NCBI RefSeq assembly: GCF_029955155.1
Contig: NZ_JAPNOZ010000011.1
Location: 62,001 to 126,000 of the forward strand
Origin: Psychrobacillus sp. NEAU-3TGS
Lineage (GTDB): Bacteria; Bacillota; Bacilli; Bacillales_A; Planococcaceae
DNA: 64,000 nt
Reading direction: 5' to 3'
Below the pieces are notes generated by a model. The model saw only the letters and a list, made by a program, of their open reading frames with translations. It did no database searches and was not told where the DNA came from. This document shows positions 1 to 64,000 of the stretch, one piece after another (the stretch's first letter is position 1; every line of letters begins with the position of its first letter). Both the position numbers and the translations under genes were made by a program.

Positions 1-656
1 ATGTATACCAATGGTAATCGTTACAATTACGACAAAAACAATAACACGGAACAGTAGCCCAGAAAATAGTGGCAACTCAGCGATTTTATGTGCTATACCA
101 ACTGAGTAAGGATTGATGAAGCCCACATTAAACCCTGCAAAGGTAGCTCCAAAAGTAATCGCAACTGCAATAATCGGATCGAGTCTCAACGCTTTGGAAA
201 TAATAAGCCCAATGGAAACAAAAGCGATGACTGAGTTAGCGACAGCACCTACAGCTCCTCCTAAAGCAAAAAGAATCGTAATAACAGCTATTAAAATAAA
301 TTCATTTCCTCTTGTTTTATCTATCGCTTTCATTACTGCTGCTTTAATAGACCCAGTCGATTCAATGACCTCCATCAACCCACCGATAAATAACACTAGG
401 AATATAATACTACCAGATTCCACCATACCTTTTGCATGGATAAAAGAATATCCATTACACCAACCCCACTGCTCTCCACACTCTGGTAAGTGCCAGGGAC
501 GACCATTGTTAGTCCATCTTTTTCAACTCTTTCAAACTGTCCTGCTGGAACTAGATACGTAGCTATTGCAGCGATCAATAAAATGCCAAAAAGTAAAACG
601 TACGTATCTGGCATTTTCAAAGAAAATCGTTTCTTGTTTTTTGTTGCAGCTTTCAT
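1..656 (-). pseudogene. YfcC-family membrane transporter, frameshifted and truncated by the window edge
   Basis: The start is at 656, followed by a lysine-rich stretch and a first membrane segment (YVLLFGILLIAAIATYLVPAG), as in YfcC/AbgT-like carriers. The reading frame breaks near 428-429: on the minus strand CAAAAGGTATGG needs one more G to continue. With that base restored, the frame stays open to position 1 and encodes family-like text such as FAGFNVGFINPYSVGIA and IAELPLFSG. The C-terminus lies outside the window. It sits just downstream of the M20 hydrolase and is probably co-transcribed with it, which suggests uptake of a peptide or acylated amino acid that the hydrolase processes. The substrate is not known. 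Confidence 0.75.
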
Positions 657-701
657 AGGCTCCTCCTTCTGTTAAAAGCAAACTATTTCACTTATCCATC
701 A

Positions 702-1880
702 TCAACCTAAAAGCTCTAAGGTTGCATGCACAAACATATTCATCCCTTTTGAAAAAGCATCTTCATCCAGATCAAAACGTGGATGGTGATGCGGGTAGTC
801 AGTTCCCTTTTCTTTATTGCCTGAACCAATGAAAAAATAGGTGCCTGGGGCCTTCCGTAGGAAAGCAGAGAAATCCTCCGCTCCCATATTGGGTTTCACC
901 TTAACTAACGCTTCTTCTCCATAAAGTTCACATACTGTTTCTTTGATTAAACGAGTTATCTCATTATCGTTAATGACTGGAGATGGACCTTCCATATATT
1001 CAAATTGATAAGTAGCTCCATGAGCTTCCGTTATCCCTTTTACCACTCGTTCCATCAAGTCCACAACAACTGGTCTAAGTTCCATATTAAAGAGGCGAAC
1101 AGTCCCCGCAATTTCAACGGATCCTGTAATAATATTCATGGCAGTCCCTCCTGCAAATTTAGTGATAGATAAGACTAGTGTATCTAACGGATCTACATTT
1201 CGAGAGACAATATGCTGTAAATTAGATACGACTTGTGCTCCTACAGCAATAGCATCGACCGTTTGATGTGGAAGACCTGCATGTCCGCCTTGCCCCGTAA
1301 TGGAAATAGTAAAGGTATCAGGAGATGCCATTACAGGACCAGCTGCAACTCCAATTTTTCCGGTTTCTAGTGGTGACCACAGATGAGCTCCAATGACCAT
1401 ATCTACTCCGTCCATAACTCCGGCCCGCACCATTTCTTCCGCTCCACCGGGAGCCAACTCTTCCGCATGCTGAAATAGAAAACGGACCTCGCCTTTCAAT
1501 TGATCCTGCAAAGTAGAAAGAAGTTTCGCTGTTCCAAGTAAAATTGCCGTATGTCCATCATGACCACAAGCATGCATAACACCTGGATTTTGCGAGGAAA
1601 ATGATAAAGAAGTTTCTTCTTGAATAGGCAATGCATCAATATCCGCACGAATTGCTATCACTTTACCCGGTCGCTTCCCTATTAGTCGTGCCATAACACT
1701 TGTTTTCGTGGGACGTAAAACTTCTAAATTATCGAAAGACTGAAGCGTTTCATAAATAAATTGAGCTGTCTTTTCTTCTTGAAAGGATAATTCTGGATGG
1801 GTATGAAGATACCTTCTCCAAGCAATCACTTCATCCTTAATCTCCTCTATTAAAGGAGGAATCGCTGTATTTTCCATCAT
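702..1880 (-). CDS. M20-family metallo-amidohydrolase (N-acyl-amino-acid / hippurate hydrolase type)
   Basis: A 392-residue cytosolic zinc peptidase of the M20D group, the usual family length. The metal site is visible as HACGHDGHTAILLG near residue 100 and FLFQHAEEL about 35 residues later. The lid domain carries GQGGHAGLPHQ, and the late metal ligand is in YPHHHPRFD. The family removes an acyl group from N-acyl amino acids or cleaves small amides; the substrate here is not readable. GAGGAG lies just upstream of ATGATG. It is the first gene of a two-gene unit with the YfcC-like carrier and is probably controlled by the neighbouring regulator (inference from position). Confidence 0.9.
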   Translation of the reverse strand: MMENTAIPPLIEEIKDEVIAWRRYLHTHPELSFQEEKTAQFIYETLQSFDNLEVLRPTKTSVMARLIGKRPGKVIAIRADIDALPIQEETSLSFSSQNPGVMHACGHDGHTAILLGTAKLLSTLQDQLKGEVRFLFQHAEELAPGGAEEMVRAGVMDGVDMVIGAHLWSPLETGKIGVAAGPVMASPDTFTISITGQGGHAGLPHQTVDAIAVGAQVVSNLQHIVSRNVDPLDTLVLSITKFAGGTAMNIITGSVEIAGTVRLFNMELRPVVVDLMERVVKGITEAHGATYQFEYMEGPSPVINDNEITRLIKETVCELYGEEALVKVKPNMGAEDFSAFLRKAPGTYFFIGSGNKEKGTDYPHHHPRFDLDEDAFSKGMNMFVHATLELLG

Positions 1881-1958
1881 ATTTTCTCCTCACATTCTAT
1901 GTATTAGCTTGCTGTAAATCATAGAATTCATTTAGGTTCATTTTCGGCTATGACCAAA

Positions 1959-1988
1959 ATTATATATTAATTGAGACATTTGAATCAA
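1959..1988 (-). promoter_or_regulatory. Sigma-A-type promoter for the M20/YfcC unit
   Basis: On the minus strand TTGATT (1988-1983) is followed after 18 bases by TATAAT (1964-1959), about 70 bases upstream of the M20 start. The -10 is perfect and the -35 is good. Confidence 0.55.
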
Positions 1989-2021
1989 GTGTTAATTTTC
2001 TAAAATCTATAAATAAACTAA

Positions 2022-2051
2022 AAAAACAAGACCATTTAAAGATCTTGTTTT
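2022..2051 (-). terminator. Rho-independent terminator overlapping the end of the regulator gene
   Basis: Inverted repeat AAAACAAGA / TCTTGTTTT (2043-2051 with 2023-2031), followed on the minus strand by a run of T. It overlaps the stop codon of the regulator. Confidence 0.75.
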
Positions 2052-3349
2052 AATATAATTTGATAAATTTTTCTTGGTCTACCCCTAGGGTGAGGGTTCT
2101 CTTCTCCAATCACTTGTGCAAAACCTTTAGACTCCAGCTCAGTCAAAATTCTTCTAGCACTTCTCGGCATAATACTCATATGTTGTGCTAAATCATGCGC
2201 ATTGATTTCTATCTTGCCAATCTTTCTTAAAATTGATTCCAATCTACTTAAAGTTGCAATACTTAGTGATGTTTGCTCACTTAATGTTTGTAGATGTTTT
2301 GGGGCATATCCATATGTAATCTGCTCAGGTCGACCAAGTGGTCCAATAATTGTTTTATCGTCCAATATAACCATCGATGCGCCTTTGTGAAATTCTTTTG
2401 CGTGCAATAAGGCTGTCCCAGCATTAATCTCTGCCTCATAGACAGTTTTTCCAATTCCAATACCACTTGTCACTGCATCTTGTCCTTTCAACTGTAGAAT
2501 CTCGAAATCTGGGATAATAGTGAAATCTCTTGTCATTTCTTTCAGAAGTCCATGCGTGGTAAATATGACAAACCGGCCTGGTCCCGCAGCTTTAAGGGAA
2601 CCATTTATTTTTTTTGTATATTCCAATAGCTTTTCGGTCATTTTAATTTCAATTTTATAAATTTCATCTGTGCTAAAAGTATCTTTCGTTAAACTTGAAA
2701 AAGAATCGAATTCAATCATTTGCACCGCAATTTGTGTATCTTTAAAATGCATCGTCTCATGTGTTTGAAGAATAAGAGCTAATGTTGAAACGATAGCAGA
2801 TTGAGTAGGAAGTACTCGAAATGCAGGAACACCAAGTTTACGAAGTTCATGTTGAGCATTTTTTAGACAAGTGACTGCAGCTAAGGTCTTTCCATTTTTC
2901 CAAAGTTCATAATGATAGTTTACTATTTCATCTGTAGGAACTTCCCCTTCGTAATATTTTAAATACGGTGGTTTTACAGCTATATTAGATTCTTTAAACA
3001 CTCGCTCTAATTCATCAGGATGAAACATGTCAAAGCTAATTTGTTCGAATGGTATTTTCTGATTATAAGCAATTTGCAACAACGTTTTAAACAAGCTGGA
3101 GCCGGAAGATGGTACATAAAACATTGGTTGTACAATGCCCCCCCACTTCTTAGCAAATCCATATGGAATCTGTCCAGAGAAAAGCCACATATCTACATCG
3201 TTCTTATACATGGTCAATTTCTCTATTATCTCCTCATCATGCCAATATGAGATAGAAATATAGCTGAATTCAGGATATTGCCTAACAACTGATTCCATTA
3301 TTTCAATAGAATCTTCCGCTCCGAACAAACCCAATCGAATTTTAGTCAA
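2036..3349 (-). CDS. Putative transcriptional regulator with nucleotide-cyclase-like middle domain and C-terminal winged helix
   Basis: I do not recognise a named homologue. The 437-residue protein has three parts. The N-terminal part (about 1-200) is sensor-like with no membrane segment. In the middle (about 285-315) GIGIGKTVYEAEINAGTALL resembles the GIG...A...NA..AL..AK pattern of GGDEF/cyclase folds, but the GGDEF signature itself is absent. The C-terminus (about 360-437) looks like a winged helix (LSRLESILRKIGK..., MPRSARRILTELESKGF) ending in a basic tail with RGRPRK. It lies just upstream of the M20/YfcC unit in the same orientation and has its own terminator, so local control of that unit is a reasonable inference. 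Confidence 0.6.
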   Translation of the reverse strand: MTKIRLGLFGAEDSIEIMESVVRQYPEFSYISISYWHDEEIIEKLTMYKNDVDMWLFSGQIPYGFAKKWGGIVQPMFYVPSSGSSLFKTLLQIAYNQKIPFEQISFDMFHPDELERVFKESNIAVKPPYLKYYEGEVPTDEIVNYHYELWKNGKTLAAVTCLKNAQHELRKLGVPAFRVLPTQSAIVSTLALILQTHETMHFKDTQIAVQMIEFDSFSSLTKDTFSTDEIYKIEIKMTEKLLEYTKKINGSLKAAGPGRFVIFTTHGLLKEMTRDFTIIPDFEILQLKGQDAVTSGIGIGKTVYEAEINAGTALLHAKEFHKGASMVILDDKTIIGPLGRPEQITYGYAPKHLQTLSEQTSLSIATLSRLESILRKIGKIEINAHDLAQHMSIMPRSARRILTELESKGFAQVIGEENPHPRGRPRKIYQIILKQDL

Positions 3350-3512
3350 TTTAACTAATCTGCCTTTCTATTAAAATTTTTCAGTCAATTATTAAATAAT
3401 TTTAACATAATAATTTGTACTTCTCTTATTAATCTTTCATGGGAATTAGAGTCAGCTAATCTCCTATAATTGTACAGAATTATTTCCTGGTATTAATTTA
3501 ATCTTTCAATTT

Positions 3513-3550
3513 AAAAAAACTCAAAACCGTTCCAAAAACGATTTTGAGTC
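3513..3550 (-). terminator. Terminator of the bcd-bkd operon
   Basis: Minus-strand hairpin GACTCAAAATCGTT / AACGGTTTTGAGT (3550-3537 with 3531-3519, one G-U pair), followed by a T-run. It lies 7 bases after bkdB. Confidence 0.85.
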
Positions 3551-3557
3551 ACTTTTA

Positions 3558-4856
3558 TTAATATACAGACGTATTCTCTTTTGTAATATTCTCCAAGATC
3601 TCTTTCACTCGTGCTAGGAAACGACCAGCAACTAAACCGTCTAGTACTCGGTGATCAAGTGATAAACATAGGTTTACCATGTCACGAGCTGCAATCATTC
3701 CACCGTCCATAATAACTGGACGTTTTACGATGGATTCCACTTGAAGAATGGCTGCTTGAGGGTAGTTGATAATTCCCATAGATTGAACAGAACCAAATGA
3801 TCCTGTGTTGTTTACAGTGAATGTACCACCTTGCATTTCGTCTGATTTTAACTTCCCAGAGCGAACTTTTGCAGCAAGTTCATTGACCTCACGAGCGATG
3901 CCTTTGATTGTTTTCTCATCCGCATTTTTGATGACTGGAACAAAAAGTGCATCCTCAGTCGCAACAGCGATGGAAATATTGATATCTTTTTTCTGTATAA
4001 TTTTATCTCCAGCCCACATCGAATTCATCATTGGGAATTCTTTCAGAGCTTGTGATACAGCTTTTACAAAGAAAGCGAAGTACGTAACATTAAAGCCTTC
4101 TTTTTGTTTGAAGTCATTTTTAATAGAGTCTCGGTATTGAACCATATTCGTTACATCTACTTCAATCATTGTCCAAGCATGTGGAGCTTCATGTTTACTG
4201 CGTAGCATATTCGCTGCTATTGCTTTACGAACACCTGTTACTGGTATTTCAATATCTCCAGCTGATACAGGAACATTTACAGGGGCAGCTTTTGGTGGAG
4301 CTGTCACTTGAGCTTGTGGTGTTGCTTGTGTTTGCTCAACTACTGGTTCAGCTTGTGCAGCTACTGGAATTTCTCCACTCTCAATGATTTTCAGTAAATC
4401 TTTGCGTGTAATTCGTCCTTCGTTGCCTGTTCCACTAACTAACGTAAGGTCAATTCCATGTTCTTGTGATAATTTTAGTACTGCTGGTGAATAGCGAGCT
4501 TTTGCTCCTTTTTCACGGTTAACCGGTGTAGCATGCTTTTGTACTTCTGCTGGTTTTACTGTTTCAGCAGTTGGTTGTTCAGGAGCGGCTTCCACTACTT
4601 CTTCGGTAACTCCACCTTCTGTTTCTATCGTACAAACGATTTCTCCAACCGCTAGTGTATCTCCTTCGTTTGCAATAAGCTCTTTAATAACTCCTGTAAA
4701 AGAAGAAGGTACTTCAGCTGTTACTTTGTCTGTATTTACTTCCGCTAAAGCGTCGTATTTATTGACATGATCGCCTGGTTTTACCAACCACTTTTCAATC
4801 GTACCTTCCGTTACACTTTCACCAAGTTGAGGCATTTTGATTTGTTCTAAAGCCAT
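3558..4856 (-). CDS. bkdB: Branched-chain keto-acid dehydrogenase E2 (dihydrolipoamide acyltransferase)
   Basis: The 432-residue core of the branched-chain 2-oxo acid dehydrogenase complex, which passes the acyl group from lipoate to CoA. The N-terminal lipoyl domain carries the modifiable lysine in EVNTDKVTAEVPS. An Ala/Pro/Gln/Glu-rich linker follows, then a peripheral-subunit-binding domain (ARYSPAVLKLSQEHGIDL, about residues 120-155), a second linker and the catalytic domain ending with LSLDHRVLDG, the HxxxD catalytic motif. It is the last gene of the bcd-lpdV-bkdAA-bkdAB-bkdB operon, 12 bases after bkdAB. The products feed branched-chain fatty acid primers. Confidence 0.95.
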   Translation of the reverse strand: MALEQIKMPQLGESVTEGTIEKWLVKPGDHVNKYDALAEVNTDKVTAEVPSSFTGVIKELIANEGDTLAVGEIVCTIETEGGVTEEVVEAAPEQPTAETVKPAEVQKHATPVNREKGAKARYSPAVLKLSQEHGIDLTLVSGTGNEGRITRKDLLKIIESGEIPVAAQAEPVVEQTQATPQAQVTAPPKAAPVNVPVSAGDIEIPVTGVRKAIAANMLRSKHEAPHAWTMIEVDVTNMVQYRDSIKNDFKQKEGFNVTYFAFFVKAVSQALKEFPMMNSMWAGDKIIQKKDINISIAVATEDALFVPVIKNADEKTIKGIAREVNELAAKVRSGKLKSDEMQGGTFTVNNTGSFGSVQSMGIINYPQAAILQVESIVKRPVIMDGGMIAARDMVNLCLSLDHRVLDGLVAGRFLARVKEILENITKENTSVY

Positions 4857-4868
4857 GTATGTTCCTCC

Positions 4869-5852
4869 TTAATATTCCGCTAGGTCGCGCATCGCTTTTT
4901 CGACTTTATCTGGATTGATCATAAAGAATTTTTCCATTGTTGGCGCATACGGCATAGCAGGAACATCTGGTCCAGCAAGACGCATAATCGGTGCATCTAG
5001 ATCAAATAAGCAGTTTTCTGCAATAATTGCCGCTACTTCACTAATGACACTGCCCTCTTTGTTATCTTCTGTTACCAAAAGAACTTTTCCTGTTTTAGAA
5101 GCAGCTTCTATAATCCCCTCTTTATCTAATGGATAAATTGTCCTTAAGTCAAGAATATGTGCAGAAATTCCGTCTTTTTCTAAACGTTCTGCAGCTTGTA
5201 GGGCAAAGTGAACAGCAAGACCATACGTAATAACCGTAATGTCTTCGCCTTCACGTTTTACATCAGCTTTTCCGATTTCAATCGTATAATCCTCTTCCGG
5301 AACTTCCCCTTTAATAAGACGATATGCTCTTTTATGCTCAAAGAACATAACTGGATCTTCATCGCGAATAGCTGCTTTTAATAATCCTTTTGCGTCGTAC
5401 GGAGTAGAAGGAATAACAATTTTCAATCCTGGTTGGTTCGCAAAAACAGCTTCCACTGATTGTGAGTGATAAAGAGCACCATGAATCCCTCCGCCAAACG
5501 GGGCACGAATAACAATTGGACAAGTCCAGTCATTATTCGAACGATAACGAATACGCGCAGCTTCTGAAATAATTTGATTGACTGCAGGCATGATAAAATC
5601 CGCAAACTGCATCTCCGCAATTGGACGAAGCCCGTACATTGCAGCACCAATACCAACACCTGCAATGGCAGATTCAGCAAGAGGTGTATCTAAAACACGG
5701 TATTCACCGAATTCATCATATAGGCCATTCGTTGCTTTAAAAACGCCGCCTTTTCTACCTACGTCTTCACCAAGAACGAATACGCGCTCATCGCGAGTCA
5801 TTTCTTCTTTCATCGCAAGTGTAATTGCATCGATATAAGACATGATTGCCAT
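4869..5852 (-). CDS. bkdAB: Branched-chain keto-acid dehydrogenase E1 beta subunit
   Basis: 327 residues, the normal family length. It forms the thiamine-diphosphate-dependent E1 heterotetramer with BkdAA and decarboxylates the keto acids of Val, Leu and Ile. Visible signatures are VFVLGEDVGRKGGVF, ETPLAE-type text (LDTPLAESAIAGVGIGAA), FADFIMPAVNQIISEAA and the C-terminal transketolase domain with VTYGLAVHFALQAAE. Its ATG overlaps the bkdAA stop in TAATG, implying translational coupling. An internal ATG three codons in is an alternative start. Confidence 0.95.
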   Translation of the reverse strand: MAIMSYIDAITLAMKEEMTRDERVFVLGEDVGRKGGVFKATNGLYDEFGEYRVLDTPLAESAIAGVGIGAAMYGLRPIAEMQFADFIMPAVNQIISEAARIRYRSNNDWTCPIVIRAPFGGGIHGALYHSQSVEAVFANQPGLKIVIPSTPYDAKGLLKAAIRDEDPVMFFEHKRAYRLIKGEVPEEDYTIEIGKADVKREGEDITVITYGLAVHFALQAAERLEKDGISAHILDLRTIYPLDKEGIIEAASKTGKVLLVTEDNKEGSVISEVAAIIAENCLFDLDAPIMRLAGPDVPAMPYAPTMEKFFMINPDKVEKAMRDLAEY

Positions 5853-6862
5853 TATACGATCCCCCCATCTTTTTCTGCATATACATGTTTCAATGCATCT
5901 TCTGGAGCAGCATATGGTGCGTTTTCTGCATAATCTGTTGCCTCATTTACTTCCTTCATGATGCGGTCGTTAATTTCTTTTTCTAATTCCGCAGTTAATA
6001 TATCATTATCTCTTAGATATTTTGCGAACGTGATTAGCGGATCTAATGCTTTTCCTTCTGCAATGTCCTCCGCAGTACGGTACTGACGATCATCATCATC
6101 TGAAGAATGCGCCGTTAAACGATAGGTTACCGCTTCGATTAAGCTTGGTCCTTCTCCGTTACGAGCACGATCTGCAGCTTCTTTTACTACTTTATAAACC
6201 TCAATCGGATCTTTTCCATCTACCCTCACACCTGGCATTCCGTAACTAGATGCACGGTCTGCAACCGTTTTACTCGCAACTTGTCTTTCGAAAGGCACAG
6301 AAATAGCATAATTATTGTTTTCAACCATTGTGATACATGGCAACTGGTGAACTCCCGCAAAGTTTAATCCTTCGTGGAAATCTCCTTGGTTAGAAGAACC
6401 TTCTCCTAATGTTACAAACGTAATAAAATCCTTCTTTTCAATTTTTGCAGCTAAAGCAACTCCCACTGCATGTGGTAATTGAGTAGTAACCGGTGAAGAA
6501 CCAGTTAAAATTCTATTTTTCTTTTGACCAAAATGACCTGGCATTTGTCGACCGCCAGAGTTTGGATCTTCCGCTTTTGCAAAAGCCGATAGCATTAAAT
6601 CTTTTGCCGTCATACCAAAGTGTAAAACAACACCCATATCACGGTAATACGGTGCAATATAATCTTTTGTATTATCTAAAGCAAATGCTGCTCCTACTTG
6701 TGCTGCTTCTTGCCCTTGACAAGAAATAACAAAAGGAATTTTACCTGCCCGGTTTAATAACCACATACGTTCATCGATACGACGTGCCATAAGCATCGTT
6801 TCAAACATTTTTAACACATCTTCATTTGTTAACCCTAATTCTGCGTGACGATTTGTTGTCAT
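5852..6862 (-). CDS. bkdAA: Branched-chain keto-acid dehydrogenase E1 alpha subunit
   Basis: About 336 residues. The start is set at 6862 (MTTNRHAELG) because AAGGAGGAG lies seven bases upstream; a longer reading from 6901 would run into lpdV and has no such site. The thiamine-binding region shows GEGSSNQGDFHEGLNFAGV and ENNNYAISVPFERQ, typical of E1 alpha. The segment TAHSSDDDDRQYR matches the phosphorylation-loop region of this family. It follows lpdV by 16 bases and overlaps bkdAB by one base. Confidence 0.95.
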   Translation of the reverse strand: MTTNRHAELGLTNEDVLKMFETMLMARRIDERMWLLNRAGKIPFVISCQGQEAAQVGAAFALDNTKDYIAPYYRDMGVVLHFGMTAKDLMLSAFAKAEDPNSGGRQMPGHFGQKKNRILTGSSPVTTQLPHAVGVALAAKIEKKDFITFVTLGEGSSNQGDFHEGLNFAGVHQLPCITMVENNNYAISVPFERQVASKTVADRASSYGMPGVRVDGKDPIEVYKVVKEAADRARNGEGPSLIEAVTYRLTAHSSDDDDRQYRTAEDIAEGKALDPLITFAKYLRDNDILTAELEKEINDRIMKEVNEATDYAENAPYAAPEDALKHVYAEKDGGIV

Positions 6863-6878
6863 ATAGAACTCCTCCTTA

Positions 6879-8309
6879 TTACATATGAATAGCTTTACCA
6901 TCTACGGCAAGTGCCGCTTCTCCCATAACTTCACTCAGTGTTGGGTGTGGATGAATCGTATGTGCGATTTCCCAAGGAGTTGCATCCAGAACCATAGCTA
7001 GACCTGCCTCTGAAATCATATCTGTTACATGAGGTCCAATCATATGAACACCTAATATATCATCTGTTTTCTTATCTGCAACGATTTTGACAAAACCATC
7101 TGATTCGCCATAAACAAGCGCTTTTCCAATCGCTTTAAAAGAGAATTTACCAACTTTCACATCAAATCCTTGCTCTTTTGCTTGTTGCTCTGTAATTCCA
7201 ACACTAGAGGCTTCTGGATTTGAATAAATACAACGTGAAACTAGTTTGTAGTCAATTGGTGAAATGTCGTTACCCGCGATATGCTCTATAGCTGTAATAC
7301 CTTCGTGACTTGCCACATGTGCTAGTTGGAGACCTCCGATAACATCGCCAATAGCATAAATATGTGATTCTTTTGTTTGGAATGTTTCAGATACTTGGAT
7401 AAATCCTTTTTCTACAACGATATCCGTATTTTCAATACCAATACCTTCAACATTTGCTTGGCGACCAACTGAAACAAGCATTTTCTCAGCTGTGAATGTT
7501 TTATTTTCCCCATTTATTTCCGCTGAAATGGTAACTTGATCGTTTGCCGTTTCCAATGTTTCTGGAAGGACTTTTGCACTTGTTGCAAAAGTGACTCCTT
7601 TTTTAGCAAGTAATTTTTGCATTTCTTTAGAAATATCTTTGTCTTCTGTTGGTATGATACGGTCCGCATACTCTATAACGGTCACTTTGACTCCGAAATC
7701 ATTTAACATAGAAGCCCACTCAATGCCAATTACACCGCCACCTACTATTAAAATTGATTGTGGCAATTCAGTCATCGCAAGTGCTTCATCTGAACTCATA
7801 ACAAATGTTCCATCAATTGTTAGCCCCGGTAAAGTACGTGGTCTGGAACCAGTGGCAATCACTACATTTTTAGGGATAAGCATTTCGTTTTCATCACCAT
7901 TATTCATTTCGACTGAAATTGTTCCTCCTGGTGATGGAGAAAAAATTGAAGGACCAAGCATTCTTCCTGTACCTTCTAACACATCAATTTTACCTTTTTT
8001 CATGAGTCCCTGAACGCCTTGATGTAATCCGCTAACAATAGATTCTTTACGAGCCTGCACACGGCTGAAGTCCAGTGTCACTTCTCCTGTGTTTACACCG
8101 AAGTCTGCTGCATGATTTTTTGTTGTTGCATATACTTCTGCGCTACGAAGCAATGCTTTACTTGGAATACATCCTTTATGTAAGCATGTACCTCCAAGAT
8201 TGCCTTTTTCTACAATTGCAGTTTTCAATCCTAATTGAGCTGCCCTAATAGCAGCCACATAACCGCCTGTACCGCCACCAATGATGACTACATCATATTC
8301 TTTTGCCAC
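6879..8309 (-). CDS. lpdV: Dihydrolipoyl dehydrogenase of the branched-chain complex (E3)
   Basis: A 476-residue FAD enzyme that reoxidises the E2 dihydrolipoate using NAD. The N-terminal Rossmann motif is GGGTGGYVAAIRAAQLG, the redox-active disulfide is in GGTCLHKGCIPSKALL, the NAD-binding motif is VGGGVIGIEWASML, and the C-terminal catalytic His-Glu pair is in HPHPTLSE. The dedicated position between bcd and bkdAA marks it as the bkd-specific E3 rather than the pyruvate dehydrogenase copy. Confidence 0.95.
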   Translation of the reverse strand: MAKEYDVVIIGGGTGGYVAAIRAAQLGLKTAIVEKGNLGGTCLHKGCIPSKALLRSAEVYATTKNHAADFGVNTGEVTLDFSRVQARKESIVSGLHQGVQGLMKKGKIDVLEGTGRMLGPSIFSPSPGGTISVEMNNGDENEMLIPKNVVIATGSRPRTLPGLTIDGTFVMSSDEALAMTELPQSILIVGGGVIGIEWASMLNDFGVKVTVIEYADRIIPTEDKDISKEMQKLLAKKGVTFATSAKVLPETLETANDQVTISAEINGENKTFTAEKMLVSVGRQANVEGIGIENTDIVVEKGFIQVSETFQTKESHIYAIGDVIGGLQLAHVASHEGITAIEHIAGNDISPIDYKLVSRCIYSNPEASSVGITEQQAKEQGFDVKVGKFSFKAIGKALVYGESDGFVKIVADKKTDDILGVHMIGPHVTDMISEAGLAMVLDATPWEIAHTIHPHPTLSEVMGEAALAVDGKAIHM

Positions 8310-8355
8310 GACTTTGCCTCCTTAATACTGAACAAAACCAATTTAGAACGAAGAA

Positions 8356-8378
8356 GGCCGCTTTTTTCAAAGTCGGCC
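8356..8378 (-). terminator. Weak hairpin between bcd and lpdV
   Basis: Minus-strand GGCCGaCTTT...AAAGCGGCC can fold, but the following TTCTTCGTT is not a clean T-run. It may cause partial termination or act as an mRNA stability element that sets the bcd to lpdV ratio. Confidence 0.35.
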
Positions 8379-8423
8379 CATCATTTGGTTATCATTTATT
8401 TTCTATGATCCGTCTATTTAATA

Positions 8424-9518
8424 TTATCGATTGGTAATAATATGTTTGCCATTTTGTAAAAATTGGCTACGAGATTTCCCAACACGCTCAATGCGTTCTT
8501 CAGCAAGTCGGTCTGCTGCTACATATGTTGGAATCTCATCTCTTTTAGAAATAGCGAAAATCTTTTCAATTGTATCATATATCCCAGAAACACGTTTCAT
8601 TGCACGATCGTGATTGTAGCCATATAATTCGTCTGCTACGTTAATCACGCCACCTGAATTGATCACATAATCTGGTGCGTAAACAATGCCCATTTCATGG
8701 ATGATATCCCCATGTTTTGTGTCTTTTAATTGGTTATTCGCAGAACCTGCAATTACTTTTGCTTTAAGTTGCGGAATTGTGTTGTCATTAATAATTGCAC
8801 CTAGTGCACATGGTGCGAAAATATCTGCATCTTGAGAGTAAATTTCATCTACTCCAACTTGAACAGCATCAAACGCATTTACAGCTCGGTCAACTGAAGC
8901 CTGGTTAATATCAGCAACAATTAGCTTTGCACCTTCTTTGTGTAAATAATCGCATAATGTGTATGCAACATTTCCTACACCTTGAACAGCAACTGTTTTG
9001 CCTTCAAGTGAATCAGAACCAAAAGCCTCTTTTGCAGCAGCTTTCATCCCTACATATACTCCATAAGCAGTTACTGGTGATGGGTTACCCGATGAACCGA
9101 ATGCTTCTGAAATACCGGTTACATAATTTGTTTCCTCATGAATAATATCCATATCTGCTACAGTAGTACCAACATCTTCTGCAGTAATATAACGACCGTT
9201 TAGCCCTTGGATGAAACGACCAAATGCGCGGAACATTTCTTCGTTTTTATCTTTTAATGGATCACCAATAATAACTGTTTTCCCACCACCAAGATTTAGA
9301 CCAGCAGCAGCATTTTTATAAGTCATTCCTTTTGCTAAGCGTAGAGCATCTTCAATCGCCTCTTCTTCAGACGAATAATTCCACATACGAGTTCCACCGA
9401 GTGCAGGTCCAAGCGTAGTGTCATGAATTGCAATAATTGCTTTCAATCCTGATGTTTTGTCTTGGCAAAAAACTAATTGCTCATAATCGTAAGTCTCCAT
9501 ATATTTGAAAATTTCCAT
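8424..9518 (-). CDS. bcd: Leucine dehydrogenase
   Basis: A 364-residue member of the Glu/Leu/Phe/Val dehydrogenase family that deaminates branched-chain amino acids to keto acids with NAD. The catalytic lysine loop is [15 protein letters not shown], an upstream substrate region is [12 protein letters not shown], and the nucleotide-binding motif is [21 protein letters not shown] lies upstream of the start. It is the first gene of the operon that continues with lpdV and bkd. In B. subtilis ptb and buk flank this gene; neither is here. Confidence 0.95.
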
Positions 9519-9591
9519 GTGTAATTCCTCCTAGATAGTAATTTCTGTTATATATATAAATACCCCTTGTTACGTGAAAATAACTCCCATT

Positions 9592-11262
9592 TTAAACTAA
9601 CTGATATTTTTCTAACTTATAATATAGTGTGCGAAGAGAAATTTGAAGTTTTTTAGCTGTTTGCGATTTATTTCCCCCGGATGCTTTAAGCGCCCGCGCT
9701 AATACTTTCTTTTCCATCTCATCCATTTGTTCTGCTAGCGTGCCAATCGGCTCATCATCGTCATTATTTTCTAACGCAAGCATCGACTTTGGTAGATGCT
9801 GTTCTTCGACAAAACGATCGTTCGGCTGCAAGAAAATCATTGAACGACTAATAATGTTTTCAAGTTCTCGCACATTTCCGGGCCAATTATAGTCAAGTAA
9901 GCTTTCCATCGCTTCCTTTGTGAACCCTTCCACATTCCGACCAAATTCTTGGTTTAGCTTCACTAGTAAATGTTCTGCTATTATCGGAATATCTTCTTTA
10001 CGCTCACTTAATGCAGGAATATGGATAGGCATTCGATTTAATTGGAAATAAAAATCTTCTCTAAATGTGCCTTCACGCATTGCTTTTTCTAGATTTAAAC
10101 TACTAGATGCAATAACCCGTACATCTACAGGAATAGAAGAAGTCCCTCCAACCCGAATGATAATATCCTCTCGTAAAACGCGGAGCAATTTTGCTTGCGT
10201 CTTTTTCGTAAGTTCCCCAACTTCGTCCAAGAAAATAGTACCATTTACAGCATTTTCGATTAGTCCTGCTTGACTCAATCCGTTTTCTTCAAATCCAAAT
10301 AATTCTTTTTCTAATAAATGTTCTTCCAATGCACTGCAATTCACCCGGATAAACGGATGAGACGCTCTGGGACTTTCACTATGAATAGCATGAGCAAATA
10401 AATCCTTTCCTGAACCAACCTCTCCCCTTAAGAGGACGGTAACAGGTACGCTTGCTGCTAGTCTTGCTTGATCAATCGCAAAATTTATCTGTTTCGAGGT
10501 TCCCGAAATATCCTTTAAAGAATACGATAATTCCAATGTGCGAATAAGCGTTTTTGCACGATCCAACTCTTTCATTAAACCACGCATCTCAGTCATGTCA
10601 TGGATTACACCGACACTTCCTTTTAGCTCGCTATTTACAATGATCGGTGCAACATTTACAATCACTTCTTTTTTCTGTTTTCCAACTCGAAGATTCACCC
10701 CACGAATCGGCTTTTTCGTTTGCAACACTTTTAAATGAATACTTTCCCCTTCAGAAATATCCGCTGTCGCAGGCCTTCCGATTACTTCTTCTTCGCTAAA
10801 ACCAGTAATTCGAGTATAGGCAGGGTTAATAAGAATCCCTTTTCCTTCTTCATCCACTACGGATATTGCGTCATCACTCGAATGTATAATGGCCTCTAGC
10901 ATTTTTTGAATTTCTGTTAAATTGGTAATCTCTTCTGCAAGACGAAGCACCTCTGAAATATCCTTAAATACTGCAAATGCACCGATCCTTTTTCCCTCTT
11001 CATTAATCATCGGATACCTTGACGTAACAATTTTGGTACCGCTTTCAAGAGTGAGTTCTTTGTTTAATTCGACACTACCAGTCTCGAATATTCTCGGTAA
11101 TTCACTTAAGCCTATTACTTCATGCACATGCTTCCCAATTGCCTTTTCTCTTGGCATTTTTGTCATTTTTTCTGCACTTTTATTGAAAAAATTGACGATT
11201 CCCCGGTCGTCTATCCCAATCATGCCTTCTTCGATGGAGTTAAAAATTAATTCTTGCATCAT
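9592..11262 (-). CDS. bkdR: BkdR-like AAA+ regulator, main part (PAS domains, AAA+, Fis HTH), GAFTGA missing
   Basis: 556 residues with two PAS-like domains (about 1-120 and 120-235), an AAA+ domain with Walker A GEVGSGKDLFAHAIH and Walker B GTIFLDEVGEL, and a C-terminal Fis-type helix-turn-helix (GGNKSQTAKKLQISLRTLYYK). Sigma-54 activators normally carry GAFTGA after ELFG; here the text is ELFGFEENGLSQAGL, so the sigma-54-contacting loop looks lost. The frame overlaps the upstream 120-codon ORF by four bases (ATGA). Together the two ORFs approximate the length and domain order of B. subtilis BkdR, so they are probably one split gene or a coupled pair. The likely target is the bcd-bkd operon directly downstream. 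Confidence 0.8.
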   Translation of the reverse strand: MMQELIFNSIEEGMIGIDDRGIVNFFNKSAEKMTKMPREKAIGKHVHEVIGLSELPRIFETGSVELNKELTLESGTKIVTSRYPMINEEGKRIGAFAVFKDISEVLRLAEEITNLTEIQKMLEAIIHSSDDAISVVDEEGKGILINPAYTRITGFSEEEVIGRPATADISEGESIHLKVLQTKKPIRGVNLRVGKQKKEVIVNVAPIIVNSELKGSVGVIHDMTEMRGLMKELDRAKTLIRTLELSYSLKDISGTSKQINFAIDQARLAASVPVTVLLRGEVGSGKDLFAHAIHSESPRASHPFIRVNCSALEEHLLEKELFGFEENGLSQAGLIENAVNGTIFLDEVGELTKKTQAKLLRVLREDIIIRVGGTSSIPVDVRVIASSSLNLEKAMREGTFREDFYFQLNRMPIHIPALSERKEDIPIIAEHLLVKLNQEFGRNVEGFTKEAMESLLDYNWPGNVRELENIISRSMIFLQPNDRFVEEQHLPKSMLALENNDDDEPIGTLAEQMDEMEKKVLARALKASGGNKSQTAKKLQISLRTLYYKLEKYQLV

Positions 11263-11621
11263 TTTTTACGATCGATGATTTGAATATAATCATCTTTCTC
11301 TTCCAATAACGTAACGATTAAGTTAGCTATTTCACCTGGTATAACAACCGCGGTAGCAGGTCTATTTGCAAGAAGTTCTTGAAAAACCTCTTTTTTTCCT
11401 GTTACATCAATGATGATTTGAATATTTCCGCTTAAAAGTGGTTTCCAGTCTGAATAAGTTGGAATCTTATGCTCTTTTGCGTAAATTATTCCAGGAGCTT
11501 CTTCGTTGATATCAACAATTGCTGTTACTTGTAAGTAATCCGCCTGTTCCATCAACTTCAGAAGTGCATATCCACCGTTACCTGCACCTACAATGAGTAT
11601 GTTTTGCAAAAATATGCACAC
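11259..11621 (-). CDS. N-terminal Rossmann-like domain of BkdR, separate ORF
   Basis: 120 residues beginning with ILIVGAGNGGYALLKLM, a dinucleotide-binding fold, then VTAIVDINEEAPGIIYAKE and PTYSDW. It resembles the N-terminal extension of Bacillus BkdR. It ends DRKK then TGA at an A6 run (11262-11267). One additional A would join it in frame with the following 556-codon ORF. It may therefore be a frameshifted half gene, or a genuine subunit made by translational coupling through ATGA. Confidence 0.65.
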   Translation of the reverse strand: MCIFLQNILIVGAGNGGYALLKLMEQADYLQVTAIVDINEEAPGIIYAKEHKIPTYSDWKPLLSGNIQIIIDVTGKKEVFQELLANRPATAVVIPGEIANLIVTLLEEKDDYIQIIDRKK

Positions 11622-11738
11622 CCCCGTTTTCTTTTTCGCAACTTATTGCACTTCTCATTTATCATAACGTAAGTTTCTTTCGTTGACAATCATATTCTTG
11701 CATGTAAAATTAAAAATGTAGGAACAGGAGTGAAGAAA

Positions 11739-11984
11739 ATGGGTCGTTTAGCGGCTTTAATCGTGTTATTAATTCCTGGTATTTTAGCAGCGTTCGGGAT
11801 TAAATTAATGAGAGATACGTTTTTCGGATTACAGATTCTCCCTATTGGAGGCTTGGCCGTACAATTTATATGCGGAATTATTTTCACTGTTTTAGGGTTA
11901 GGCTTCTTTGCCGGATTTTTATTGAACAGGGATCGAAAAAACGGAAAAGTAGCTCCACGATTTCAAAAGAAGAAGGAATCTTGA
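11739..11984 (+). CDS. yqzF: DUF2627 small membrane protein, YqzF-like
   Basis: About 81 residues with two hydrophobic segments (LAALIVLLIPGILAAFGIKL and the segment ending LGLGFFAGFLL), then a basic tail RDRKNGKVAPRFQKKK. It matches the short YqzF/DUF2627 family in pattern and length. ATG at 11739 is preferred over GTG at 11730 because AGGAG then sits eight bases upstream. It is one of the few plus-strand host genes and converges on yqiK. The function is unknown. Confidence 0.8.
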   Translation: MGRLAALIVLLIPGILAAFGIKLMRDTFFGLQILPIGGLAVQFICGIIFTVLGLGFFAGFLLNRDRKNGKVAPRFQKKKES

Positions 11985-12008
11985 CTTTCTAAGTCAGATT
12001 CCTTTTTT
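11973..12008. terminator. Bidirectional terminator between yqzF and yqiK
   Basis: AAGGAATCTTGACTT pairs with AAGTCAGATTCCTT, with T-run to the right and A-run to the left. It overlaps both gene ends. Confidence 0.85.
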
Positions 12009-12714
12009 GTCGCTGTATAACTTTTTCTGGATAATCTGTAATCCATCCTATGACGGATTCATGTGGATGGACGATATACTTTTCATTCCCTTTTACATTA
12101 TAAAAGCGAAGTGGGAATCCTTCGTTCCATATTCTATACATTAACTCCGAATCATAAAATCTTTTGTTTAAATGGATTGCATCCCATTTTCTGATAGATA
12201 AAATATAATCCCAATCGGAGTTTTTTTTCCCGATAAAAGCTGTTTTGACGTTCAAACCAAGCGCATGAATTGCTTGCAATATACTAAATTCGAAAGAAGA
12301 AAAATGTACATCTTCTATCCCTTTTGTTTTTTCTACAACTTCTACAATCTTCTCTATTTTTCCCAAAAACGATTCCTTCAGTTCAATATTCAACTTTATA
12401 CCGGTAGGAGCTACTAGTTGGATAAACTGATCGAATGTCATTACTCGACTGTACCAAAATTTACGATACAACGGACTTCCTAATTTAAGCTGTAAAATTT
12501 CTTCAGCTGTCATATCCGTAATACGTCGACTATTTCCAGCTAATCTAAAAAAGTCAATATCATGCGTAACGAATGCAACACCATCTGCAGAAAGCTGTAA
12601 ATCAATTTCGATTCCATCTACTCCTAACATTAACACTCGCTTGAAAGCTTTTAAAGAATTCTCTACTGCACGATTTGGAGCTCCACGGTGTGCATATACG
12701 GGTATTTTAGACAT
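11989..12714 (-). CDS. yqiK: Glycerophosphodiester phosphodiesterase
   Basis: 241 residues of the GDPD family, a TIM barrel that hydrolyses glycerophosphodiesters to glycerol-3-phosphate and alcohol. Catalytic and metal residues are visible in AHRGAPN near the start, GIEIDLQLSADG and VTHD, with the later ELKE motif (NIELKES). There is no signal peptide, so it is probably cytosolic. It overlaps the FapA-like gene by eight bases, so the two are co-transcribed. Its end lies within the bidirectional terminator. Confidence 0.9.
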   Translation of the reverse strand: MSKIPVYAHRGAPNRAVENSLKAFKRVLMLGVDGIEIDLQLSADGVAFVTHDIDFFRLAGNSRRITDMTAEEILQLKLGSPLYRKFWYSRVMTFDQFIQLVAPTGIKLNIELKESFLGKIEKIVEVVEKTKGIEDVHFSSFEFSILQAIHALGLNVKTAFIGKKNSDWDYILSIRKWDAIHLNKRFYDSELMYRIWNEGFPLRFYNVKGNEKYIVHPHESVIGWITDYPEKVIQRQKRNLT

Positions 12715-14278
12715 TTAACTCCCCATTTTCTATTTTAAATTTCCCTTTCTTAGGATTTGATAACACAGAAGATTTGTAGCCTATTTGAATCATTGTCCCA
12801 GCATTTGCTTCTTTTGTAATATGAATATAATAATCATTAGACTTTCGTAACGTTCTTAAAATACGCTTAATCTCTGTATCGATTTCTTTTATTTCCACTT
12901 GCAATTGATTGTACTTTTGCTTTGTTTGTTCGAAAACAGCTATTTGTTGCACAGTAAAGGCATTTTTTAATTGGTCGATTTGAATTTCCAACTTCGACAT
13001 TTCCTCTTGTAGTTTTATCATTTCCTGCGCTTTCTCTTTTGCGTTTTCTTTTAATATTTTCCGATCAATCCCTTGGACAATCAGTTCCGTTTTTCTTTCC
13101 AAACTATTACCAGAATATGCAGCGGTTATCGAATTGACCGCTATCGTCTTTCCACCAATAATTTTCCCTTTTCGTTCATCGAGGAAGATTTGGTTGGCTA
13201 AAATAGTAGAGCCGAGCGCATAAAATCCAATATTAATAGTATCTTTTGCTTCTAAAGTACATTCGTTCGCATGTTTAACAAAAATATTCTTGTATGCTTC
13301 GACTTTTGTAACACCACGTCCGAAAATGCCTCCTCTTATAAAGACATCTCCTTCTGCAGATTTTATCAATTCCGCCGCATTTACTCCTACTTTTCCATCA
13401 ATCGATATGTCTCCTGATGCGATAACTGAATATCCTGCCATCACCGTACCTTTCACCTGTATCGAACCATCAAATGTTAGGTTTCCCGTTTCTAATCCAA
13501 CATCTCCATCAATGACTAAATGTTTTTGAACGGATAGTACGCCATTTATCTCTCCTATAATACCCTTTGTTTTAGAACGAAGCACTGTTTTTCCGTCTTC
13601 CTCTACTTCGTATGCACTTTTTGTATCATATTTTAATTTTATATCATCTCCTGGTTCGGCCGGTACGTTTTCCCCAAATATATTTATGCCATCTACCCCT
13701 TTTTTGGGTGAGATTTTTTCTCCCAACCAGGAACCTTCTTTTATTTCGACAATAAAATTCATGTCAAAAAAGTCTGCGTTACCACCCTCTTTAATGACAG
13801 GCCTTTTTTCTGCTTGATCCAAATATGTCACTTTCGCATTTTCCCCTTTTTGAGGAGGTAAACCTGTTGCAACTATGTATGTTTTTCCTGACTTAACATT
13901 TAGTAAATCGATTGGTTTATGACCATAGATGATTTGTTGTTCCTGCAATACTTTTTGAATGTTTGTATGAATTTCTGCTAAATTTTCTTGGATGTATGCC
14001 TGCGATTCATAAATTGTAAGAAGTGCTTCCATTCTATCTGCACTTATTTCTAACTCCATGCTTTCAATCCAACTGCCTATCTCAATAGGATCATCCGTTT
14101 TGTGTTCCATTGCATTTTTTAACGCTAAAAAATTTGATACTTTCAGACGGGTGTGCTTGCGTGTCAATTCATCAAATTTCTTCAAGTTATATCCACCATT
14201 AGTTATCGCTATGAACACACGTCCATTCTTCTCAGTTAATGTAATTTCATCATTCTGTTCGATAATTTTCAAGTTCAC
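12707..14278 (-). CDS. FapA / DUF342-family protein
   Basis: 523 residues. The N-terminal region (about 1-150) is followed by the DUF342 body with repeated short beta-strand text typical of a beta-helix (GDVGLETGNLTFDGSIQVKG, then IASGDISIDGKVG). A coiled-coil segment rich in Glu, Gln and Lys spans about residues 410-475. DUF342 proteins polymerise and some act in flagellar or polar assembly; the function in Bacillales is not settled. No membrane segment. It is the first gene of a unit with yqiK. Confidence 0.8.
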   Translation of the reverse strand: MNLKIIEQNDEITLTEKNGRVFIAITNGGYNLKKFDELTRKHTRLKVSNFLALKNAMEHKTDDPIEIGSWIESMELEISADRMEALLTIYESQAYIQENLAEIHTNIQKVLQEQQIIYGHKPIDLLNVKSGKTYIVATGLPPQKGENAKVTYLDQAEKRPVIKEGGNADFFDMNFIVEIKEGSWLGEKISPKKGVDGINIFGENVPAEPGDDIKLKYDTKSAYEVEEDGKTVLRSKTKGIIGEINGVLSVQKHLVIDGDVGLETGNLTFDGSIQVKGTVMAGYSVIASGDISIDGKVGVNAAELIKSAEGDVFIRGGIFGRGVTKVEAYKNIFVKHANECTLEAKDTINIGFYALGSTILANQIFLDERKGKIIGGKTIAVNSITAAYSGNSLERKTELIVQGIDRKILKENAKEKAQEMIKLQEEMSKLEIQIDQLKNAFTVQQIAVFEQTKQKYNQLQVEIKEIDTEIKRILRTLRKSNDYYIHITKEANAGTMIQIGYKSSVLSNPKKGKFKIENGELNV

Positions 14279-14831
14279 ACTTCCTCTCCTGCATTATTAT
14301 ACGTCTAATAATGATTAACGTACGAAAAAAATAGAATGGTAGTTGAATTTCCATAATAATACCTAACTCAGACACAAAATAATGAAAACTCAAAATATAA
14401 AACAGTACTTAAGTTATATCTGTCTTAGTTTTAATTAAGACTAAATATATAACCATTCTATCTTCCATATGAATTCGAAGATATTATCCCTATATAAAGT
14501 TGAAATTAAATCACTCACTTTAAATTCAACAGTCTATGTTTTATACTGCACTTATGCCCTGCAGCATTATGAGCAAGGACAGAAATCTTCAAAAGATCTA
14601 ACATACCTGTCGTGTGTGCAATCTAGCTTATGGTAACGATAAAATACCTATTGTTTTTCCGCCCTGCAGTGAAAATTTTAACCCCACTTTATTCATTTCT
14701 CTCCCCCGTAGTTTTCCTATACTCATCAATAGGCTATAGAGCTTATAACTTTCTAAGCCATAAAAAAAACCAGCGAATCAATAATTCGTTGGTTTAGGTT
14801 ATATATAGAATTAGTCCAGTATTACCAACGA
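14279..14831. other. Intergenic region between the FapA-like gene and spo0A
   Basis: About 550 AT-rich bases without a convincing ORF. It holds the spo0A terminator at its right end and presumably the promoter of the FapA-like gene at its left. GCCCTGCAG occurs twice (near 14556 and 14661). A small inverted repeat GTCTTA...TAAGAC lies near 14422-14441. I cannot assign a function to either. Confidence 0.4.
14762..14797 (-). terminator. Terminator after spo0A
   Basis: Minus-strand AAACCAACGAAT / ATTCGCTGGTTT stem followed by eight T. Confidence 0.85.
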
Positions 14832-15626
14832 TTAACTAGCCATGTTCTCCATGCGAATTTTATCTGCAATCATCGCGATAAACTCAGAATTGGTAGGTTT
14901 TGACTTTAAATGGTGAACTGTGTATCCAAACATTTTCGAAATAGTTTCGTAGTTTCCACGATTCCATGCGACTTCGATCGCATGTCGAATTGCACGCTCT
15001 ACACGAGATGGTGTCGTTTGAAATTTTTTAGCGATTTCTGGATATAATACTTTCGTAATGGAGCCAAGTAACTCAACATCCGAGTAAACCATTTGGATCG
15101 CCTCGCGTAAATACGAGTATCCTTTAATATGTGCAGGCACTCCAATTTCTTTAATAACGTTTGTAATTGTATGATCAATCATCCGTTTACTTTGTGCTGC
15201 TTCTTTTTCTGGATTAGACTTTACTGGAATGTCTTGGACAAATTCTTTTTTGCCTGCCACTTGCTTTATTTGGGTTACAAGGCGATCAAATTCAAAAGGC
15301 TTTAACATAAAATAAGATGCCCCTAGATCAACTGCCTGCTTCATAACATCTTCTTGACCAAAAGCAGTTAGCATAATAATTTGGATATCATTTAATTGGT
15401 TATTTTTTTGTAAGCTATCCAGTACTGCGATTCCATCCAGATGAGGCATGATAATGTCCAGTAAAAGAACGTCTGGTTTTTTAGATTCTAATAATTCCAA
15501 GCAAAGCTTCCCATTACTCGCAGTACCAATAACTTCTATTTCTGGATGTTGTTCAAAATAAGAACCCATTGTCCGTAGTAAGTCTTTGTTGTCGTCTACT
15601 ATTGCAATTTTAATTTTTTCCATCAT
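14832..15626 (-). CDS. spo0A: Sporulation master response regulator Spo0A
   Basis: About 264 residues. The receiver domain has the acidic pocket VDDNKDLL and the phospho-acceptor aspartate in [12 protein letters not shown]; a linker follows, then the Spo0A-specific DNA-binding domain, with [20 protein letters not shown] and [15 protein letters not shown] essentially as in B. subtilis. Start chosen at 15626 because AGGTGG lies six bases upstream; the ATG at 15632 abuts that site. Upstream sequence carries a sigma-H-like promoter and a 0A box, so phosphorelay-driven autoregulation appears conserved. It lies downstream of spoIVB, as in Bacillus. Confidence 0.97.
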
Positions 15627-15659
15627 ACTCATCCACCTTTATGTTTTTTGACTTTAGTA

Positions 15660-15688
15660 CTATTCGCTATTTTTAGACTACTTCCTTT
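15660..15688 (-). promoter_or_regulatory. Sigma-H-like promoter of spo0A
   Basis: Minus-strand AAAGGAAGT (15688-15680), 11 bases, then AGCGAATAG (15668-15660). This fits the RNAGGAWWW / RNNGAATWW pattern nearly perfectly and lies about 35 bases before the start codon. Confidence 0.7.
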
Positions 15689-15752
15689 ATTTTTGTTAAA
15701 AATAAGCCTTTCCTATTACACTTTCTACCTTTTTCGATAATTAAATAATTGT

Positions 15753-15759
15753 TTCGACA
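15753..15759 (-). promoter_or_regulatory. Spo0A-binding 0A box
   Basis: Exact TGTCGAA on the minus strand, about 65 bases upstream of the sigma-H-like -35. This is consistent with autoregulation of spo0A. Confidence 0.6.
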
Positions 15760-15805
15760 ATTTCGTCCATTTCTCTCTAGCTACATTGTAACTTCTCTTC
15801 ATGAA

Positions 15806-15834
15806 AAAGGGTAGACCCAATTTCGGTCTACCCT
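15806..15834 (-). terminator. Terminator after spoIVB
   Basis: GGGTAGACC / GGTCTACCC stem (15825-15833 with 15809-15817), followed on the minus strand by TTTTT. Confidence 0.85.
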
Positions 15835-15845
15835 CATAATCATTT

Positions 15846-16802
15846 TCATGGATTTTTTTTCATCATTTCAGTAATTGCTAGTGCCGCACCATTTTTAGGC
15901 TTGTCCACATACATATGTGTTACGACACCGATTAGTTTATCTTTTTGGATGATCGGACTTCCACTCATACCTTGTAAAATTCCGCCTGTCTTTTCTATGA
16001 GCGATTTATCGGTAACAGTGAATTGAAAAAGATGTCCATCGACCGAAGAAATATTTATCGAAAAATCTTGTACTTTTTCACCATCGATGGATGTTCGCAT
16101 AATTGCTTCACCTGACATTATTGTTTCTGCGTCTGCGATTTCTACTTGCTGCAATGGAATATTTTCTAGAGCATTTTCCTCTAACTTACCAAATATGCCA
16201 TATACATTGTTTTCATCGACACCGCCTATTGGCGATGTATTTGCCTCATGGGATGTGATTTTATAACCTGGTTGACCTGGAATACTTTTCTTTATTTGTT
16301 CAATGGTAGATAAATAAATGGATCCTTCTGAAAACTTGGGAGTTACTCCTGTCGCATGGTCGACAATTTGATGTCCAAGTGCTCCAAATTCTTTTGTAGC
16401 GGGGTCAAAATACGTCAATGTGCCAATTCCTTCTGTAGCATCACGTAAAAAGGGGAGAAGTTTTAGAGTTTGTTCGGATGTAATTTCTTTTGTATGCATT
16501 TTTTTATTGTGCTCATACTGAATAGTAATTTGTTCTTTGTCTTTTACGTGCGTTTTTACATCCTCAACGTTTGATATCTTTTGATCATTAATTTGGTGAA
16601 TGGAATCACCCGCGCGCAACCATTCTTCATCTGTAAGCATAACATCGTGACTAAGGAAAACAGCACCGTATTGAAGATCAATTTGTATTGATTGACCAAG
16701 TGGGACGACCGAGGTTTGCTCTGCAAAAGTAGGATTGCTTGCAAAGAATAATGTAATGAAAAGTATTGGCATTAGCGACCATTTACGATAGGTTTTTTTC
16801 AT
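15846..16802 (-). CDS. spoIVB: SpoIVB signalling serine peptidase (S55), short form
   Basis: 318 residues against about 426 in B. subtilis. SpoIVB is secreted from the forespore and triggers pro-sigma-K processing. Seen here: an N-terminal signal/anchor (LMPILFITLFFASNPTFA), a reduced PDZ-like stretch (WLRAGDSIHQINDQKISNVE), then the S55 peptidase with the histidine in EFGALGHQIVDH and the serine in GILQGMSGSPIIQ, so the catalytic residues are kept. The shortening affects the region between the anchor and the PDZ. GGAGG precedes ATG. A CATAGTA at 16822-16828 (minus) could be a sigma-G -10, but the -35 is weak. Confidence 0.9.
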   Translation of the reverse strand: MKKTYRKWSLMPILFITLFFASNPTFAEQTSVVPLGQSIQIDLQYGAVFLSHDVMLTDEEWLRAGDSIHQINDQKISNVEDVKTHVKDKEQITIQYEHNKKMHTKEITSEQTLKLLPFLRDATEGIGTLTYFDPATKEFGALGHQIVDHATGVTPKFSEGSIYLSTIEQIKKSIPGQPGYKITSHEANTSPIGGVDENNVYGIFGKLEENALENIPLQQVEIADAETIMSGEAIMRTSIDGEKVQDFSINISSVDGHLFQFTVTDKSLIEKTGGILQGMSGSPIIQKDKLIGVVTHMYVDKPKNGAALAITEMMKKNP

Positions 16803-16892
16803 ATTTCACCTCCTATACAAATACTATGTCCCGCAGAAAGAACTCTATGTGAGGTAAATAATTGATAAAAAATAAAGTACTGAAGTCACAAA

Positions 16893-16921
16893 AAATGAAG
16901 ACCCAATTAAAGGGTCTTCAT
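16893..16921 (-). terminator. Terminator overlapping the recN end
   Basis: TGAAGACCC / GGGTCTTCA stem followed by TTTTT on the minus strand; the left arm includes the last recN codons. Confidence 0.8.
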
Positions 16922-18622
16922 ACATTTCTTAATATTTTTTTTCGATCCTTCGCTAATTTTTAATAGCTCTTTTGAATGTCGTAACGTTGTACTTGTAATT
17001 TCAGCACCAGACATCATGCGACTTAGTTCTTCAGCACGCTTATCACCTATTACTTCTTCTAAAACGGTAAATGTGCGATTGCCATTAACTTCTTTTTTAA
17101 TCATTAAATGTTGGTCAGCCATCGCTGCGACCTGAGGCAAATGGGAAATACATAATACTTGGGAATTTGTAGCAATTCCTGAAATTTTTTCAGCGATTGC
17201 CTGTGCAACTCTCCCACTTACTCCAGTATCCACTTCATCAAATATAATCGACGTTATACCCTGATGTTTGGAGAAAATACTTTTCAAAGCAAGCATCATT
17301 CGGGATAGCTCGCCGCCTGATGCAATTTTAGTTAATGCTTTTAATGGTTCTCCTACATTTGTGGAAATATAAAAAGACAATTCATCTAATCCATTTTCAT
17401 TATAGGCCATTTTCTCTGTTTCATGAAACATAACCGAAAAGGTAGCCTTTTCCATATAAAGCTCCTGTAATTGTTCCATTATTGCTTTGCTTAACTGTTT
17501 CGCTGCTACTTTTCGCTTCTCTGTTAAATCAGTTGCTTCTAGCTCTAAGTCTTTTTCGATTTGATTGATTTTGTCTGCCATTTTTTGTATTTGTTCATCT
17601 CTATTTACAAGTTGTCCTAAACTAAACTCGATTTGATCTTTGTATTGTAAAATTTCTTCTACGGAAGATCCATATTTTCTTTTTAAAGTTTGGATTAAGG
17701 CTAACCGATCTTCTACATGTTGTAATTGATTGCTATCGTATTCCATTTCATCTAATTCATTTTTTAATTGGTATGCAGCTTCTTGTAACATATAAAATGC
17801 GGTTGATACATTTTCACTTAAGTCATGCATATTTTTATCGACATCCGCAATATCCTGTAATTCAGCCATTGCTGTACCGATATAATCTAATCCTCTCGAC
17901 TCGGCTAAAATGGCTTCGTAAGCATTCCCCATTTTATCGAAGACTTTATGGAAATTTTGTAGCTTCTTTTTTTCTTCCTGAAGCTGTTCTTCCTCTCCGA
18001 CAACTAGACCGGCTTCTTCGATCTCGTCCACTTGAAAAGTATATAAATCTATTTTATGGGCAATTTGCTGTTCATTTTCCGTTAAAGTGGCAAGTTCTTT
18101 TTTCCATTTTTTATATTTCGTAAATAATTCTTTATACGATTCTTTTATGAGTTTTAAATTTTCTCCTGCAAATTGATCCAACAAATGGATATGCGCTTTG
18201 TCATCCATCAACTCCTGGCTTTCATGTTGCCCATGAATATCGATCAAGGAAGCACCGATCTCTCTTAGAATACCTATTGTTACAAGTTTCCCATTTACTC
18301 GACAAACACTCTTACCAGAATCATTAATATCTCTTCTTAAAATAATCGACTCTTCGTCTATTTCAATCCCGACATCCAACATTTTTTTGAATACACCATG
18401 TTTTGGGTTAGAAATGATAAACAATCCTTCTAATTCTGCTTTTTTTGCTCCATGGCGAATAAATTCTTGAGAGCCTCTTCCACCACATAATAAATGAACG
18501 GCATCAATAATTATAGATTTACCTGCCCCTGTCTCTCCGGTTAAAACGGTTAGTCCTTCTTCAAAACTAACCGTTAGTTCATCAATAATCGCAAAGTTTT
18601 TTATGGATATTTCCTTTAACAA
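16907..18622 (-). CDS. recN: DNA repair ATPase RecN
   Basis: A 571-residue SMC-like protein for double-strand break repair. Walker A GETGAGKSIIIDAVHLL lies near the N-terminus, long Glu/Lys/Gln-rich coiled coils span about 150-370, the ABC signature is ASGGELSRMMLALKSI and Walker B is IIFDEVDTGVSG. Length is normal. It lies between argR and spoIVB, the standard Bacillales order. Confidence 0.95.
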   Translation of the reverse strand: MLKEISIKNFAIIDELTVSFEEGLTVLTGETGAGKSIIIDAVHLLCGGRGSQEFIRHGAKKAELEGLFIISNPKHGVFKKMLDVGIEIDEESIILRRDINDSGKSVCRVNGKLVTIGILREIGASLIDIHGQHESQELMDDKAHIHLLDQFAGENLKLIKESYKELFTKYKKWKKELATLTENEQQIAHKIDLYTFQVDEIEEAGLVVGEEEQLQEEKKKLQNFHKVFDKMGNAYEAILAESRGLDYIGTAMAELQDIADVDKNMHDLSENVSTAFYMLQEAAYQLKNELDEMEYDSNQLQHVEDRLALIQTLKRKYGSSVEEILQYKDQIEFSLGQLVNRDEQIQKMADKINQIEKDLELEATDLTEKRKVAAKQLSKAIMEQLQELYMEKATFSVMFHETEKMAYNENGLDELSFYISTNVGEPLKALTKIASGGELSRMMLALKSIFSKHQGITSIIFDEVDTGVSGRVAQAIAEKISGIATNSQVLCISHLPQVAAMADQHLMIKKEVNGNRTFTVLEEVIGDKRAEELSRMMSGAEITSTTLRHSKELLKISEGSKKNIKKCMKTL

Positions 18623-18719
18623 CTGTCCACACCTCTTTTTATCAATTAGGCGTTACCGCAAGGACGCAACGTCCTTAGAGAAGCTCTAGTAATAAACATT
18701 CAGTATTTGCTGAGCTATG

Positions 18720-19148
18720 TTATAGCATCTCCAGTAGTCTGCTTTTAACGATTTCACTATCCGCTTCTTCTCTGCATAAGATTAAGCAAGTATCGTCCCC
18801 ACAAATTGTTCCAAGTATTTCTGTCCAATCTAAATAATCAATTAACGAACCAATTGCATGAGCATTTCCTGGTAACGTCTTCATGACTAGAAAATGGCTT
18901 GCCCCATCAATACTAACAAAAGCATCTGTTAATGCACGACGCAATTTTTGTGTCGGATTAAATCGCTGATCTGCAGGTAAGCTGTACTTATAACTACCGT
19001 TTGGAAGTGGCACTTTTACTAAATGTAATTCTTTTATATCTCTAGAAACAGTAGCTTGTATTTTAAAATCGACTAAATCGTCTTGTGTCTCAATTTCGTT
19101 ATTGGCAATAATATCACGAATTCGTATATGCCTTTGTCCTTTATTCAA
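18720..19148 (-). CDS. argR: Arginine repressor ArgR/AhrC with shortened DNA-binding domain
   Basis: 142 residues. The start is TTG at 19148 because GAGGTG lies six bases upstream and the product then begins MNKGQRHI like AhrC. The C-terminal oligomerisation and arginine-binding domain is intact ([23 protein letters not shown]). In the N-terminal winged helix, however, ETQDDLVD runs straight into [10 protein letters not shown]. The Bacillus proteins have about seven more residues here (LVDMLKQDGYKVTQATVSRD), so part of the second helix and the turn is missing in frame. Arginine metabolism control may be altered or lost. It is followed by recN after about 100 bases. Confidence 0.9.
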
Positions 19149-19157
19149 ATAAGTCAC

Positions 19158-19423
19158 CTCATTGTATATTTATTCGGAGTAACAGGGAATAATATTCTCA
19201 CCACGACTTTTGTGAAAGAAAATACACTAAATAGTAGGGGAAAAATCACCTTTGCATCCCCGATTGTTTGGATCAACAGAATGTTGGTCACTCAGGCATT
19301 TCCGCACGACACGATGTTAAGGCCTGAGTCAATTTAAGCTGTTGGGAAAGAAAAATCTCCGTTGATGGAAGCTTCCATTTATATTAGTTACTTTATACAT
19401 TAGCACTTCACCTTAAAAGTCAC
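19158..19423. other. Intergenic region between argR and tlyA with a hairpin element
   Basis: No ORF is supported. CTCAGGC at 19291 pairs with GCCTGAG ending at 19328, enclosing ATTTCCGCACGACACGATG. A related-looking text, TTACCGCAAGGACGCAACG, sits on the other side of argR near 18652. These look like members of a dispersed intergenic repeat, which cannot be proven from this window. Confidence 0.35.
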
Positions 19424-19455
19424 AAGAAAAAACGCGACTCTCGTGTAGAGCCGCG
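19424..19455 (-). terminator. Terminator after tlyA
   Basis: Minus-strand CGCGGCTC / GAGAGTCGCG imperfect stem, followed by six T. Confidence 0.75.
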
Positions 19456-19457
19456 AA

Positions 19458-20275
19458 TTATTTCAACGAATTATGTGCAACATGGACGAGCTTTGTAAAA
19501 TCTATATCGTGAGGAATAACTTGTCCCTCATCTACGCTTATTAAATGAAAAAGAAACTCGATATTTCCTTCTCCACCGGTTATCGGTGAAAATGAAGCAT
19601 TTTTCAATTGGAAATTTTGTGTTTCTGCGAAGCTCGCAATTTCATTTAATACATCTACATGTACTGCTGGGTCTCTAACAATACCTTTTTTCCAACTCGT
19701 TCCTTCCCCGCTTCAAACTGCGGCTTAACAAGGGCTATTACATCCCCGTTTGGAACCAGAATTGTTTTTAAAGTTGGAAAAATCAATTTCAAAGAAATAA
19801 AAGATACGTCAATAGAAGCAAACGAAGGTAGACCTTCTTTAAAATCAGATGGAGTCGAATATCTAAAATTCGTTTTCTCCATGACCGTTACACGAGAATC
19901 TTGACGAATTTTCCATGCTAATTGGTTGCTTCCTACATCTAGTGCATATGCATGCTTAACACCATTTTGTAGCCCACAGTCTGTGAATCCACCAGTAGAG
20001 GAACCGATATCTAACATGATCTTGTCTTGAACGGTAAGATCGAATTGCTCTAACGCCTTCTCAAGCTTTAGACCGCCTCTGCTTACATATTTCAATACTT
20101 GACCCTTAACGGTTAGTAAAGAATCGATTCCTATTTTTTCTCCTGGTTTATCTACGCGTTCTTCTTTGATGTATACAAGTCCCGCCATAATCGCGCGTTT
20201 TGCTTTTTCTCTCGTATCGAACAAACCTTGTTCCACTAATAGTATGTCTACACGCTCTTTCGGTACTTTTGTCAT
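19458..20275 (-). pseudogene. tlyA: TlyA-family rRNA 2'-O-methyltransferase (YqxC), frameshifted at A6
   Basis: The N-terminal S4 RNA-binding domain is seen in RVDILLVEQGLFDTREKAKR, and the S-adenosylmethionine motif is DIGSSTGGFTDCGL. The frame stops early at 19655 (206 codons). An A6 run at 19686-19691 (minus) falls in GGA AAA AAG GTA; with seven A the frame continues GKKGIVRDPAVHVDV to a stop at 19458, including FSPITGGEGNIEF, which completes a normal length of about 271 residues. The gene overlaps dxs by four bases (ATGA). Either a one-base loss or a sequencing error. Confidence 0.85.
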
Positions 20276-22167
20276 GACGAAATATACCTTGAACTTTCAG
20301 TTACAGAAGTTCTCACTAGTTTTACTATATCTTCTGTCGTAATATGAATTTCCTCTAACAATTGATCGACATCACCATGTTCGATAAATACGTCCGGAAT
20401 ACCAATGCGTTTAACATTTGCTTGCAAATGTTGCTCGTTGTAAAACTCTAGAACGGCACTTCCAAAACCACCTTGAAGTGCACTTTCCTCCACAGTAATA
20501 ATGGGAATATTACGTTCCTGCAAGTTCACTAGCATCTGTTCATCCAGTGGCTTAATAAAACGGGCATTCACGACTTCGACAGATATATTTGCTTCTGCCA
20601 GTTGTTCTGCAGCTCTCATCGCCATTGGGATTGTCGTACCAAACGTTAAGATAACGGCTTGTGTACCCTCTTTTAATACTTCCCATGAACCAATTGGAAT
20701 CGTTTTTAAATTCTCATCCATTGGCACACCTAAGCCATTTCCTCTTGGATAACGTATGGCAATCGGGCCATCCTCATATTCGAAGGCTGTTTTTACCATA
20801 TGTTGACCTTCATTTTCATCTTTTGGCATCATAATAACCATATTAGGCATATGACGTAAAAACGAAATGTCGTAAATTCCTTGATGCGTTTCACCATCTG
20901 CTCCTACTAACCCCGAGCGATCAATACCGATTACAACGTTCAAGTTTTGGCGACAGATATCATGAAGCACTTGATCATACGCTCTTTGTAGAAATGTTGA
21001 ATAAATAACTAAAAAAGGTTTCATCCCATCTGCAGCCATTCCAGCTGCCATTGTGGTTGCATGCTGTTCCGCAATTCCCACATCAAACATGCGATTCGGG
21101 AACTCAGAAGCAAATCCTTCTAGTTTAGAACCGACAGGCATAGCAGGTGTAATTGCTACGATACGCTTATCAGTACGTGCAAGTTTCCTAGCAGTTTCCG
21201 CAATTAATCCGCTCCAAGAAGGAGCATTAGTTGCAGATTTTACAAAAGCACCTGTTTCTGTTTTATAAGGACCAGTTCCGTGCCAAGTACCAATCTTATC
21301 TTGCTCAGCAGGTTTATATCCTTTTCCTTTTTTGGTGATAACATGAAGGAGAACAGGACCTTTCATTTTCTTTGCATTTTTTAAATTTTCTTCTAACGCT
21401 TCGAAACTATGCCCATCAATTGGACCTAAATACGTGAAGCCTAATTCTTCAAAAAATACACCGGATACAAGCAAGTATTTCAAACTGTCTTTTACTCGCT
21501 CAGCTGTCCCTGCAAGTTTCCCGCCAACTGCTGGAATCTTTTTCAGCAAATATTCTAACTCATCTTTAGCTTTATTGTACTTACCATGGGTACGTAGTTT
21601 TCCTAACACATTATGCAATGCGCCTACATTCGGAGCGATCGACATTTCGTTATCATTTAAGATGACTATCATATCCGTTTTTTCGTGACCAATATGATTG
21701 AGTGCTTCTAATGCCATTCCGCCTGTTAATGCTCCGTCTCCAATAATTGGTACGACAAAATTCTTTTTGTTTTGTAAATCACGCGCTTTTGCCATTCCCA
21801 TTGCGGCAGATAGTGATGTGGAGCTATGTCCTGCCTCCCATACATCATGCTCGCTTTCAATTCTTTTAGGAAAGCCACAAAGCCCTTTAAATTGACGTAG
21901 CGTATCAAACTGATCTGCTCGCCCTGTTAATATTTTGTGCACATATGCTTGATGTCCAACATCCCACAGAAATTTATCTTCTGGACTATTAAACGCCTTA
22001 TGAAGTGCAATTGTCAATTCTACAACACCTAAATTGGGTCCAATATGACCACCCGTTATAGATAATTTCTCTATTAGAAACGATCGAATATCTTCACTTA
22101 ATTCCTTTAATTGTTCATTATCTAAACTTTTTAAAAAGGATGGGCTAGAAATTGAAGTTAGATCCAT
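20272..22167 (-). CDS. dxs: 1-deoxy-D-xylulose-5-phosphate synthase
   Basis: About 631 residues. First enzyme of the MEP isoprenoid pathway; condenses pyruvate and glyceraldehyde-3-phosphate with thiamine diphosphate. Visible motifs include [18 protein letters not shown], the thiamine motif beginning [18 protein letters not shown] and ending NDNEMS, and [17 protein letters not shown]. The start at 22167 (MDLTSIS) matches the B. subtilis start, with AAGGTG about ten bases upstream. It lies downstream of ispA and overlaps tlyA. Confidence 0.95.
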
Positions 22168-22256
22168 TGCCATCACACACCTTCTTTTAAGATTTCCTTC
22201 TTTACAACTAGTTAATATAATATCAATAAATCCTATTAAAACAAAGTTATACGCTG

Positions 22257-23141
22257 TCAGTTCGATCTTTTCGTAATATAATTGGCAAATTCTACAAGTA
22301 TACCATTATGCATATTTACTTGTTCTAATGCAATGATTGCTGACTCATATTGTTTTTGCAACTGCTCTTTCGCACCGATGAGCGTTAATATTGAAGGATA
22401 TGTATTTTTTTCACTTAATACATCTTTCCCCGCAGTTTTTCCAAGTTGCTCTGAGGTTCCTTCGATATCTAAAATATCATCTTGAATTTGAAAAGCCAAG
22501 CCAATATGGAAAGCATAGGTTTGTAATGCTTTCATAATTTCTTCAGAAGCATTGGCAATAATACCGCCGGCTAATATGCTGAAGGATAGAAGTGCCCCTG
22601 TTTTATTTATATGAACTTTTTCTAATTCCTCAAGCGTTAACGATTTTCCTTCACCTAATATATCTAGCACTTGCCCACCAACCATGCCTTCCGCTCCCGC
22701 TGCATAGCTTAGTCGTTCGATCAATTCTATTTTCTGGCTTGCAGTTAATTCAGGAAGTCGAGCTAGTATTCCAAACGCAAGTGTCAGAAGTCCATCTCCA
22801 GCTAAAATAGCGAGTGCTTCTCCAAATACGACATGATTCGTTGGTTTACCTCTTCGTAAATCATCATCATCCATTGCTGGAAGATCATCATGAATAAGGG
22901 AATACGTATGAATCATTTCTATCGTACTAGCAACAGTAGAAGCAACTTCGCTTGTTGTATTCAGTTCTTCTAATACAGCAAGTGTATAGAGTGGTCTAAT
23001 TCTTTTTCCACCTGCTTGAAGTGAATAAATCATTGCTTCTTTTAATTTTTCAGGGGCATGTATCTCTTGTATTAATGTAAATAGCTTTTGTTCGATAATT
23101 GGCTGATTGTTTTGGATGAATGCTTGTAATCCATTACTCAT
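22257..23141 (-). CDS. ispA: Farnesyl diphosphate synthase
   Basis: About 294 residues. Condenses isopentenyl diphosphate with allylic primers to C15. The first aspartate-rich motif is [18 protein letters not shown], the second is [12 protein letters not shown], and the substrate region is [12 protein letters not shown]. Start set at 23141 (MSNGLQAF), where ATGAGTAA overlaps the xseB stop by eight bases; the longer reading runs through xseB and lacks its own ribosome site. Confidence 0.93.
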
Positions 23142-23355
23142 TTTCTTTACCAGCTTCCTCTGTCGTTTCTCCCATGAAAGAGACAAGTTGCTTTTCTGCA
23201 CTTTGTAGTTTTTCACTACAAAGCTTGGATAGCTCCATGCCTTTTTGATACAGTTCGATAGCGTTTTCTAATGGAACATCTCCTTGTTCTAATTGACGCA
23301 CAATATTCTCTAGTTGTAGCATAGCTTCATCAAATGGAATTTCTTTTTTAGTCAT
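23134..23355 (-). CDS. xseB: Exodeoxyribonuclease VII small subunit
   Basis: 73 residues, all helical, normal for XseB. Contains [22 protein letters not shown] and [12 protein letters not shown], characteristic of the family. It partners with XseA to degrade single-stranded DNA. Five bases separate it from xseA, and it overlaps ispA. Confidence 0.93.
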
Positions 23356-23360
23356 AAAAA

Positions 23361-24713
23361 TTAGTCCCCTCTCTCATTTCTATCTACTTCTTGAATAATC
23401 GCTTCGAGTCGGCCGTCTGATAAAGTAACAATGATGGAATCACCTTGCTGTACATCAGCCACTGATTTTACTAACTTACCGTTTTTATACGTAATGCTAT
23501 ATCCACGGTCCATTATTTTTAGTGGATTTAATGCTTCTAACGTACGAATAGAGGAGATAAATTGATGCCGATTTTTTTCAAATGTTGATATAGCTACTTG
23601 ATTTAGTTGGTTTGTAATTGTTTGTATAGATCTTTGATGTTGGTCTATGACTTTCTGAGGTGAAAGTTGGATAAATCTATTCTGTATTTGCGTGAAAGAA
23701 CGATTTTTATCTTTATATAAACGACTTGTTTCTCTTTGTAGTTGTTGCTCTACACGTACATATCTTTCTATAAAAGGACGATATAACTTTTCGGGAGTTG
23801 CAAGCACAGGCGATTCCATTGCTCGTTTGTATCTATTTTTCTCATCTGCTAATTTTTTTGTTATGAAATGTAAGCAGGCAGATTGATAGGATAAAACATT
23901 TTTCATCAAGTTTTCTTTGCTTGGAACAGCCATCTCTGCAGCTGCTGTTGGGGTTGGTGCACGTAAATCAGAGACAAAGTCTGCAATCGTTGTATCTGTT
24001 TCATGGCCCACTGCACTAATAATCGGTATATCACTTTTTGCAATGGCTCTAGCCACTACTTCCTCATTGAATGCCCATAAATCCTCAATGGATCCCCCGC
24101 CTCGTCCCACAATGAGAACATCTATCGATTGTAGACTATTTGCTTGTTCAATAGATTTTACAATCGACGGGGCTGCTTGAGGGCCTTGAACAATACTCGG
24201 AAACACTATTACTTCGCTAAGCGGATATCTACGTTCTAAAGTTGTTAAAATATCTCGAATTGCAGCTCCGGTTTTCGACGTAACTACTCCAATTTTTTTA
24301 GGGAAACTAGGAATTGGCTTTTTACGACTTGGATGAAACAATCCTTCTTTTTCTAATTTCTTTTTTAATTGTTCAAAAGCGAGGAAAAGTTCTCCAATGC
24401 CGTCCGGTTGCATACTGGATGCGTAGAGTTGATATTGCCCTGCCGCTTCAAAGACGTTGATATCACCGCGAATAAGTACATTCATGCCACTTTCAGGAAT
24501 GAACTTGAGGGCCCTTGCATTCATCGCAAACATGACAGAAGTGACTCTTGCAGCATCATCTTTCAATGTAAAATAAATATGTCCGCTTGAATGGACTTTC
24601 ACATTGGAAAGCTCTCCCTTTACATACACATCACGCAAGTGTGTATCTGCATCGAATTTTCTTTTTATGTATTTAGTTAATGCTTTTACCGTTAAGTATG
24701 TATGTGATGTCAC
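23361..24713 (-). CDS. xseA: Exodeoxyribonuclease VII large subunit
   Basis: 450 residues. The N-terminal OB-fold ([22 protein letters not shown]) is followed by the catalytic domain with [14 protein letters not shown] and [14 protein letters not shown], then [16 protein letters not shown] and coiled coils. It is followed directly by xseB. Confidence 0.95.
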
Positions 24714-24745
24714 GAACGAAACAACTCCTCAGACTTTCCACAATG

Positions 24746-24779
24746 TAAAAGCTGTCTTTCTGTAGAAAAACAGCTTTCC
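24746..24779 (-). terminator. Possible terminator after folD
   Basis: AAAGCTGT / ACAGCTTT stem between folD and xseA. The T-run after it is short, so read-through into xseA is likely. Confidence 0.45.
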
Positions 24780-24785
24780 TTAGTA

Positions 24786-25640
24786 TTAGTTGATTAGGGT
24801 ATTTTCAGCCGATAAGCATGTATTTTCCATAAGCATAGCAATTGTCATTGGTCCTACTCCACCAGGAACTGGCGTGATTTTAGATGCTACTTCTTGTGCT
24901 GATGCAAAATCAACATCGCCACAAAGCTTGTTATTTTCATCACGATTTATACCTACATCAATAACAACTGCACCTTCTTTTATATAGCTTGCGTCAATCA
25001 TTTTCGCACGCCCAGTAGCCACCACTAAAATATCCGCTTGTTTTGTAAATGTATGTAAATCTTTCGTTTTGGAATGGCAATAGGTTACGGTTGCATCTTT
25101 TTGTAACAACAATTGTCCCATTGGTTTGCCTACAATATTACTTCTCCCAATAATAACTGCATGTTTTCCTGCTATTTCCACATCACTGTATTCTAACAAT
25201 TTCATAATGCCAAATGGTGTACAAGAAAGGAAAGTTGGTTGACCAATCATCATTTTACCAACACTTTCAGGATGAAAGCCGTCCACATCTTTAAGAGGAG
25301 AAATTGCTGCAATTACACGGTCTTCGTCTATTTGTTTAGGTAAAGGTAACTGCACTAAAATACCGTGAATTTTTGGATCATTATTTAATGTTTCGACATG
25401 TTTTAGAAGCTCCTCTTCTGAGATTGTCTCTTCTAATTCAATCATGACAGAATACATACCTAATCTTTCACATGTTTTTGTTTTGTTGTTAACGTAAGTT
25501 TGAGAAGCTGGATTATTCCCAACTAACACAACTGCTAAACCAGGTGTGACACCTTGAGCCTTTAAATTTTCCACACGTTCTTTTACTTTTTCTGTTACTT
25601 TACCTGCGATTTGTTTTCCATCAATTATATGATTAGTCAC
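24786..25640 (-). CDS. folD: Bifunctional methylene-tetrahydrofolate dehydrogenase/cyclohydrolase
   Basis: 284 residues, standard length. The catalytic lysine region is [16 protein letters not shown], with GILVQLPLP, the NADP motif [13 protein letters not shown] and the C-terminal [16 protein letters not shown]. It interconverts methylene-, methenyl- and formyl-tetrahydrofolate, the same one-carbon pool that the glycine cleavage system further right supplies. Confidence 0.96.
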
Positions 25641-25666
25641 GATAAATGCTCCTTCATTGTAAAAAA

Positions 25667-26044
25667 TTATTGCTCTGTATATTTGGATAATACGCCATTT
25701 ACAAAACGACTAGATTTTTCATCGCCGAATACTTTGCAAATCTCTAAAGCTTCGTTAATAACTACTTTCGCTGGTGTGTCTTCCGTAAATAATAATTCAT
25801 ATACCGCAATACGAAGAACTGTTCGTTCTATTTTTGGTAATCTAGCGAGTGACCAGTTTTCTAACTTGTCTACTAAAGAAGCGTCTATCTCTTCTTTATG
25901 ATCTATCGTTCCTCTAACTAATTGAGTTAAAAATGGGTCTTGTTTTTCCGTAACATGGCCAATTGCCTCTTCTATGGAAATCTCATGATTGTCTAACTGA
26001 AATAGTGCTTGCAATGCTAGCTCTCTTGCTTGTCTTCGTTTCAT
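25667..26044 (-). CDS. nusB: Transcription antitermination factor NusB
   Basis: 125 residues. N-terminal [16 protein letters not shown] and the later [16 protein letters not shown] with [23 protein letters not shown] in pieces are typical. Binds boxA RNA with NusE in rRNA antitermination. It lies between yqhY and folD as in B. subtilis. Confidence 0.95.
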
Positions 26045-26130
26045 AAATAAGTTCTCCTTTAAATGTAGCTATCTAAAGAACAATAATAGCATATTTCCCT
26101 CCACAATGCGTAGGAGAAGAAAGAAAAAAT

Positions 26131-26161
26131 GAAAAGAGCCACCCTCGGGATGACTCTTTTC
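26131..26161 (-). terminator. Terminator between yqhY and nusB
   Basis: Minus-strand AAAAGAGTCATCCC / GGGTGGCTCTTTT, followed by CATTTTTTC. Confidence 0.75.
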
Positions 26162-26164
26162 CTA

Positions 26165-26557
26165 TTATTCTGCTGTTTCGAATTGCACACCGGTAATATG
26201 AACGTTCACTTCTTTAGGAGTAAGACTTGTCATATTCTCGATTGCTTGACGAATTTGGGATTGCACTTCTCTTGCAACAACTGGAACAGAAGCACCGTAT
26301 TTAACTAAACAATACACATCGATAAATAATCCATCGTTTGTGATTTCTGTTTTAATCCCTTTTCCATGGACTTTTTTTCCTAGCCGTTCTACAACGCCGG
26401 CAGCAAAGTTACCGCGAGTTCCGGCAATTCCTTCCACTTCATTCGTTGCAATACCCGCAATTACAGTAATTACTTCAGGAGCAATTTCAATTGTCCCTAA
26501 GTTATCTTTTCCTTCAGGAGTCATTTGAACAAATTTTTGTTCGTTATTTTCTGTCAT
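26165..26557 (-). CDS. yqhY: Asp23/Gls24-family protein YqhY
   Basis: 130 residues of the Asp23 family: GTIEIAPEVITVIAGIATNEVEG split across the strand pair, then VDVYCLVKYGASVPVVA-like text (IDVYCLVKYGASVPVV) and NVHITGVQFE. YqhY is linked to acetyl-CoA carboxylase regulation in B. subtilis; the position directly after accC fits. Cytosolic, no membrane segment. Confidence 0.9.
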   Translation of the reverse strand: MTENNEQKFVQMTPEGKDNLGTIEIAPEVITVIAGIATNEVEGIAGTRGNFAAGVVERLGKKVHGKGIKTEITNDGLFIDVYCLVKYGASVPVVAREVQSQIRQAIENMTSLTPKEVNVHITGVQFETAE

Positions 26558-26571
26558 TTAGAACACTCCTT

Positions 26572-27921
26572 TTATGAATTCATCACATCGTATTTTTCTA
26601 AAAACTTCGTATCAAAATCTCCAGATACAAACACTTCATGATTCATAAGTTTCTCATGAAAAGCAATGGTTGTTTCCACGCCTTCTATTGCAAACTCGGA
26701 TAGTGCACGCTTCATCTTTGCGATAGCTTCCTCTCGTGTTTCTCCGTAAGTAATTAGCTTAGCTACCATGGAATCATAAAACGGTGGAATGCTATAGCCT
26801 GGGTAAACAGCCGAGTCTACACGTACGCCTAGCCCACCTGGAGGCAAGTAAAACTCAACTAATCCAGGGGATGGCATAAAGTTTTTGGCAGGATTTTCTG
26901 CGTTGATACGGCATTCCATTGCCCATCCGTTAAGTTTAATATCTTCTTGTTTAAATGCTAATTTTTCACCTGAAGCAACTAATAGCATTTGTTTGATCAA
27001 ATCGATTCCAGTAATCATTTCTGTAACCGGATGTTCTACTTGGATACGGGTATTCATTTCCATGAAGTAGAATTTTTGATGGATGTGATCAAATATAAAT
27101 TCTACAGTACCGGCACTTTCATAACCAACTGCAAGTGCTGCTTTTACAGCTGCTTCTCCCATTTCAGCACGAAGCTCTGGTGATAATGCTGGAGATGGCG
27201 CTTCTTCTACCAGTTTTTGCATACGACGTTGAACAGAGCAATCTCGTTCTCCAAGATGGATAGCGTGGCCGTGGCCGTCTGCAAGTACTTGAATTTCCAC
27301 ATGACGGAATACTTCAATGTATTTTTCTAAGTATACGCCTGGATTGCCAAATGCAGCAGCAGCTTCTTTTTGCGTAATTTTAATGCCTTTAATAAGATCT
27401 TCTTCGTCTTTTGCAACGCGAATTCCTTTACCACCACCACCAGCAGTTGCTTTGATAATGACTGGAAATCCGATTTCTCTTGCAACATTAAGTGCATCCT
27501 CTTCTGTTTCTACAATCCCTTTTGATCCTGGAACTGTTGGAACACCTGCTTTTTGCATCGTTTCTTTTGCAACGTCTTTAATACCCATACTTCTAATCGC
27601 TTGAGATGTCGGCCCGATAAATTTAATATCGCATTCCTCACATAGCTCCGCGAATTCTGCATTTTCAGCTAAAAATCCATAACCAGGGTGAATACCTTCA
27701 CACCCAGTTAGTTTTGCTACGCTAATAATATTTGAAAAGTTTAAATACGAATCTTTTGATAATCTTGGTCCAATACAATACGCCTCATCCGCAATTTGGA
27801 CATGAAGGGCTTCACGATCTGCTTCTGAGTAAACTGCAACCGTTTCAATCCCTAACTCCTTGCACGCACGTATAATTCGAACCGCAATTTCACCACGATT
27901 GGCGATTAATACTTTTTTCAT
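26572..27921 (-). CDS. accC: Acetyl-CoA carboxylase biotin carboxylase subunit
   Basis: 449 residues. The N-terminal motif is [19 protein letters not shown], the ATP-grasp glycine loop is [17 protein letters not shown], and the active site is [15 protein letters not shown]. Carboxylates biotin on AccB, the committed step to malonyl-CoA. It follows accB by about 30 bases. Confidence 0.97.
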
Positions 27922-27953
27922 TCTTTATGCCCCTTTCCTCGTCTATTGTTTTC

Positions 27954-28451
27954 TTAATTTCCTTTTACGAGGAACAACGGTTGACCATATTCAACTAATT
28001 GTCCGTCTTTCACAAGAATTTCTACGATTTCGCCTTCTACTTCCGCTTCAATTTCGTTGAATAGTTTCATTGCCTCTACAATACAAACGATGGAATCTGC
28101 ATTTATTTTACTGCCAACTTGTACGTATGCATCCGCATCCGGAGAAGAAGATTGATAAAAAGTACCGACCATTGGGGAAGTAATTTTATGTAACGAGCTT
28201 TCTTCTACAACAGGTTTTGCTTCTGTCACAACTACCTCTTCCTTGATTTCGCTTACTGGCTCAGCCTTAACTTCTACCATTTTCGGTTCTTCCACTACAG
28301 AAGAGCTTTCAAATGATTGTCCACCTGTAGAGATTATACCTTTATCATTCTTCTTTAGTTTAATTTTTGTACCATCTGATTCATATAAAAATTCGTCTAA
28401 TGAAGATTGATCAATCAATTTAATAATTTCTCTAATTTCTTGGATTTTCAT
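27954..28451 (-). CDS. accB: Biotin carboxyl carrier protein
   Basis: 165 residues. Start set at 28451 (MKIQEIREII), with GGGAG nine bases upstream; the longer reading from 28499 lacks this. An acidic, valine-rich linker lies in the middle. The C-terminal biotinyl domain carries the biotinylated lysine in VEAMKLFNE. Operon with accC, downstream of the spoIIIA genes as in Bacillus. Confidence 0.95.
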   Translation of the reverse strand: MKIQEIREIIKLIDQSSLDEFLYESDGTKIKLKKNDKGIISTGGQSFESSSVVEEPKMVEVKAEPVSEIKEEVVVTEAKPVVEESSLHKITSPMVGTFYQSSSPDADAYVQVGSKINADSIVCIVEAMKLFNEIEAEVEGEIVEILVKDGQLVEYGQPLFLVKGN

Positions 28452-28559
28452 GTGACTTGTCTCCCTTTTATATACATTATTAATACTTACTCTACCCATT
28501 TTAGACGTTTTTACGACAATTTGAAATAGCTACGGCGGAAATCTTCACGAAAGAATGAA

Positions 28560-28588
28560 AAAAAGCGCCCGCTAGAGGCACTTTTTTT
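28560..28588 (-). terminator. Terminator after spoIIIAH
   Basis: Minus-strand AAAGTGCC / GGGCGCTTT (one G-U) followed by a T-run. Separates the sporulation operon from accBC. Confidence 0.75.
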
Positions 28589-28589
28589 A

Positions 28590-29123
28590 TCATAAACCGT
28601 TGAATTTTACTTCCACATTGTAAGCTTGTGGCCATTCTCTTTTTACAGCATAAATAATATCTGATGCTTTTTTAGTAGATTGTTCGTTCGCCACAACATC
28701 TATTAATACATCATTATCTTCGATTCGAACAAGCGCGTCGTCATATCCTAACGATTTAATAATTAGCTCCAGCATCGCTTCTGTGGAATCTACCTTAACT
28801 AATTCTTCAATTTTGTTAAACGCTTCATCTTTTTGTTCTGCAGTAAATTCATTCGAACCGACTTTTGTCTCTAATTGGGCACGAAGCTGGCTACGTTGTT
28901 CTTGTACTTCCATTCTCATCTCTTCGAATGCATTATTACTAGAGGCAAATGATTCTTCGTTCGTAGAAGATGTTTCTACTAATTCCACGTCATCTAATGT
29001 GTCATTGGAAAAAAGAGCGATTCCATCAAAAGGCGATGGTCGATCTGATAAGTAGAAAACCGTCACTACCGCTGCTAAACTGATTAAAGTTAAAAACCAA
29101 ACTGATCTCTTTTTTATATTCAT
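28590..29123 (-). CDS. spoIIIAH: Stage III sporulation protein AH
   Basis: 177 residues, somewhat shorter than the 218 of B. subtilis. A single N-terminal membrane helix (VWFLTLISLAAVVTVFYLS), a low-complexity Glu/Ser stretch, then the ring-forming YscJ/FliF-like domain (LEL-type text IIKSLGYDDALVRIEDNDVLI). It forms the mother-cell ring of the feeding channel that docks with SpoIIQ. Last gene of the operon. Confidence 0.9.
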   Translation of the reverse strand: MNIKKRSVWFLTLISLAAVVTVFYLSDRPSPFDGIALFSNDTLDDVELVETSSTNEESFASSNNAFEEMRMEVQEQRSQLRAQLETKVGSNEFTAEQKDEAFNKIEELVKVDSTEAMLELIIKSLGYDDALVRIEDNDVLIDVVANEQSTKKASDIIYAVKREWPQAYNVEVKFNGL

Positions 29124-29124
29124 A

Positions 29125-29571
29125 TTATTTATCCTCCATTTCCATTTCTTGTATCACAATTCGATGTGGAGCTATTTGCAAAACAGATGAAAGGGTCTTA
29201 ATCAAATTATTTTGTACGCGTTTATCCCTCGCTCCTTCCGCTACTACTAGTATTCCAATCAGTTCTTCCTTGTCCCCCCTACTGTCACTTGTCCACTGGA
29301 AAAATGATACCTCGCTTTCCGTTGTTTTTTCAGTGTTCTCTTTGTAATGAAAATAAACTTCCACGCGACCAACCCCATTGATTTTCTCCAATATGTAGCC
29401 TAAATCTTCTGTTGTTTTAGGAGCTAGTTTTGTTTCTTGTTCGTTGCTTTCATCATTCCAAAGGAACATTTCTGAAAAAAGTAGACTGATAATGAGAACA
29501 GCAATACTTATGACAACAAAACGAAAAGTGGGCTTTTGTTTAATTGATATAATGTTCACCCTTCTTTTCAT
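29125..29571 (-). CDS. spoIIIAG: Stage III sporulation protein AG, short form
   Basis: 148 residues against about 229 in B. subtilis. One N-terminal membrane segment (FRFVVISIAVLIISLLFSEMF), then a ring-building motif fold with YILEKINGVGRVEVYFHY and GILVVAEGARDKRVQNNLI. AG makes the large ring of the SpoIIIA channel; the loop between the two halves of the domain appears shortened. One base separates it from spoIIIAH. Confidence 0.87.
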   Translation of the reverse strand: MKRRVNIISIKQKPTFRFVVISIAVLIISLLFSEMFLWNDESNEQETKLAPKTTEDLGYILEKINGVGRVEVYFHYKENTEKTTESEVSFFQWTSDSRGDKEELIGILVVAEGARDKRVQNNLIKTLSSVLQIAPHRIVIQEMEMEDK

Positions 29572-29604
29572 GATGGTTACAATACTTTATGCAAGACAAA
29601 CTAT

Positions 29605-29763
29605 TTATATGAAGAGAAAGGACAAGATCCAGAAGATTATCGCAATTTTTACGAGAAAGTCTATCTTTTCACTGCCCGAACCTTCTAGTAATATCGTTAA
29701 AAGTTCACCGACAACGACAATCAGTAGCAATCCAAACAAGAAATTGTTAACGATTTTTCTTAT
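29605..29763 (-). pseudogene. spoIIIAF: Degenerate or minimal spoIIIAF
   Basis: The reading frame holds about 52 codons: two hydrophobic segments (NNFLFGLLLIVVVGELL, then KIAIIFWILSFLF) separated by a short polar turn. This resembles the two N-terminal helices of SpoIIIAF, while the soluble domain (about 130 residues in B. subtilis) is missing. No ATG or clear ribosome site; TTG at 29739 is the best canonical start. It occupies the expected AF position between AE and AG. Either a remnant or a very small protein translated by coupling from AE. Confidence 0.5.
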
Positions 29764-30670
29764 CCTTTCACACTTATGAGTAATTTCGCAAAAAGCATCG
29801 TTAGAATAATGGTAAAAAAGAAAGCAAATGCGATTAATACTGAAATCACAGACAACACAAACAATGTTCTACCAATATCGTCTAGTAAACCACTGATATC
29901 ACCATCGATAAAAGGATCGAGAATCGCTCCCAATAATCTGTATAAAAAAGCAATTAATATCGTCTGAATCGTCGGTATCGATACAAGGACTAGTACAGAA
30001 AACAGTACTGCGTTGCCTGTAACAACCGATGCGGATGATGAGTAACTTTTCATCGTACTAATACTTTCTGTTAACAGTGACCCAACAAAGGGAATATTAT
30101 TGGCGATTAGTCTTTTTGCCGATTCGTTAACCGCCCCACTGACAGACCATGTAAATACACCGTTAACGGTCATAAAAAAACTATACAAAACTAAGATAAT
30201 AGAGGTAGTCCCAACTAACGTCATGCGAATGAGATCAGACATTTTTGAAAACGAAGTAGCTGGATGTATTCTAGTTATTACATCAAATATGAATGCCGCC
30301 ATAATGGAGGGGATTAATACTTTTTCAGCTAATATCGTTGTAAAAGAAGCAAACACCATAACCATTGGATTCCACAAGGTGATTAGTAACGCGCCACCAG
30401 ATAAAGCTATTCCTGCCGTTAGTAATGGATACATCCCTAAAAACAAGGTTACTAATTGTTTGGAGAGCGCTTGGATCATATCTAACGTTCGAATTGCAGG
30501 CTCTAAACAATAAAACAAATAATCATGATAAACAAAAACTTTAATAACCGTTTACTAGATGGTATTAACCACTCTAAACATACAAATACCAATCCAAACA
30601 GTAAAATATACGTAAATGTTTGGATGACCTCTTTGACCGGCTGCATTAATGTCTGTAACATTTCATCCAT
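29760..30670 (-). pseudogene. spoIIIAE: spoIIIAE, frameshifted near its N-terminus
   Basis: The downstream frame (252 codons to 29760) aligns with the polytopic membrane core of SpoIIIAE: LVTLFLGMYPLLTAGIAL, NESAKRLIANNIPFVG, LLGAILDPFIDGDIS. A 55-codon frame (30670-30503, MDEMLQTLMQPVKEV...) supplies a further membrane helix but is one base out. Restoring a fifth T in TGTTTTATTG (30512-30515 on the plus strand) joins them as IICFYCLEPAIRT. The joined product is about 302 residues and still lacks the long signal-peptide region of the B. subtilis protein (399). AE is a channel-associated membrane protein. Confidence 0.7.
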
Positions 30671-30688
30671 CATTCATTGTTCATTCCT

Positions 30689-31072
30689 TCAAGAAAGTAA
30701 TCCGAGTACGGAAAAAAACTTTTCGTAAAATTGCTTCATATGTTGCAGCCAAGCGAGAAGGATGATTGCTTTTGTAGTAAACGAAAGTATCGTTGCAAGG
30801 CTTGTATACTCATACTCCGAAAGAAGCTCTTCCACAATTTGAGTAATAAAAAGTAATAAGACCGAAAAAAGGAGTAATTTAAATACGGGTAGTAGGGCGA
30901 CTGGAACTATGGAGAAATAGTGAGTTACAAACGGGATAATAAGGGAAATCACTAAATATGTTAAAAAAAGAAAGATATAAATAGTATAGATAATCGAATG
31001 TAAGCGCGGATACGTTTCTTTTACTAATTCCAGCAAGCAAAATGCGAGGATAATCGTCACATATACGATCAT
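30689..31072 (-). CDS. spoIIIAD: Stage III sporulation protein AD
   Basis: 127 residues with four predicted membrane helices. Family-like text: TIILAFCLLELVKETYPRL, LLLFSVLLLFITQIVEELL and TKAIILLAWLQHM. Identified by position after AC, size and hydropathy; sequence conservation is modest. Small membrane component of the SpoIIIA complex. Confidence 0.8.
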   Translation of the reverse strand: MIVYVTIILAFCLLELVKETYPRLHSIIYTIYIFLFLTYLVISLIIPFVTHYFSIVPVALLPVFKLLLFSVLLLFITQIVEELLSEYEYTSLATILSFTTKAIILLAWLQHMKQFYEKFFSVLGLLS

Positions 31073-31075
31073 TGG

Positions 31076-31285
31076 CTAACTCGTCATAAGAAGCCATTCT
31101 AGAAATGTGGAAATCTCGTAAAAAAATAATCTTAATAAACGCAACAATTCGATTGTCATATATATATATCCAACAAAAAACAAGAAAAAAGCAAATTCTT
31201 TTTTACCAGTAGATTCAAAAAACAAGTGCAGAATCGCAATCAATAATCCTATACCCGCAACTCGAAGTACATCGTGAAGTTCCAC
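31076..31285 (-). CDS. spoIIIAC: Stage III sporulation protein AC
   Basis: 69 residues with two membrane helices; VAGIGLLIAILHLFFES and GKKEFAFFLFFVGYIY match the AC pattern. The start is GTG at 31285, four bases after GGGAGG; the longer ATG reading starts inside the promoter region. It is the first gene of the operon here: spoIIIAA and spoIIIAB, which precede it in Bacillus, are absent. Confidence 0.88.
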   Translation of the reverse strand: MELHDVLRVAGIGLLIAILHLFFESTGKKEFAFFLFFVGYIYMTIELLRLLRLFFYEISTFLEWLLMTS

Positions 31286-31309
31286 AATGCCTCCCCCTTC
31301 CATACGAAT

Positions 31310-31338
31310 AACATATGAACGGATATACGAGAATATGA
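31310..31338 (-). promoter_or_regulatory. Sigma-E-like promoter ahead of spoIIIAC
   Basis: Minus-strand TCATATT (31338-31332), 14 bases, then CATATGTT (31317-31310). This fits the KMATATT / CATACAHT mother-cell consensus with two -10 mismatches and is correctly placed about 25 bases before the GTG. Confidence 0.65.
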
Positions 31339-31411
31339 AAAAGATTATCGCAAATTAAGGGAAGCTCCATTAAACATTAGAGCAGTGAGTAGAAACATAA
31401 ATTTCCTTTTA

Positions 31412-31482
31412 CAACTAAAAAGAGGTTTTTTACAACTAAACAGAGCAAAATTCCAACTAAAGCTTTAAATTTTCCAACTAAA
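31412..31482. repeat. Four CAACTAAA direct repeats spaced exactly 21 bases
   Basis: Copies begin at 31412, 31433, 31454 and 31475. The bases between copies are T/A rich and differ. It lies in the 310-base gap between efp and spoIIIAC, where spoIIIAA/AB would normally be. Function unknown. Confidence 0.75.
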
Positions 31483-31536
31483 CCTCCTGTGCGAACATAA
31501 AGTTCTGCACATCAGGCTTTTAATATGTGAAAACAA

Positions 31537-31578
31537 CAAAAAAACGAGCCTTCTCTCGAAAAAATCGAGAAAAGACTC
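31537..31578 (-). terminator. Terminator after efp
   Basis: Long minus-strand stem GAGTCTTTTCTCGA / TCGAGAGAAGGCTC, followed by seven T. Confidence 0.85.
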
Positions 31579-31596
31579 CCTACTTATAGTTTTATT

Positions 31597-32154
31597 TTAA
31601 GCTCTTGATACGTATGAACCTTCATCTGTGTTAATGATTAATCTATCCCCAACGTTGATGAAAAGTGGAACTGTTACTACTAAACCAGTTTCAAGTGTTG
31701 CTGTTTTAGATCCACCACCAGAAGTGTCTCCTTTAATACCTGGTTCTGTTTCTGTTACTTCTAATTCAACTGATTTTGGTAATTCTACTCCAAGAGTTTC
31801 ACCTTGATATTGAATAATATGAATTTCCATATTTTCACGTAAATATTTTAATTCTTCTTCGATTTGGTTTTCATTTAACTCTAATTGCTCATATGAATCA
31901 GTGTCCATGAATACGTGTTGATCACCACTTGCATATAAGTATTGCATTTTTTTGTTATCAATTTGTGCTTTTTCTACTTTTTCTCCAGCACGGAATGTTT
32001 TTTCATTCACCGAACCATTACGTAAATTTCTTAATTTTGAACGAACGAATGCTGCACCTTTTCCTGGTTTTACGTGTTGGAAATCCAATACTCGGTAAAG
32101 TACACCATCTACTACAATTGTTAAGCCTGTTTTAAAATCATTTACTGAAATCAT
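31597..32154 (-). CDS. efp: Translation elongation factor P
   Basis: 185 residues, normal length. Beta-barrel domain I with the modifiable lysine near position 32 in [17 protein letters not shown], and the C-terminal signature region [18 protein letters not shown]. Relieves ribosome stalling at polyproline. It follows papA by 16 bases. Confidence 0.97.
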
Positions 32155-32170
32155 CTATTTCCCTCCAAAA

Positions 32171-33232
32171 TTAAGTTAGTATTAAAAGTTCTTTTGTCGA
32201 ATGCGTAAGCTTTTCTAAACCATTTTCTGTTACTAGTGCATCATCTTCGATTCTTACACCACCGATATTCGGTAAGTAAATACCTGGTTCAATCGTAATA
32301 ACCATACCTGGTTCTAACACAATATCCGAACGGAATGATAATCCTGGCCCTTCGTGAACCTCTAGACCAATTCCATGACCCAATGAATGTCCAAATGCTT
32401 CTCCGTAGCCTTTAGAAGCAATATAATCGCGCGCAATTGCATCTGCCTCTTTACCTGTCATACCCGGTTTAACCTTTTCTAAAGCAAGTAATTGCGAATC
32501 TAGGACAATTTGGTAAATTTCTTTCAACTGTTCGCTTGGCTCCCCAACTGCAACTGTTCGAGTCGTGTCAGAAATATAGCCATTATATATTGCACCAAAG
32601 TCTAATGTCACGAAGTTGCCTACTTCAATTACTTTATCCGATGCTACACCATGTGGTAGTGCAGAACGAACTCCTGAAGCAACGATTGTATCAAAAGAAG
32701 AAGAGGTTGCTCCACGCTTGCGCATGAAAAATTCTAATTCGTTGGACACTTGTAGTTCCGTCATCCCTGGTTTTATGTATGTAACGATATGCTCGTAAGC
32801 TTCATCTGCAATGCGACAAGCTGCCTTTATTATACTAATCTCTTCGTCCGTCTTTATCAAGCGAATTTTTTCCACAAGACCAGATAAAGGCACTAAATCT
32901 GCCTTGACAGCTTGTTTATACAATTCAAAGCTACTGTATGTCAAATCCTCTTTTTCAAATCCAAGCGATTGAATGCCCATTTCAGCAACTTGTTTAGCTA
33001 CTTCTTCGATTAAAGTCTTCTCATGTTTTACAATGCGGAAATCTTTAATCTGGCTTGCCGCTTGTTCTGTATAACGAAAATCCGTGATAAAAACTGCATC
33101 GTTTTTAGAAACAATGGCAACACCAGCCGTTCCAGTAAATCCTGTCATATAGCGTCTATTGTATCCATTTGTAATTAATAATGCGTCAATTCCTTTTTCT
33201 TCTAACGCTGTACGTAACTTCGCAACTTTCAT
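32171..33232 (-). CDS. papA: Xaa-Pro aminopeptidase (M24)
   Basis: 353 residues (B. subtilis YqhT). The creatinase-like N-terminal domain begins with KVAKLRTALEEKGIDALLI. The metal site is built from LDFGAIYNGYISDTTRT, FGHSLGHGIGLEVHEGP, ITIEPGIYLP and GGVRIEDDALVT, the five expected ligands. Cytosolic; removes N-terminal residues before proline, a natural pairing with EF-P. Confidence 0.95.
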   Translation of the reverse strand: MKVAKLRTALEEKGIDALLITNGYNRRYMTGFTGTAGVAIVSKNDAVFITDFRYTEQAASQIKDFRIVKHEKTLIEEVAKQVAEMGIQSLGFEKEDLTYSSFELYKQAVKADLVPLSGLVEKIRLIKTDEEISIIKAACRIADEAYEHIVTYIKPGMTELQVSNELEFFMRKRGATSSSFDTIVASGVRSALPHGVASDKVIEVGNFVTLDFGAIYNGYISDTTRTVAVGEPSEQLKEIYQIVLDSQLLALEKVKPGMTGKEADAIARDYIASKGYGEAFGHSLGHGIGLEVHEGPGLSFRSDIVLEPGMVITIEPGIYLPNIGGVRIEDDALVTENGLEKLTHSTKELLILT

Positions 33233-33304
33233 GATTACCCCTCATCTCATTTTCTAATAACTTCTGCCTATTATTTTAGCATACGAAATAAGGATGGTAA
33301 ATTT

Positions 33305-33727
33305 TCATTTGCTTAATGGTTTATCTTGCGCATGAAAGATGGCGGATTCCATTAAAAATCGTGTAGCCACGATAATAATACAGATAAAGGGGATAGACAT
33401 TTTTTTGATCGTTTTATCGATGGTATTAGCATCCAGAATAATCCATTCTAAAATAAAGGCGATTATTAATCCTAGTGCAATACTTGTAATAGCTACCGGG
33501 ATTTTCATGAACACCAAACTAATATAATATAAAATGATGCTTGCTGCCCACACGACGATAAACAATATTATCCATTTGATAAAAACATTGCTATCCTTTA
33601 ATACATGAAAAGTATCTGAAAATCCTACTGGATCCCATTTAATGAAATGAAAAAAATCTAATATTTTGAGCATAATTACAGTAATCAATGCCACCGTAAA
33701 ACTAGTACTGATCGCTAAACCTTTCAT
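33305..33727 (-). CDS. yqhR: YqhR-like four-helix membrane protein
   Basis: 140 residues with about four membrane helices: one near the N-terminus, IKWIILFIVVWAASIILYYI, VAITSIALGLIIAFILEWII and the C-terminal IPFICIIIVATRF. Named by match of position and topology with B. subtilis yqhR, next to papA. No known function. Confidence 0.7.
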   Translation of the reverse strand: MKGLAISTSFTVALITVIMLKILDFFHFIKWDPVGFSDTFHVLKDSNVFIKWIILFIVVWAASIILYYISLVFMKIPVAITSIALGLIIAFILEWIILDANTIDKTIKKMSIPFICIIIVATRFLMESAIFHAQDKPLSK

Positions 33728-33980
33728 GTAAATCTCCTCAACTTTTTTACTCTAGTGTAGGCTTTGAAAGGATTTTTTAAACAAGAAAAAGTAAATACAT
33801 AAATGCTTATCTCCGATGGCTAAGGGCGACTAATCACTGATTGACAGCAACCAATTCACAAAATTGCAAACTTACATGAGATGAGAGGACAGTATCTGTA
33901 ACTCTTTTTTAAATTTTGCGCGTAGGTACTACAATATTGCGAGTACCGCTTGAATGTAAGAAATTATTCTCTCCTTCAAC

Positions 33981-34010
33981 TTGACATATCGAAATTTCTA
34001 GATATATAAT
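33981..34010 (+). promoter_or_regulatory. Consensus promoter with embedded operator for the ArsR-family gene
   Basis: TTGACA (33981-33986), 18 bases, TATAAT (34005-34010), both perfect. The spacer holds the palindrome ATATC-N10-GATAT (33986-34005). The expected transcription start (about 34017) coincides with the ATG at 34018, so the message is predicted to be leaderless. Confidence 0.8.
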
Positions 34011-34017
34011 TACCCTC

Positions 34018-34332
34018 ATGAAACCTATTGATGTTTTCAAAGCATTATCTAATGAAACAAGACTCAAGATTTTAGAGTGGTTAAAGGAACCCGAGAAACA
34101 TTTCCCAAAACAAGGCGCTCACCTACCCAAGGAGGTAAGTTACAAAGGCGGAGTATGTGTTGGAGATATTCAAGAAAAAGCCAAAATTTCTCAATCTACC
34201 GTTTCTAGCTACTTAAATATGATGCAAAGAGCTGGTTTACTTGAATCTATTCGTCATGGACAATGGACATACTACAGACGCAATGAAGAATTTATTCAAC
34301 ATTTAGCTGAATATTTTAAAACAGACATCTAA
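34018..34332 (+). CDS. ArsR-family winged-helix repressor
   Basis: 104 residues. N-terminal MKPIDVFKALSNETRLKILEWL is the classical ArsR start; the recognition helix is KISQSTVSSYLNMMQRAGLL, followed by the wing RHGQWTYYRR. No Shine-Dalgarno and no room for a leader, so start choice rests on family fit. A cysteine (GGVCVGD) is present but no clear metal-binding set. The matching palindrome upstream of the next gene indicates autoregulation plus control of the two membrane proteins. Confidence 0.88.
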   Translation: MKPIDVFKALSNETRLKILEWLKEPEKHFPKQGAHLPKEVSYKGGVCVGDIQEKAKISQSTVSSYLNMMQRAGLLESIRHGQWTYYRRNEEFIQHLAEYFKTDI

Positions 34333-34365
34333 TTAATATTGATTTCTGTTTTTTTTTACCACCTT

Positions 34366-34385
34366 ATATCTATTTTTCTAGATAT
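34366..34385 (+). promoter_or_regulatory. Second copy of the ArsR operator
   Basis: ATATC-TATTTTTCTA-GATAT, identical arms and nearly identical core (TTTCTA shared) to the site at 33986-34005. It lies 30 bases before the first membrane-protein gene. Confidence 0.7.
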
Positions 34386-34414
34386 ACAATTATACAGAAA
34401 AGAGGAATCGATCT

Positions 34415-34843
34415 ATGCGCTTTATATCTTATATGTTAGCCCTACTAGCTGGAGCGGCACTTAGCTTTGAAGGAGCTATCTATGCTGAATTAGGAAAAAC
34501 AATTGGACAAATAGAGACAAGTTTTTATAACTTCTTTATGGGCTCAATAATCATGAGTCTATTGTGGCTATTTTTTGGAAAAGGAAGAATTTCATATACT
34601 TTAGAGGCACCTAAGTGGTCATTACTTGGAGGTGTCTTGGGTGTTATTTATTTAACTTCCATTGTTGTCAGTGTCCCATTCGTTGGTGTTGGCATAACAA
34701 TGGTTGCTGTTATAATCGGGCAATTAGTAATGAGTATGATTATTGAACATTTTGGATGGTTAGGTAGTCAGAAAAACAAGATTAATAAAGAAAAACTATT
34801 TGCAGTTCTTTCCATGATCATGGCACTAATATTAATAAACTAG
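34415..34843 (+). CDS. DUF606/YdcZ-like small multidrug-type membrane protein, subunit 1
   Basis: 142 residues, about four to five membrane helices, with AALSFEGAIYAELGKTIGQ and SLLGGVLGVIYLTSIVV, the pattern of the DUF606 branch of the drug/metabolite transporters. GAGGA lies eight bases upstream of ATG. Paired with a paralogous second gene; such pairs usually form a heteromeric transporter. Substrate unknown. Confidence 0.8.
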   Translation: MRFISYMLALLAGAALSFEGAIYAELGKTIGQIETSFYNFFMGSIIMSLLWLFFGKGRISYTLEAPKWSLLGGVLGVIYLTSIVVSVPFVGVGITMVAVIIGQLVMSMIIEHFGWLGSQKNKINKEKLFAVLSMIMALILIN

Positions 34844-34857
34844 GAGGTATGACCCTT

Positions 34858-35322
34858 ATGGGTTTATTTATGATTATATTCACATTAATTGGTGGCATCA
34901 CATTAAGCGCACAATCATCTATCAATGGTACATTTAGTCGAAAAGCTGGAACAATAGAAACAACATTATTAACCTTTCTCACTGGAACAATGTTTTTGAC
35001 CATTTTTATTTTATTTTTTGGTAGCGGGAATATACTAGCACTTTTAGAAGCACCAAAATGGCAATTAAGTGCAGCATTTTTAGGCACTATGTATTTACTT
35101 TTCACTGTTATGGCAGTACCAAGAATTGGAGTAATAGCAACAAATATTGCTGGTATAGCTGGTCAACTAGTAATTGGGCTTATTATTGATCATTTTGAAT
35201 GGTTCAATAGTTTAATCATAGAATTAGATATAAAACGGGTTTTTGCTTTATTATTTATGGTTATTTCCCTTTATTTTATATATAAAGGAAATAAACGCAC
35301 TAGCGACGATACAGTTGCATAA
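34858..35322 (+). CDS. DUF606/YdcZ-like small membrane protein, subunit 2
   Basis: About 154 residues, paralogous to the preceding gene (ETTLLTFLTGTMFLTIF, LEAPKWQLSAAFLGTMYLL, GLIIDHFEWF). Start taken at 34858 because AGGAGG is ten bases upstream; the ATG at 34849 is one base from it. Starts about 15 bases after subunit 1. The common arrangement is a heterodimeric carrier under the ArsR repressor. Confidence 0.8.
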   Translation: MGLFMIIFTLIGGITLSAQSSINGTFSRKAGTIETTLLTFLTGTMFLTIFILFFGSGNILALLEAPKWQLSAAFLGTMYLLFTVMAVPRIGVIATNIAGIAGQLVIGLIIDHFEWFNSLIIELDIKRVFALLFMVISLYFIYKGNKRTSDDTVA

Positions 35323-35387
35323 ATCCTAACAATGTTTACTTCAGAAATAGTATTAAATAATTTGAGATGATCGTTTTCTTTTGGACA

Positions 35388-35428
35388 TAAAAAACACCCC
35401 TTTAGATATTTTTTATCCAAAGGGGTGT
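35388..35428 (-). terminator. Terminator of nrdJ
   Basis: Very strong hairpin ACACCCCTTT / AAAGGGGTGT with inner pairing GGATA/TATCT; T-run only on the minus-strand side, so it serves nrdJ. Confidence 0.85.
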
Positions 35429-35477
35429 AACGGTAAAAGTTTATTTTAAATCTATATTTGTTTAATTCTTTATTATA

Positions 35478-37250
35478 TTATAAACCACATTTTAACTGTG
35501 CATTACAGTTCGTGCATGTGTTACAGCCGCCCATTTCTTCTACCGTACCTTTTCGGCAAACTGGACAAGTATTTCCTACTTCTGAACCAATCGTTACATT
35601 CGTTGAGCGTAAATCTTGGATTGTATCGATTAATACAATAGGACGTTTTTCAAATACTTTTTCTTCTTCCTGCTCCTGATCGTCTAATGTATTTTCCTCC
35701 GCTTTTAGCGTTAATACTTGCGCATCACGACTTCCATCCACGTATACAGTGCCGCCTTTTGCTCCGCCATTGTATAAGCGTTCATAAACAGCTTCTACTT
35801 GCTCTACTGTGTAGCCACGTGGGGCATTTACTGTTTTCGAGATCGAACTATCAATCCAGCGTTGGATAATACATTGCACATCTGCATGTGCTTCTGGTGG
35901 TAATTCCATAGCTGTAACAAACCAGTTCGGAAGATTTTCTTCTTCCGCTGTTTCATTTTTAGCTAAATATTCTTTTACAATATCCGCTTTCACTTCGATA
36001 AATTTCCCTAAACGTCCACTTCTGTAATACGTAAACGAATAATAAGGCTCCAGACCTGTCGAAACACCAACCATTGTTCCAGTAGATCCCGTAGGAGCAA
36101 CTGTTAATAAATGCGAGTTACGAATGCCTGATTCTAAAATAGCATTTCTAATTTCCTCTGGCATTGTTTGCATAAATCCTGTTTCAGTAAAAGCTTTACG
36201 AAGTCGATTCGTTTCTTCCTCTGTTTCCCCTGTTAGGAACGGGAAGCTTCCTCGTTCTTTTGCAAGTTCCGCCGAAGTTTCATATGCTGCAATCGCAATG
36301 GTTTTAAAGATCTCATCTACTAAAATATTGCCTTCTTCAGAACCGTATTCTTTTTCACAATAAATTAGTAAATCTGCTAATCCCATTACGCCAAGTCCAA
36401 CACGTCGCTCGCCTAGTGCTTGTACTTTATTTTCTTCTAAGAAATATGGGGTTGCGTCAATAACATTATCTTGCATACGCACACCAACGCGTACCGTTTC
36501 TTTTAATGCTTCATAGTTTACTGTTTTTGTTTCTTTATTTGCAAATTGTGCTAGGTTCACAGCAGCTAGGTTACAAACTGAATACGGAGCTAATGGCTGC
36601 TCACCACATGGATTGGTTGCAACAACCTTTTGTCCATATGCTTTTGCATTTGTTTTTTCATTCGCATTGTCAATGAAGAAAACACCTGGCTCAGCTGAGT
36701 ATGTCGCACAAATATTAATCAAATTCCAAAGTTCTTTCGCTTTTACTGTGCGATAAGTTCTTACTGCATAACCCATTTTCTCCCACTCACGAACGTCGCC
36801 AATCGTATGCCAATTTTCGTTATAGAATGCCATTTCCTCTTCTGTATATGATTCAGTCGCTGGGAATCGAAGATCAAAATCTTCATCATTTTCTACTGCT
36901 TTCATGAAATCATCTGTTAGTGTTACTGAAATGTTGGCACCAGTTAAAAATTCTGGATTATGAACAGTGTATGTACCACCATCACGAAGTTTCGTCTCTG
37001 CATCACGAATGATTTCATTGCTGAACCCACCAAGACCAGGGATTGCTTTATAGTTTATAATACCTTGATACATCGCTTCTTCCTGCAATGTCAACGGTTT
37101 AAATTTAAGCTTGTCCTTCGCTAATTGTTTAATCGTTTCGTCTTTTGTATTTTCGATTAGGAATCGTAAAATTCGCGGATTTTGCATTTTCGAAATGATG
37201 AATTCCGCAATATCCGGATGCCAATCTGCCAGCATTATCATTTGTGCTCC
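35478..37250 (-). CDS. nrdJ: B12-dependent ribonucleotide reductase, exon 2 (C-terminal 590 residues)
   Basis: Continues the reductase after the intron beginning GAQMIMLADWHPDIAEF. Catalytic barrel text includes ATNPCGEQPLAPYSVCNLAAV (in part), VGLGVMGLADLLI and LLTVAPTGSTGTMVGVSTGLE. The C-terminal zinc ribbon is CPVCRKG and CNTCTNC. Read alone, the ORF would start with a TTG at 37253 that belongs to the intron end. Joined with exon 1 the protein is about 856 residues, normal for Bacillales class II enzymes. Confidence 0.93.
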   Translation of the reverse strand, partial: GAQMIMLADWHPDIAEFIISKMQNPRILRFLIENTKDETIKQLAKDKLKFKPLTLQEEAMYQGIINYKAIPGLGGFSNEIIRDAETKLRDGGTYTVHNPEFLTGANISVTLTDDFMKAVENDEDFDLRFPATESYTEEEMAFYNENWHTIGDVREWEKMGYAVRTYRTVKAKELWNLINICATYSAEPGVFFIDNANEKTNAKAYGQKVVATNPCGEQPLAPYSVCNLAAVNLAQFANKETKTVNYEALKETVRVGVRMQDNVIDATPYFLEENKVQALGERRVGLGVMGLADLLIYCEKEYGSEEGNILVDEIFKTIAIAAYETSAELAKERGSFPFLTGETEEETNRLRKAFTETGFMQTMPEEIRNAILESGIRNSHLLTVAPTGSTGTMVGVSTGLEPYYSFTYYRSGRLGKFIEVKADIVKEYLAKNETAEEENLPNWFVTAMELPPEAHADVQCIIQRWIDSSISKTVNAPRGYTVEQVEAVYERLYNGGAKGGTVYVDGSRDAQVLTLKAEENTLDDQEQEEEKVFEKRPIVLIDTIQDLRSTNVTIGSEVGNTCPVCRKGTVEEMGGCNTCTNCNAQLKCGL

Positions 37251-37590
37251 CAATTTTGTTACACCACCATATGTGGGGTTAGGTCATTTCTGCCTAACTC
37301 TTATGCTTTCACATAAGTTCAGACTATATCATCAAAGAAAAATCATTATTCTTTGTCTCGTGCCTTATAGAATCATTACTGATAACTATAATTTACTTCT
37401 TCCATAGCAATGCGTTAGGAAGTTTCAATAGTCGTTGAACGTTGATCTCCGTTTCCAAAGACCCTTCGCTGCTGATTGTCCAATCTCTCTTCTTTTCAAA
37501 CCTTCACGCTCACTATTACTAGTCACGTTGTGGTGAAGGGAGCTCTAAGGATGTTCCAGCAATTCACGAGATTACGTCGCCGATATGTTA
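37251..37590 (-). ncRNA. Group I self-splicing intron inside nrdJ (340 nt, no ORF)
   Basis: P1: exon end ACGTCGT pairs with the guide GCGACGT (37580-37574), ending in the required U-G pair at the splice site. The R element GTTCAACGACTA lies at 37440-37429. P7: GACTAT (37433-37428) pairs perfectly with ATAGTC (37327-37322) in the GATATAGTCT S element. P9 is CTTATGT-GAAA-GCATAAG (37317-37300, GNRA loop), then P9.1 GTTAGG/CCTAAC (37298-37278) and P9.2 CCAC/GTGG (37276-37264). The intron ends in G at 37251. Removing it joins ...GGSRR to GAQM... in frame. An in-frame TAA opens the intron, so the gene needs splicing. Confidence 0.92.
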
Positions 37591-38388
37591 ACGACGTGAA
37601 CCACCTTGTTCGACAAGATGAGTCAATTTAGCAATATCATCTAACCAAGATACAGAACCGGAAGATTTACCATTTACCCCGCGTGCTAATGTATTACGTG
37701 GACGAAGTGTAGAACCATTTGTACCAACTCCACCACCGCGGCTCATAATCTCCATTACTTGTTTACGATGATCACTAATTCCCTCACGAGAATCAGCCAC
37801 AAACGGCATAACGTAACAGTTAAAATATGTTACATCCGTTCCTGTGCCTGCTCCGTATAATACTCGTCCAGCAGGGATGAATTTTAAAGAAACTAATTGC
37901 TGATAAAACTTTTCGAACCATTCAGCTCTTTTTTCTTCCGTCTTCTCCACTGAAGCAAGTCCAGTAGCATTTCGTTTAGCAATTTGTTCATAGAATACTT
38001 CTAAAGGCTTTTCAATTACGCTAAGCGGGCGAGTTACAACACCTGATGCAACTTGATTGTTGTCATCAATTGCACTTCGATAATCTTCTTCAATCAATAC
38101 ATCCGCCGTTTTCGCTTCAACATCAATCGACACGATATATCCTAAACCGCGCGCTGGAAACTTTGGATCGTCTTTTACCGTTAATACGACAAAATCTCCT
38201 GTTTTTAACGTTTTTTTCTCCGTATCTTTAAAAGAGTAACGGTCAATCATAACTAGTTTAGATACACCTTTATGCGTTAATTTCATGTCCGTAGTAATTG
38301 GGTGTACTTGTGGAAATTGCTCAATATCTTTGTTTAATTGTTTAATGTTAATGGTTGCATTTGGGTTTTGAGATGCTAATACCATCAT
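37591..38388 (-). CDS. nrdJ: B12-dependent ribonucleotide reductase, exon 1 (N-terminal 266 residues)
   Basis: Adenosylcobalamin-dependent (class II) reductase, making deoxyribonucleotides without oxygen. Exon 1 carries the N-terminal domain and the start of the barrel: FIPAGRVLYGAGTGTDVTYFN contains the first catalytic-cysteine region, followed by MEIMSRGGGVGTNGSTLRPR, and the exon ends ...VEQGGSRR at the intron. GGGAGG precedes ATGATG, so the start could be 38388 or 38385. Tandem NrdR boxes lie just upstream. Confidence 0.93.
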
Positions 38389-38417
38389 ATTGCCTCCCTT
38401 TTAATAAAAAATAAAAC

Positions 38418-38433
38418 ACACCATATATAGTGT
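38418..38433 (-). promoter_or_regulatory. NrdR box 1
   Basis: ACACCATATATAGTGT, close to the NrdR consensus ACACWATATATWGTGT, 30 bases upstream of nrdJ. Confidence 0.75.
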
Positions 38434-38450
38434 ATCGCTGTTAATAAACG

Positions 38451-38466
38451 ATACTATATGTTGTGT
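38451..38466 (-). promoter_or_regulatory. NrdR box 2
   Basis: ATACTATATGTTGTGT, 33 bases (about three helical turns) from box 1, the usual tandem arrangement. Predicts repression of nrdJ by NrdR when dATP is high. Confidence 0.7.
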
Positions 38467-38540
38467 TATTTTGCAAATGAATAGATTTGACGCAAACCTA
38501 ATGATCGCAGTAGTCAATGGACTAAATGACTAAAAAAAAA

Positions 38541-39407
38541 TTATTTTCTAAAGTTCCATTCATCATTAGCATATCGCTTTGCTTCCAAATCTTTTACATA
38601 CAACTCTTGTTCTTCTGTTAACTTATATTCCACTAATTCAATTTCCAAAGCGTCTTCAAAACCTTTTTTAAATGCCACCTTGCATTCATCGATCGTGACC
38701 GGATTTTTACTAATTTTGTTGATGGCAACCGCTTTTTTCGACAAACTCGCTTTTACTCTTTCCCTTAATTCATCAGAGGAAAACTTAAATGTTTGAATTA
38801 ACTTATCTTCATCTAAATCCAATAAAATAGCTCCGTGCTGCAAAATGACCCCTTTTTGCCTTGTTTGTGCACTACCTGCCACTTTTCTACCCTCTACTAC
38901 AAGTTCATACCAACTTGGAGAATCAAAACATACAGCAGATTTCGGTTTTTTTAGATCCTCTCTTTTTTGTTCCGTATCTGGAACAGAAAAATAAGCATCT
39001 AAACCGAGATTCTGGAAGCCAAGTAACAAACCTTCACTAATGACCCGGTAAGCTTCCGTTACAGTTGCAGGCATATCAGGATAACTTTCTGTCACAATTA
39101 CGCTATATGTAAGTTCATGTTCATGGAGCACGCCTCTTCCACCGGTAGGTCTTCGAACAAATCCTAGTCCTAATTTTTCAATGGCATCCATGTCTATTTC
39201 TTTCTCAACCGATTGAAAATAGCCAATCGATAAAGTAGCGGGATTCCACTCATAAAATCGTATGACTGGTGGGATGAGCCCCTCGCTATGCCAATCTAAT
39301 AGCGCCTCATCAAGTGCCATATTATATGCTGGACTACAAGGTCCAGAATTAATGAAATACCATTTGTCTTTTCCACGTAAGTCTTCTCCCTTCACAACGA
39401 TATTCAT
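38541..39407 (-). CDS. lipM: Octanoyl-[GcvH]:protein octanoyltransferase LipM
   Basis: A 288-residue member of the biotin/lipoate ligase-like family. Signatures: [44 protein letters not shown] and the catalytic cysteine in [13 protein letters not shown]. Loads octanoate onto GcvH, the first step of lipoylation, serving the bkd and gcv complexes nearby. The ATG at 39407 lacks a ribosome site. GTG at 39376 has GGGAG nine bases upstream but is one base out of frame across AAAA (39369-39372), so the N-terminus may be misread. Confidence 0.9.
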
Positions 39408-39480
39408 TTTATCAAATAGATTGAATTGTATCTAGTGAATCTTTTATAATAGATATGGAAACATAGAAAGGGGAAAGACC

Positions 39481-39864
39481 GTGTCTAATACTTTATACTT
39501 TTTAATAGCCGTAATTGTCGTGTTAATAGTTTACGCTATTATTCAAGCATTACGATTAAAAAAAGCAGTTACAAACCTTACGCAAGAACAGTTTATAACG
39601 GGTTATCGTAAAGCCCAACTTATCGATGTGAGAGAACCAAAAGAATTCGATGCTGGACATATTCTTGGAGCAAGAAATATTCCTTCGTCACAACTTCGCC
39701 AACGTTTCAAAGAAATTCGCCCAGATAAGCCTGTTTACTTATATTGCCAAAGCAGCGCAAGAAGTTCTCGTGCAGCAATGTTTTTAAAGAAAAAAGGCTA
39801 TTCTGATTTAAACCAACTTCAAGGTGGCTTCAAAACTTGGACAGGTAAGATTAAAACAAAATAA
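39481..39864 (+). CDS. yqhL: Membrane-anchored rhodanese-like protein YqhL
   Basis: 127 residues. An N-terminal membrane helix (FLIAVIVVLIVYAIIQAL), then a rhodanese domain: LIDVREPKEFDAGHI and the active-site loop VYLYCQSSARSSR with its cysteine. GTG start, with AAAGGGGAAAG upstream. Sulfur-carrier or thiosulfate-sulfurtransferase role is inferred from the family only. Confidence 0.9.
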   Translation: MSNTLYFLIAVIVVLIVYAIIQALRLKKAVTNLTQEQFITGYRKAQLIDVREPKEFDAGHILGARNIPSSQLRQRFKEIRPDKPVYLYCQSSARSSRAAMFLKKKGYSDLNQLQGGFKTWTGKIKTK

Positions 39865-39918
39865 TATTAAAAAGTGCTCCTTGTAAAATGAGCTGAAATT
39901 CTGAGTCTAGATATACAT

Positions 39919-39952
39919 AAAGGTTCTTCTTTTAAAAGAGGGACCTTTTTCT
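39919..39952 (+). terminator. Terminator after yqhL
   Basis: AAAGGTTCTTCTTTT / AAAAGAGGGACCTTT, a 15-pair stem with G-U pairs, then TTTTTCT. Confidence 0.8.
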
Positions 39953-39967
39953 ATAATCATCCCGCTA

Positions 39968-41248
39968 ATGGAGGTATTAGATGCAAAACATGTTTTATTT
40001 TCACATAATGAAGATTTCAGAGAAACACATCCAAACTACGAGGACTTTGCCATCGTATCCAAACGCATTATTCATTTGCTAAAAGAACGCAAATATGCTA
40101 ATTGGCAAACCATCGATATAGGAGAATCTATTTTACAATTAGACGGAAACTTATTAGAAATGATGGAAAATAATCTCGTTACCTATGAAGTGTTAGCATC
40201 TATATTTGAAACAAGGGCACAAAGTAAAATTACAAGTAAATCACAATTGTCAGTAGAAAGTAAGCTAGAGATTGTTGATACCTTTGAAAATAATCTAATC
40301 TTTTTCCCCGAATATGATGTCGCAATGACATTCTCTTTTAACTACTCTGGCGGGAACAGTTGGCCAGAATACTATTTCTTTTCAATTTCGGCAGAAACAG
40401 CACTTACATTCTTGCAAGAAATCAATGAAAAAATGCGTCAGCTGCTTATGCAATCCGTTACCTATTTGGTAGATACCGAGCATGGGGTACAACGCAGAAA
40501 GTACGGCGAGCAAGCTGCGGTAAGTCGTGATGATGTATTATTATCTGAAAGCATTAAACAAGACATTTTCCGATCAATCGATGAATTTTTTAAAGAAGAT
40601 GGACACTTTTTCAAAGATTATGGACTACCCTATAAACGCGGGATATTACTATACGGGTCACCTGGTAATGGTAAAACGACTTTAGTGAAATCGATTACCG
40701 GTTCTACCAAGGCTCCGGTCGTCTATTGGCAAATAACTGAATTCACTGGTAGTCATTCGGTACAAGAAGTATTTGGAATTGTCACTCGGCTAGCACCAGC
40801 AATTTTAGTAATTGAAGATATCGATTCCATGCCAGAATACACACGTTCCGTCTTTTTAAATACTTTAGACGGCGCTCAATCAAGAGAAGGGTTATTTATC
40901 ATAGGGACGACAAACTACCCGCAAAAAATCGATCCTGCGCTTATTAATAGGGCTGGTCGTTTTGATCGTGCTTACGAAATCCCTTCCCCATCTGAAAAAG
41001 TGCGGGAAAACTATTTACGCAAACTGGATATTAAGCATATTTTCACGGATGATCAATTTGCAGATATGGCGAAACGTTCGAAAGGATTATCTATGTCTCA
41101 ATTGAACGAGCTGTATATGTCGGTTGCGCTCAATTGGCATTATGATGGAGAACTCGCTTATGAAAAACGAATTGAGGAACTGATCAAGCAAAACAAACGA
41201 TCCATAAAAAACGATTGGGAGAAAGACGAATCTTCTATAGGATTTTAA
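39968..41248 (+). CDS. yjoB: BCS1/YjoB-like AAA+ ATPase
   Basis: 426 residues, close to B. subtilis YjoB (423). The N-terminal substrate domain (about 1-210) precedes an AAA module: Walker A LLYGSPGNGKTTLV, Walker B AILVIEDIDSMPE, sensor 1 IIGTTNYP, arginine finger INRAGRFDRAYE. YjoB-type proteins are hexameric chaperone-like ATPases, sigma-W-controlled in B. subtilis. ATG at 39968 has no ribosome site; the ATG at 39981 is six bases after GGAGG but lies in another frame, and would be in frame if CAAAACATG had a fifth A. The symbol is tentative. Confidence 0.8.
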   Translation: MEVLDAKHVLFSHNEDFRETHPNYEDFAIVSKRIIHLLKERKYANWQTIDIGESILQLDGNLLEMMENNLVTYEVLASIFETRAQSKITSKSQLSVESKLEIVDTFENNLIFFPEYDVAMTFSFNYSGGNSWPEYYFFSISAETALTFLQEINEKMRQLLMQSVTYLVDTEHGVQRRKYGEQAAVSRDDVLLSESIKQDIFRSIDEFFKEDGHFFKDYGLPYKRGILLYGSPGNGKTTLVKSITGSTKAPVVYWQITEFTGSHSVQEVFGIVTRLAPAILVIEDIDSMPEYTRSVFLNTLDGAQSREGLFIIGTTNYPQKIDPALINRAGRFDRAYEIPSPSEKVRENYLRKLDIKHIFTDDQFADMAKRSKGLSMSQLNELYMSVALNWHYDGELAYEKRIEELIKQNKRSIKNDWEKDESSIGF

Positions 41249-41264
41249 CCATTTATCTATAAAC

Positions 41265-41295
41265 AAAAAGAATCCGCTGTGATTCTTTTTTTCTT
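41265..41295 (+). terminator. Terminator after the AAA ATPase
   Basis: AAAGAATC / GATTCTTT stem followed by TTTTTTTC. Confidence 0.8.
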
Positions 41296-41387
41296 TTCAT
41301 ATAATTCCTGAAACTTCCCTCTTCTATTTTCGTATAACAATCAACATGATGTTTAATTATGAAATCATTTGAATGAGGTGGATTATT

Positions 41388-41936
41388 TTGGCACTAGGAA
41401 ATCGCAAGGATTTGTTTTGGATTTTTGCACTTATTTTATTAATAGTAGCACCATTTGCTTGCATCCTCACTCCGGTCATTACGTCGATTACATTTTATAG
41501 CGGCCCTGGATCGATTGTTTTTGTACCACTTAGCACGAGTTTTTTGGCGCTTGCATGCTCATTTGTTTTTGCAATTATGCTTCTTTGTGCGTCCTATTTT
41601 TTAAAATCTAATATAGTTAGAGCGATAATGATTGTTATCGCAGCAATTGGATTTATACTCATTTTTACGTTAGGTATTCAAAACTATGTTTATCTACATG
41701 AAGATAAAATAGAATTTAATCCACTTCTCGGAAAAAAAGTAGAATACGAATGGGGAAACCTTGCGAAGGTAGTACATGTATTAGAGGAACCAGAAGAGAA
41801 ACAAGATGAAATATATATTTTTGAGTTTACAGATGGGTATGTAATTGAATTTCCTGTATCCGGAGTTGTTAATGGATCAGTGCAAAGTGCAATTTACCAA
41901 AAAGCAAGGCAATACGAAATACCATTTGAAGACTGA
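41388..41936 (+). CDS. Conserved membrane protein with C-terminal soluble domain
   Basis: About 182 residues; not recognised. Three membrane helices (LFWIFALILLIVAPFACIL; a central pair ending LLCASYFL; IMIVIAAIGFILIFTLGI), then a soluble domain beginning YVYLHEDKIEFNPLLGKKVEYEW that looks like a PH-like or DUF5673-type beta sandwich. Start taken as TTG at 41388, seven bases after GAGGTG; ATG at 41373 is inside that region. Confidence 0.65.
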   Translation: MALGNRKDLFWIFALILLIVAPFACILTPVITSITFYSGPGSIVFVPLSTSFLALACSFVFAIMLLCASYFLKSNIVRAIMIVIAAIGFILIFTLGIQNYVYLHEDKIEFNPLLGKKVEYEWGNLAKVVHVLEEPEEKQDEIYIFEFTDGYVIEFPVSGVVNGSVQSAIYQKARQYEIPFED

Positions 41937-41937
41937 A

Positions 41938-41971
41938 AAAGTGCGGACCATTTGAGGACCGCACTTTCTTT
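41938..41971. terminator. Bidirectional terminator between the membrane protein and gcvPB
   Basis: AAAGTGCGG / CCGCACTTT stem with T-runs on both sides. Confidence 0.85.
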
Positions 41972-43432
41972 TTATGCTTTTGTATAACGTAAAACTGGCT
42001 TACGAGCAGCTTTTGTTTCATCTAAACGATTAATAACTGTTGTATGGGGTGCATTTTGAACAATTTCTGGATCCTCTTGCGCTTCTTTGGCAATTTGGAT
42101 TAATGCATCACAGAATGCGTCTAATGTTTCTTTGGACTCTGTTTCTGTTGGCTCGATCATCATACCCTCTTCTACATTCAGTGGGAAGTAGATTGTTGGT
42201 GGATGATATCCAAAATCAAGCAGACGTTTCGCCATATCTAAAGTACGAACGCCAAGTTTCTTTTGACGACGACCACTTAATACGAATTCATGCTTACAAT
42301 GACGATTGTATGGAAGATCGAAATACTCTTCTAGACGTCTCATCATATAGTTTGCATTTAGTACTGCATATTCAGTAACAGCTTTTAAACCATCCGGACC
42401 CATTGAGCGGATATACGTGTAAGCACGAACATTGATACCAAAGTTGCCATAGAACGGTTTTACACGACCAATTGCTTGTGGACGATTGTAATCAAATGTA
42501 TATTTATCTTCTTCTTTTACCAGTACTGGACTTGGTAGGTATGGAATCAGGTCAGCCTTTACTCCAACCGGACCTGAACCTGGACCACCGCCTCCGTGAG
42601 GGCCAGTAAATGTTTTGTGTAAGTTTAAGTGAACACAGTCAAAGCCCATGTCTCCTGGACGTGCTTTAGACATAACCGCATTTAAGTTTGCGCCATCATA
42701 GTATAATTTACCACCAACACCATGGATGATTTCAGCCATTTCTAAAATGCTTTCTTCAAATAGACCTAATGTATTTGGGTTTGTTAGCATTAGGGCTGCT
42801 GTATCTGGACCAGCAACTCGACGCAAGTCCTCTAAATCTACTAATCCGTTTTCATCTGATTTTACTGTAATAGTTTCAAAGCCAGCTACAGTTGCAGATG
42901 CAGGGTTAGTTCCATGAGCAGAGTCTGGAACGATTACTTTTGTACGTTGTAAGTCGCCATTTGCTTCATGGAATGCACGAATCATCATTAAAGCAGTCCA
43001 TTCACCGTGCGCACCAGCTGCAGGTTGAAGTGTCACTTCGTCCATACCAGTGATTTCGATTAAATGCTCTTGAAGATCATACATTAGCTCCATTGCGCCT
43101 TGAACAGAAGATTCATCTTGTAATGGATGAATGTTAGCAAAACCTGGGAAACGTGCAACCGATTCATTAACTTTCGGATTGTATTTCATCGTACAAGATC
43201 CAAGTGGGTAGAATCCTGTATCCACACCGTGGTTACGGTTTGATAGAGCAGTATAATGGCGCATAATATCTAGCTCGGAGACCTCTGGTAATTCCGCCTC
43301 TTCTTCGCGTAGCATACCTTGTGGTAATAATGACGCTATGTCTACTTCAGGAACATCTAATTCAGGTAGGTTATATCCTACACGACCTTCTCTCGTAATT
43401 TCAAAAATTAGTGGTTGGTTATCCTTATGCAT
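41972..43432 (-). CDS. gcvPB: Glycine dehydrogenase (decarboxylating) subunit 2
   Basis: About 486 residues. Carries the pyridoxal-phosphate lysine in [18 protein letters not shown], plus [14 protein letters not shown] and [12 protein letters not shown]. With GcvPA it forms the P-protein that decarboxylates glycine. Start set at 43432 ([10 protein letters not shown]), where ATGCATAA overlaps the gcvPA stop by eight bases; the longer reading extends into gcvPA. Confidence 0.96.
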
Positions 43433-44771
43433 GAAGAGCCCCCATTTCTTGCACGAGTGCATCTATTTCTTCTTTTGTACGTTGCTCAGTTACAGCGATT
43501 AATACGTGATTTTTAAGATCGGAATTCACTCTACCTAAGTCAAATCCTCCGATAATTCCTTTTTCAAGGAGTGCTTTGTTACTATCCGTAATAGAACCAT
43601 TTACTTTCACAACGATTTCGTTGAAATGTGCTCCTTGGAAAGGTACTTCAAATCCTGCTTTTTCAAAAGCTTGTTTCGCATAATGTGTTTTTGTGATATT
43701 TTGAATCGCTATTTCTTTAACACCTTTTTTCCCAAGTGCTGTCATTGCAACAGAAGCTGCAAGTGCATTTAACGCTTGGTTCGAACAGATGTTAGAAGTC
43801 GCTTTGTCACGACGGATATGTTGCTCACGGGCTTGTAATGTTAACACAAATCCACGACGGCCATCTTCATCCGTTGTTTCTCCAACCAAACGTCCTGGAA
43901 CTTTGCGCATCAATTTAGATGTTACTGCGAAGAAACCACAGTGAGGTCCACCAAAAGCTTCCGCGATTCCAAATGGTTGTGCGTCTCCAACTGTAATATC
44001 TGCCCCAAATTTACCAGGTGGCGTCAAAGCTCCAAGTGCAAGTGGGTTTGTAGAAACAACGAATAATGCTTTTTGAGCATGTGTTAGTTGTTCTACTTTT
44101 GCTAAATCTTCAATTTGACCAAAGAAGTTTGGGTACTGAACTAAAACGGCTGCTGTTTCTTCATCCACTAATTCTTCTAGTTTCGACAAATCAGTTAAGC
44201 CATTTTTTATTGGTACTGTTACCACTTGAACATTTTGCCCTTTAGCATACATTTTCACTACATCAATATATTCAGGATGAACGGCTTCAGAAACAATAAT
44301 TTTTTTACGGCGAGTGTGCCCTGCAGCTAAGTTTCCAGCTTCAGCAAGCGCTGTACCACCATCATACATAGAAGAGTTTGCGATATCCATACCAGTTAAT
44401 TCACAAATCATCGTTTGGAATTCAAAAATTGCTTGCAATTCCCCTTGTGAAATTTCTGGCTGATATGGAGTATATGCCGTATAAAATTCAGAACGAGAGA
44501 TAACATGATCTACAATAATTGGCTTGAAATGATCATAAACTCCAGCACCAAGGAAAGAAGCGTACTTTTTGCTATCCGCATTTTTATCAGCAAGAGCTGC
44601 TAATTCTTTCAGTAACTCTGATTCTGCTTTCGCAGGTTTAATATTATACTCACCATTAAAACGTACTTTTTCAGGAATGTCTGCAAACAATTCATCAATA
44701 GAAGAAATGCCGATTACATCTAACATCTCTTTTTGATCTTGCTCAGTCATTGGTAAATAACGATGCTTCAT
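43425..44771 (-). CDS. gcvPA: Glycine dehydrogenase (decarboxylating) subunit 1
   Basis: 448 residues. Typical text: [57 protein letters not shown]. It partners with GcvPB. Located 23 bases after gcvT; translationally coupled to gcvPB. Confidence 0.96.
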
Positions 44772-44794
44772 GGAAGGACAACCTCTTTCTTGTC

Positions 44795-45898
44795 TTATTT
44801 TTCTCTTTTATAAAATGGAGTAGGTACGGTAACTGCTTTTAGTCGTTTATTTCTAATTTCTACTTCTAGCTCTTTTCCGATTTCCGCAAATTTTGTGTCA
44901 ATTAACACTAAACCGATATTTTTTTTGAGCGTAGGAGATTGCGTTCCTGTAGTGACAAAACCTACTTGTTTATCCCCTGCATACACCGGATAACCAGTTC
45001 GTGGAATCCCTTTATCAATCATTTCAATACCAATACTTTTTCTTGGAACACCGTTTTCTTTTTGATCAGCTAAAATAGTTTTCCCATTGAAATCTTGTTC
45101 TTTTTTAAGCTTTACAACAAAGCCCAGACCTGCTTCTAGTGGGGAGATATCTTTTGAAAGTTCTTGACCATATAATGGTAAACATGCTTCAAATCGTAAT
45201 GTATCACGTGCCCCTAGACCACATGGTAGAAGTCCCTCTTCTTTTCCAGCGTCTAAAATATTGCTCCATAAATCTCTTACATCATTACTAGCTGCATAGA
45301 TTTCAAATCCATCTTCTCCTGTATAACCGGTACGAGAAACAAGAACTGATTTTCCAGCTACTTCGACATCATCCGAGAAACGGAAGAATCCAATTTCATC
45401 TAGGTTTATGGAAGTAAGCTTTTGTAAAATCCCTTGTGCAAGTGGTCCTTGGAGTGCAAGTAAACCGTATTCATCCGATTTATTTACAAGTTCTACATCA
45501 TCTGTCACGAATTGTTTCATCCAGTCAAAATCTTTTTCAATGTTGCCTGCGTTTACTACTAATAAATAATGGTTATCTTCTACTTTATAGACCAATAGAT
45601 CATCTACAATGCCACCATCTTCGTAACACATTGCAGTATATTGCGCTTGCCCATTTACTAATTTGGAAACATCATTTGTCATGATCTTTTGTAAAAACGT
45701 CTCACTAGCTGAACCTGTAACGATAATTTCTCCCATATGAGAGACATCAAACAATCCTGCTTTTGTCCTTACTGCTTCATGCTCTTCTTTAATACTAGAA
45801 AACTGTACAGGTAATTCCCAGCCACCAAAATCAATTGTTTTTCCTCCATATGTTGCATAATCATCAAATAGAGGTGTACGCTTCAACTGTTCTGACAA
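44795..45898 (-). CDS. gcvT: Aminomethyltransferase (glycine cleavage T-protein)
   Basis: About 367 residues. [44 protein letters not shown] and [17 protein letters not shown] are T-protein signatures. Transfers the methylene carbon to tetrahydrofolate and releases ammonia. Start is TTG at 45898 with AAGGAGGAG six bases upstream; the longer ORF runs into that site. First gene of the operon, controlled by the glycine riboswitch. Confidence 0.96.
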
Positions 45899-45929
45899 TA
45901 AAATCTCCTCCTTAAGTTTTTCACACATG

Positions 45930-45975
45930 AAAAAGGACAGAGTACCCCCTTTAGATTAACAAGGGGTCTCTGTCC
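45930..45975 (-). terminator. Expression-platform terminator of the glycine riboswitch
   Basis: GGACAGAG...CCCCTT / AAGGGGG...CTCTGTCC on the minus strand, then TTTTT. It lies between aptamer 2 and gcvT, so ligand binding would need to prevent it forming. Confidence 0.85.
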
Positions 45976-46150
45976 TGGCACCTGAAAGTTTACCAAAATG
46001 GCTTTCCTCTTTGGTGGCTTTGCGTGATACTAAACGAAAGCACTCTCCAGAGTTGCGTCCTATACGAGTTCTTTTGCCTGAGAGATTCATAATAGTGATT
46101 ACTTGCTCCTTCGGCGACGCTACTTACAGCGTTCTCTCCCCGTATACTCA
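45976..46150 (-). ncRNA. Tandem glycine riboswitch
   Basis: Two aptamers in series. Aptamer 1 begins GAGAGAACGCTG, has GCCGAAGGAGCAAGTAA and closes with TCTCTCAGGCAAAAG. Aptamer 2 begins CTCTGGAGAGTGC, has CACCAAAGAGGAAAGCC and closes with CTTTCAGGTGCC. These are the conserved glycine-binding cores and linker. It activates gcvT-gcvPA-gcvPB when glycine is abundant. Confidence 0.95.
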
Positions 46151-46268
46151 ACCGCGATATCTGTATATATGGCTTGCTTTGTCTATATCCTAACATTGAA
46201 CATTAAAAGACGCAATACTTTTTATAAAATTACTTAAAATACGAACGATACATCTTTTTTTATATCAT

Positions 46269-46781
46269 TCATTCGCCTTTTAGTCGATTTACTTGGTATC
46301 CAGCATATTCTGTAACTTGTCGCAATGGACGATTTTCGGTAAGGATTGTAATATGTGTTGCTTTTTTATAGGCTCTTCGTCTCTTATTATACAGTTGCTC
46401 TAACTCTTCTTTTGTACTACTTTGCACAATCGGTCTGTTCTTATCATTTTTAATACGCATCCAAATGTCATTGAATGTCGCATCTAAATACAATACTAAA
46501 CCGGTTTGACGCATAATTCGAACATTTTCTTCATTCATCGCAACACCTCCACCTGTAGAAATAATACAGGACTCCTTACGGAAGTTTTTCAAGAAATCAG
46601 TTTCTAATTGTCGAAAGTATGCTTCCCCTTCCTGTTCAAATATTTCGGGTATAGTCCTTTTCTGCTTATTTACGATTTCTTTATCCATGTCGTAATAAGG
46701 CATTTTTAACAAATAGCTCAGTCTTCTCCCGACTGCACTTTTTCCGCTTCCCATAAATCCAACTAAATATACTTTGTACAT
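46269..46781 (-). CDS. aroK: Shikimate kinase
   Basis: 170 residues. Walker A GFMGSGKSAVGRRLS, the shikimate-binding aspartate in YYDMDKEIV, GGG in IISTGGGVAMNE and the lid arginine in KNRPIV. Phosphorylates shikimate in aromatic amino acid synthesis. Adjacent to the gcv riboswitch but with a separate leader. Confidence 0.95.
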   Translation of the reverse strand: MYKVYLVGFMGSGKSAVGRRLSYLLKMPYYDMDKEIVNKQKRTIPEIFEQEGEAYFRQLETDFLKNFRKESCIISTGGGVAMNEENVRIMRQTGLVLYLDATFNDIWMRIKNDKNRPIVQSSTKEELEQLYNKRRRAYKKATHITILTENRPLRQVTEYAGYQVNRLKGE

Positions 46782-47104
46782 GCTTCACCAACTCGCTACA
46801 TATCAAGATTATTTTCTCGCTCTTTAAAATTATCTATTTTAATGATAGTACATCGACTTTTCATACTTTTCCATACCACTTCACATGCGTTCTATCTTAT
46901 AGATAATTTCAATATCACTAACTCGTTTGTTTCATATTTCTTCAGCTACTCACAAAAGAATTGTGATTTAAATGTTATTTTTTACTCATTTTTTATTACC
47001 GGTCAAAATTTATTAATTATTCATTAAAGTTATCCTTATTATAGAGACCTGCTTTGAGTATTACAAGGTATTTTAAAAAGCGACAAATTATTTCTATTAA
47101 TAGA
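46782..47104. other. AT-rich intergenic region upstream of aroK
   Basis: No supported ORF. Presumably holds the aroK promoter at its left edge; otherwise I see nothing in it. Confidence 0.4.
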
Positions 47105-47142
47105 AGAAAAAAACCACCTTCCAAATTAATGGTTGGTGGTTT
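47105..47142 (-). terminator. Terminator of the LexA-box mini-operon
   Basis: AAACCACC / GGTGGTTT stem (47135-47142 with 47111-47118), then a T-run on the minus strand; overlaps the end of the 59-codon gene. Confidence 0.8.
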
Positions 47143-47305
47143 CTTCATATTTATTAAGGAATTCACACATATTATATAATCCTTGTAATTGCTCTGAATT
47201 CATATTTTGAATTTCTTCAATTGCACCGAGAATTACTTCTTTTGGCGCTTTATCCTTCAAGATGTCCGCTAATTCATTTAATTTTTCTTTTTGTTCTTCA
47301 TTCAT
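47126..47305 (-). CDS. Unknown 59-residue acidic helical protein
   Basis: Begins MNEEQKEKLNELADILKDK and ends CEFLNKYEETTNH. Strongly charged, predicted all helical, no membrane segment. GAGGTG lies six bases upstream of ATG and overlaps the stop of the 27-codon gene (GAATGAGGTG), implying coupling. I do not recognise a family. Second gene of a two-gene unit behind a LexA-like box. Confidence 0.7.
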   Translation of the reverse strand: MNEEQKEKLNELADILKDKAPKEVILGAIEEIQNMNSEQLQGLYNMCEFLNKYEETTNH

Positions 47306-47315
47306 CTAAAACACC

Positions 47316-47399
47316 TCATTCTGTCATCGTCACATCTACTATCGCATCTAACGGCAGCACAAATACTTTATAAATTACTTTTAAAATATTAATACGCAC
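47316..47399 (-). CDS. Unknown 27-residue hydrophobic/amphipathic peptide
   Basis: GTG start with AAGGAGG eight bases upstream. The peptide has a basic N-terminus (RINILK) and a core VIYKVFVLPLDAIVD that could insert in or lie on the membrane, then an acidic end. Short and outside usual gene-length limits, but the ribosome site, promoter and coupling to the next gene support it. LPxDxxxD text recalls small phage peptides of unknown function. Confidence 0.6.
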   Translation of the reverse strand: MRINILKVIYKVFVLPLDAIVDVTMTE

Positions 47400-47423
47400 A
47401 CTCGTTCCCTCCTTTTTTTATTT

Positions 47424-47452
47424 AGTGTACGAACATTCGTTTGATTTTACAA
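47424..47452 (-). promoter_or_regulatory. Promoter with LexA (SOS) box
   Basis: Minus-strand TTGTAA (47452-47447), 17 bases, TACACT (47429-47424). The spacer contains CGAACATTCGTTTG (47430-47443, plus-strand reading), 13 of 14 matches to the Gram-positive LexA site CGAACRNRYGTTYG. Repressor binding would block the promoter. Confidence 0.65.
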
Positions 47453-47625
47453 TTAAAATTATGATGTTAATTATTGGGCTAATAAAAAAAGCAACCAACT
47501 CGTTTAGGAGAAGATCGATTCTTTTAGAAGAGGAGATATAAAGGTCGTAAATCATCTATCGTTTTAAACTGTCTTACTAATTTTTCAGACCCGAGTAAAT
47601 TTTTCACATTACCAATATTTTGTAC

Positions 47626-47653
47626 TTGATAACCTGGTAAAAGATAGTAAAAT
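47626..47653 (+). promoter_or_regulatory. Promoter for a candidate small RNA
   Basis: TTGATA (47626-47631), 16 bases, TAAAAT (47648-47653). Confidence 0.5.
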
Positions 47654-47659
47654 GAGAAC

Positions 47660-47768
47660 TGTCAATAACCTTGTGGGAGAATCATAAGGTTAATCTTGTG
47701 GTGTACATAAGGTAAAGTCATTTCCGTTGAGGGCTACCAACCAACAACATTATGGAAATGACTTTTTG
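47660..47768 (+). ncRNA. Candidate structured small RNA, about 110 nt
   Basis: Behind a promoter and ending in a strong terminator (AAAGTCATTTCC / GGAAATGACTTT, 47714-47764, then T's). The body can form AACCTT / AAGGTT near 47667-47691, followed by a second CTTGTGG...ATAAGGT copy. No ORF with a ribosome site follows. I do not recognise a known RNA family. Confidence 0.5.
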
Positions 47769-47890
47769 TTTGTCTGTTCGTATTAAGTTAGTTCAGCACC
47801 TTATTTTAATACACTCATTATCCTGGCATCTTTCTGTTTTTCGTAACAATATAAATAAAAATTTTTGGATAACTATTTAATCGATCATAA

Positions 47891-47936
47891 TGTAAATGAA
47901 AAGGTATTAAAAAAAGCCCGCCCAATTGAGCAGGGC
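47891..47936 (-). repeat. Terminator-containing repeat, left copy
   Basis: ATGAAAAGG..ATTAAAAAAAGCCC...GAGCAGGGC; the GCCC/GGGC hairpin followed by seven T is a minus-strand terminator. A close second copy is at 50900-50946. Confidence 0.65.
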
Positions 47937-47942
47937 AAAATT

Positions 47943-47968
47943 AAAAGGACCAGGATAAGGTCCTTTTT
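47943..47968. terminator. Bidirectional terminator after dinB
   Basis: AAAAGGACC / GGTCCTTTTTT stem with T-run on the plus side and a shorter run on the minus side. Confidence 0.75.
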
Positions 47969-48000
47969 TGTATTCTTCTTAAACTAAAGCACCCGTTACT

Positions 48001-48477
48001 TCAATAAGAATGGACTGGTTTTAACTCTCTACCAATAAAGTTAGCAGGTACAGGGCTTAGTTCTAATTCTCTTGCCCAAACAGAAAGTTGACCTATGTGG
48101 TGAATTTCGTGAGTAATTATATGGTGTAATATTTCATCAACAGTGTATTTATCTTCATCCCAAGAAACACTAACTAGTTTTTCTTTTAAACCTCCTAAAT
48201 TTGTTTTAAAAAATTCACCTATTTCATTTCTTGATTTATCTGAAAGAGATTTAACCTTTTCAAGTGTATTATAATCAGTAAACTGAAATACTACATCTTC
48301 TTTACCTTGAATACCACGAATCCAACTATATTCCACATCTATTATGTGAAAAAGTGTATATAATATATTTCCTACTCCACCCCTGCGGTCTTTTAACAAC
48401 TCTTTAACTGTCAGTTGATTGCACCAGTCAAACCATTCATCTCTTACCTGCCAGTTGTATTCAAAGAATTTAATCAT
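48001..48477 (-). CDS. DinB-family four-helix protein
   Basis: About 158 residues. Metal-binding histidines appear in LYTLFHIIDVEYSW and ILHHIITHEIHHIGQL, the DinB pattern. Start taken at 48477 (MIKFFEYNW) because GGAG lies eight bases upstream. DinB proteins are metal-dependent thiol-transferase-like enzymes of mostly unknown role. It sits in the accessory zone, separate from its neighbours by terminators. Confidence 0.85.
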   Translation of the reverse strand: MIKFFEYNWQVRDEWFDWCNQLTVKELLKDRRGGVGNILYTLFHIIDVEYSWIRGIQGKEDVVFQFTDYNTLEKVKSLSDKSRNEIGEFFKTNLGGLKEKLVSVSWDEDKYTVDEILHHIITHEIHHIGQLSVWARELELSPVPANFIGRELKPVHSY

Positions 48478-48542
48478 TGTAAACACTCCAATTTAGCTTA
48501 TTACATTTCTAAGTTAACGAAAATGCTCTATTCCGAATATAT

Positions 48543-48579
48543 AAAAAAAGGCCCTCCATTAATGAGAGCCTTTTTAATT
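48543..48579 (-). terminator. Terminator after the dehydratase gene
   Basis: AAAAAGGCTCTC / GAGGGCCTTTTT type stem with T-run on the minus strand. Confidence 0.75.
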
Positions 48580-48646
48580 TGTAATCAAATTTATACTGTC
48601 GAAGGATTTTTTTATTTAATATGTTCTGTCATAATAACACATCACA

Positions 48647-49612
48647 TTAGTACTTTGATAAAATATCAGTCAATACATCTCCATCTATATTACCACCAGA
48701 TAAAACAAGAGCAATGTTTTTCCCTCCAACTTGCTCTCTATAGTCCATAACAGCAGCTACCGTAGTGCAGCTACCTGCTTCCACAATATACTTTTCCTTT
48801 TTTGCCATGAAACTAACTGCTTTAGCAATTGATTCTTCTGATACAGCTATAAAGTCATCTACGTAATCTTTGGCCAAATCATAGCTGAGCTTACCGACCC
48901 CTCCAACAAGAGCATCACATAATGATTCCTCACTGTGATATTCTTCATAAAAAATATTGTCTTCATAAGATTTTATCATGGCAGGACATGCTTCTGTTTG
49001 TACCCCTATGATACGAATCCCCGGTTTTATAGTTTTAGCGGCAACAGCTATTCCTGTAATTAGCCCGCCTCCCCCTATCGGCACTACGATGGTATCAATG
49101 TCACTATTTTGCTCAAGAAGTTCAATCGCAACTGTACCCTGACCTCCATAAATTTGAGGATCACTGTAATAAGCATCAATATAAATTAATTTATGTTCTT
49201 TTATAAATTCCATCCCTAATGAATGAGCTTCATCATAATTATTTCCTAATAGTATTACTTCACCTCCAAAATATTGAATTTTGTCTATTTTGCTTTGTGG
49301 GGTAGTTTTAGGAACAATGATTTTCACATTATTTATTCGAAGAATCGAAGCTGCATAACTTACGGAACTTCCATGGTTGCCTGATGAAATTGCAGCAACA
49401 CCATGACTCATTTCCTCCTTAGTTAAAGTCATCATTTTATTTAATGCTCCTCGGATTTTGAAGCTTTTTACTCTTTGTAAAGATTCGAGTTTAAAGAAAT
49501 ATTTTTTACTTTCATCTCCCAAGTAAAAAGATTCCTCAAGTGGTGTTTTTGTTACATAATTTTTGATACGTTCATAAGCGTCTTTAACATGATTATAATT
49601 AAAACTCATCAT
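48647..49612 (-). CDS. PLP-dependent threonine/serine dehydratase-like enzyme
   Basis: 321 residues of the fold-type II PLP family. The catalytic lysine is in RVKSFKIRGALNKM, substrate loop SSGNHGSSVSYAA, and the phosphate loop is VPIGGGGLITGIA. No ACT domain, so not a biosynthetic IlvA. The upstream partner is an ornithine-cyclodeaminase-family enzyme; this pair occurs in hydroxyectoine use (EutB/EutC) and in the beta-hydroxyaspartate pathway (dehydratase plus imine reductase). Other genes of those pathways are not in the window. Confidence 0.88.
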   Translation of the reverse strand: MMSFNYNHVKDAYERIKNYVTKTPLEESFYLGDESKKYFFKLESLQRVKSFKIRGALNKMMTLTKEEMSHGVAAISSGNHGSSVSYAASILRINNVKIIVPKTTPQSKIDKIQYFGGEVILLGNNYDEAHSLGMEFIKEHKLIYIDAYYSDPQIYGGQGTVAIELLEQNSDIDTIVVPIGGGGLITGIAVAAKTIKPGIRIIGVQTEACPAMIKSYEDNIFYEEYHSEESLCDALVGGVGKLSYDLAKDYVDDFIAVSEESIAKAVSFMAKKEKYIVEAGSCTTVAAVMDYREQVGGKNIALVLSGGNIDGDVLTDILSKY

Positions 49613-49626
49613 TTATACTCCACCTT

Positions 49627-50640
49627 CTAAATTTCTGATTTTATCCCAAGCCCTTTTTCTTCTGCTGTCTGTAGTGCAATTTTTGCTGTATAGATATCTA
49701 AAAGAGCCATTCCTGTAGCATCAAATACAGTTATTTGTTCATCGTTGGACCTTCCCTTAATTTTCCCCAGTATTAAATCACCAATCTCCCCATTGATATT
49801 CCTCTCTGTAATTATGCCTTGCTTAAGAGGTAGTTCAATTTCACCTACTTGTACACAATGTTCTATGTCATCTACATAAATGCTAGCTTTTGACAGGATT
49901 TCAGATTCTATTTCCTGCTTACCTACCATATCCGCCCCTATGCAGGAAATATGCGTTCCTTTTTGTACCCACTGATTTTTTATTAACGGTACTCTAGAAG
50001 ACGTCACAGTGATGATGATGTCACTGTTTTTCACTGCACTTTCCAAACATTCAACTTCTTCAAATATTATTGTTTCTGTATCGATTCCAAATTCATGTTG
50101 TAGTCTTTGAGAAATACTGCTAATAAAACTTTCTAGTTTAATTTTATTTCTTGCTGATATCATTACTTTTTTTAGATTTGGCAATGCTGTCAGTGTAGCT
50201 GCAATTTGAAAAATTGCCTGGTTTCCGGCTCCAAGAACAAGTAGATTCTTAGAATTTTTTCTAGCTAAGTATTTAGCTCCTATAGCACCAGACGCACCAG
50301 TTCGTATTCCTGTAATGAACGAAGCATCCGTTATCCCTAAAGGTTTTCCTGTTTCAGCATCAAATACGACAATCAATCCTATTAAAGTTGGTATGCCCTT
50401 TTCTTCATTCTCACCAAACCATGTTACAGTCTTATGTCCAAACAGCTTTTCACTCTTTAAAAAACCCGATTTAATGTCCATATCTGCCTTACCTGGCTCA
50501 AAATCATAAAAAATAGTTGGCCATGTTTCAGTTTTACTCTCACTCTTAGATTTATAAACTGTCTCAACTAAATCGATCACTTGATTGACTTTTAATACTT
50601 GTTTAACGATTTCATTACTCAAAACTCTAAATTCAAACAT
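49627..50640 (-). CDS. Ornithine cyclodeaminase / mu-crystallin family imine reductase
   Basis: 337 residues. Rossmann motif LLVLGAGNQAIFQIAATLTA, substrate region TWFGENEEKGIPTLIGLIVV (part) and TGIRTGASGAIGAKYLA. Start set at 50640 (MFEFRVLSNE) by AAGGAGG upstream; the ORF extension to 50673 would place it over that site. Fifteen bases before the dehydratase gene. Likely acts on the imine or amino acid produced by the partner; the true substrate is undetermined. Confidence 0.85.
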   Translation of the reverse strand: MFEFRVLSNEIVKQVLKVNQVIDLVETVYKSKSESKTETWPTIFYDFEPGKADMDIKSGFLKSEKLFGHKTVTWFGENEEKGIPTLIGLIVVFDAETGKPLGITDASFITGIRTGASGAIGAKYLARKNSKNLLVLGAGNQAIFQIAATLTALPNLKKVMISARNKIKLESFISSISQRLQHEFGIDTETIIFEEVECLESAVKNSDIIITVTSSRVPLIKNQWVQKGTHISCIGADMVGKQEIESEILSKASIYVDDIEHCVQVGEIELPLKQGIITERNINGEIGDLILGKIKGRSNDEQITVFDATGMALLDIYTAKIALQTAEEKGLGIKSEI

Positions 50641-50687
50641 TGACTTTACCTCCTTATACTTGTCTAATAACAATGGTTATAAAAAAC

Positions 50688-50752
50688 AAAAAGCATTGAA
50701 TCTCACCCCGCCTATAAATAGGCCCTAATGGGAATGAGACTCAATGCTTTAT
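50688..50752 (-). terminator. Large leader hairpin upstream of the cyclodeaminase gene (possible attenuator)
   Basis: AAAGCATTGAGTCTCA / TGAGATTCAATGCTTTT with a nested GCCTATTTATAGGC palindrome, ending in TTTTTGTTTTTT. It lies 48 bases before the start codon and no gene ends immediately before it, which suggests conditional termination. Confidence 0.6.
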
Positions 50753-50899
50753 TAAATGTTTTTACCCGGGGATAAAAACAGCACCATGTTATTTTATTTA
50801 CATTAATAATAACATACAAAAGTTCAATGTAAATATTTATTCTTAATGAACTAAACTGCGGCGTTAGTTCAATAAGAAAAATCTTATAATTATTAATAT

Positions 50900-50946
50900 T
50901 GTACATGAAAAGGCAATTAAAAAAAGCCCCACTCGAATGAGCAGGG
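50900..50946 (-). repeat. Terminator-containing repeat, right copy
   Basis: ATGAAAAGGCAATTAAAAAA then GCCCC...GAGCAGGGC, same layout as 47891-47936. Serves as terminator for the gene to its right. Confidence 0.65.
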
Positions 50947-50956
50947 CTTGATATTA

Positions 50957-51043
50957 TTTACTATTTAATTTAGCAAGCGTAGCTTTGGATGGTGTTTCAT
51001 ACTTAATATATCCGTTCATTTTAGTAATTTCATATCTTTCTTA
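50957..51043 (-). pseudogene. C-terminal fragment of a paralogue of the secreted protein
   Basis: Directly after the stop of the secreted gene and in the same frame, codons read ...ITKMNGYIKYETPSKATL then AKLNSK and stop. The secreted gene contains the related TTKVKYETPSKSKLALLN. This looks like the tail of a duplicated or rearranged copy. Confidence 0.55.
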
Positions 51044-51046
51044 GAG

Positions 51047-51871
51047 CTACTGAAATGAAATAAGTTCAGTTATAGTTTCCCCATCTGAATCAACAGTTTT
51101 GATTATACCGAAGCCAGGAGCAAGGTAATCTCTTAAACCGTTTGAATATCTAATAATAACTACATTTTTAAATGTTCCAGCTTTTACGGTGACTGTACTT
51201 GTCGTGCTTTCAACATTTATATATTCAATTGCTTCCTCCCAATCTTCAGTAAAGTAACTATTTATCGTTTCTTTTCCTTCAATGAAAGGATAAGTTAAAT
51301 CAAAAAATATAAAATCGGATTCATCCATACCAAAACTAATTCCACTGCTATTTTCAGCAAACATGTATTCATATCCATCATTTACTGAAGTTAATTTTGA
51401 ATATGTTGTAGAATCTAAAGAAGACTTAGTCACAATAAAAGATTGTGTTGTGTCATCGATGAAATTTGGATAATATGTGAGTTTCAAACCCTCTTTTGGA
51501 GAAAGACCACTTGTTACTGCGTTTAACAAAGCTAGTTTACTTTTTGATGGTGTCTCATATTTAACTTTGGTAGTCTGTTGAACATAACTACCACCACCTA
51601 CACCATACAAACCACCATTATTACTTTTATAGCTATAAACTCGGTATTCTTCACCTTTTTTTAAAGTACGAACAGTTGTAAGTGATCCATTCGCATTTAA
51701 TTTAACTAAATTTGTTGATGCCAAAACTGTAACTTTACCAATTTGACCAATCTTTAGCTCTGTCTTTCCCCACATAACTTTCGAAGCTGCCTCAGCGGTA
51801 TTTACTTGAAAAGTAAATACAGTTAGAGCAAATATTGCAACTAAGGCGCTCTTAATAAATTTTGAACACAT
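51047..51871 (-). CDS. Secreted protein of unknown function
   Basis: 274 residues. Signal peptide SALVAIFALTVFTFQVNTAEA with likely cleavage after AEA. A small beta-rich N-terminal domain follows (KVMWGKTELKIGQIGKVTVL, the kind seen in SH3-like surface proteins), then KYETPSKSKLALLNAV and a C-terminal domain of unknown fold. GGGGAG lies upstream of ATG. It borders the prophage lysis genes and could be a lysogenic-conversion gene or host gene. Confidence 0.65.
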   Translation of the reverse strand: MCSKFIKSALVAIFALTVFTFQVNTAEAASKVMWGKTELKIGQIGKVTVLASTNLVKLNANGSLTTVRTLKKGEEYRVYSYKSNNGGLYGVGGGSYVQQTTKVKYETPSKSKLALLNAVTSGLSPKEGLKLTYYPNFIDDTTQSFIVTKSSLDSTTYSKLTSVNDGYEYMFAENSSGISFGMDESDFIFFDLTYPFIEGKETINSYFTEDWEEAIEYINVESTTSTVTVKAGTFKNVVIIRYSNGLRDYLAPGFGIIKTVDSDGETITELISFQ

Positions 51872-51975
51872 ATGACTTCTCCCCTTCCTAATTATTTTAA
51901 TAGTACATTTTGGAAATAATAATGTCTATATCATTTTAAAACATAAAAAAATACTCAGATGAGCAGGGATTGATG

Positions 51976-52695
51976 TCATAGAGAACCTTTCGTTTCCAAT
52001 TTAGTTAATAACGGTGCAAGCATTGTGATTAAACGAATATCGACTGAATCCTTAACTTCATAATCAGCTGCCATTAAACCATGCTTTACTAATTTATCAA
52101 ACGCATTTTTTTGTCCTGGTGTTAATACGATTTTTTCTTCTGTCACTCCCCCCACCTCTTTCTTTATTAATCCAAATGATTTAACCAAACCATTTACATG
52201 ACCTTGTGCTAAACCTTCAATAAACGCATCTTGTTTAAGTAATGCAGCATCGGAAGAATTATCGATGAAGCCACACTCGGTTAATATGGATGGCATATTT
52301 GACTCACGTAGCATATGATAATTTGCTTGCTTCTTACCACGATTCCCCATTTGACCAATCTTCTTGATAATTTCTGCATGGATAATATTTTGATAAGCGA
52401 TTGAATTTGTGCTATCTGGATATACATAATCTTCGTAACCATTACCACCTCCAGCGTTAATGTGGATGGACAGTAAGAAATTTGCTCCCCAGTTATTTGC
52501 TTCATTTGTGCGGTCGGTTAGAGATGGATAAGTATCGCCAGTACGACTCATTTTTGTTTGTACATTTTGATACTCTTTGAGTAATTCATCTACACGCTTC
52601 GCTATTTTTAGAGTAATGTCTTTTTCTTTTAAACCATTTCCAACTGCCCCCGGATCACTGCCTCCGTGTCCTGCATCAATAAATACTTTTACCAT
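51976..52695 (-). CDS. Phage endolysin: N-acetylmuramoyl-L-alanine amidase (Amidase_3)
   Basis: 239 residues. Zinc ligands in VFIDAGHGGSDPGA, the glutamate region (EKDIT), LSIHINAGGG and the catalytic glutamate in ILTECGFID. After residue 175 there is a C-terminal wall-binding-type extension. No signal peptide, so release depends on the holin upstream; TAATG overlap with the holin stop. Confidence 0.93.
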   Translation of the reverse strand: MVKVFIDAGHGGSDPGAVGNGLKEKDITLKIAKRVDELLKEYQNVQTKMSRTGDTYPSLTDRTNEANNWGANFLLSIHINAGGGNGYEDYVYPDSTNSIAYQNIIHAEIIKKIGQMGNRGKKQANYHMLRESNMPSILTECGFIDNSSDAALLKQDAFIEGLAQGHVNGLVKSFGLIKKEVGGVTEEKIVLTPGQKNAFDKLVKHGLMAADYEVKDSVDIRLITMLAPLLTKLETKGSL

Positions 52696-53138
52696 TACTT
52701 CTCACTCTCCTTTAACTGTTCGTCAACTTTAGAGCCAATAAGTTCTTCCCGTATTTCGGTACTGATTCCTGCTTTTTCATGCTTTGTAGCCTCAATTACT
52801 TTTAATTTTTCCGCTAAATTTGTTGGAACAAGAACTTCTAGTTCTGCCATATTCTCTACTATACTTAATCCTTCATTTGCAATATAGAACCATACAGTAG
52901 CTAGCGTTAATGCCCCTCCAAGGTTCAACACTTGGTCAATCACATTTGCTGTAATAATAACTAACAATACTAACAGTTTTCTTGAATAGCCAAACAGACT
53001 TTTACGACTCCACAAATTCCCGTTTTTTATAGCCTTAAAAATACCTGTAATAATGTCAATTAGCATTAACAACATTAGAAAATGTAAAAATTTTACCCCA
53101 CCAAATAAATACATATGTGCTACTTCTAAGTGTTCCAA
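52695..53138 (-). CDS. Phage holin (phage_holin_4 / TcdE-like)
   Basis: About 147 residues. Membrane helices HFLMLLMLIDIITGIFKAI and LLVLLVIITANVIDQVL, a third weaker segment, and a charged C-terminus. Start taken at TTG 53138 (MEHLEVAHM) because GGAGG lies seven bases upstream; ATG at 53153 contains that site. Coupled to the endolysin gene. Confidence 0.88.
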   Translation of the reverse strand: MEHLEVAHMYLFGGVKFLHFLMLLMLIDIITGIFKAIKNGNLWSRKSLFGYSRKLLVLLVIITANVIDQVLNLGGALTLATVWFYIANEGLSIVENMAELEVLVPTNLAEKLKVIEATKHEKAGISTEIREELIGSKVDEQLKESEK

Positions 53139-53238
53139 ATTGATTCCCTCCATAGAGTCCAGCTCCTTTTAGATTTTTAAAAAACAAAAGAGCACCCATT
53201 GTGGATGCCCCGTTTTAAAACAAAAAAATGACGCTAGC

Positions 53239-53382
53239 TTATGCTGCGTCAATTACTCCTCGCCTAACTAATTCATTTTTTACATCTACTTTTAAAAATG
53301 CTGGTACTGCAATTTCACCTTGTTTCGGATTCTCCATTACTCTTAAACCTAATTCTACTAAATCTGCGTACAATGTTACCAT
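53239..53382 (-). CDS. Small phage protein (47 residues), XkdX-like position
   Basis: Begins MVTLYADLVELGLRVMENP, ends VKNELVRRGVIDAA. GGAGT lies eight bases upstream, overlapping the stop of the preceding gene. Size and position between tail genes and holin match the small XkdX/CD1375-like proteins. Function unknown. Confidence 0.75.
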   Translation of the reverse strand: MVTLYADLVELGLRVMENPKQGEIAVPAFLKVDVKNELVRRGVIDAA

Positions 53383-53383
53383 T

Positions 53384-53680
53384 TTACAACACTCCTTTTA
53401 TAGTTAATGTTTCAATTACTTCGGCTAAGGCGATTTGATTGTTTATCTTGTCGACTTCCTGTTTTTCGATACTTTCAGCTAAAGCAATTTGTAAAAATAA
53501 TCTTTCTTGTTCTAAAAGTTCTAATCTCTCATCCACCACTGTTACAGAAGGTTTTTCATCTGTAAAAATCAAAAAGTTTCCATCAATTATGTTTTGTTCT
53601 TCAATAATTCGTTTGTCTTGATTAAGAGAAATAATCTGTTCGCGACTAGCTTCATCTGTATACTGAAATCTATAAATCAA
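53384..53680 (-). CDS. Phage protein of unknown function, coiled-coil rich
   Basis: About 98 residues. The central part is rich in Glu, Leu and Gln (ERLELLEQERLFLQIALAE) with a repeated QIALAE motif, predicting a coiled coil. Start TTG at 53680 with GGGAG eight bases upstream. Position suggests a tail-fibre accessory. Confidence 0.6.
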   Translation of the reverse strand: MIYRFQYTDEASREQIISLNQDKRIIEEQNIIDGNFLIFTDEKPSVTVVDERLELLEQERLFLQIALAESIEKQEVDKINNQIALAEVIETLTIKGVL

Positions 53681-53698
53681 TATTCTCACTCCCTTTTA

Positions 53699-54718
53699 TT
53701 AGTTAATAACTGTCGCAATCGGATTTTTCGCTACACAAATTTTGAAGTCTTTTGATCTTGGTTGTCCATTGTTGTTCCCTTTAGCATATAATTGGATGTT
53801 ATCTCCTTTTGATACTATCATGTCTTCTGCATAGCCAGTATAAGACTCGTACGAACTCCCAGATACAGTTCTCAATACTCCAACAGGGACACCATTTTTA
53901 TATAACTGATAGTTTCCGCTTCTGTCCGTACTAGAAACATAAGTGGCATATTTAACTCTGACTAAACCGTCAAAATTTACTTCTACGTCATGATGTAACG
54001 TCCAACTACTACTCGTTGTGTGGGAAGCTGTAGGGCTTGTAAATAACACTTCATCCCCTGGAGTCGCGACGTATGTCCAATCAAGCGTCCCGATAACTCC
54101 GAAAATATCTGTGCCGGCTCTTATGTTTTCCGGAATCAAATCCATATCCCCAATTATAATTATAGGGCTTGAATAATATCCAGCTTCTTTGGTTTGATTG
54201 ACCGTACTAGGTGTTACCGTCCCACCAGCGCCCCTGTTAGGCATTGTGCCAATAATATCACCTGCATCTGTACTCGCTGTTTTACCAGAGAGAAGGTCAG
54301 ATGCTAAAGCGTTACCGCTTCCCCCTTCACCCTGTAAGATAAAAGACGTTCCATTATAACGAATAGTATAGATGCTATCAGCTTTTAGATTCCCACTAGT
54401 CAAGTCATTTCCATTTGATTTTAAAATGGATTTTACACCTAAACCATTTATATTAATTGTTATTGCACCAGTGTTTTGTAACCTGTTTTTAAAAGCAATA
54501 GCCATTCCTTCTTTATAACCTTCAAGTGCCGGATTTAGAGTCACAACCTTTGCATTAGCAGAACCAGTATCTACAGCATATTTAACCGCATTGTCAGCAT
54601 TCTTTTTTAACTCTTCATCAATAATGTCCCAGTTAGAATTCGTCAATGTAATGTCAGGTGGGCTATCAATTAATTCTCGCTTTTTAAATCCATAATTAGC
54701 TGTTTGTAACAATTGCAC
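53699..54718 (-). CDS. Putative tail-fibre / receptor-binding protein
   Basis: 339 residues, GTG start five bases after AAAGGAG. The N-terminus (FKKRELIDSPPDITLTNSNW) resembles phage structural proteins that attach to the baseplate; the middle has GAITININGLGVKSI, and the C-terminus is beta rich (HHDVEVNFDGLVRVKYATYV). Between the Ig-domain protein and lysis genes, the normal fibre position. Confidence 0.7.
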   Translation of the reverse strand: MQLLQTANYGFKKRELIDSPPDITLTNSNWDIIDEELKKNADNAVKYAVDTGSANAKVVTLNPALEGYKEGMAIAFKNRLQNTGAITININGLGVKSILKSNGNDLTSGNLKADSIYTIRYNGTSFILQGEGGSGNALASDLLSGKTASTDAGDIIGTMPNRGAGGTVTPSTVNQTKEAGYYSSPIIIIGDMDLIPENIRAGTDIFGVIGTLDWTYVATPGDEVLFTSPTASHTTSSSWTLHHDVEVNFDGLVRVKYATYVSSTDRSGNYQLYKNGVPVGVLRTVSGSSYESYTGYAEDMIVSKGDNIQLYAKGNNNGQPRSKDFKICVAKNPIATVIN

Positions 54719-54731
54719 TCACACTCCTTTC

Positions 54732-55661
54732 TTAGTCTGTAACATCCACAGTGATAATATAGCTCTGTCCTACATTGACAGGGTTTGGCGCGATGGTGAT
54801 GCTAGATACTACCGGCGCCACTGTATCTAAAACGACAGTTCTTGTTACGCTGCTTGTTTTACCTGCTGCATCCGTAGCGGTAATAACAATGGTGTTTGTT
54901 CCTTCCACAAGTGTTAGAGTCTTGCTAAAGTTACCGTTCCCGTCCACAACTGTGGCAGTAGCAGCACCGGTATTCAATTTCACCGTCACTCCAACTGGAC
55001 TACTTGTCGCATCATTGGTAGTCCCCAGCACTGTGAGACTGGCAACATTTTGATAGCTTGTAACTTCTGCTGGGCTAGAAACATTCAAAATTGGTGGAAC
55101 AGTATCTACTGTAAATGTTCTTGAAACAGCAGTAGCTGCATTTCCATCGTTATCCTGTACATTCAGAAGTATCGTATGGCTACCATCGGATAAAGCTGTT
55201 TGTGGTGTATAGGTAACGTTATAGCCTCCTGTTACGGAAGTGACTACCACGCCTGGACTTGTATTCGTAAGTGTTGTTCCACTATCCACTTTTATGGTTA
55301 ACGAACTAATTTTTATTCCGGATCCATTCGTTTCGTCTCTTAACTGAAAGGTAATAGCCGGTTTATTTGTGATGATATATGCACCACTTGCTGGACTTGT
55401 TATGAGGATGGTTGGTTTCGTTGTCTCTTTCACAAATAGCTTTAAACTTTCTCCCAGCGCACTATCCGAATCATTAGCACTTGTAACATTCCCTGCTAAA
55501 TCTTCCGCCTCTACTGTTATGGGATAATAGTGTCCTGCATTCACATTAAAACTTGTCATATTCGGCGCTGCTATCGTACCTTCATACTTTCCAGTACTAG
55601 GATTTTTGGTTAGCTCCACACGTGAACCATTAATTACTACGCTCACTTTTTTTAATGCCAA
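54732..55661 (-). CDS. Phage tail protein with repeated Ig-like domains
   Basis: 309 residues, TTG start. At least three Ig-like units recur with the signature VDTVPPILNVSSP / LDTVAPVVSSITI and GTNTIVITATDAAGKTSS. These are surface-adhesion folds, probably decorating the tail or fibre and contacting wall polysaccharide. It lies just upstream of the fibre gene in transcription order. Confidence 0.8.
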   Translation of the reverse strand: MALKKVSVVINGSRVELTKNPSTGKYEGTIAAPNMTSFNVNAGHYYPITVEAEDLAGNVTSANDSDSALGESLKLFVKETTKPTILITSPASGAYIITNKPAITFQLRDETNGSGIKISSLTIKVDSGTTLTNTSPGVVVTSVTGGYNVTYTPQTALSDGSHTILLNVQDNDGNAATAVSRTFTVDTVPPILNVSSPAEVTSYQNVASLTVLGTTNDATSSPVGVTVKLNTGAATATVVDGNGNFSKTLTLVEGTNTIVITATDAAGKTSSVTRTVVLDTVAPVVSSITIAPNPVNVGQSYIITVDVTD

Positions 55662-55677
55662 TTCGCCTCACCTCTGT

Positions 55678-55878
55678 CTACCAATTTTTTAGCTCTAACC
55701 AATTGCTAAATGCATTTTTTACGTCGTTCCAATTTTTAAAGTTCGACTTAATACCCAACCAGTTCTTTTCAAACACTTCTACCTCGATAAAGACTGTTTC
55801 TCCAGTAAATGTAGTTTGTGCCGGGAGTTCGTTTTCTCGATTGGTTATGATCTGTACTTTGGATATTTTTACACTCAA
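55678..55878 (-). CDS. Small phage protein with tryptophan repeats
   Basis: About 66 residues; TTG start at 55878, eight bases after GGAGTG. A beta-like N-terminus (VKISKVQIITNRE, GETVFIEVEVFEKN) is followed by three NW-x-x-(V/I/L)K type units. The adjacent DUF2313 protein ends in a similar pattern, which suggests that they interact or arose by domain splitting. Confidence 0.65.
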   Translation of the reverse strand: MSVKISKVQIITNRENELPAQTTFTGETVFIEVEVFEKNWLGIKSNFKNWNDVKNAFSNWLELKNW

Positions 55879-55891
55879 TTCATCCACTCCT

Positions 55892-56683
55892 TTATTGTGG
55901 AGCGATATAGTCTTTAACTGCTTGCCAATCTTTCATAGCAGCAACCGCATTCCAATCATGGAAGTTATTTTTGATATCTTCCCAAGTGGAGAAGTATTTA
56001 ATCACTAACAATTTTATATGGGCAGGAGCCAATGGTTTTAATGCTCGCGCAATATCTGCATAACGATAATCCTTAGAACTATCTGGACTCAGCACTTGTA
56101 CAAGCAATACCCCTTGACCAGGCTCAGGGTTATTCAATTCATCGGAACCAAAAAAACTCACGATACAATCACTTCCCGTGATAGTTTTCGCAACCTCTTT
56201 AATCATTGGCTCATTTAGTTTTTTTCCTTTTTGCATTAGAGCTAGTAGGTACGAGCGTCTTTGTTCTAATGTCCCCTCTCCTTTATACCGAAGGAATGTT
56301 TCAAGTCGAGTAATTCTTTCGATACTTGCTGTTCGAATAAATACATCTAGCAACCCTTTTTGTATGCTCGAATTCAAACGATCTATCTCTATATTTTCGG
56401 CGTTAAACAAAACTTGGAACTCTAATACATCTTGTAAAAAGTCGGGTAAATGTTGGATTAAATCCGCTGAGCGTTCTGCATCTTGAATAACTTCTAAGAA
56501 GAAATTGTAACGACTATCTGTGCTGTCGATATATGTGATGGAACCGCCCTGCTTGATTTCAAGCTTTAAATCGTACAATCCCGCAACTCCAGGAGCTTCT
56601 AATTCTTTACTCCATGTTCCGTCCCCATTGTTTACTAAACTGTATGTTTGACCATTGATGGTGTACTTGATATACTCAATCAT
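55892..56683 (-). CDS. xkdU: Phage baseplate protein, YmfQ/XkdU-like (DUF2313)
   Basis: 263 residues. An N-terminal beta domain (about 1-65) precedes the DUF2313 body (HLPDFLQDVLEFQVLF, RITRLETFLRYKGEGTLEQR), followed by a C-terminal tryptophan repeat tail (TWEDIKNNFHDW, MKDWQAVKDY). It overlaps xkdT by four bases. The N-terminal addition is larger than in PBSX. Confidence 0.85.
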   Translation of the reverse strand: MIEYIKYTINGQTYSLVNNGDGTWSKELEAPGVAGLYDLKLEIKQGGSITYIDSTDSRYNFFLEVIQDAERSADLIQHLPDFLQDVLEFQVLFNAENIEIDRLNSSIQKGLLDVFIRTASIERITRLETFLRYKGEGTLEQRRSYLLALMQKGKKLNEPMIKEVAKTITGSDCIVSFFGSDELNNPEPGQGVLLVQVLSPDSSKDYRYADIARALKPLAPAHIKLLVIKYFSTWEDIKNNFHDWNAVAAMKDWQAVKDYIAPQ

Positions 56684-57723
56684 CCGCTCACCACCGTAAG
56701 ATTAATGCTATTAATCATAGGGATTTCATCACCAACCAATTCGACGTCCTCTATTCCGCCATTCATTCGAAAATCATTTAAATCTGCAATACTTGGAGTA
56801 TCTATAATCGTGACAGCCATTCGCATATAGCTAACTTTATTCTTCACGAAAGTAACGCTTGCTAAGTAGTTGCTTATTGCTTGGGCAACTCCCTCCGGCT
56901 CCGTATATCCTTCTGCAAGTACAATATTTACGCTAATATTTATATCTTTTTTAACGCCACCAGTTACCGTTACTTTTGAGCCTATTGGTGCAACTCCGTT
57001 ACCTAAACCAAGACCACCGGGATCCAGGTGATGTTGAAAAGAATCGATCAATAAAGAGTCGGCTACTTGAAAAGATCTGTCCGAAATAGCGACCTTTACA
57101 GTGTTTCCGCCATAAAATAGCGGGAATACTTTTACCGCCCCTACACCGTCATATGCATCAGCCCACTCGATATATTGAGCAACATTTCCATCTTGATCTG
57201 GATATAGGATTTTTCGCCTTAACTTTTCTCGCAATTGATCATCATTTTCCTCGCCAACTCCATAAGCGATGATGTCAGTAAGAGTAGCACTAGTTAGGCC
57301 CTCTAGATAATCGCTAGGAATTATCTCTCCTAGATATTCGTTCCCGACAAGTCCAGGTAATTCTGATTCTAATTTGTAGATACCATCACTAATCTTTTCC
57401 CGTACAACAAAGGTGTTTTCAGGAGAGCTAAATGTAAACCCCAAAGGAACATTTATATTAAATTTTCCTCTTAGAATAGCCTTAGTCGCACCTTTTCGAA
57501 AGACGCCATTCTGGAATGCTAATTCTGTTAATTCATAGTCAACGGCTGTATCGATAGATACGGTGTCACTCATCGTATTTATCGCAATATAGGCTTGTGT
57601 TAATTCAGCTGCAGCTGGTGCAAGGGCATCGTATACTATCGACCCCTCCCGTTTATCTACATCATTTGTCACTCTATCCAGCATTCTTTGTAAAATGAAA
57701 TCATAAGTCATGTGTTCATACAT
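56680..57723 (-). CDS. xkdT: Phage baseplate J protein, XkdT-like
   Basis: 347 residues of the baseplate J/gp47 family: VDKREGSIVYDALAPAAAEL, YELTELAFQNGVFRKGATKA, ADAYDGVGAVKVFPL. Hallmark of contractile-tail phages. GAGGTGG lies eight bases upstream. Confidence 0.92.
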   Translation of the reverse strand: MYEHMTYDFILQRMLDRVTNDVDKREGSIVYDALAPAAAELTQAYIAINTMSDTVSIDTAVDYELTELAFQNGVFRKGATKAILRGKFNINVPLGFTFSSPENTFVVREKISDGIYKLESELPGLVGNEYLGEIIPSDYLEGLTSATLTDIIAYGVGEENDDQLREKLRRKILYPDQDGNVAQYIEWADAYDGVGAVKVFPLFYGGNTVKVAISDRSFQVADSLLIDSFQHHLDPGGLGLGNGVAPIGSKVTVTGGVKKDINISVNIVLAEGYTEPEGVAQAISNYLASVTFVKNKVSYMRMAVTIIDTPSIADLNDFRMNGGIEDVELVGDEIPMINSINLTVVSG

Positions 57724-58128
57724 TTATACAACCACCTCTGACTCTGCTTCAATTTCGCCTTCTGTAGTGCGTGCTGTGAATTTGACTAAAACTTTACTTT
57801 TATTTTTCTCAAAAGAAAAAGCATCCACACTTTCAATCCGATCGTCTTGTGTCAATGCTTCTGTTATTAGCCTTTTTAGTTCTGAATACACAAATGGAAT
57901 TGGTTTCCCAAAAAGTTGCGCTATTTCAGCACCATAATCCCACGAATAAATTATATGGTCATAACGTTCCGTACTCAGTGTTTTGTAGATAAATTGTTCA
58001 ATCGCTTCACGGCCATCCACATAACCAATAACCCGTTTTCTCTCCAAGTCTAATTTATATGTTTTTGATGGCTGCTGAATAGCTTCCTCAAAATCTGCCA
58101 TCAGTTCATCATTGATTTTTGGAATCAT
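57724..58128 (-). CDS. xkdS: Phage baseplate protein XkdS-like (DUF2634)
   Basis: 134 residues with YKLDLERKRVIGYVDGREAI, YDHIIYSWDYGAEIAQLFG and ELKRLITEALTQDDRIESVD, typical of the GpW/gp25-like baseplate wedge family. Confidence 0.9.
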   Translation of the reverse strand: MIPKINDELMADFEEAIQQPSKTYKLDLERKRVIGYVDGREAIEQFIYKTLSTERYDHIIYSWDYGAEIAQLFGKPIPFVYSELKRLITEALTQDDRIESVDAFSFEKNKSKVLVKFTARTTEGEIEAESEVVV

Positions 58129-58478
58129 ACATCCACCTCTTTATCCCAAACAATATACTTCTGACCGCCCTGCATTTTGACTAAGAGAACGGTATCGCCT
58201 ATTTTTAAAGCATTATGCACAGTGAATTTCTTCTTACCTTTGTATTCATGTGTATGCGATTCACTTTCTTCTGTCGAGTGTTCTACCGTCATTTCAATTT
58301 CATGGTCCCGAACTTGACGAGTTAATATTAGCTGAGCCGTTGTCAGGGGCTTCTTTTGTTCTACCAATATTTTTAATGGCGCGACACTTGTTACTTCCCC
58401 AAATTCAATAGCTGTTGGATCAGCTGCCTCTATCGCTTCTTTTGCAGCTATTTTAAACAGGGTGAGGATATCATTCAT
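58125..58478 (-). CDS. xkdR: Phage protein XkdR-like (DUF2577)
   Basis: About 117 residues; FGEVTSVAPLKILVEQKKPL and HNALKIGDTVLLVKMQGGQK are DUF2577 text. ATG at 58478 chosen as it follows the xkdQ stop by one base; overlaps xkdS by four bases. Confidence 0.85.
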   Translation of the reverse strand: MNDILTLFKIAAKEAIEAADPTAIEFGEVTSVAPLKILVEQKKPLTTAQLILTRQVRDHEIEMTVEHSTEESESHTHEYKGKKKFTVHNALKIGDTVLLVKMQGGQKYIVWDKEVDV

Positions 58479-58479
58479 A

Positions 58480-59439
58480 TTACGCAACAAAATCACCGCC
58501 GATCAGTGTGAGATCCATGAAGTGCTCACTCTCTTTAAACGTGTGTTTCACATTCTCTACAATCATATAATTCATCAGCTTGATATCGCCTAAATTCATT
58601 CGAACGACTAACATATTGCCTCCGCGAACATAGATGTTCCCGAACGCCCTTTTCATGCTCAAATTACGTGTTTTTCGATTATACAGAGCTAGCAAAGCAT
58701 CTGCCTTCGCTTTCCCGTTTGTATTCTCTTTAATCGATTCGAAGTATTGTAAGACACCCCAGTCGTTCATATGATTACCGTCTTGTGCTATATAGATTTC
58801 GCGCTTCCCTTTCTTCTCATTTTCATAGGAAAGTTTGATTTTATTGTACGTATTGGAATCGATGGAAGAAGTGTAGTCAAAGTTTTCTCCAGTCTCTTCA
58901 TCTAGTAAAATATCTAATTTCATCTTTTCGATGTCTCTTAGAGTTAATTTCCCAAAGTTGTCGTACAGGATAAACATTTTCTTTTTATTCTCTAATGTTA
59001 AATCAAGAGCATTTTGAAACATATCAAATAAGGTCTTATTGTCTTCTACTCTGCTAGCAATCTTAAAACCTGTATCTTCAATAGTCCCTGTATTTAGACG
59101 AAAATCGTGGGCAACCATCCTAATGAATTCTGCTGCAGTCTTATTCGTATAAACATACGTATCTTTATTTTTTAGATAACGCAATTGATCGTATGCAGTC
59201 ACGTTAATAAGTCCATTCTTATCATGTTTTTTAGTGAACACAAATCCGTAAAAAATGTTTTTACCATCTTTCTTAAAACGGATAGCATTTCCTTCCTCAA
59301 ACTCTAGCGCTTGATCTTTAATGACTTTAAAAGTGAGTTTGCCTGGCACACCTTTTCGGGAAGTTTCCCAAACAATCCCTTCTTCAACAGAGGGCTGTAA
59401 TAACTTCGAGCCGTTTTGGATGATTAACTCTATACTCAA
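58480..59439 (-). CDS. xkdQ: Phage tail hub protein XkdQ-like
   Basis: 319 residues; KLTFKVIKDQALEFEEGNAI, YDQLRYLKNKDTYVYTNKTA and LIGGDFVA match the XkdQ/YqbQ gpD-like hub family. Overlaps xkdP by four bases. Confidence 0.88.
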   Translation of the reverse strand: MSIELIIQNGSKLLQPSVEEGIVWETSRKGVPGKLTFKVIKDQALEFEEGNAIRFKKDGKNIFYGFVFTKKHDKNGLINVTAYDQLRYLKNKDTYVYTNKTAAEFIRMVAHDFRLNTGTIEDTGFKIASRVEDNKTLFDMFQNALDLTLENKKKMFILYDNFGKLTLRDIEKMKLDILLDEETGENFDYTSSIDSNTYNKIKLSYENEKKGKREIYIAQDGNHMNDWGVLQYFESIKENTNGKAKADALLALYNRKTRNLSMKRAFGNIYVRGGNMLVVRMNLGDIKLMNYMIVENVKHTFKESEHFMDLTLIGGDFVA

Positions 59440-60113
59440 AATTTAATCACCTGCCCGGGATAAATAAGATTAGGATTCTTAATGCCGTTTTTAGCGGCCA
59501 ACTCATCTGTCATAGCTTTAGTTACCTTCCCAAAGGTTTTCTTGCAGATAGCCCATAACGTATCGCCTTTCACCACTTTATGAGATTTAGGGATTTCTTT
59601 TGTTGAAGCTCGCGGCTTTTTTACCGAGGCAACCGGTTTAGCTTTTGCATTGCCATTGACGTTAGTAGTTTTTTTGATTTCTATTACCTTTGTTCCAAAC
59701 TTACGATATTGCTTTAAACTTATAGGGACAATAATGTCAAATCCCTCTTCAGCACGTTCCTTGATCACATAGTCTTCCAATGAAACAGTCAGATTCGTAT
59801 CAAATAATAAATCGCCACTCGGTTTTAAACGAGAGACGATGAATTGGAAAGGCTTTTGTTCAGTTTTTAATTTCTCAAGTTTGTCTAAAAAATAGCTTGC
59901 TGGTTGAAAACCGTCTGGATACACTCCAAAAGGATATTTTGAATTGGGAAGCATCAATTCAAAAGTAATATCAGTTAATCCTGCTTTTTTAAGTAGGTTA
60001 ACTTCTCCTTCATTCATTAAAGTAATCGTTGTGTTTTGATTGTTAATCTTAGTCTCCATGTCAGAAGGGGCAACAGGTAGCTGTACACCGTCTATGAAAA
60101 AACTATATGCCAT
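59436..60113 (-). CDS. xkdP: Phage tail protein XkdP-like with C-terminal LysM
   Basis: 225 residues. N-terminal body and a C-terminal LysM domain (SHKVVKGDTLWAICKKTFG ... IYPGQVIKF) for peptidoglycan or hub anchoring. A basic Lys/Ala linker joins them. Confidence 0.9.
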   Translation of the reverse strand: MAYSFFIDGVQLPVAPSDMETKINNQNTTITLMNEGEVNLLKKAGLTDITFELMLPNSKYPFGVYPDGFQPASYFLDKLEKLKTEQKPFQFIVSRLKPSGDLLFDTNLTVSLEDYVIKERAEEGFDIIVPISLKQYRKFGTKVIEIKKTTNVNGNAKAKPVASVKKPRASTKEIPKSHKVVKGDTLWAICKKTFGKVTKAMTDELAAKNGIKNPNLIYPGQVIKF

Positions 60114-62312
60114 CTATTGCACCCCTTCCGCTACTGATACTAATGTTTCTTCTAATTTTTCGCCAAAATGGTCGATGATGCCGTCTAAATCCAGTTCATT
60201 ATTGATATGATTATCGTTTTTCACATTCACTTTCACTTCGGCAGTCGTAAATCGATTGATCACATCACGTTCTGCGATGTCACGAAGGTATTTTAAATCT
60301 TCTTCAGTAGCATCCATCGATTTAGCCATTTTTGCAGTATTACCGGCAGTGTCCTTTCCGCTATCCTGAAGAGGTGCCATAGCACCTTGCATTCCATCTA
60401 ATACTCCTTGTAATGGATCAATATTAGGACTTGGATTGTCCACTCCGTTAAATAAATTTGCTCCCCAATCATATCCGGCATCCCATGCTCCACCTAATGA
60501 TTTCATTTCAACTTTAGGAGCTTCCCAATAGTTCTCTGGAGTCTCTCCTACCCAATCATCCAATGCCATTCTAGCGTTTCTCATTGAACTTGTAATTGAA
60601 GCTGTATGACCAAGTTCACTAACATTACCTAATTGCACGCCTGGTATTTGATTTAAAGCATCAACTATCCAATTTATCGCTTTAATTGCTATGTTTGCGC
60701 CATCAATAAAGGCATTTGCGATACTAGTCGCAACGTTATCAAACCCATCTGTCATTGAAATACATAAATCAAGAACAGTTTGAGCTAAACTTGCCCAAAA
60801 CTTCTTTGCTGCAAAAGTGCCATTACTCATCAAATTGACAAAGTATTCAATAACTGTCCAAATGATATTTGATATGGCGGCGAATATATTGTAAATAAAT
60901 ACTCCTAAAACAGAAAATGCCCCTGCAATTACACCTGTAGCACTAATCGAAGTACCTGCCAAAAAATTAAAAGCCGCTACCGCCAAATACAATACAGAAA
61001 TTAAGGCAATAATAATCATTACAATCCAAAATATTGGATTGGCGTATAATGCAGCATTCAATCCCCATACTGCACCAGTAGCTGCAAAGGTTGCCATTAC
61101 ACTTGCCCATGTAGTAGCTGTCAGCAGACCTACAGCAAGTGTTTGTAGACCAGTCCATATAGTTGAAGCTATAGTAGCTAGTTTTACTGCTACTAATGCT
61201 ACGCCATAAGCTGTTAAAGCTGCAGTCGCGCCCCAAAGTACTGGAGCTATAAATGACCAACTATCGTACATAAAGCTTCCGATAGACATCATCGTATCCA
61301 TTGCCCACATCGCTACTGCTGATAAGGTGTACAACGAATTTACAACGCCATCAACCATCCCCTGAAATTTGTCATTGTTTGCTATCTCATTTATCTTTTG
61401 CAGAACATCTTTAAATGCCCATAGCGCTTGATTTTTAAAACTTGTCCAAATATCAGCAAAAGTCATAGGTAATTTCTCAAATGCCGCACTCGTTTCTTCA
61501 GCTGCTGCGAACATCGCATTTTTGACGATATCTGCTGTGATCATACCATCCGCTGCCATTTCTCGAATAGTACCTAAAGGAACTTCAAGATAATCAGCGA
61601 TACTTTGAATAATGTTAGGTGCACTTTCAAATACCGCATTTAACTCTTCACCTCGTAGAACACCTGAACCGAGTCCCTGTGTTAATTGTAATAAAGCGGA
61701 ACTCATTTCTTCGGATGAAGCACCTGCAATTTTGAATTTTTTATTAAGTTGCTCCGCAAAAGCTACCATCTCAGCCGTACTTTCAAATGCATCTCCTGCA
61801 TTCGCTCCGACTCGTCCCACGATGTTAGCGGTATCCATATAGGATGCTCTGGCTCGTTCTGCTGAATCAAAAATCATTTGCTGGAGTTCGGCAGTCGTTT
61901 GTTGTTGATCATTAATTAATTCTAACCTTGCAGATGACTGAGCTAGCGCATCTGAAAGTCCGAGCACATCTCCTGCGGCTTGAATACCAACAAACGCTGC
62001 TACCAATCCTACAATCTTGCCTAATAAATCATCAGCTGCAGAAGCACCTTCATTTATGCTAGCATTAAATTCATTTTGAGCTTCGTTTGCTTGAGTGATT
62101 TCTTGTTCTATCTGGTTAAAGGCAATTTCTGCTTGATTCAGTTCATGTCTTGCCGCCTCAATGCTAGCGGTATCAACTGCATTACTGGACGCATCTTGCA
62201 ATGATTCGAAGCTGTTTATCACAATATTCATTGCATTGTTCATTGATTGAAAGGCACTAGACATTCCATCGTGAATTTGTATTGCTGTTCTGATAGTCGC
62301 TATTTCCCTCAC
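60114..62312 (-). CDS. xkdO: Tail tape-measure protein XkdO-like
   Basis: About 732 residues. An N-terminal coiled coil, then the tape-measure signature [20 protein letters not shown] and [16 protein letters not shown], then hydrophobic membrane-like stretches. Start uncertain: the ORF extension to 62342 begins inside a terminator hairpin, so GTG at 62312, adjacent to AAAGGAG, is used; the first residues could lie slightly further in. Confidence 0.9.
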
Positions 62313-62321
62313 CTCCTTTAG

Positions 62322-62360
62322 AACAAAATAAAAGCCACTCACATAAGTGAGCGACTTTCT
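62322..62360 (-). terminator. Terminator between the DUF4352 gene and tape measure
   Basis: AAAGTCGCTCAC / GTGAGTGGCTTT hairpin followed by TATTTTG. It insulates the inserted DUF4352 gene. Confidence 0.7.
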
Positions 62361-62367
62361 TTAACAT

Positions 62368-62934
62368 TTAATTTAAATTTATTAATCCTGATTTAGATCC
62401 CCAATTACCTAACTTCACTTGTAAGTCTAATCCAGTTAACCCGCTCGGAACTTCAAATACTATATTTCCTGTAAGTGATAGGCCAGGGTTGATGCCCTCA
62501 TAAACAAAATATTTATCGTCCGCTACTAAGATTCTAGACGGTGAGTATTTTGCATCATTTTCAGCAATGAGTTTGAAGAACGAAGAATCTGTCTGAATCA
62601 TTTCGACGTCATCATTTTTCACTGTAACATTTACAATTAAAAATACAGCCCCCTCTGCTTCAGGAGAATATTTAAACATACCATTACCAGCTGTTATTTG
62701 TTTAGTTTCTTCTATCGAGTTAACTTTAAAAACTACTTTTCCTACAGATAAATCATCACCGATGCTAATATTCTTAACTTCTGCAGTTGTCTCGATATTT
62801 TCCGCAAATTTTTCTTTTTCAGAGCTATCACCATTTTTATTTTGAGAGTCATCACCTAGCAGTGCGCCAATTATTATTAGTAATATGAATAGCACTATTA
62901 TTCCAAGACAACCAATTTTAAAAAACTTTTTCAC
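62368..62934 (-). CDS. DUF4352 membrane-anchored protein inserted in the tail operon
   Basis: 188 residues. A basic start, one membrane helix (GCLGIIVLFILLIIIGALLG), a charged linker rich in Glu/Lys/Asn, then a DUF4352-like beta sandwich (VGKVVFKVNSIEETKQ, GAVFLIVNVTVKNDD, GNIVFEVPSG). It sits between the tail chaperone and the tape measure with its own terminator, the layout of a moron gene expressed in the lysogen. Confidence 0.8.
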   Translation of the reverse strand: MKKFFKIGCLGIIVLFILLIIIGALLGDDSQNKNGDSSEKEKFAENIETTAEVKNISIGDDLSVGKVVFKVNSIEETKQITAGNGMFKYSPEAEGAVFLIVNVTVKNDDVEMIQTDSSFFKLIAENDAKYSPSRILVADDKYFVYEGINPGLSLTGNIVFEVPSGLTGLDLQVKLGNWGSKSGLINLN

Positions 62935-62998
62935 GGAATTCCCCCTCTATTACTTTTATACGATTAGCATACATCAGAGAGGGTAAATATTACCACAA

Positions 62999-63202
62999 CT
63001 ATTTCTTTCCTCTTCCTTTTCCTTTTCGTTTCGTTTCTTTCTCTTGCTTCTTATCATTTTCCATCTTTAGTTGAACCGCAGCTATGACAAAGGCTTTTTC
63101 GTATTTTGGAAGTGAGTCGAATTCAGACGGCCACTTATGGAGCTTATGCAAGCAATAGTAAGCTACATTTGCTTCATAGTCACCGTCTTCAATTAGTTTT
63201 TT
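62999..63202 (-). CDS. Tail assembly chaperone, frameshift extension (gpT-like)
   Basis: Open frame of about 68 codons in the -1 frame of xkdN, without its own start: LIEDGDYEANVAYYCLHKLH then a C-terminus rich in Lys, Arg and Gly. It is expected to be made only as a fusion to the preceding protein via the A AAA AAC slip site, as in many tailed phages. Confidence 0.8.
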   Translation of the reverse strand, partial: KKLIEDGDYEANVAYYCLHKLHKWPSEFDSLPKYEKAFVIAAVQLKMENDKKQEKETKRKGKGRGKK

Positions 63203-63621
63203 GCTTCTTCTACTGTTTCTTCCATCCCTACATCAAAGGCATTCACTGCTTGTACAATCTTCAGATATTCAGCATATTCCCCAGGTAATAGCATGGTTTT
63301 GAGTAATGCTTCTGCACCCATTACACCATATGATTTTTGTAGTTCTGCATCATGTAGATTAGGAAAAATCGTACATTTCACTGCGAGTGACGCTGAATAT
63401 GCATCAAAGTCGGTTACTGGTTGAAACAAATTCTTTTTACCTGGCACTGGCATACGCTTTGTATGGCTTTTTCGTAATGCTTCATCCTCAACTGAATCAA
63501 TAGCCCCAACTTCCCACTTAATTGGTTTCTTATTTTCATCGATGAAACGTTTAGATACTACATGTTTTTCTACTTCTGATTTTAATGCGTTTTGAGCTAA
63601 AAATGCGGTTAAGTTACTCAT
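63193..63621 (-). CDS. xkdN: Tail assembly chaperone XkdN-like (gpG)
   Basis: 142 residues, GGGGAA upstream of ATG. FLAQNALKSEVEKHVVSKRF, DEALRKSHTKRMPVPGKKN and FPNLHDAELQKSYGVMGAE match the XkdN tail-chaperone family. Its 3' end carries a classic -1 frameshift heptamer. Confidence 0.9.
   Translation of the reverse strand: MSNLTAFLAQNALKSEVEKHVVSKRFIDENKKPIKWEVGAIDSVEDEALRKSHTKRMPVPGKKNLFQPVTDFDAYSASLAVKCTIFPNLHDAELQKSYGVMGAEALLKTMLLPGEYAEYLKIVQAVNAFDVGMEETVEEAKN
63196..63202 (-). promoter_or_regulatory. Programmed -1 frameshift slippery site
   Basis: A AAA AAC in the zero frame (GCA AAA AAC TAA), immediately before the stop. Slippage gives K-K-L-I-E-D and the 68-codon extension. Confidence 0.85.
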
Positions 63622-63624
63622 TAT

Positions 63625-63858
63625 TTATTCCCCTATCATGATTGTGTTTGATGTTTTTTGTAATGTTATAACTTCGTGAGGGTTTAGACTAATTTCAATT
63701 TTCACGTCGCTAGTTAATTCCGTTACATCACTAGCCAAAACCGAAGCGTTATTTACTAAATGTTTACCGATTTCTTCGTATAAAGTCGTGAAATGTTCTG
63801 ATGGTGTCTTTCCCTTCGGTACTGCTGTGACTAGAACTTTCCTAACTTCTAGTGGCAT
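63625..63858 (-). CDS. Small phage protein (77 residues) between tail tube and chaperone
   Basis: MPLEVRKVLVTAVPKGKTPS to SNTIMIGE; no family recognised. Start at 63858, about ten bases after GGAAGG. A terminator lies 20 bases upstream, so transcription of this and following genes may depend on read-through or another promoter. Not present in this place in PBSX as far as I recall. Confidence 0.6.
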   Translation of the reverse strand: MPLEVRKVLVTAVPKGKTPSEHFTTLYEEIGKHLVNNASVLASDVTELTSDVKIEISLNPHEVITLQKTSNTIMIGE

Positions 63859-63877
63859 ATCAATACACCCTTCCATA

Positions 63878-63901
63878 ATAAAAAGCCCACCGAAGTGGAC
63901 T
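63878..63901 (-). terminator. Terminator after the tail tube gene
   Basis: AGTCCAC-TTCG-GTGGGCT stem with a UUCG loop, then TTTTTATT on the minus strand. Confidence 0.75.
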
Positions 63902-63908
63902 CTTGATT

Positions 63909-64000
63909 TTAAAGCATAGCTCCAAGAATAGAGAATTTTTCTGGCATTTCCCAATCCTCAAAAGTGAAGCTGATTTCATCTTCTAAGTAGTCCGCGTCTG
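63909..64000 (-). CDS. xkdM: Tail tube protein XkdM-like, C-terminal end only
   Basis: The last 30 codons (DYLEDEISFTFEDWEMPEKF ... GAML) before TAA; the rest lies beyond the window. Text and position before xkdN fit XkdM. Confidence 0.7.
   Translation of the reverse strand, partial: DADYLEDEISFTFEDWEMPEKFSILGAML

Follow-up and report, generated by a model that had tools for sequence, protein, structure and literature searches.

Our analyses indicate with high confidence that the nrdJ gene of the soil bacterium Psychrobacillus sp. NEAU-3TGS is interrupted after codon 266 by a group I intron that, judging from the sequence, would be spliced, belongs to a lineage occupying codons 265 and 266 and lacks the endonuclease body. 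The stretch analysed, referred to here as the window, comprises 64,000 nucleotides, and the gene lies on its minus strand.

The insert in nrdJ

The features of the interrupted gene are as follows.
37591..38388, minus strand: nrdJ exon 1, 266 aa, ending in GGSRR; NF005991 match of 491 bits, profile positions 5-264
37251..37590, minus strand: group I intron, 340 nt, without a functional ORF; first bases UAA, last base G
35478..37250, minus strand: nrdJ exon 2, 590 aa, beginning with GAQM; NF005991 match of 1166 bits, profile positions 265-858

An earlier note on this DNA described a reductase frame that ends at TAA right after GGSRR and resumes 340 nt on with GAQM, and these coordinates proved exact. 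We set the intron boundaries from the profile contiguity of the exons together with P1. The two matches to NF005991 (vitamin B12-dependent ribonucleotide reductase) abut, exon 1 reaching position 264 and exon 2 starting at 265, and their summed score (1657-1659 bits) falls within the range of 16 uninterrupted genes of the genus (1651-1676 bits), in line with the note's view that excision restores a full protein. The host protein matches the class II reductase profile, exon 2 alone exceeding the NF005991 cut-off of 854; by this profile the nrdJ product is a class II reductase, and its B12 dependence is predicted. In an alignment to Thermotoga maritima NrdJ (1xje), the position corresponding to the insertion lies between residues 208 and 209. 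Retention of the insert in the protein was ruled out, since a stop codon is the first codon of the intron. Profile searches found an insert at the same site in 3 of the 19 genus genomes (the window genome, G005 and G008), and the comparison with relatives proposed in the note gave 16 genomes with an uninterrupted nrdJ, one copy each.

Fold and covariation

The covariance-model search suggested in the note returned a group I match: the insert scored 74.9 bits against Rfam RF00028 (E 3.5e-17; gathering score 50) over 37300-37627, with the model complete from 1 to 253. The predicted fold of the window's intron RNA reached -97.4 kcal/mol (z -3.51), and 0 of 100 shuffles were as low. The elements that the note had drawn, namely P1 with a U-G pair at the splice site, P7 and three P9 hairpins, are all present, P7 having 6 bp. 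The core helices, whose names were assigned in the present analysis, are listed below.
37565..37571, minus strand: P3 5' strand (3' strand 37356-37362); 100% of cells paired in 22 introns, 2 pairs double-changed
37428..37433, minus strand: P7 5' strand, GACUAU (3' strand 37322-37327); 6 pairs, invariant in 22 introns
37333..37355, minus strand: P8 hairpin; 99% of cells paired, 1 pair double-changed
37264..37317, minus strand: P9, P9.1 and P9.2 hairpins of the predicted fold; 1, 4 and 4 double-changed pairs, respectively

Covariation was counted in 22 of the 26 introns of sites 265 and 266 (L122, L123, L140 and L143 were dropped because the anchor was missing), over the 92 pairs left in the window's own predicted fold once P1 and P7 are removed, among them a 4-bp helix competing with P7. 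Across this lineage core (sites 265/266), 97% of cells were paired and 37 of the 92 pairs were double-changed, compared with 37-45% and 8-12 when the partners were slid by 1-3 columns; a structure derived from a single member is expected to beat its slid versions somewhat, and more weight lies with the double changes. Specifically, double-changed pairs were counted in P3 (2), P5 (1), P6 (1, plus 2 in its extension) and P8 (1), and these helices covary across the 22 introns, as do P7.1 and the P9 hairpins. P4 was paired in all 22 introns without varying, and P7 showed its standard 6 pairs in 22 of 22, none of them varying, so that covariation speaks neither for nor against these two helices. 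A joint alignment of sites 265-267 was kept out of the counts, its 3' ends being in the wrong register.

The window intron terminates in a G at 37251 (minus strand), as do 61 of the 62 introns that we mapped in the family; in the sole exception, L100, the inferred last base is not G. The RF00028 gathering score was reached by 39 of these 62 introns, and 21 of the 23 below it are longer than 1,000 nt. Subgroup IA is marked by additional hairpins (P7.1/P7.2) that separate P7 from the 3' strand of P3. The window fold has two hairpins there, at fold positions 181-204 and 212-238, both covarying, and the intron most likely belongs to this subgroup. Altogether, the sequence evidence gives good support to the insert as an element of a known kind, a group I intron.

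Pairing of the guide with the exon

The two strands of P1 are these.
37591..37597, minus strand: P1 5' exon strand, ACGUCGU, its final U pairing with G; 7/7 pairs with the guide
37574..37580, minus strand: P1 internal guide sequence, GCGACGU

The guide was taken as the best match within about 60 nt, so high pairing arises partly by construction; the 7/7 pairs of the window P1 were equalled by 1.2% of shuffles of the same 63 nt. The observed pairing was matched by a median of 0.6% of shuffles at site 265, a median of 36% at site 267 and 23% at site 275. For sites 265 and 266, 7/7 pairing was reached in about 1-2% of shuffles and 6/7 in a fifth to a half. The P1 columns of the common-core alignment were out of register between these two sites (53% paired), and the per-intron guide search was used instead. 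The guide paired 7/7 with the last seven exon bases in 17 of 19 site-265 introns and 6 of 7 site-266 introns. The usual exon/guide combinations were ATCCCGT/GCGGGAT at site 265 and ACGTCGT/GCGACGT at site 266, with GCGGGAU present in 18 of 19 introns of the former and GCGACGU in all 7 of the latter. At site 267, 12 introns combined ACGTGGT with GCCTCGT (one U-U mismatch) and another 12 combined CAGAGGT with GCTTCTG; both exon variants encode identical residues, and a separate guide goes with each of them. A recurrent guide occurred in 9 of the 12 site-275 introns with 6/7 pairs, a level that shuffles often reach. On average, exons paired at 5.5-6.9 of 7 positions with guides of their own site and at 2.0-4.8 with those of other sites. 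The recurrence of guides that follow the exon is more telling than the pairing counts.

These features bear on a different reading, in which each half of nrdJ would be a translation product of its own, the two would assemble and the insert would be a dead, non-splicing relic. A TTG at 37253 could start an exon-2 frame, and a passage of PMC3653736 reports the nrdJ of phage phiYS40 as two consecutive frames. However, a dead relic should lose the core pairs, the guide and the terminal G, all of which are kept here, and we consider a split gene very improbable.

An insertion hotspot in the family

The insert is not an exceptional case. We searched 261 genomes of the family with a 160-residue stretch around the site, taken from the uninterrupted L006 gene, and read the resulting table by hand: the match was broken in 58 genomes, full in 164 and only weak in 39, which were taken as lacking nrdJ. 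Of the 58 broken matches, 56 correspond to mapped inserts, G211 was cut by a contig end and G246 has no insert; in the latter (L146), the frame is broken at the hotspot by a single-base difference. The inserts of these 56 genomes occupy four nrdJ positions within 30 nt, after residues 265, 266, 267 and 275, and comprise 62 mapped introns (19, 7, 24 and 12, respectively). A solitary acquisition of the insert at or beside the window's site was thereby ruled out. Six genomes carry introns at both 265 and 275 (L126, L128, L129, L135, which is L078, L137 and L140), so that two group I introns are separated by an exon of 30 nt.

In many family genomes, nrdJ has further recurrent inserts at two other places, behind residue 482 and behind residue 654 (approximate positions). 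The group I score was reached by four inserts of the second place and by none of the first, whose small members (243-279 nt) lay below the RF00028 gathering score. One gene that has a site-267 group I intron (L112, from G066) also carries an insert of about 2.6 kb near residue 484 with a group II match (RF00029). Among the best 80 named nrdJ loci, 11 had hotspot inserts, including loci of Rossellomorea and Mesobacillus.

On a quick exon-1 nrdJ tree of 143 rows, insert presence changed at least 24 times, 19 of them by well-supported branches alone, which argues that gain and loss recur. The non-carriers of this tree were drawn from the named loci and the genus, with three further loci added; L146, 12 duplicate loci and L147 (no exon 1) were left off.

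Endonuclease genes and their probable decay

Introns longer than 1,000 nt made up 15 of 19 at site 265, 13 of 24 at site 267, 3 of 12 at site 275 and 0 of 7 at site 266. The ORFs tested differ in endonuclease type among sites 265, 267 and 275, amounting to three kinds. At site 265, LAGLIDADG_3 (PF14528) was above the cut-off in all three ORFs tested (L044, L050 and L078), with an HTH domain above it in two. The one ORF tested at site 267 gave DUF559 above the cut-off and Vsr below, and the one at site 275 matched an HNH domain. None of the 7 site-266 introns has an intact endonuclease ORF. Broken pieces of a LAGLIDADG gene were found in the site-266 introns L122, L125 and L127 and in short site-265 introns such as L145, L131 and L129.

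The window intron contains no intact endonuclease ORF, the longest sense-strand ATG frame in its 340 nt having 9 codons; together with the RF00028 and NF005991 matches, this agrees with the note's description of an ORF-less group I intron in a class II nrdJ. Two stretches resemble the ends of the relatives' ORF.
37349..37405, minus strand: putative decayed 5' end of a homing-endonuclease frame, identified by eye; 19 codons in register with the start of the relatives' ORF, stops inside; overlaps P7.1 and P3
37319..37339, minus strand: putative 3' end of the same frame; seven codons including the stop; overlaps P8 and P7; identical letters end the L044 and L050 ORFs

Some of the likeness of the 5' remnant could stem from the conservation of P7.1 and P3 themselves, which it overlaps, and tblastn of the endonuclease against the window intron gave no match at E 0.01. 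An L050-type endonuclease acting in trans in the window genome was ruled out, as the L050 protein found no match there (E up to 1 and 0.1) while the control, G067, was found at 1.5e-193. The same query found no relative in G005 and only distant ones (26-27%) in G008. Judging from the decayed pieces in relatives and the overlapping ends in the window, the window intron has probably lost the endonuclease and kept the ribozyme; the opposite direction, a gain of the endonuclease by the other introns, could in principle also apply.

A one-codon change of site

The window intron is, by its core sequence, a member of the 265/266 lineage, which it shares with endonuclease-bearing introns one codon upstream. 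An intron tree was built from core sequences without P1 for 23 of the 26 introns (L122, L140 and L143 were left out). On one side of a branch with support 100/99 stand nine introns from site 265 and two from site 266, all of one genus; the other side includes the window's genus with its three site-266 introns and a second genus with seven site-265 introns. The genera of these two site-265 groups are judged to be Lysinibacillus and Sporosarcina. Well-supported branches require that introns changed between 265 and 266 at least twice, and parsimony gives three changes, on a tree that is unrooted, has only 3 of 19 inner branches starred and does not imply a direction. A single site-266 clade was rejected (AU p 0.0042).

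This one-codon change with a matching guide is the most unusual detail of the system, and reverse splicing would be one option for its mechanism. It is conceivable, though we hold it rather doubtful, that the lineage repeatedly moves by exactly one codon in nrdJ (265/266), its guide fitting the neighbouring Ser-Arg-Arg codons each time, and that it does so probably by reverse splicing into nrdJ mRNA, not by endonuclease homing.

Possible transfer within the genus

Compared with its G008 counterpart, the window intron is 96.8% identical, against 90.1% for exon-1 DNA; for G005 the values are 97.9% and 93.8% (exon). Between -40 and +100, the flanking sequences of the three carriers agree at 97-100%, with mostly lower values farther out. 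In the nrdJ tree, G008 is closer to two non-carriers than to the remaining carriers. The non-carriers L160 and L169 have the same TCACGTCGT target, so open sites exist. These sequence patterns fit a recent transfer with co-conversion among the carriers; they are also compatible with a constrained intron or with its loss from the non-carriers. An assembly or contamination artefact can practically be dismissed, because the same site is occupied in these two further genus genomes, with near-identical introns, and in four genomes of other genera.

Expression and the second reductase

Exon 2 differs between the window and G005 by 7 amino-acid changes in 590 (dN 0.007, dS 0.29); the exon-2 comparisons of the window with L149 and of L148 with L149 were excluded as out of register by a one-codon length difference. 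Exon 2 is thus under strong purifying selection, which suggests expression and, by extension, splicing of the RNA. The window genome also encodes a class I reductase, with alpha (741 aa; NF006665, 1274 bits, cut-off 1057) and beta (343 aa; NF007184, 435 bits, cut-off 310) each in one open frame. NrdJ as the only reductase of the cell was thereby ruled out, and the suggestion that the supply of DNA precursors depends on splicing is weakened, since with uninterrupted class I genes it need not. As a separate observation, the window carries a glycine riboswitch aptamer at 46056-46151 on the minus strand (RF00504, 73.4 bits).

Splicing might also regulate NrdJ, for example by temperature or translation. 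In principle, the stop codon located at the splice site ties translation to splicing. Furthermore, G008 has a group I intron (L087, 1501-1841; 94.8 bits) directly 3' of a frame whose flagellin C-terminal domain is truncated, the PF00700 match stopping at profile position 53 of 86, and flagellin-gene group I introns of thermophilic Firmicutes are presented as temperature-dependent in a passage of PMC4853749. Nevertheless, patchy presence, both across the nrdJ tree and in the genus (16 of 19 members without the insert), fits a near-neutral mobile element better, and a regulatory role is unlikely.

Discussion

Guanosine attack followed by exon joining is the established chemistry of group I introns. 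For the window intron, the spliced reading entails that nrdJ mRNA would be made as a single transcript including the intron, and UAA, the first intron codon, would halt translation on unspliced RNA. The guide GCGACGU would pair with the exon end ACGUCGU, and guanosine would attack after its U. The exons would then be joined between Arg266 and Gly267, giving the full-length class II reductase. With the endonuclease body gone and only the putative core-overlapping ends left, the intron should no longer home by itself; its persistence is presumably due to splicing, which leaves it almost neutral, and to the rarity of precise loss.

The closest systems share only part of this picture. Group I introns in the class I genes nrdE and nrdF are described in passages of PMC3984707 and PMC3653736 from Bacillus and from phages such as SPbeta and Twort; they resemble the present case as group I ribozymes in a reductase gene, sometimes several per gene and near conserved residues, but the host gene here is a chromosomal class II nrdJ. 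The codon-265 introns of Lysinibacillus and Sporosarcina (L044, L050 and L078) have a homologous core, the UAAC start and ORF ends overlapping the same core stretches, whereas they sit one codon upstream, use the guide GCGGGAU instead of GCGACGU and carry ORFs of 272-294 aa. By coverage times identity, the top phage match was an endolysin-adjacent intron of Staphylococcus phages (Sextaecvirus, e.g. OQ355701), 80.9% identical over 56% of the window intron, which differs in its gene and in having HNH endonuclease genes on both sides. A passage of PMC1299323 argues that fungal rDNA group I introns spread by reverse splicing and explains related introns at differing sites through guide-exon pairing; that setting differs from the nrdJ shift, which spans a single codon of a protein-coding gene in bacteria.

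Among the matches listed, judged by title or the start of the abstract, none was a published group I intron in nrdJ of Bacillales or the window's family. According to a passage of PMC2795772, RNRdb has curated over 100 group I introns from RNR entries, which makes an earlier sighting of an nrdJ intron likely, and its set may contain one from this family.

Within the family, nrdJ is an intron hotspot with four sites within 30 nt and three endonuclease types among the ORFs tested at three of them. A single intron lineage that occurs in intact and decayed forms in related species allows the endonuclease life cycle to be seen directly. The second, uninterrupted reductase in the genome means that the effect of the intron might be measurable without lethality. 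The one-codon change with a matching guide offers a testable natural case of how endonuclease-less introns change position and, if the repeated moves by reverse splicing were true, this part of nrdJ would amount to a natural archive of bacterial introns transposing at the RNA level.
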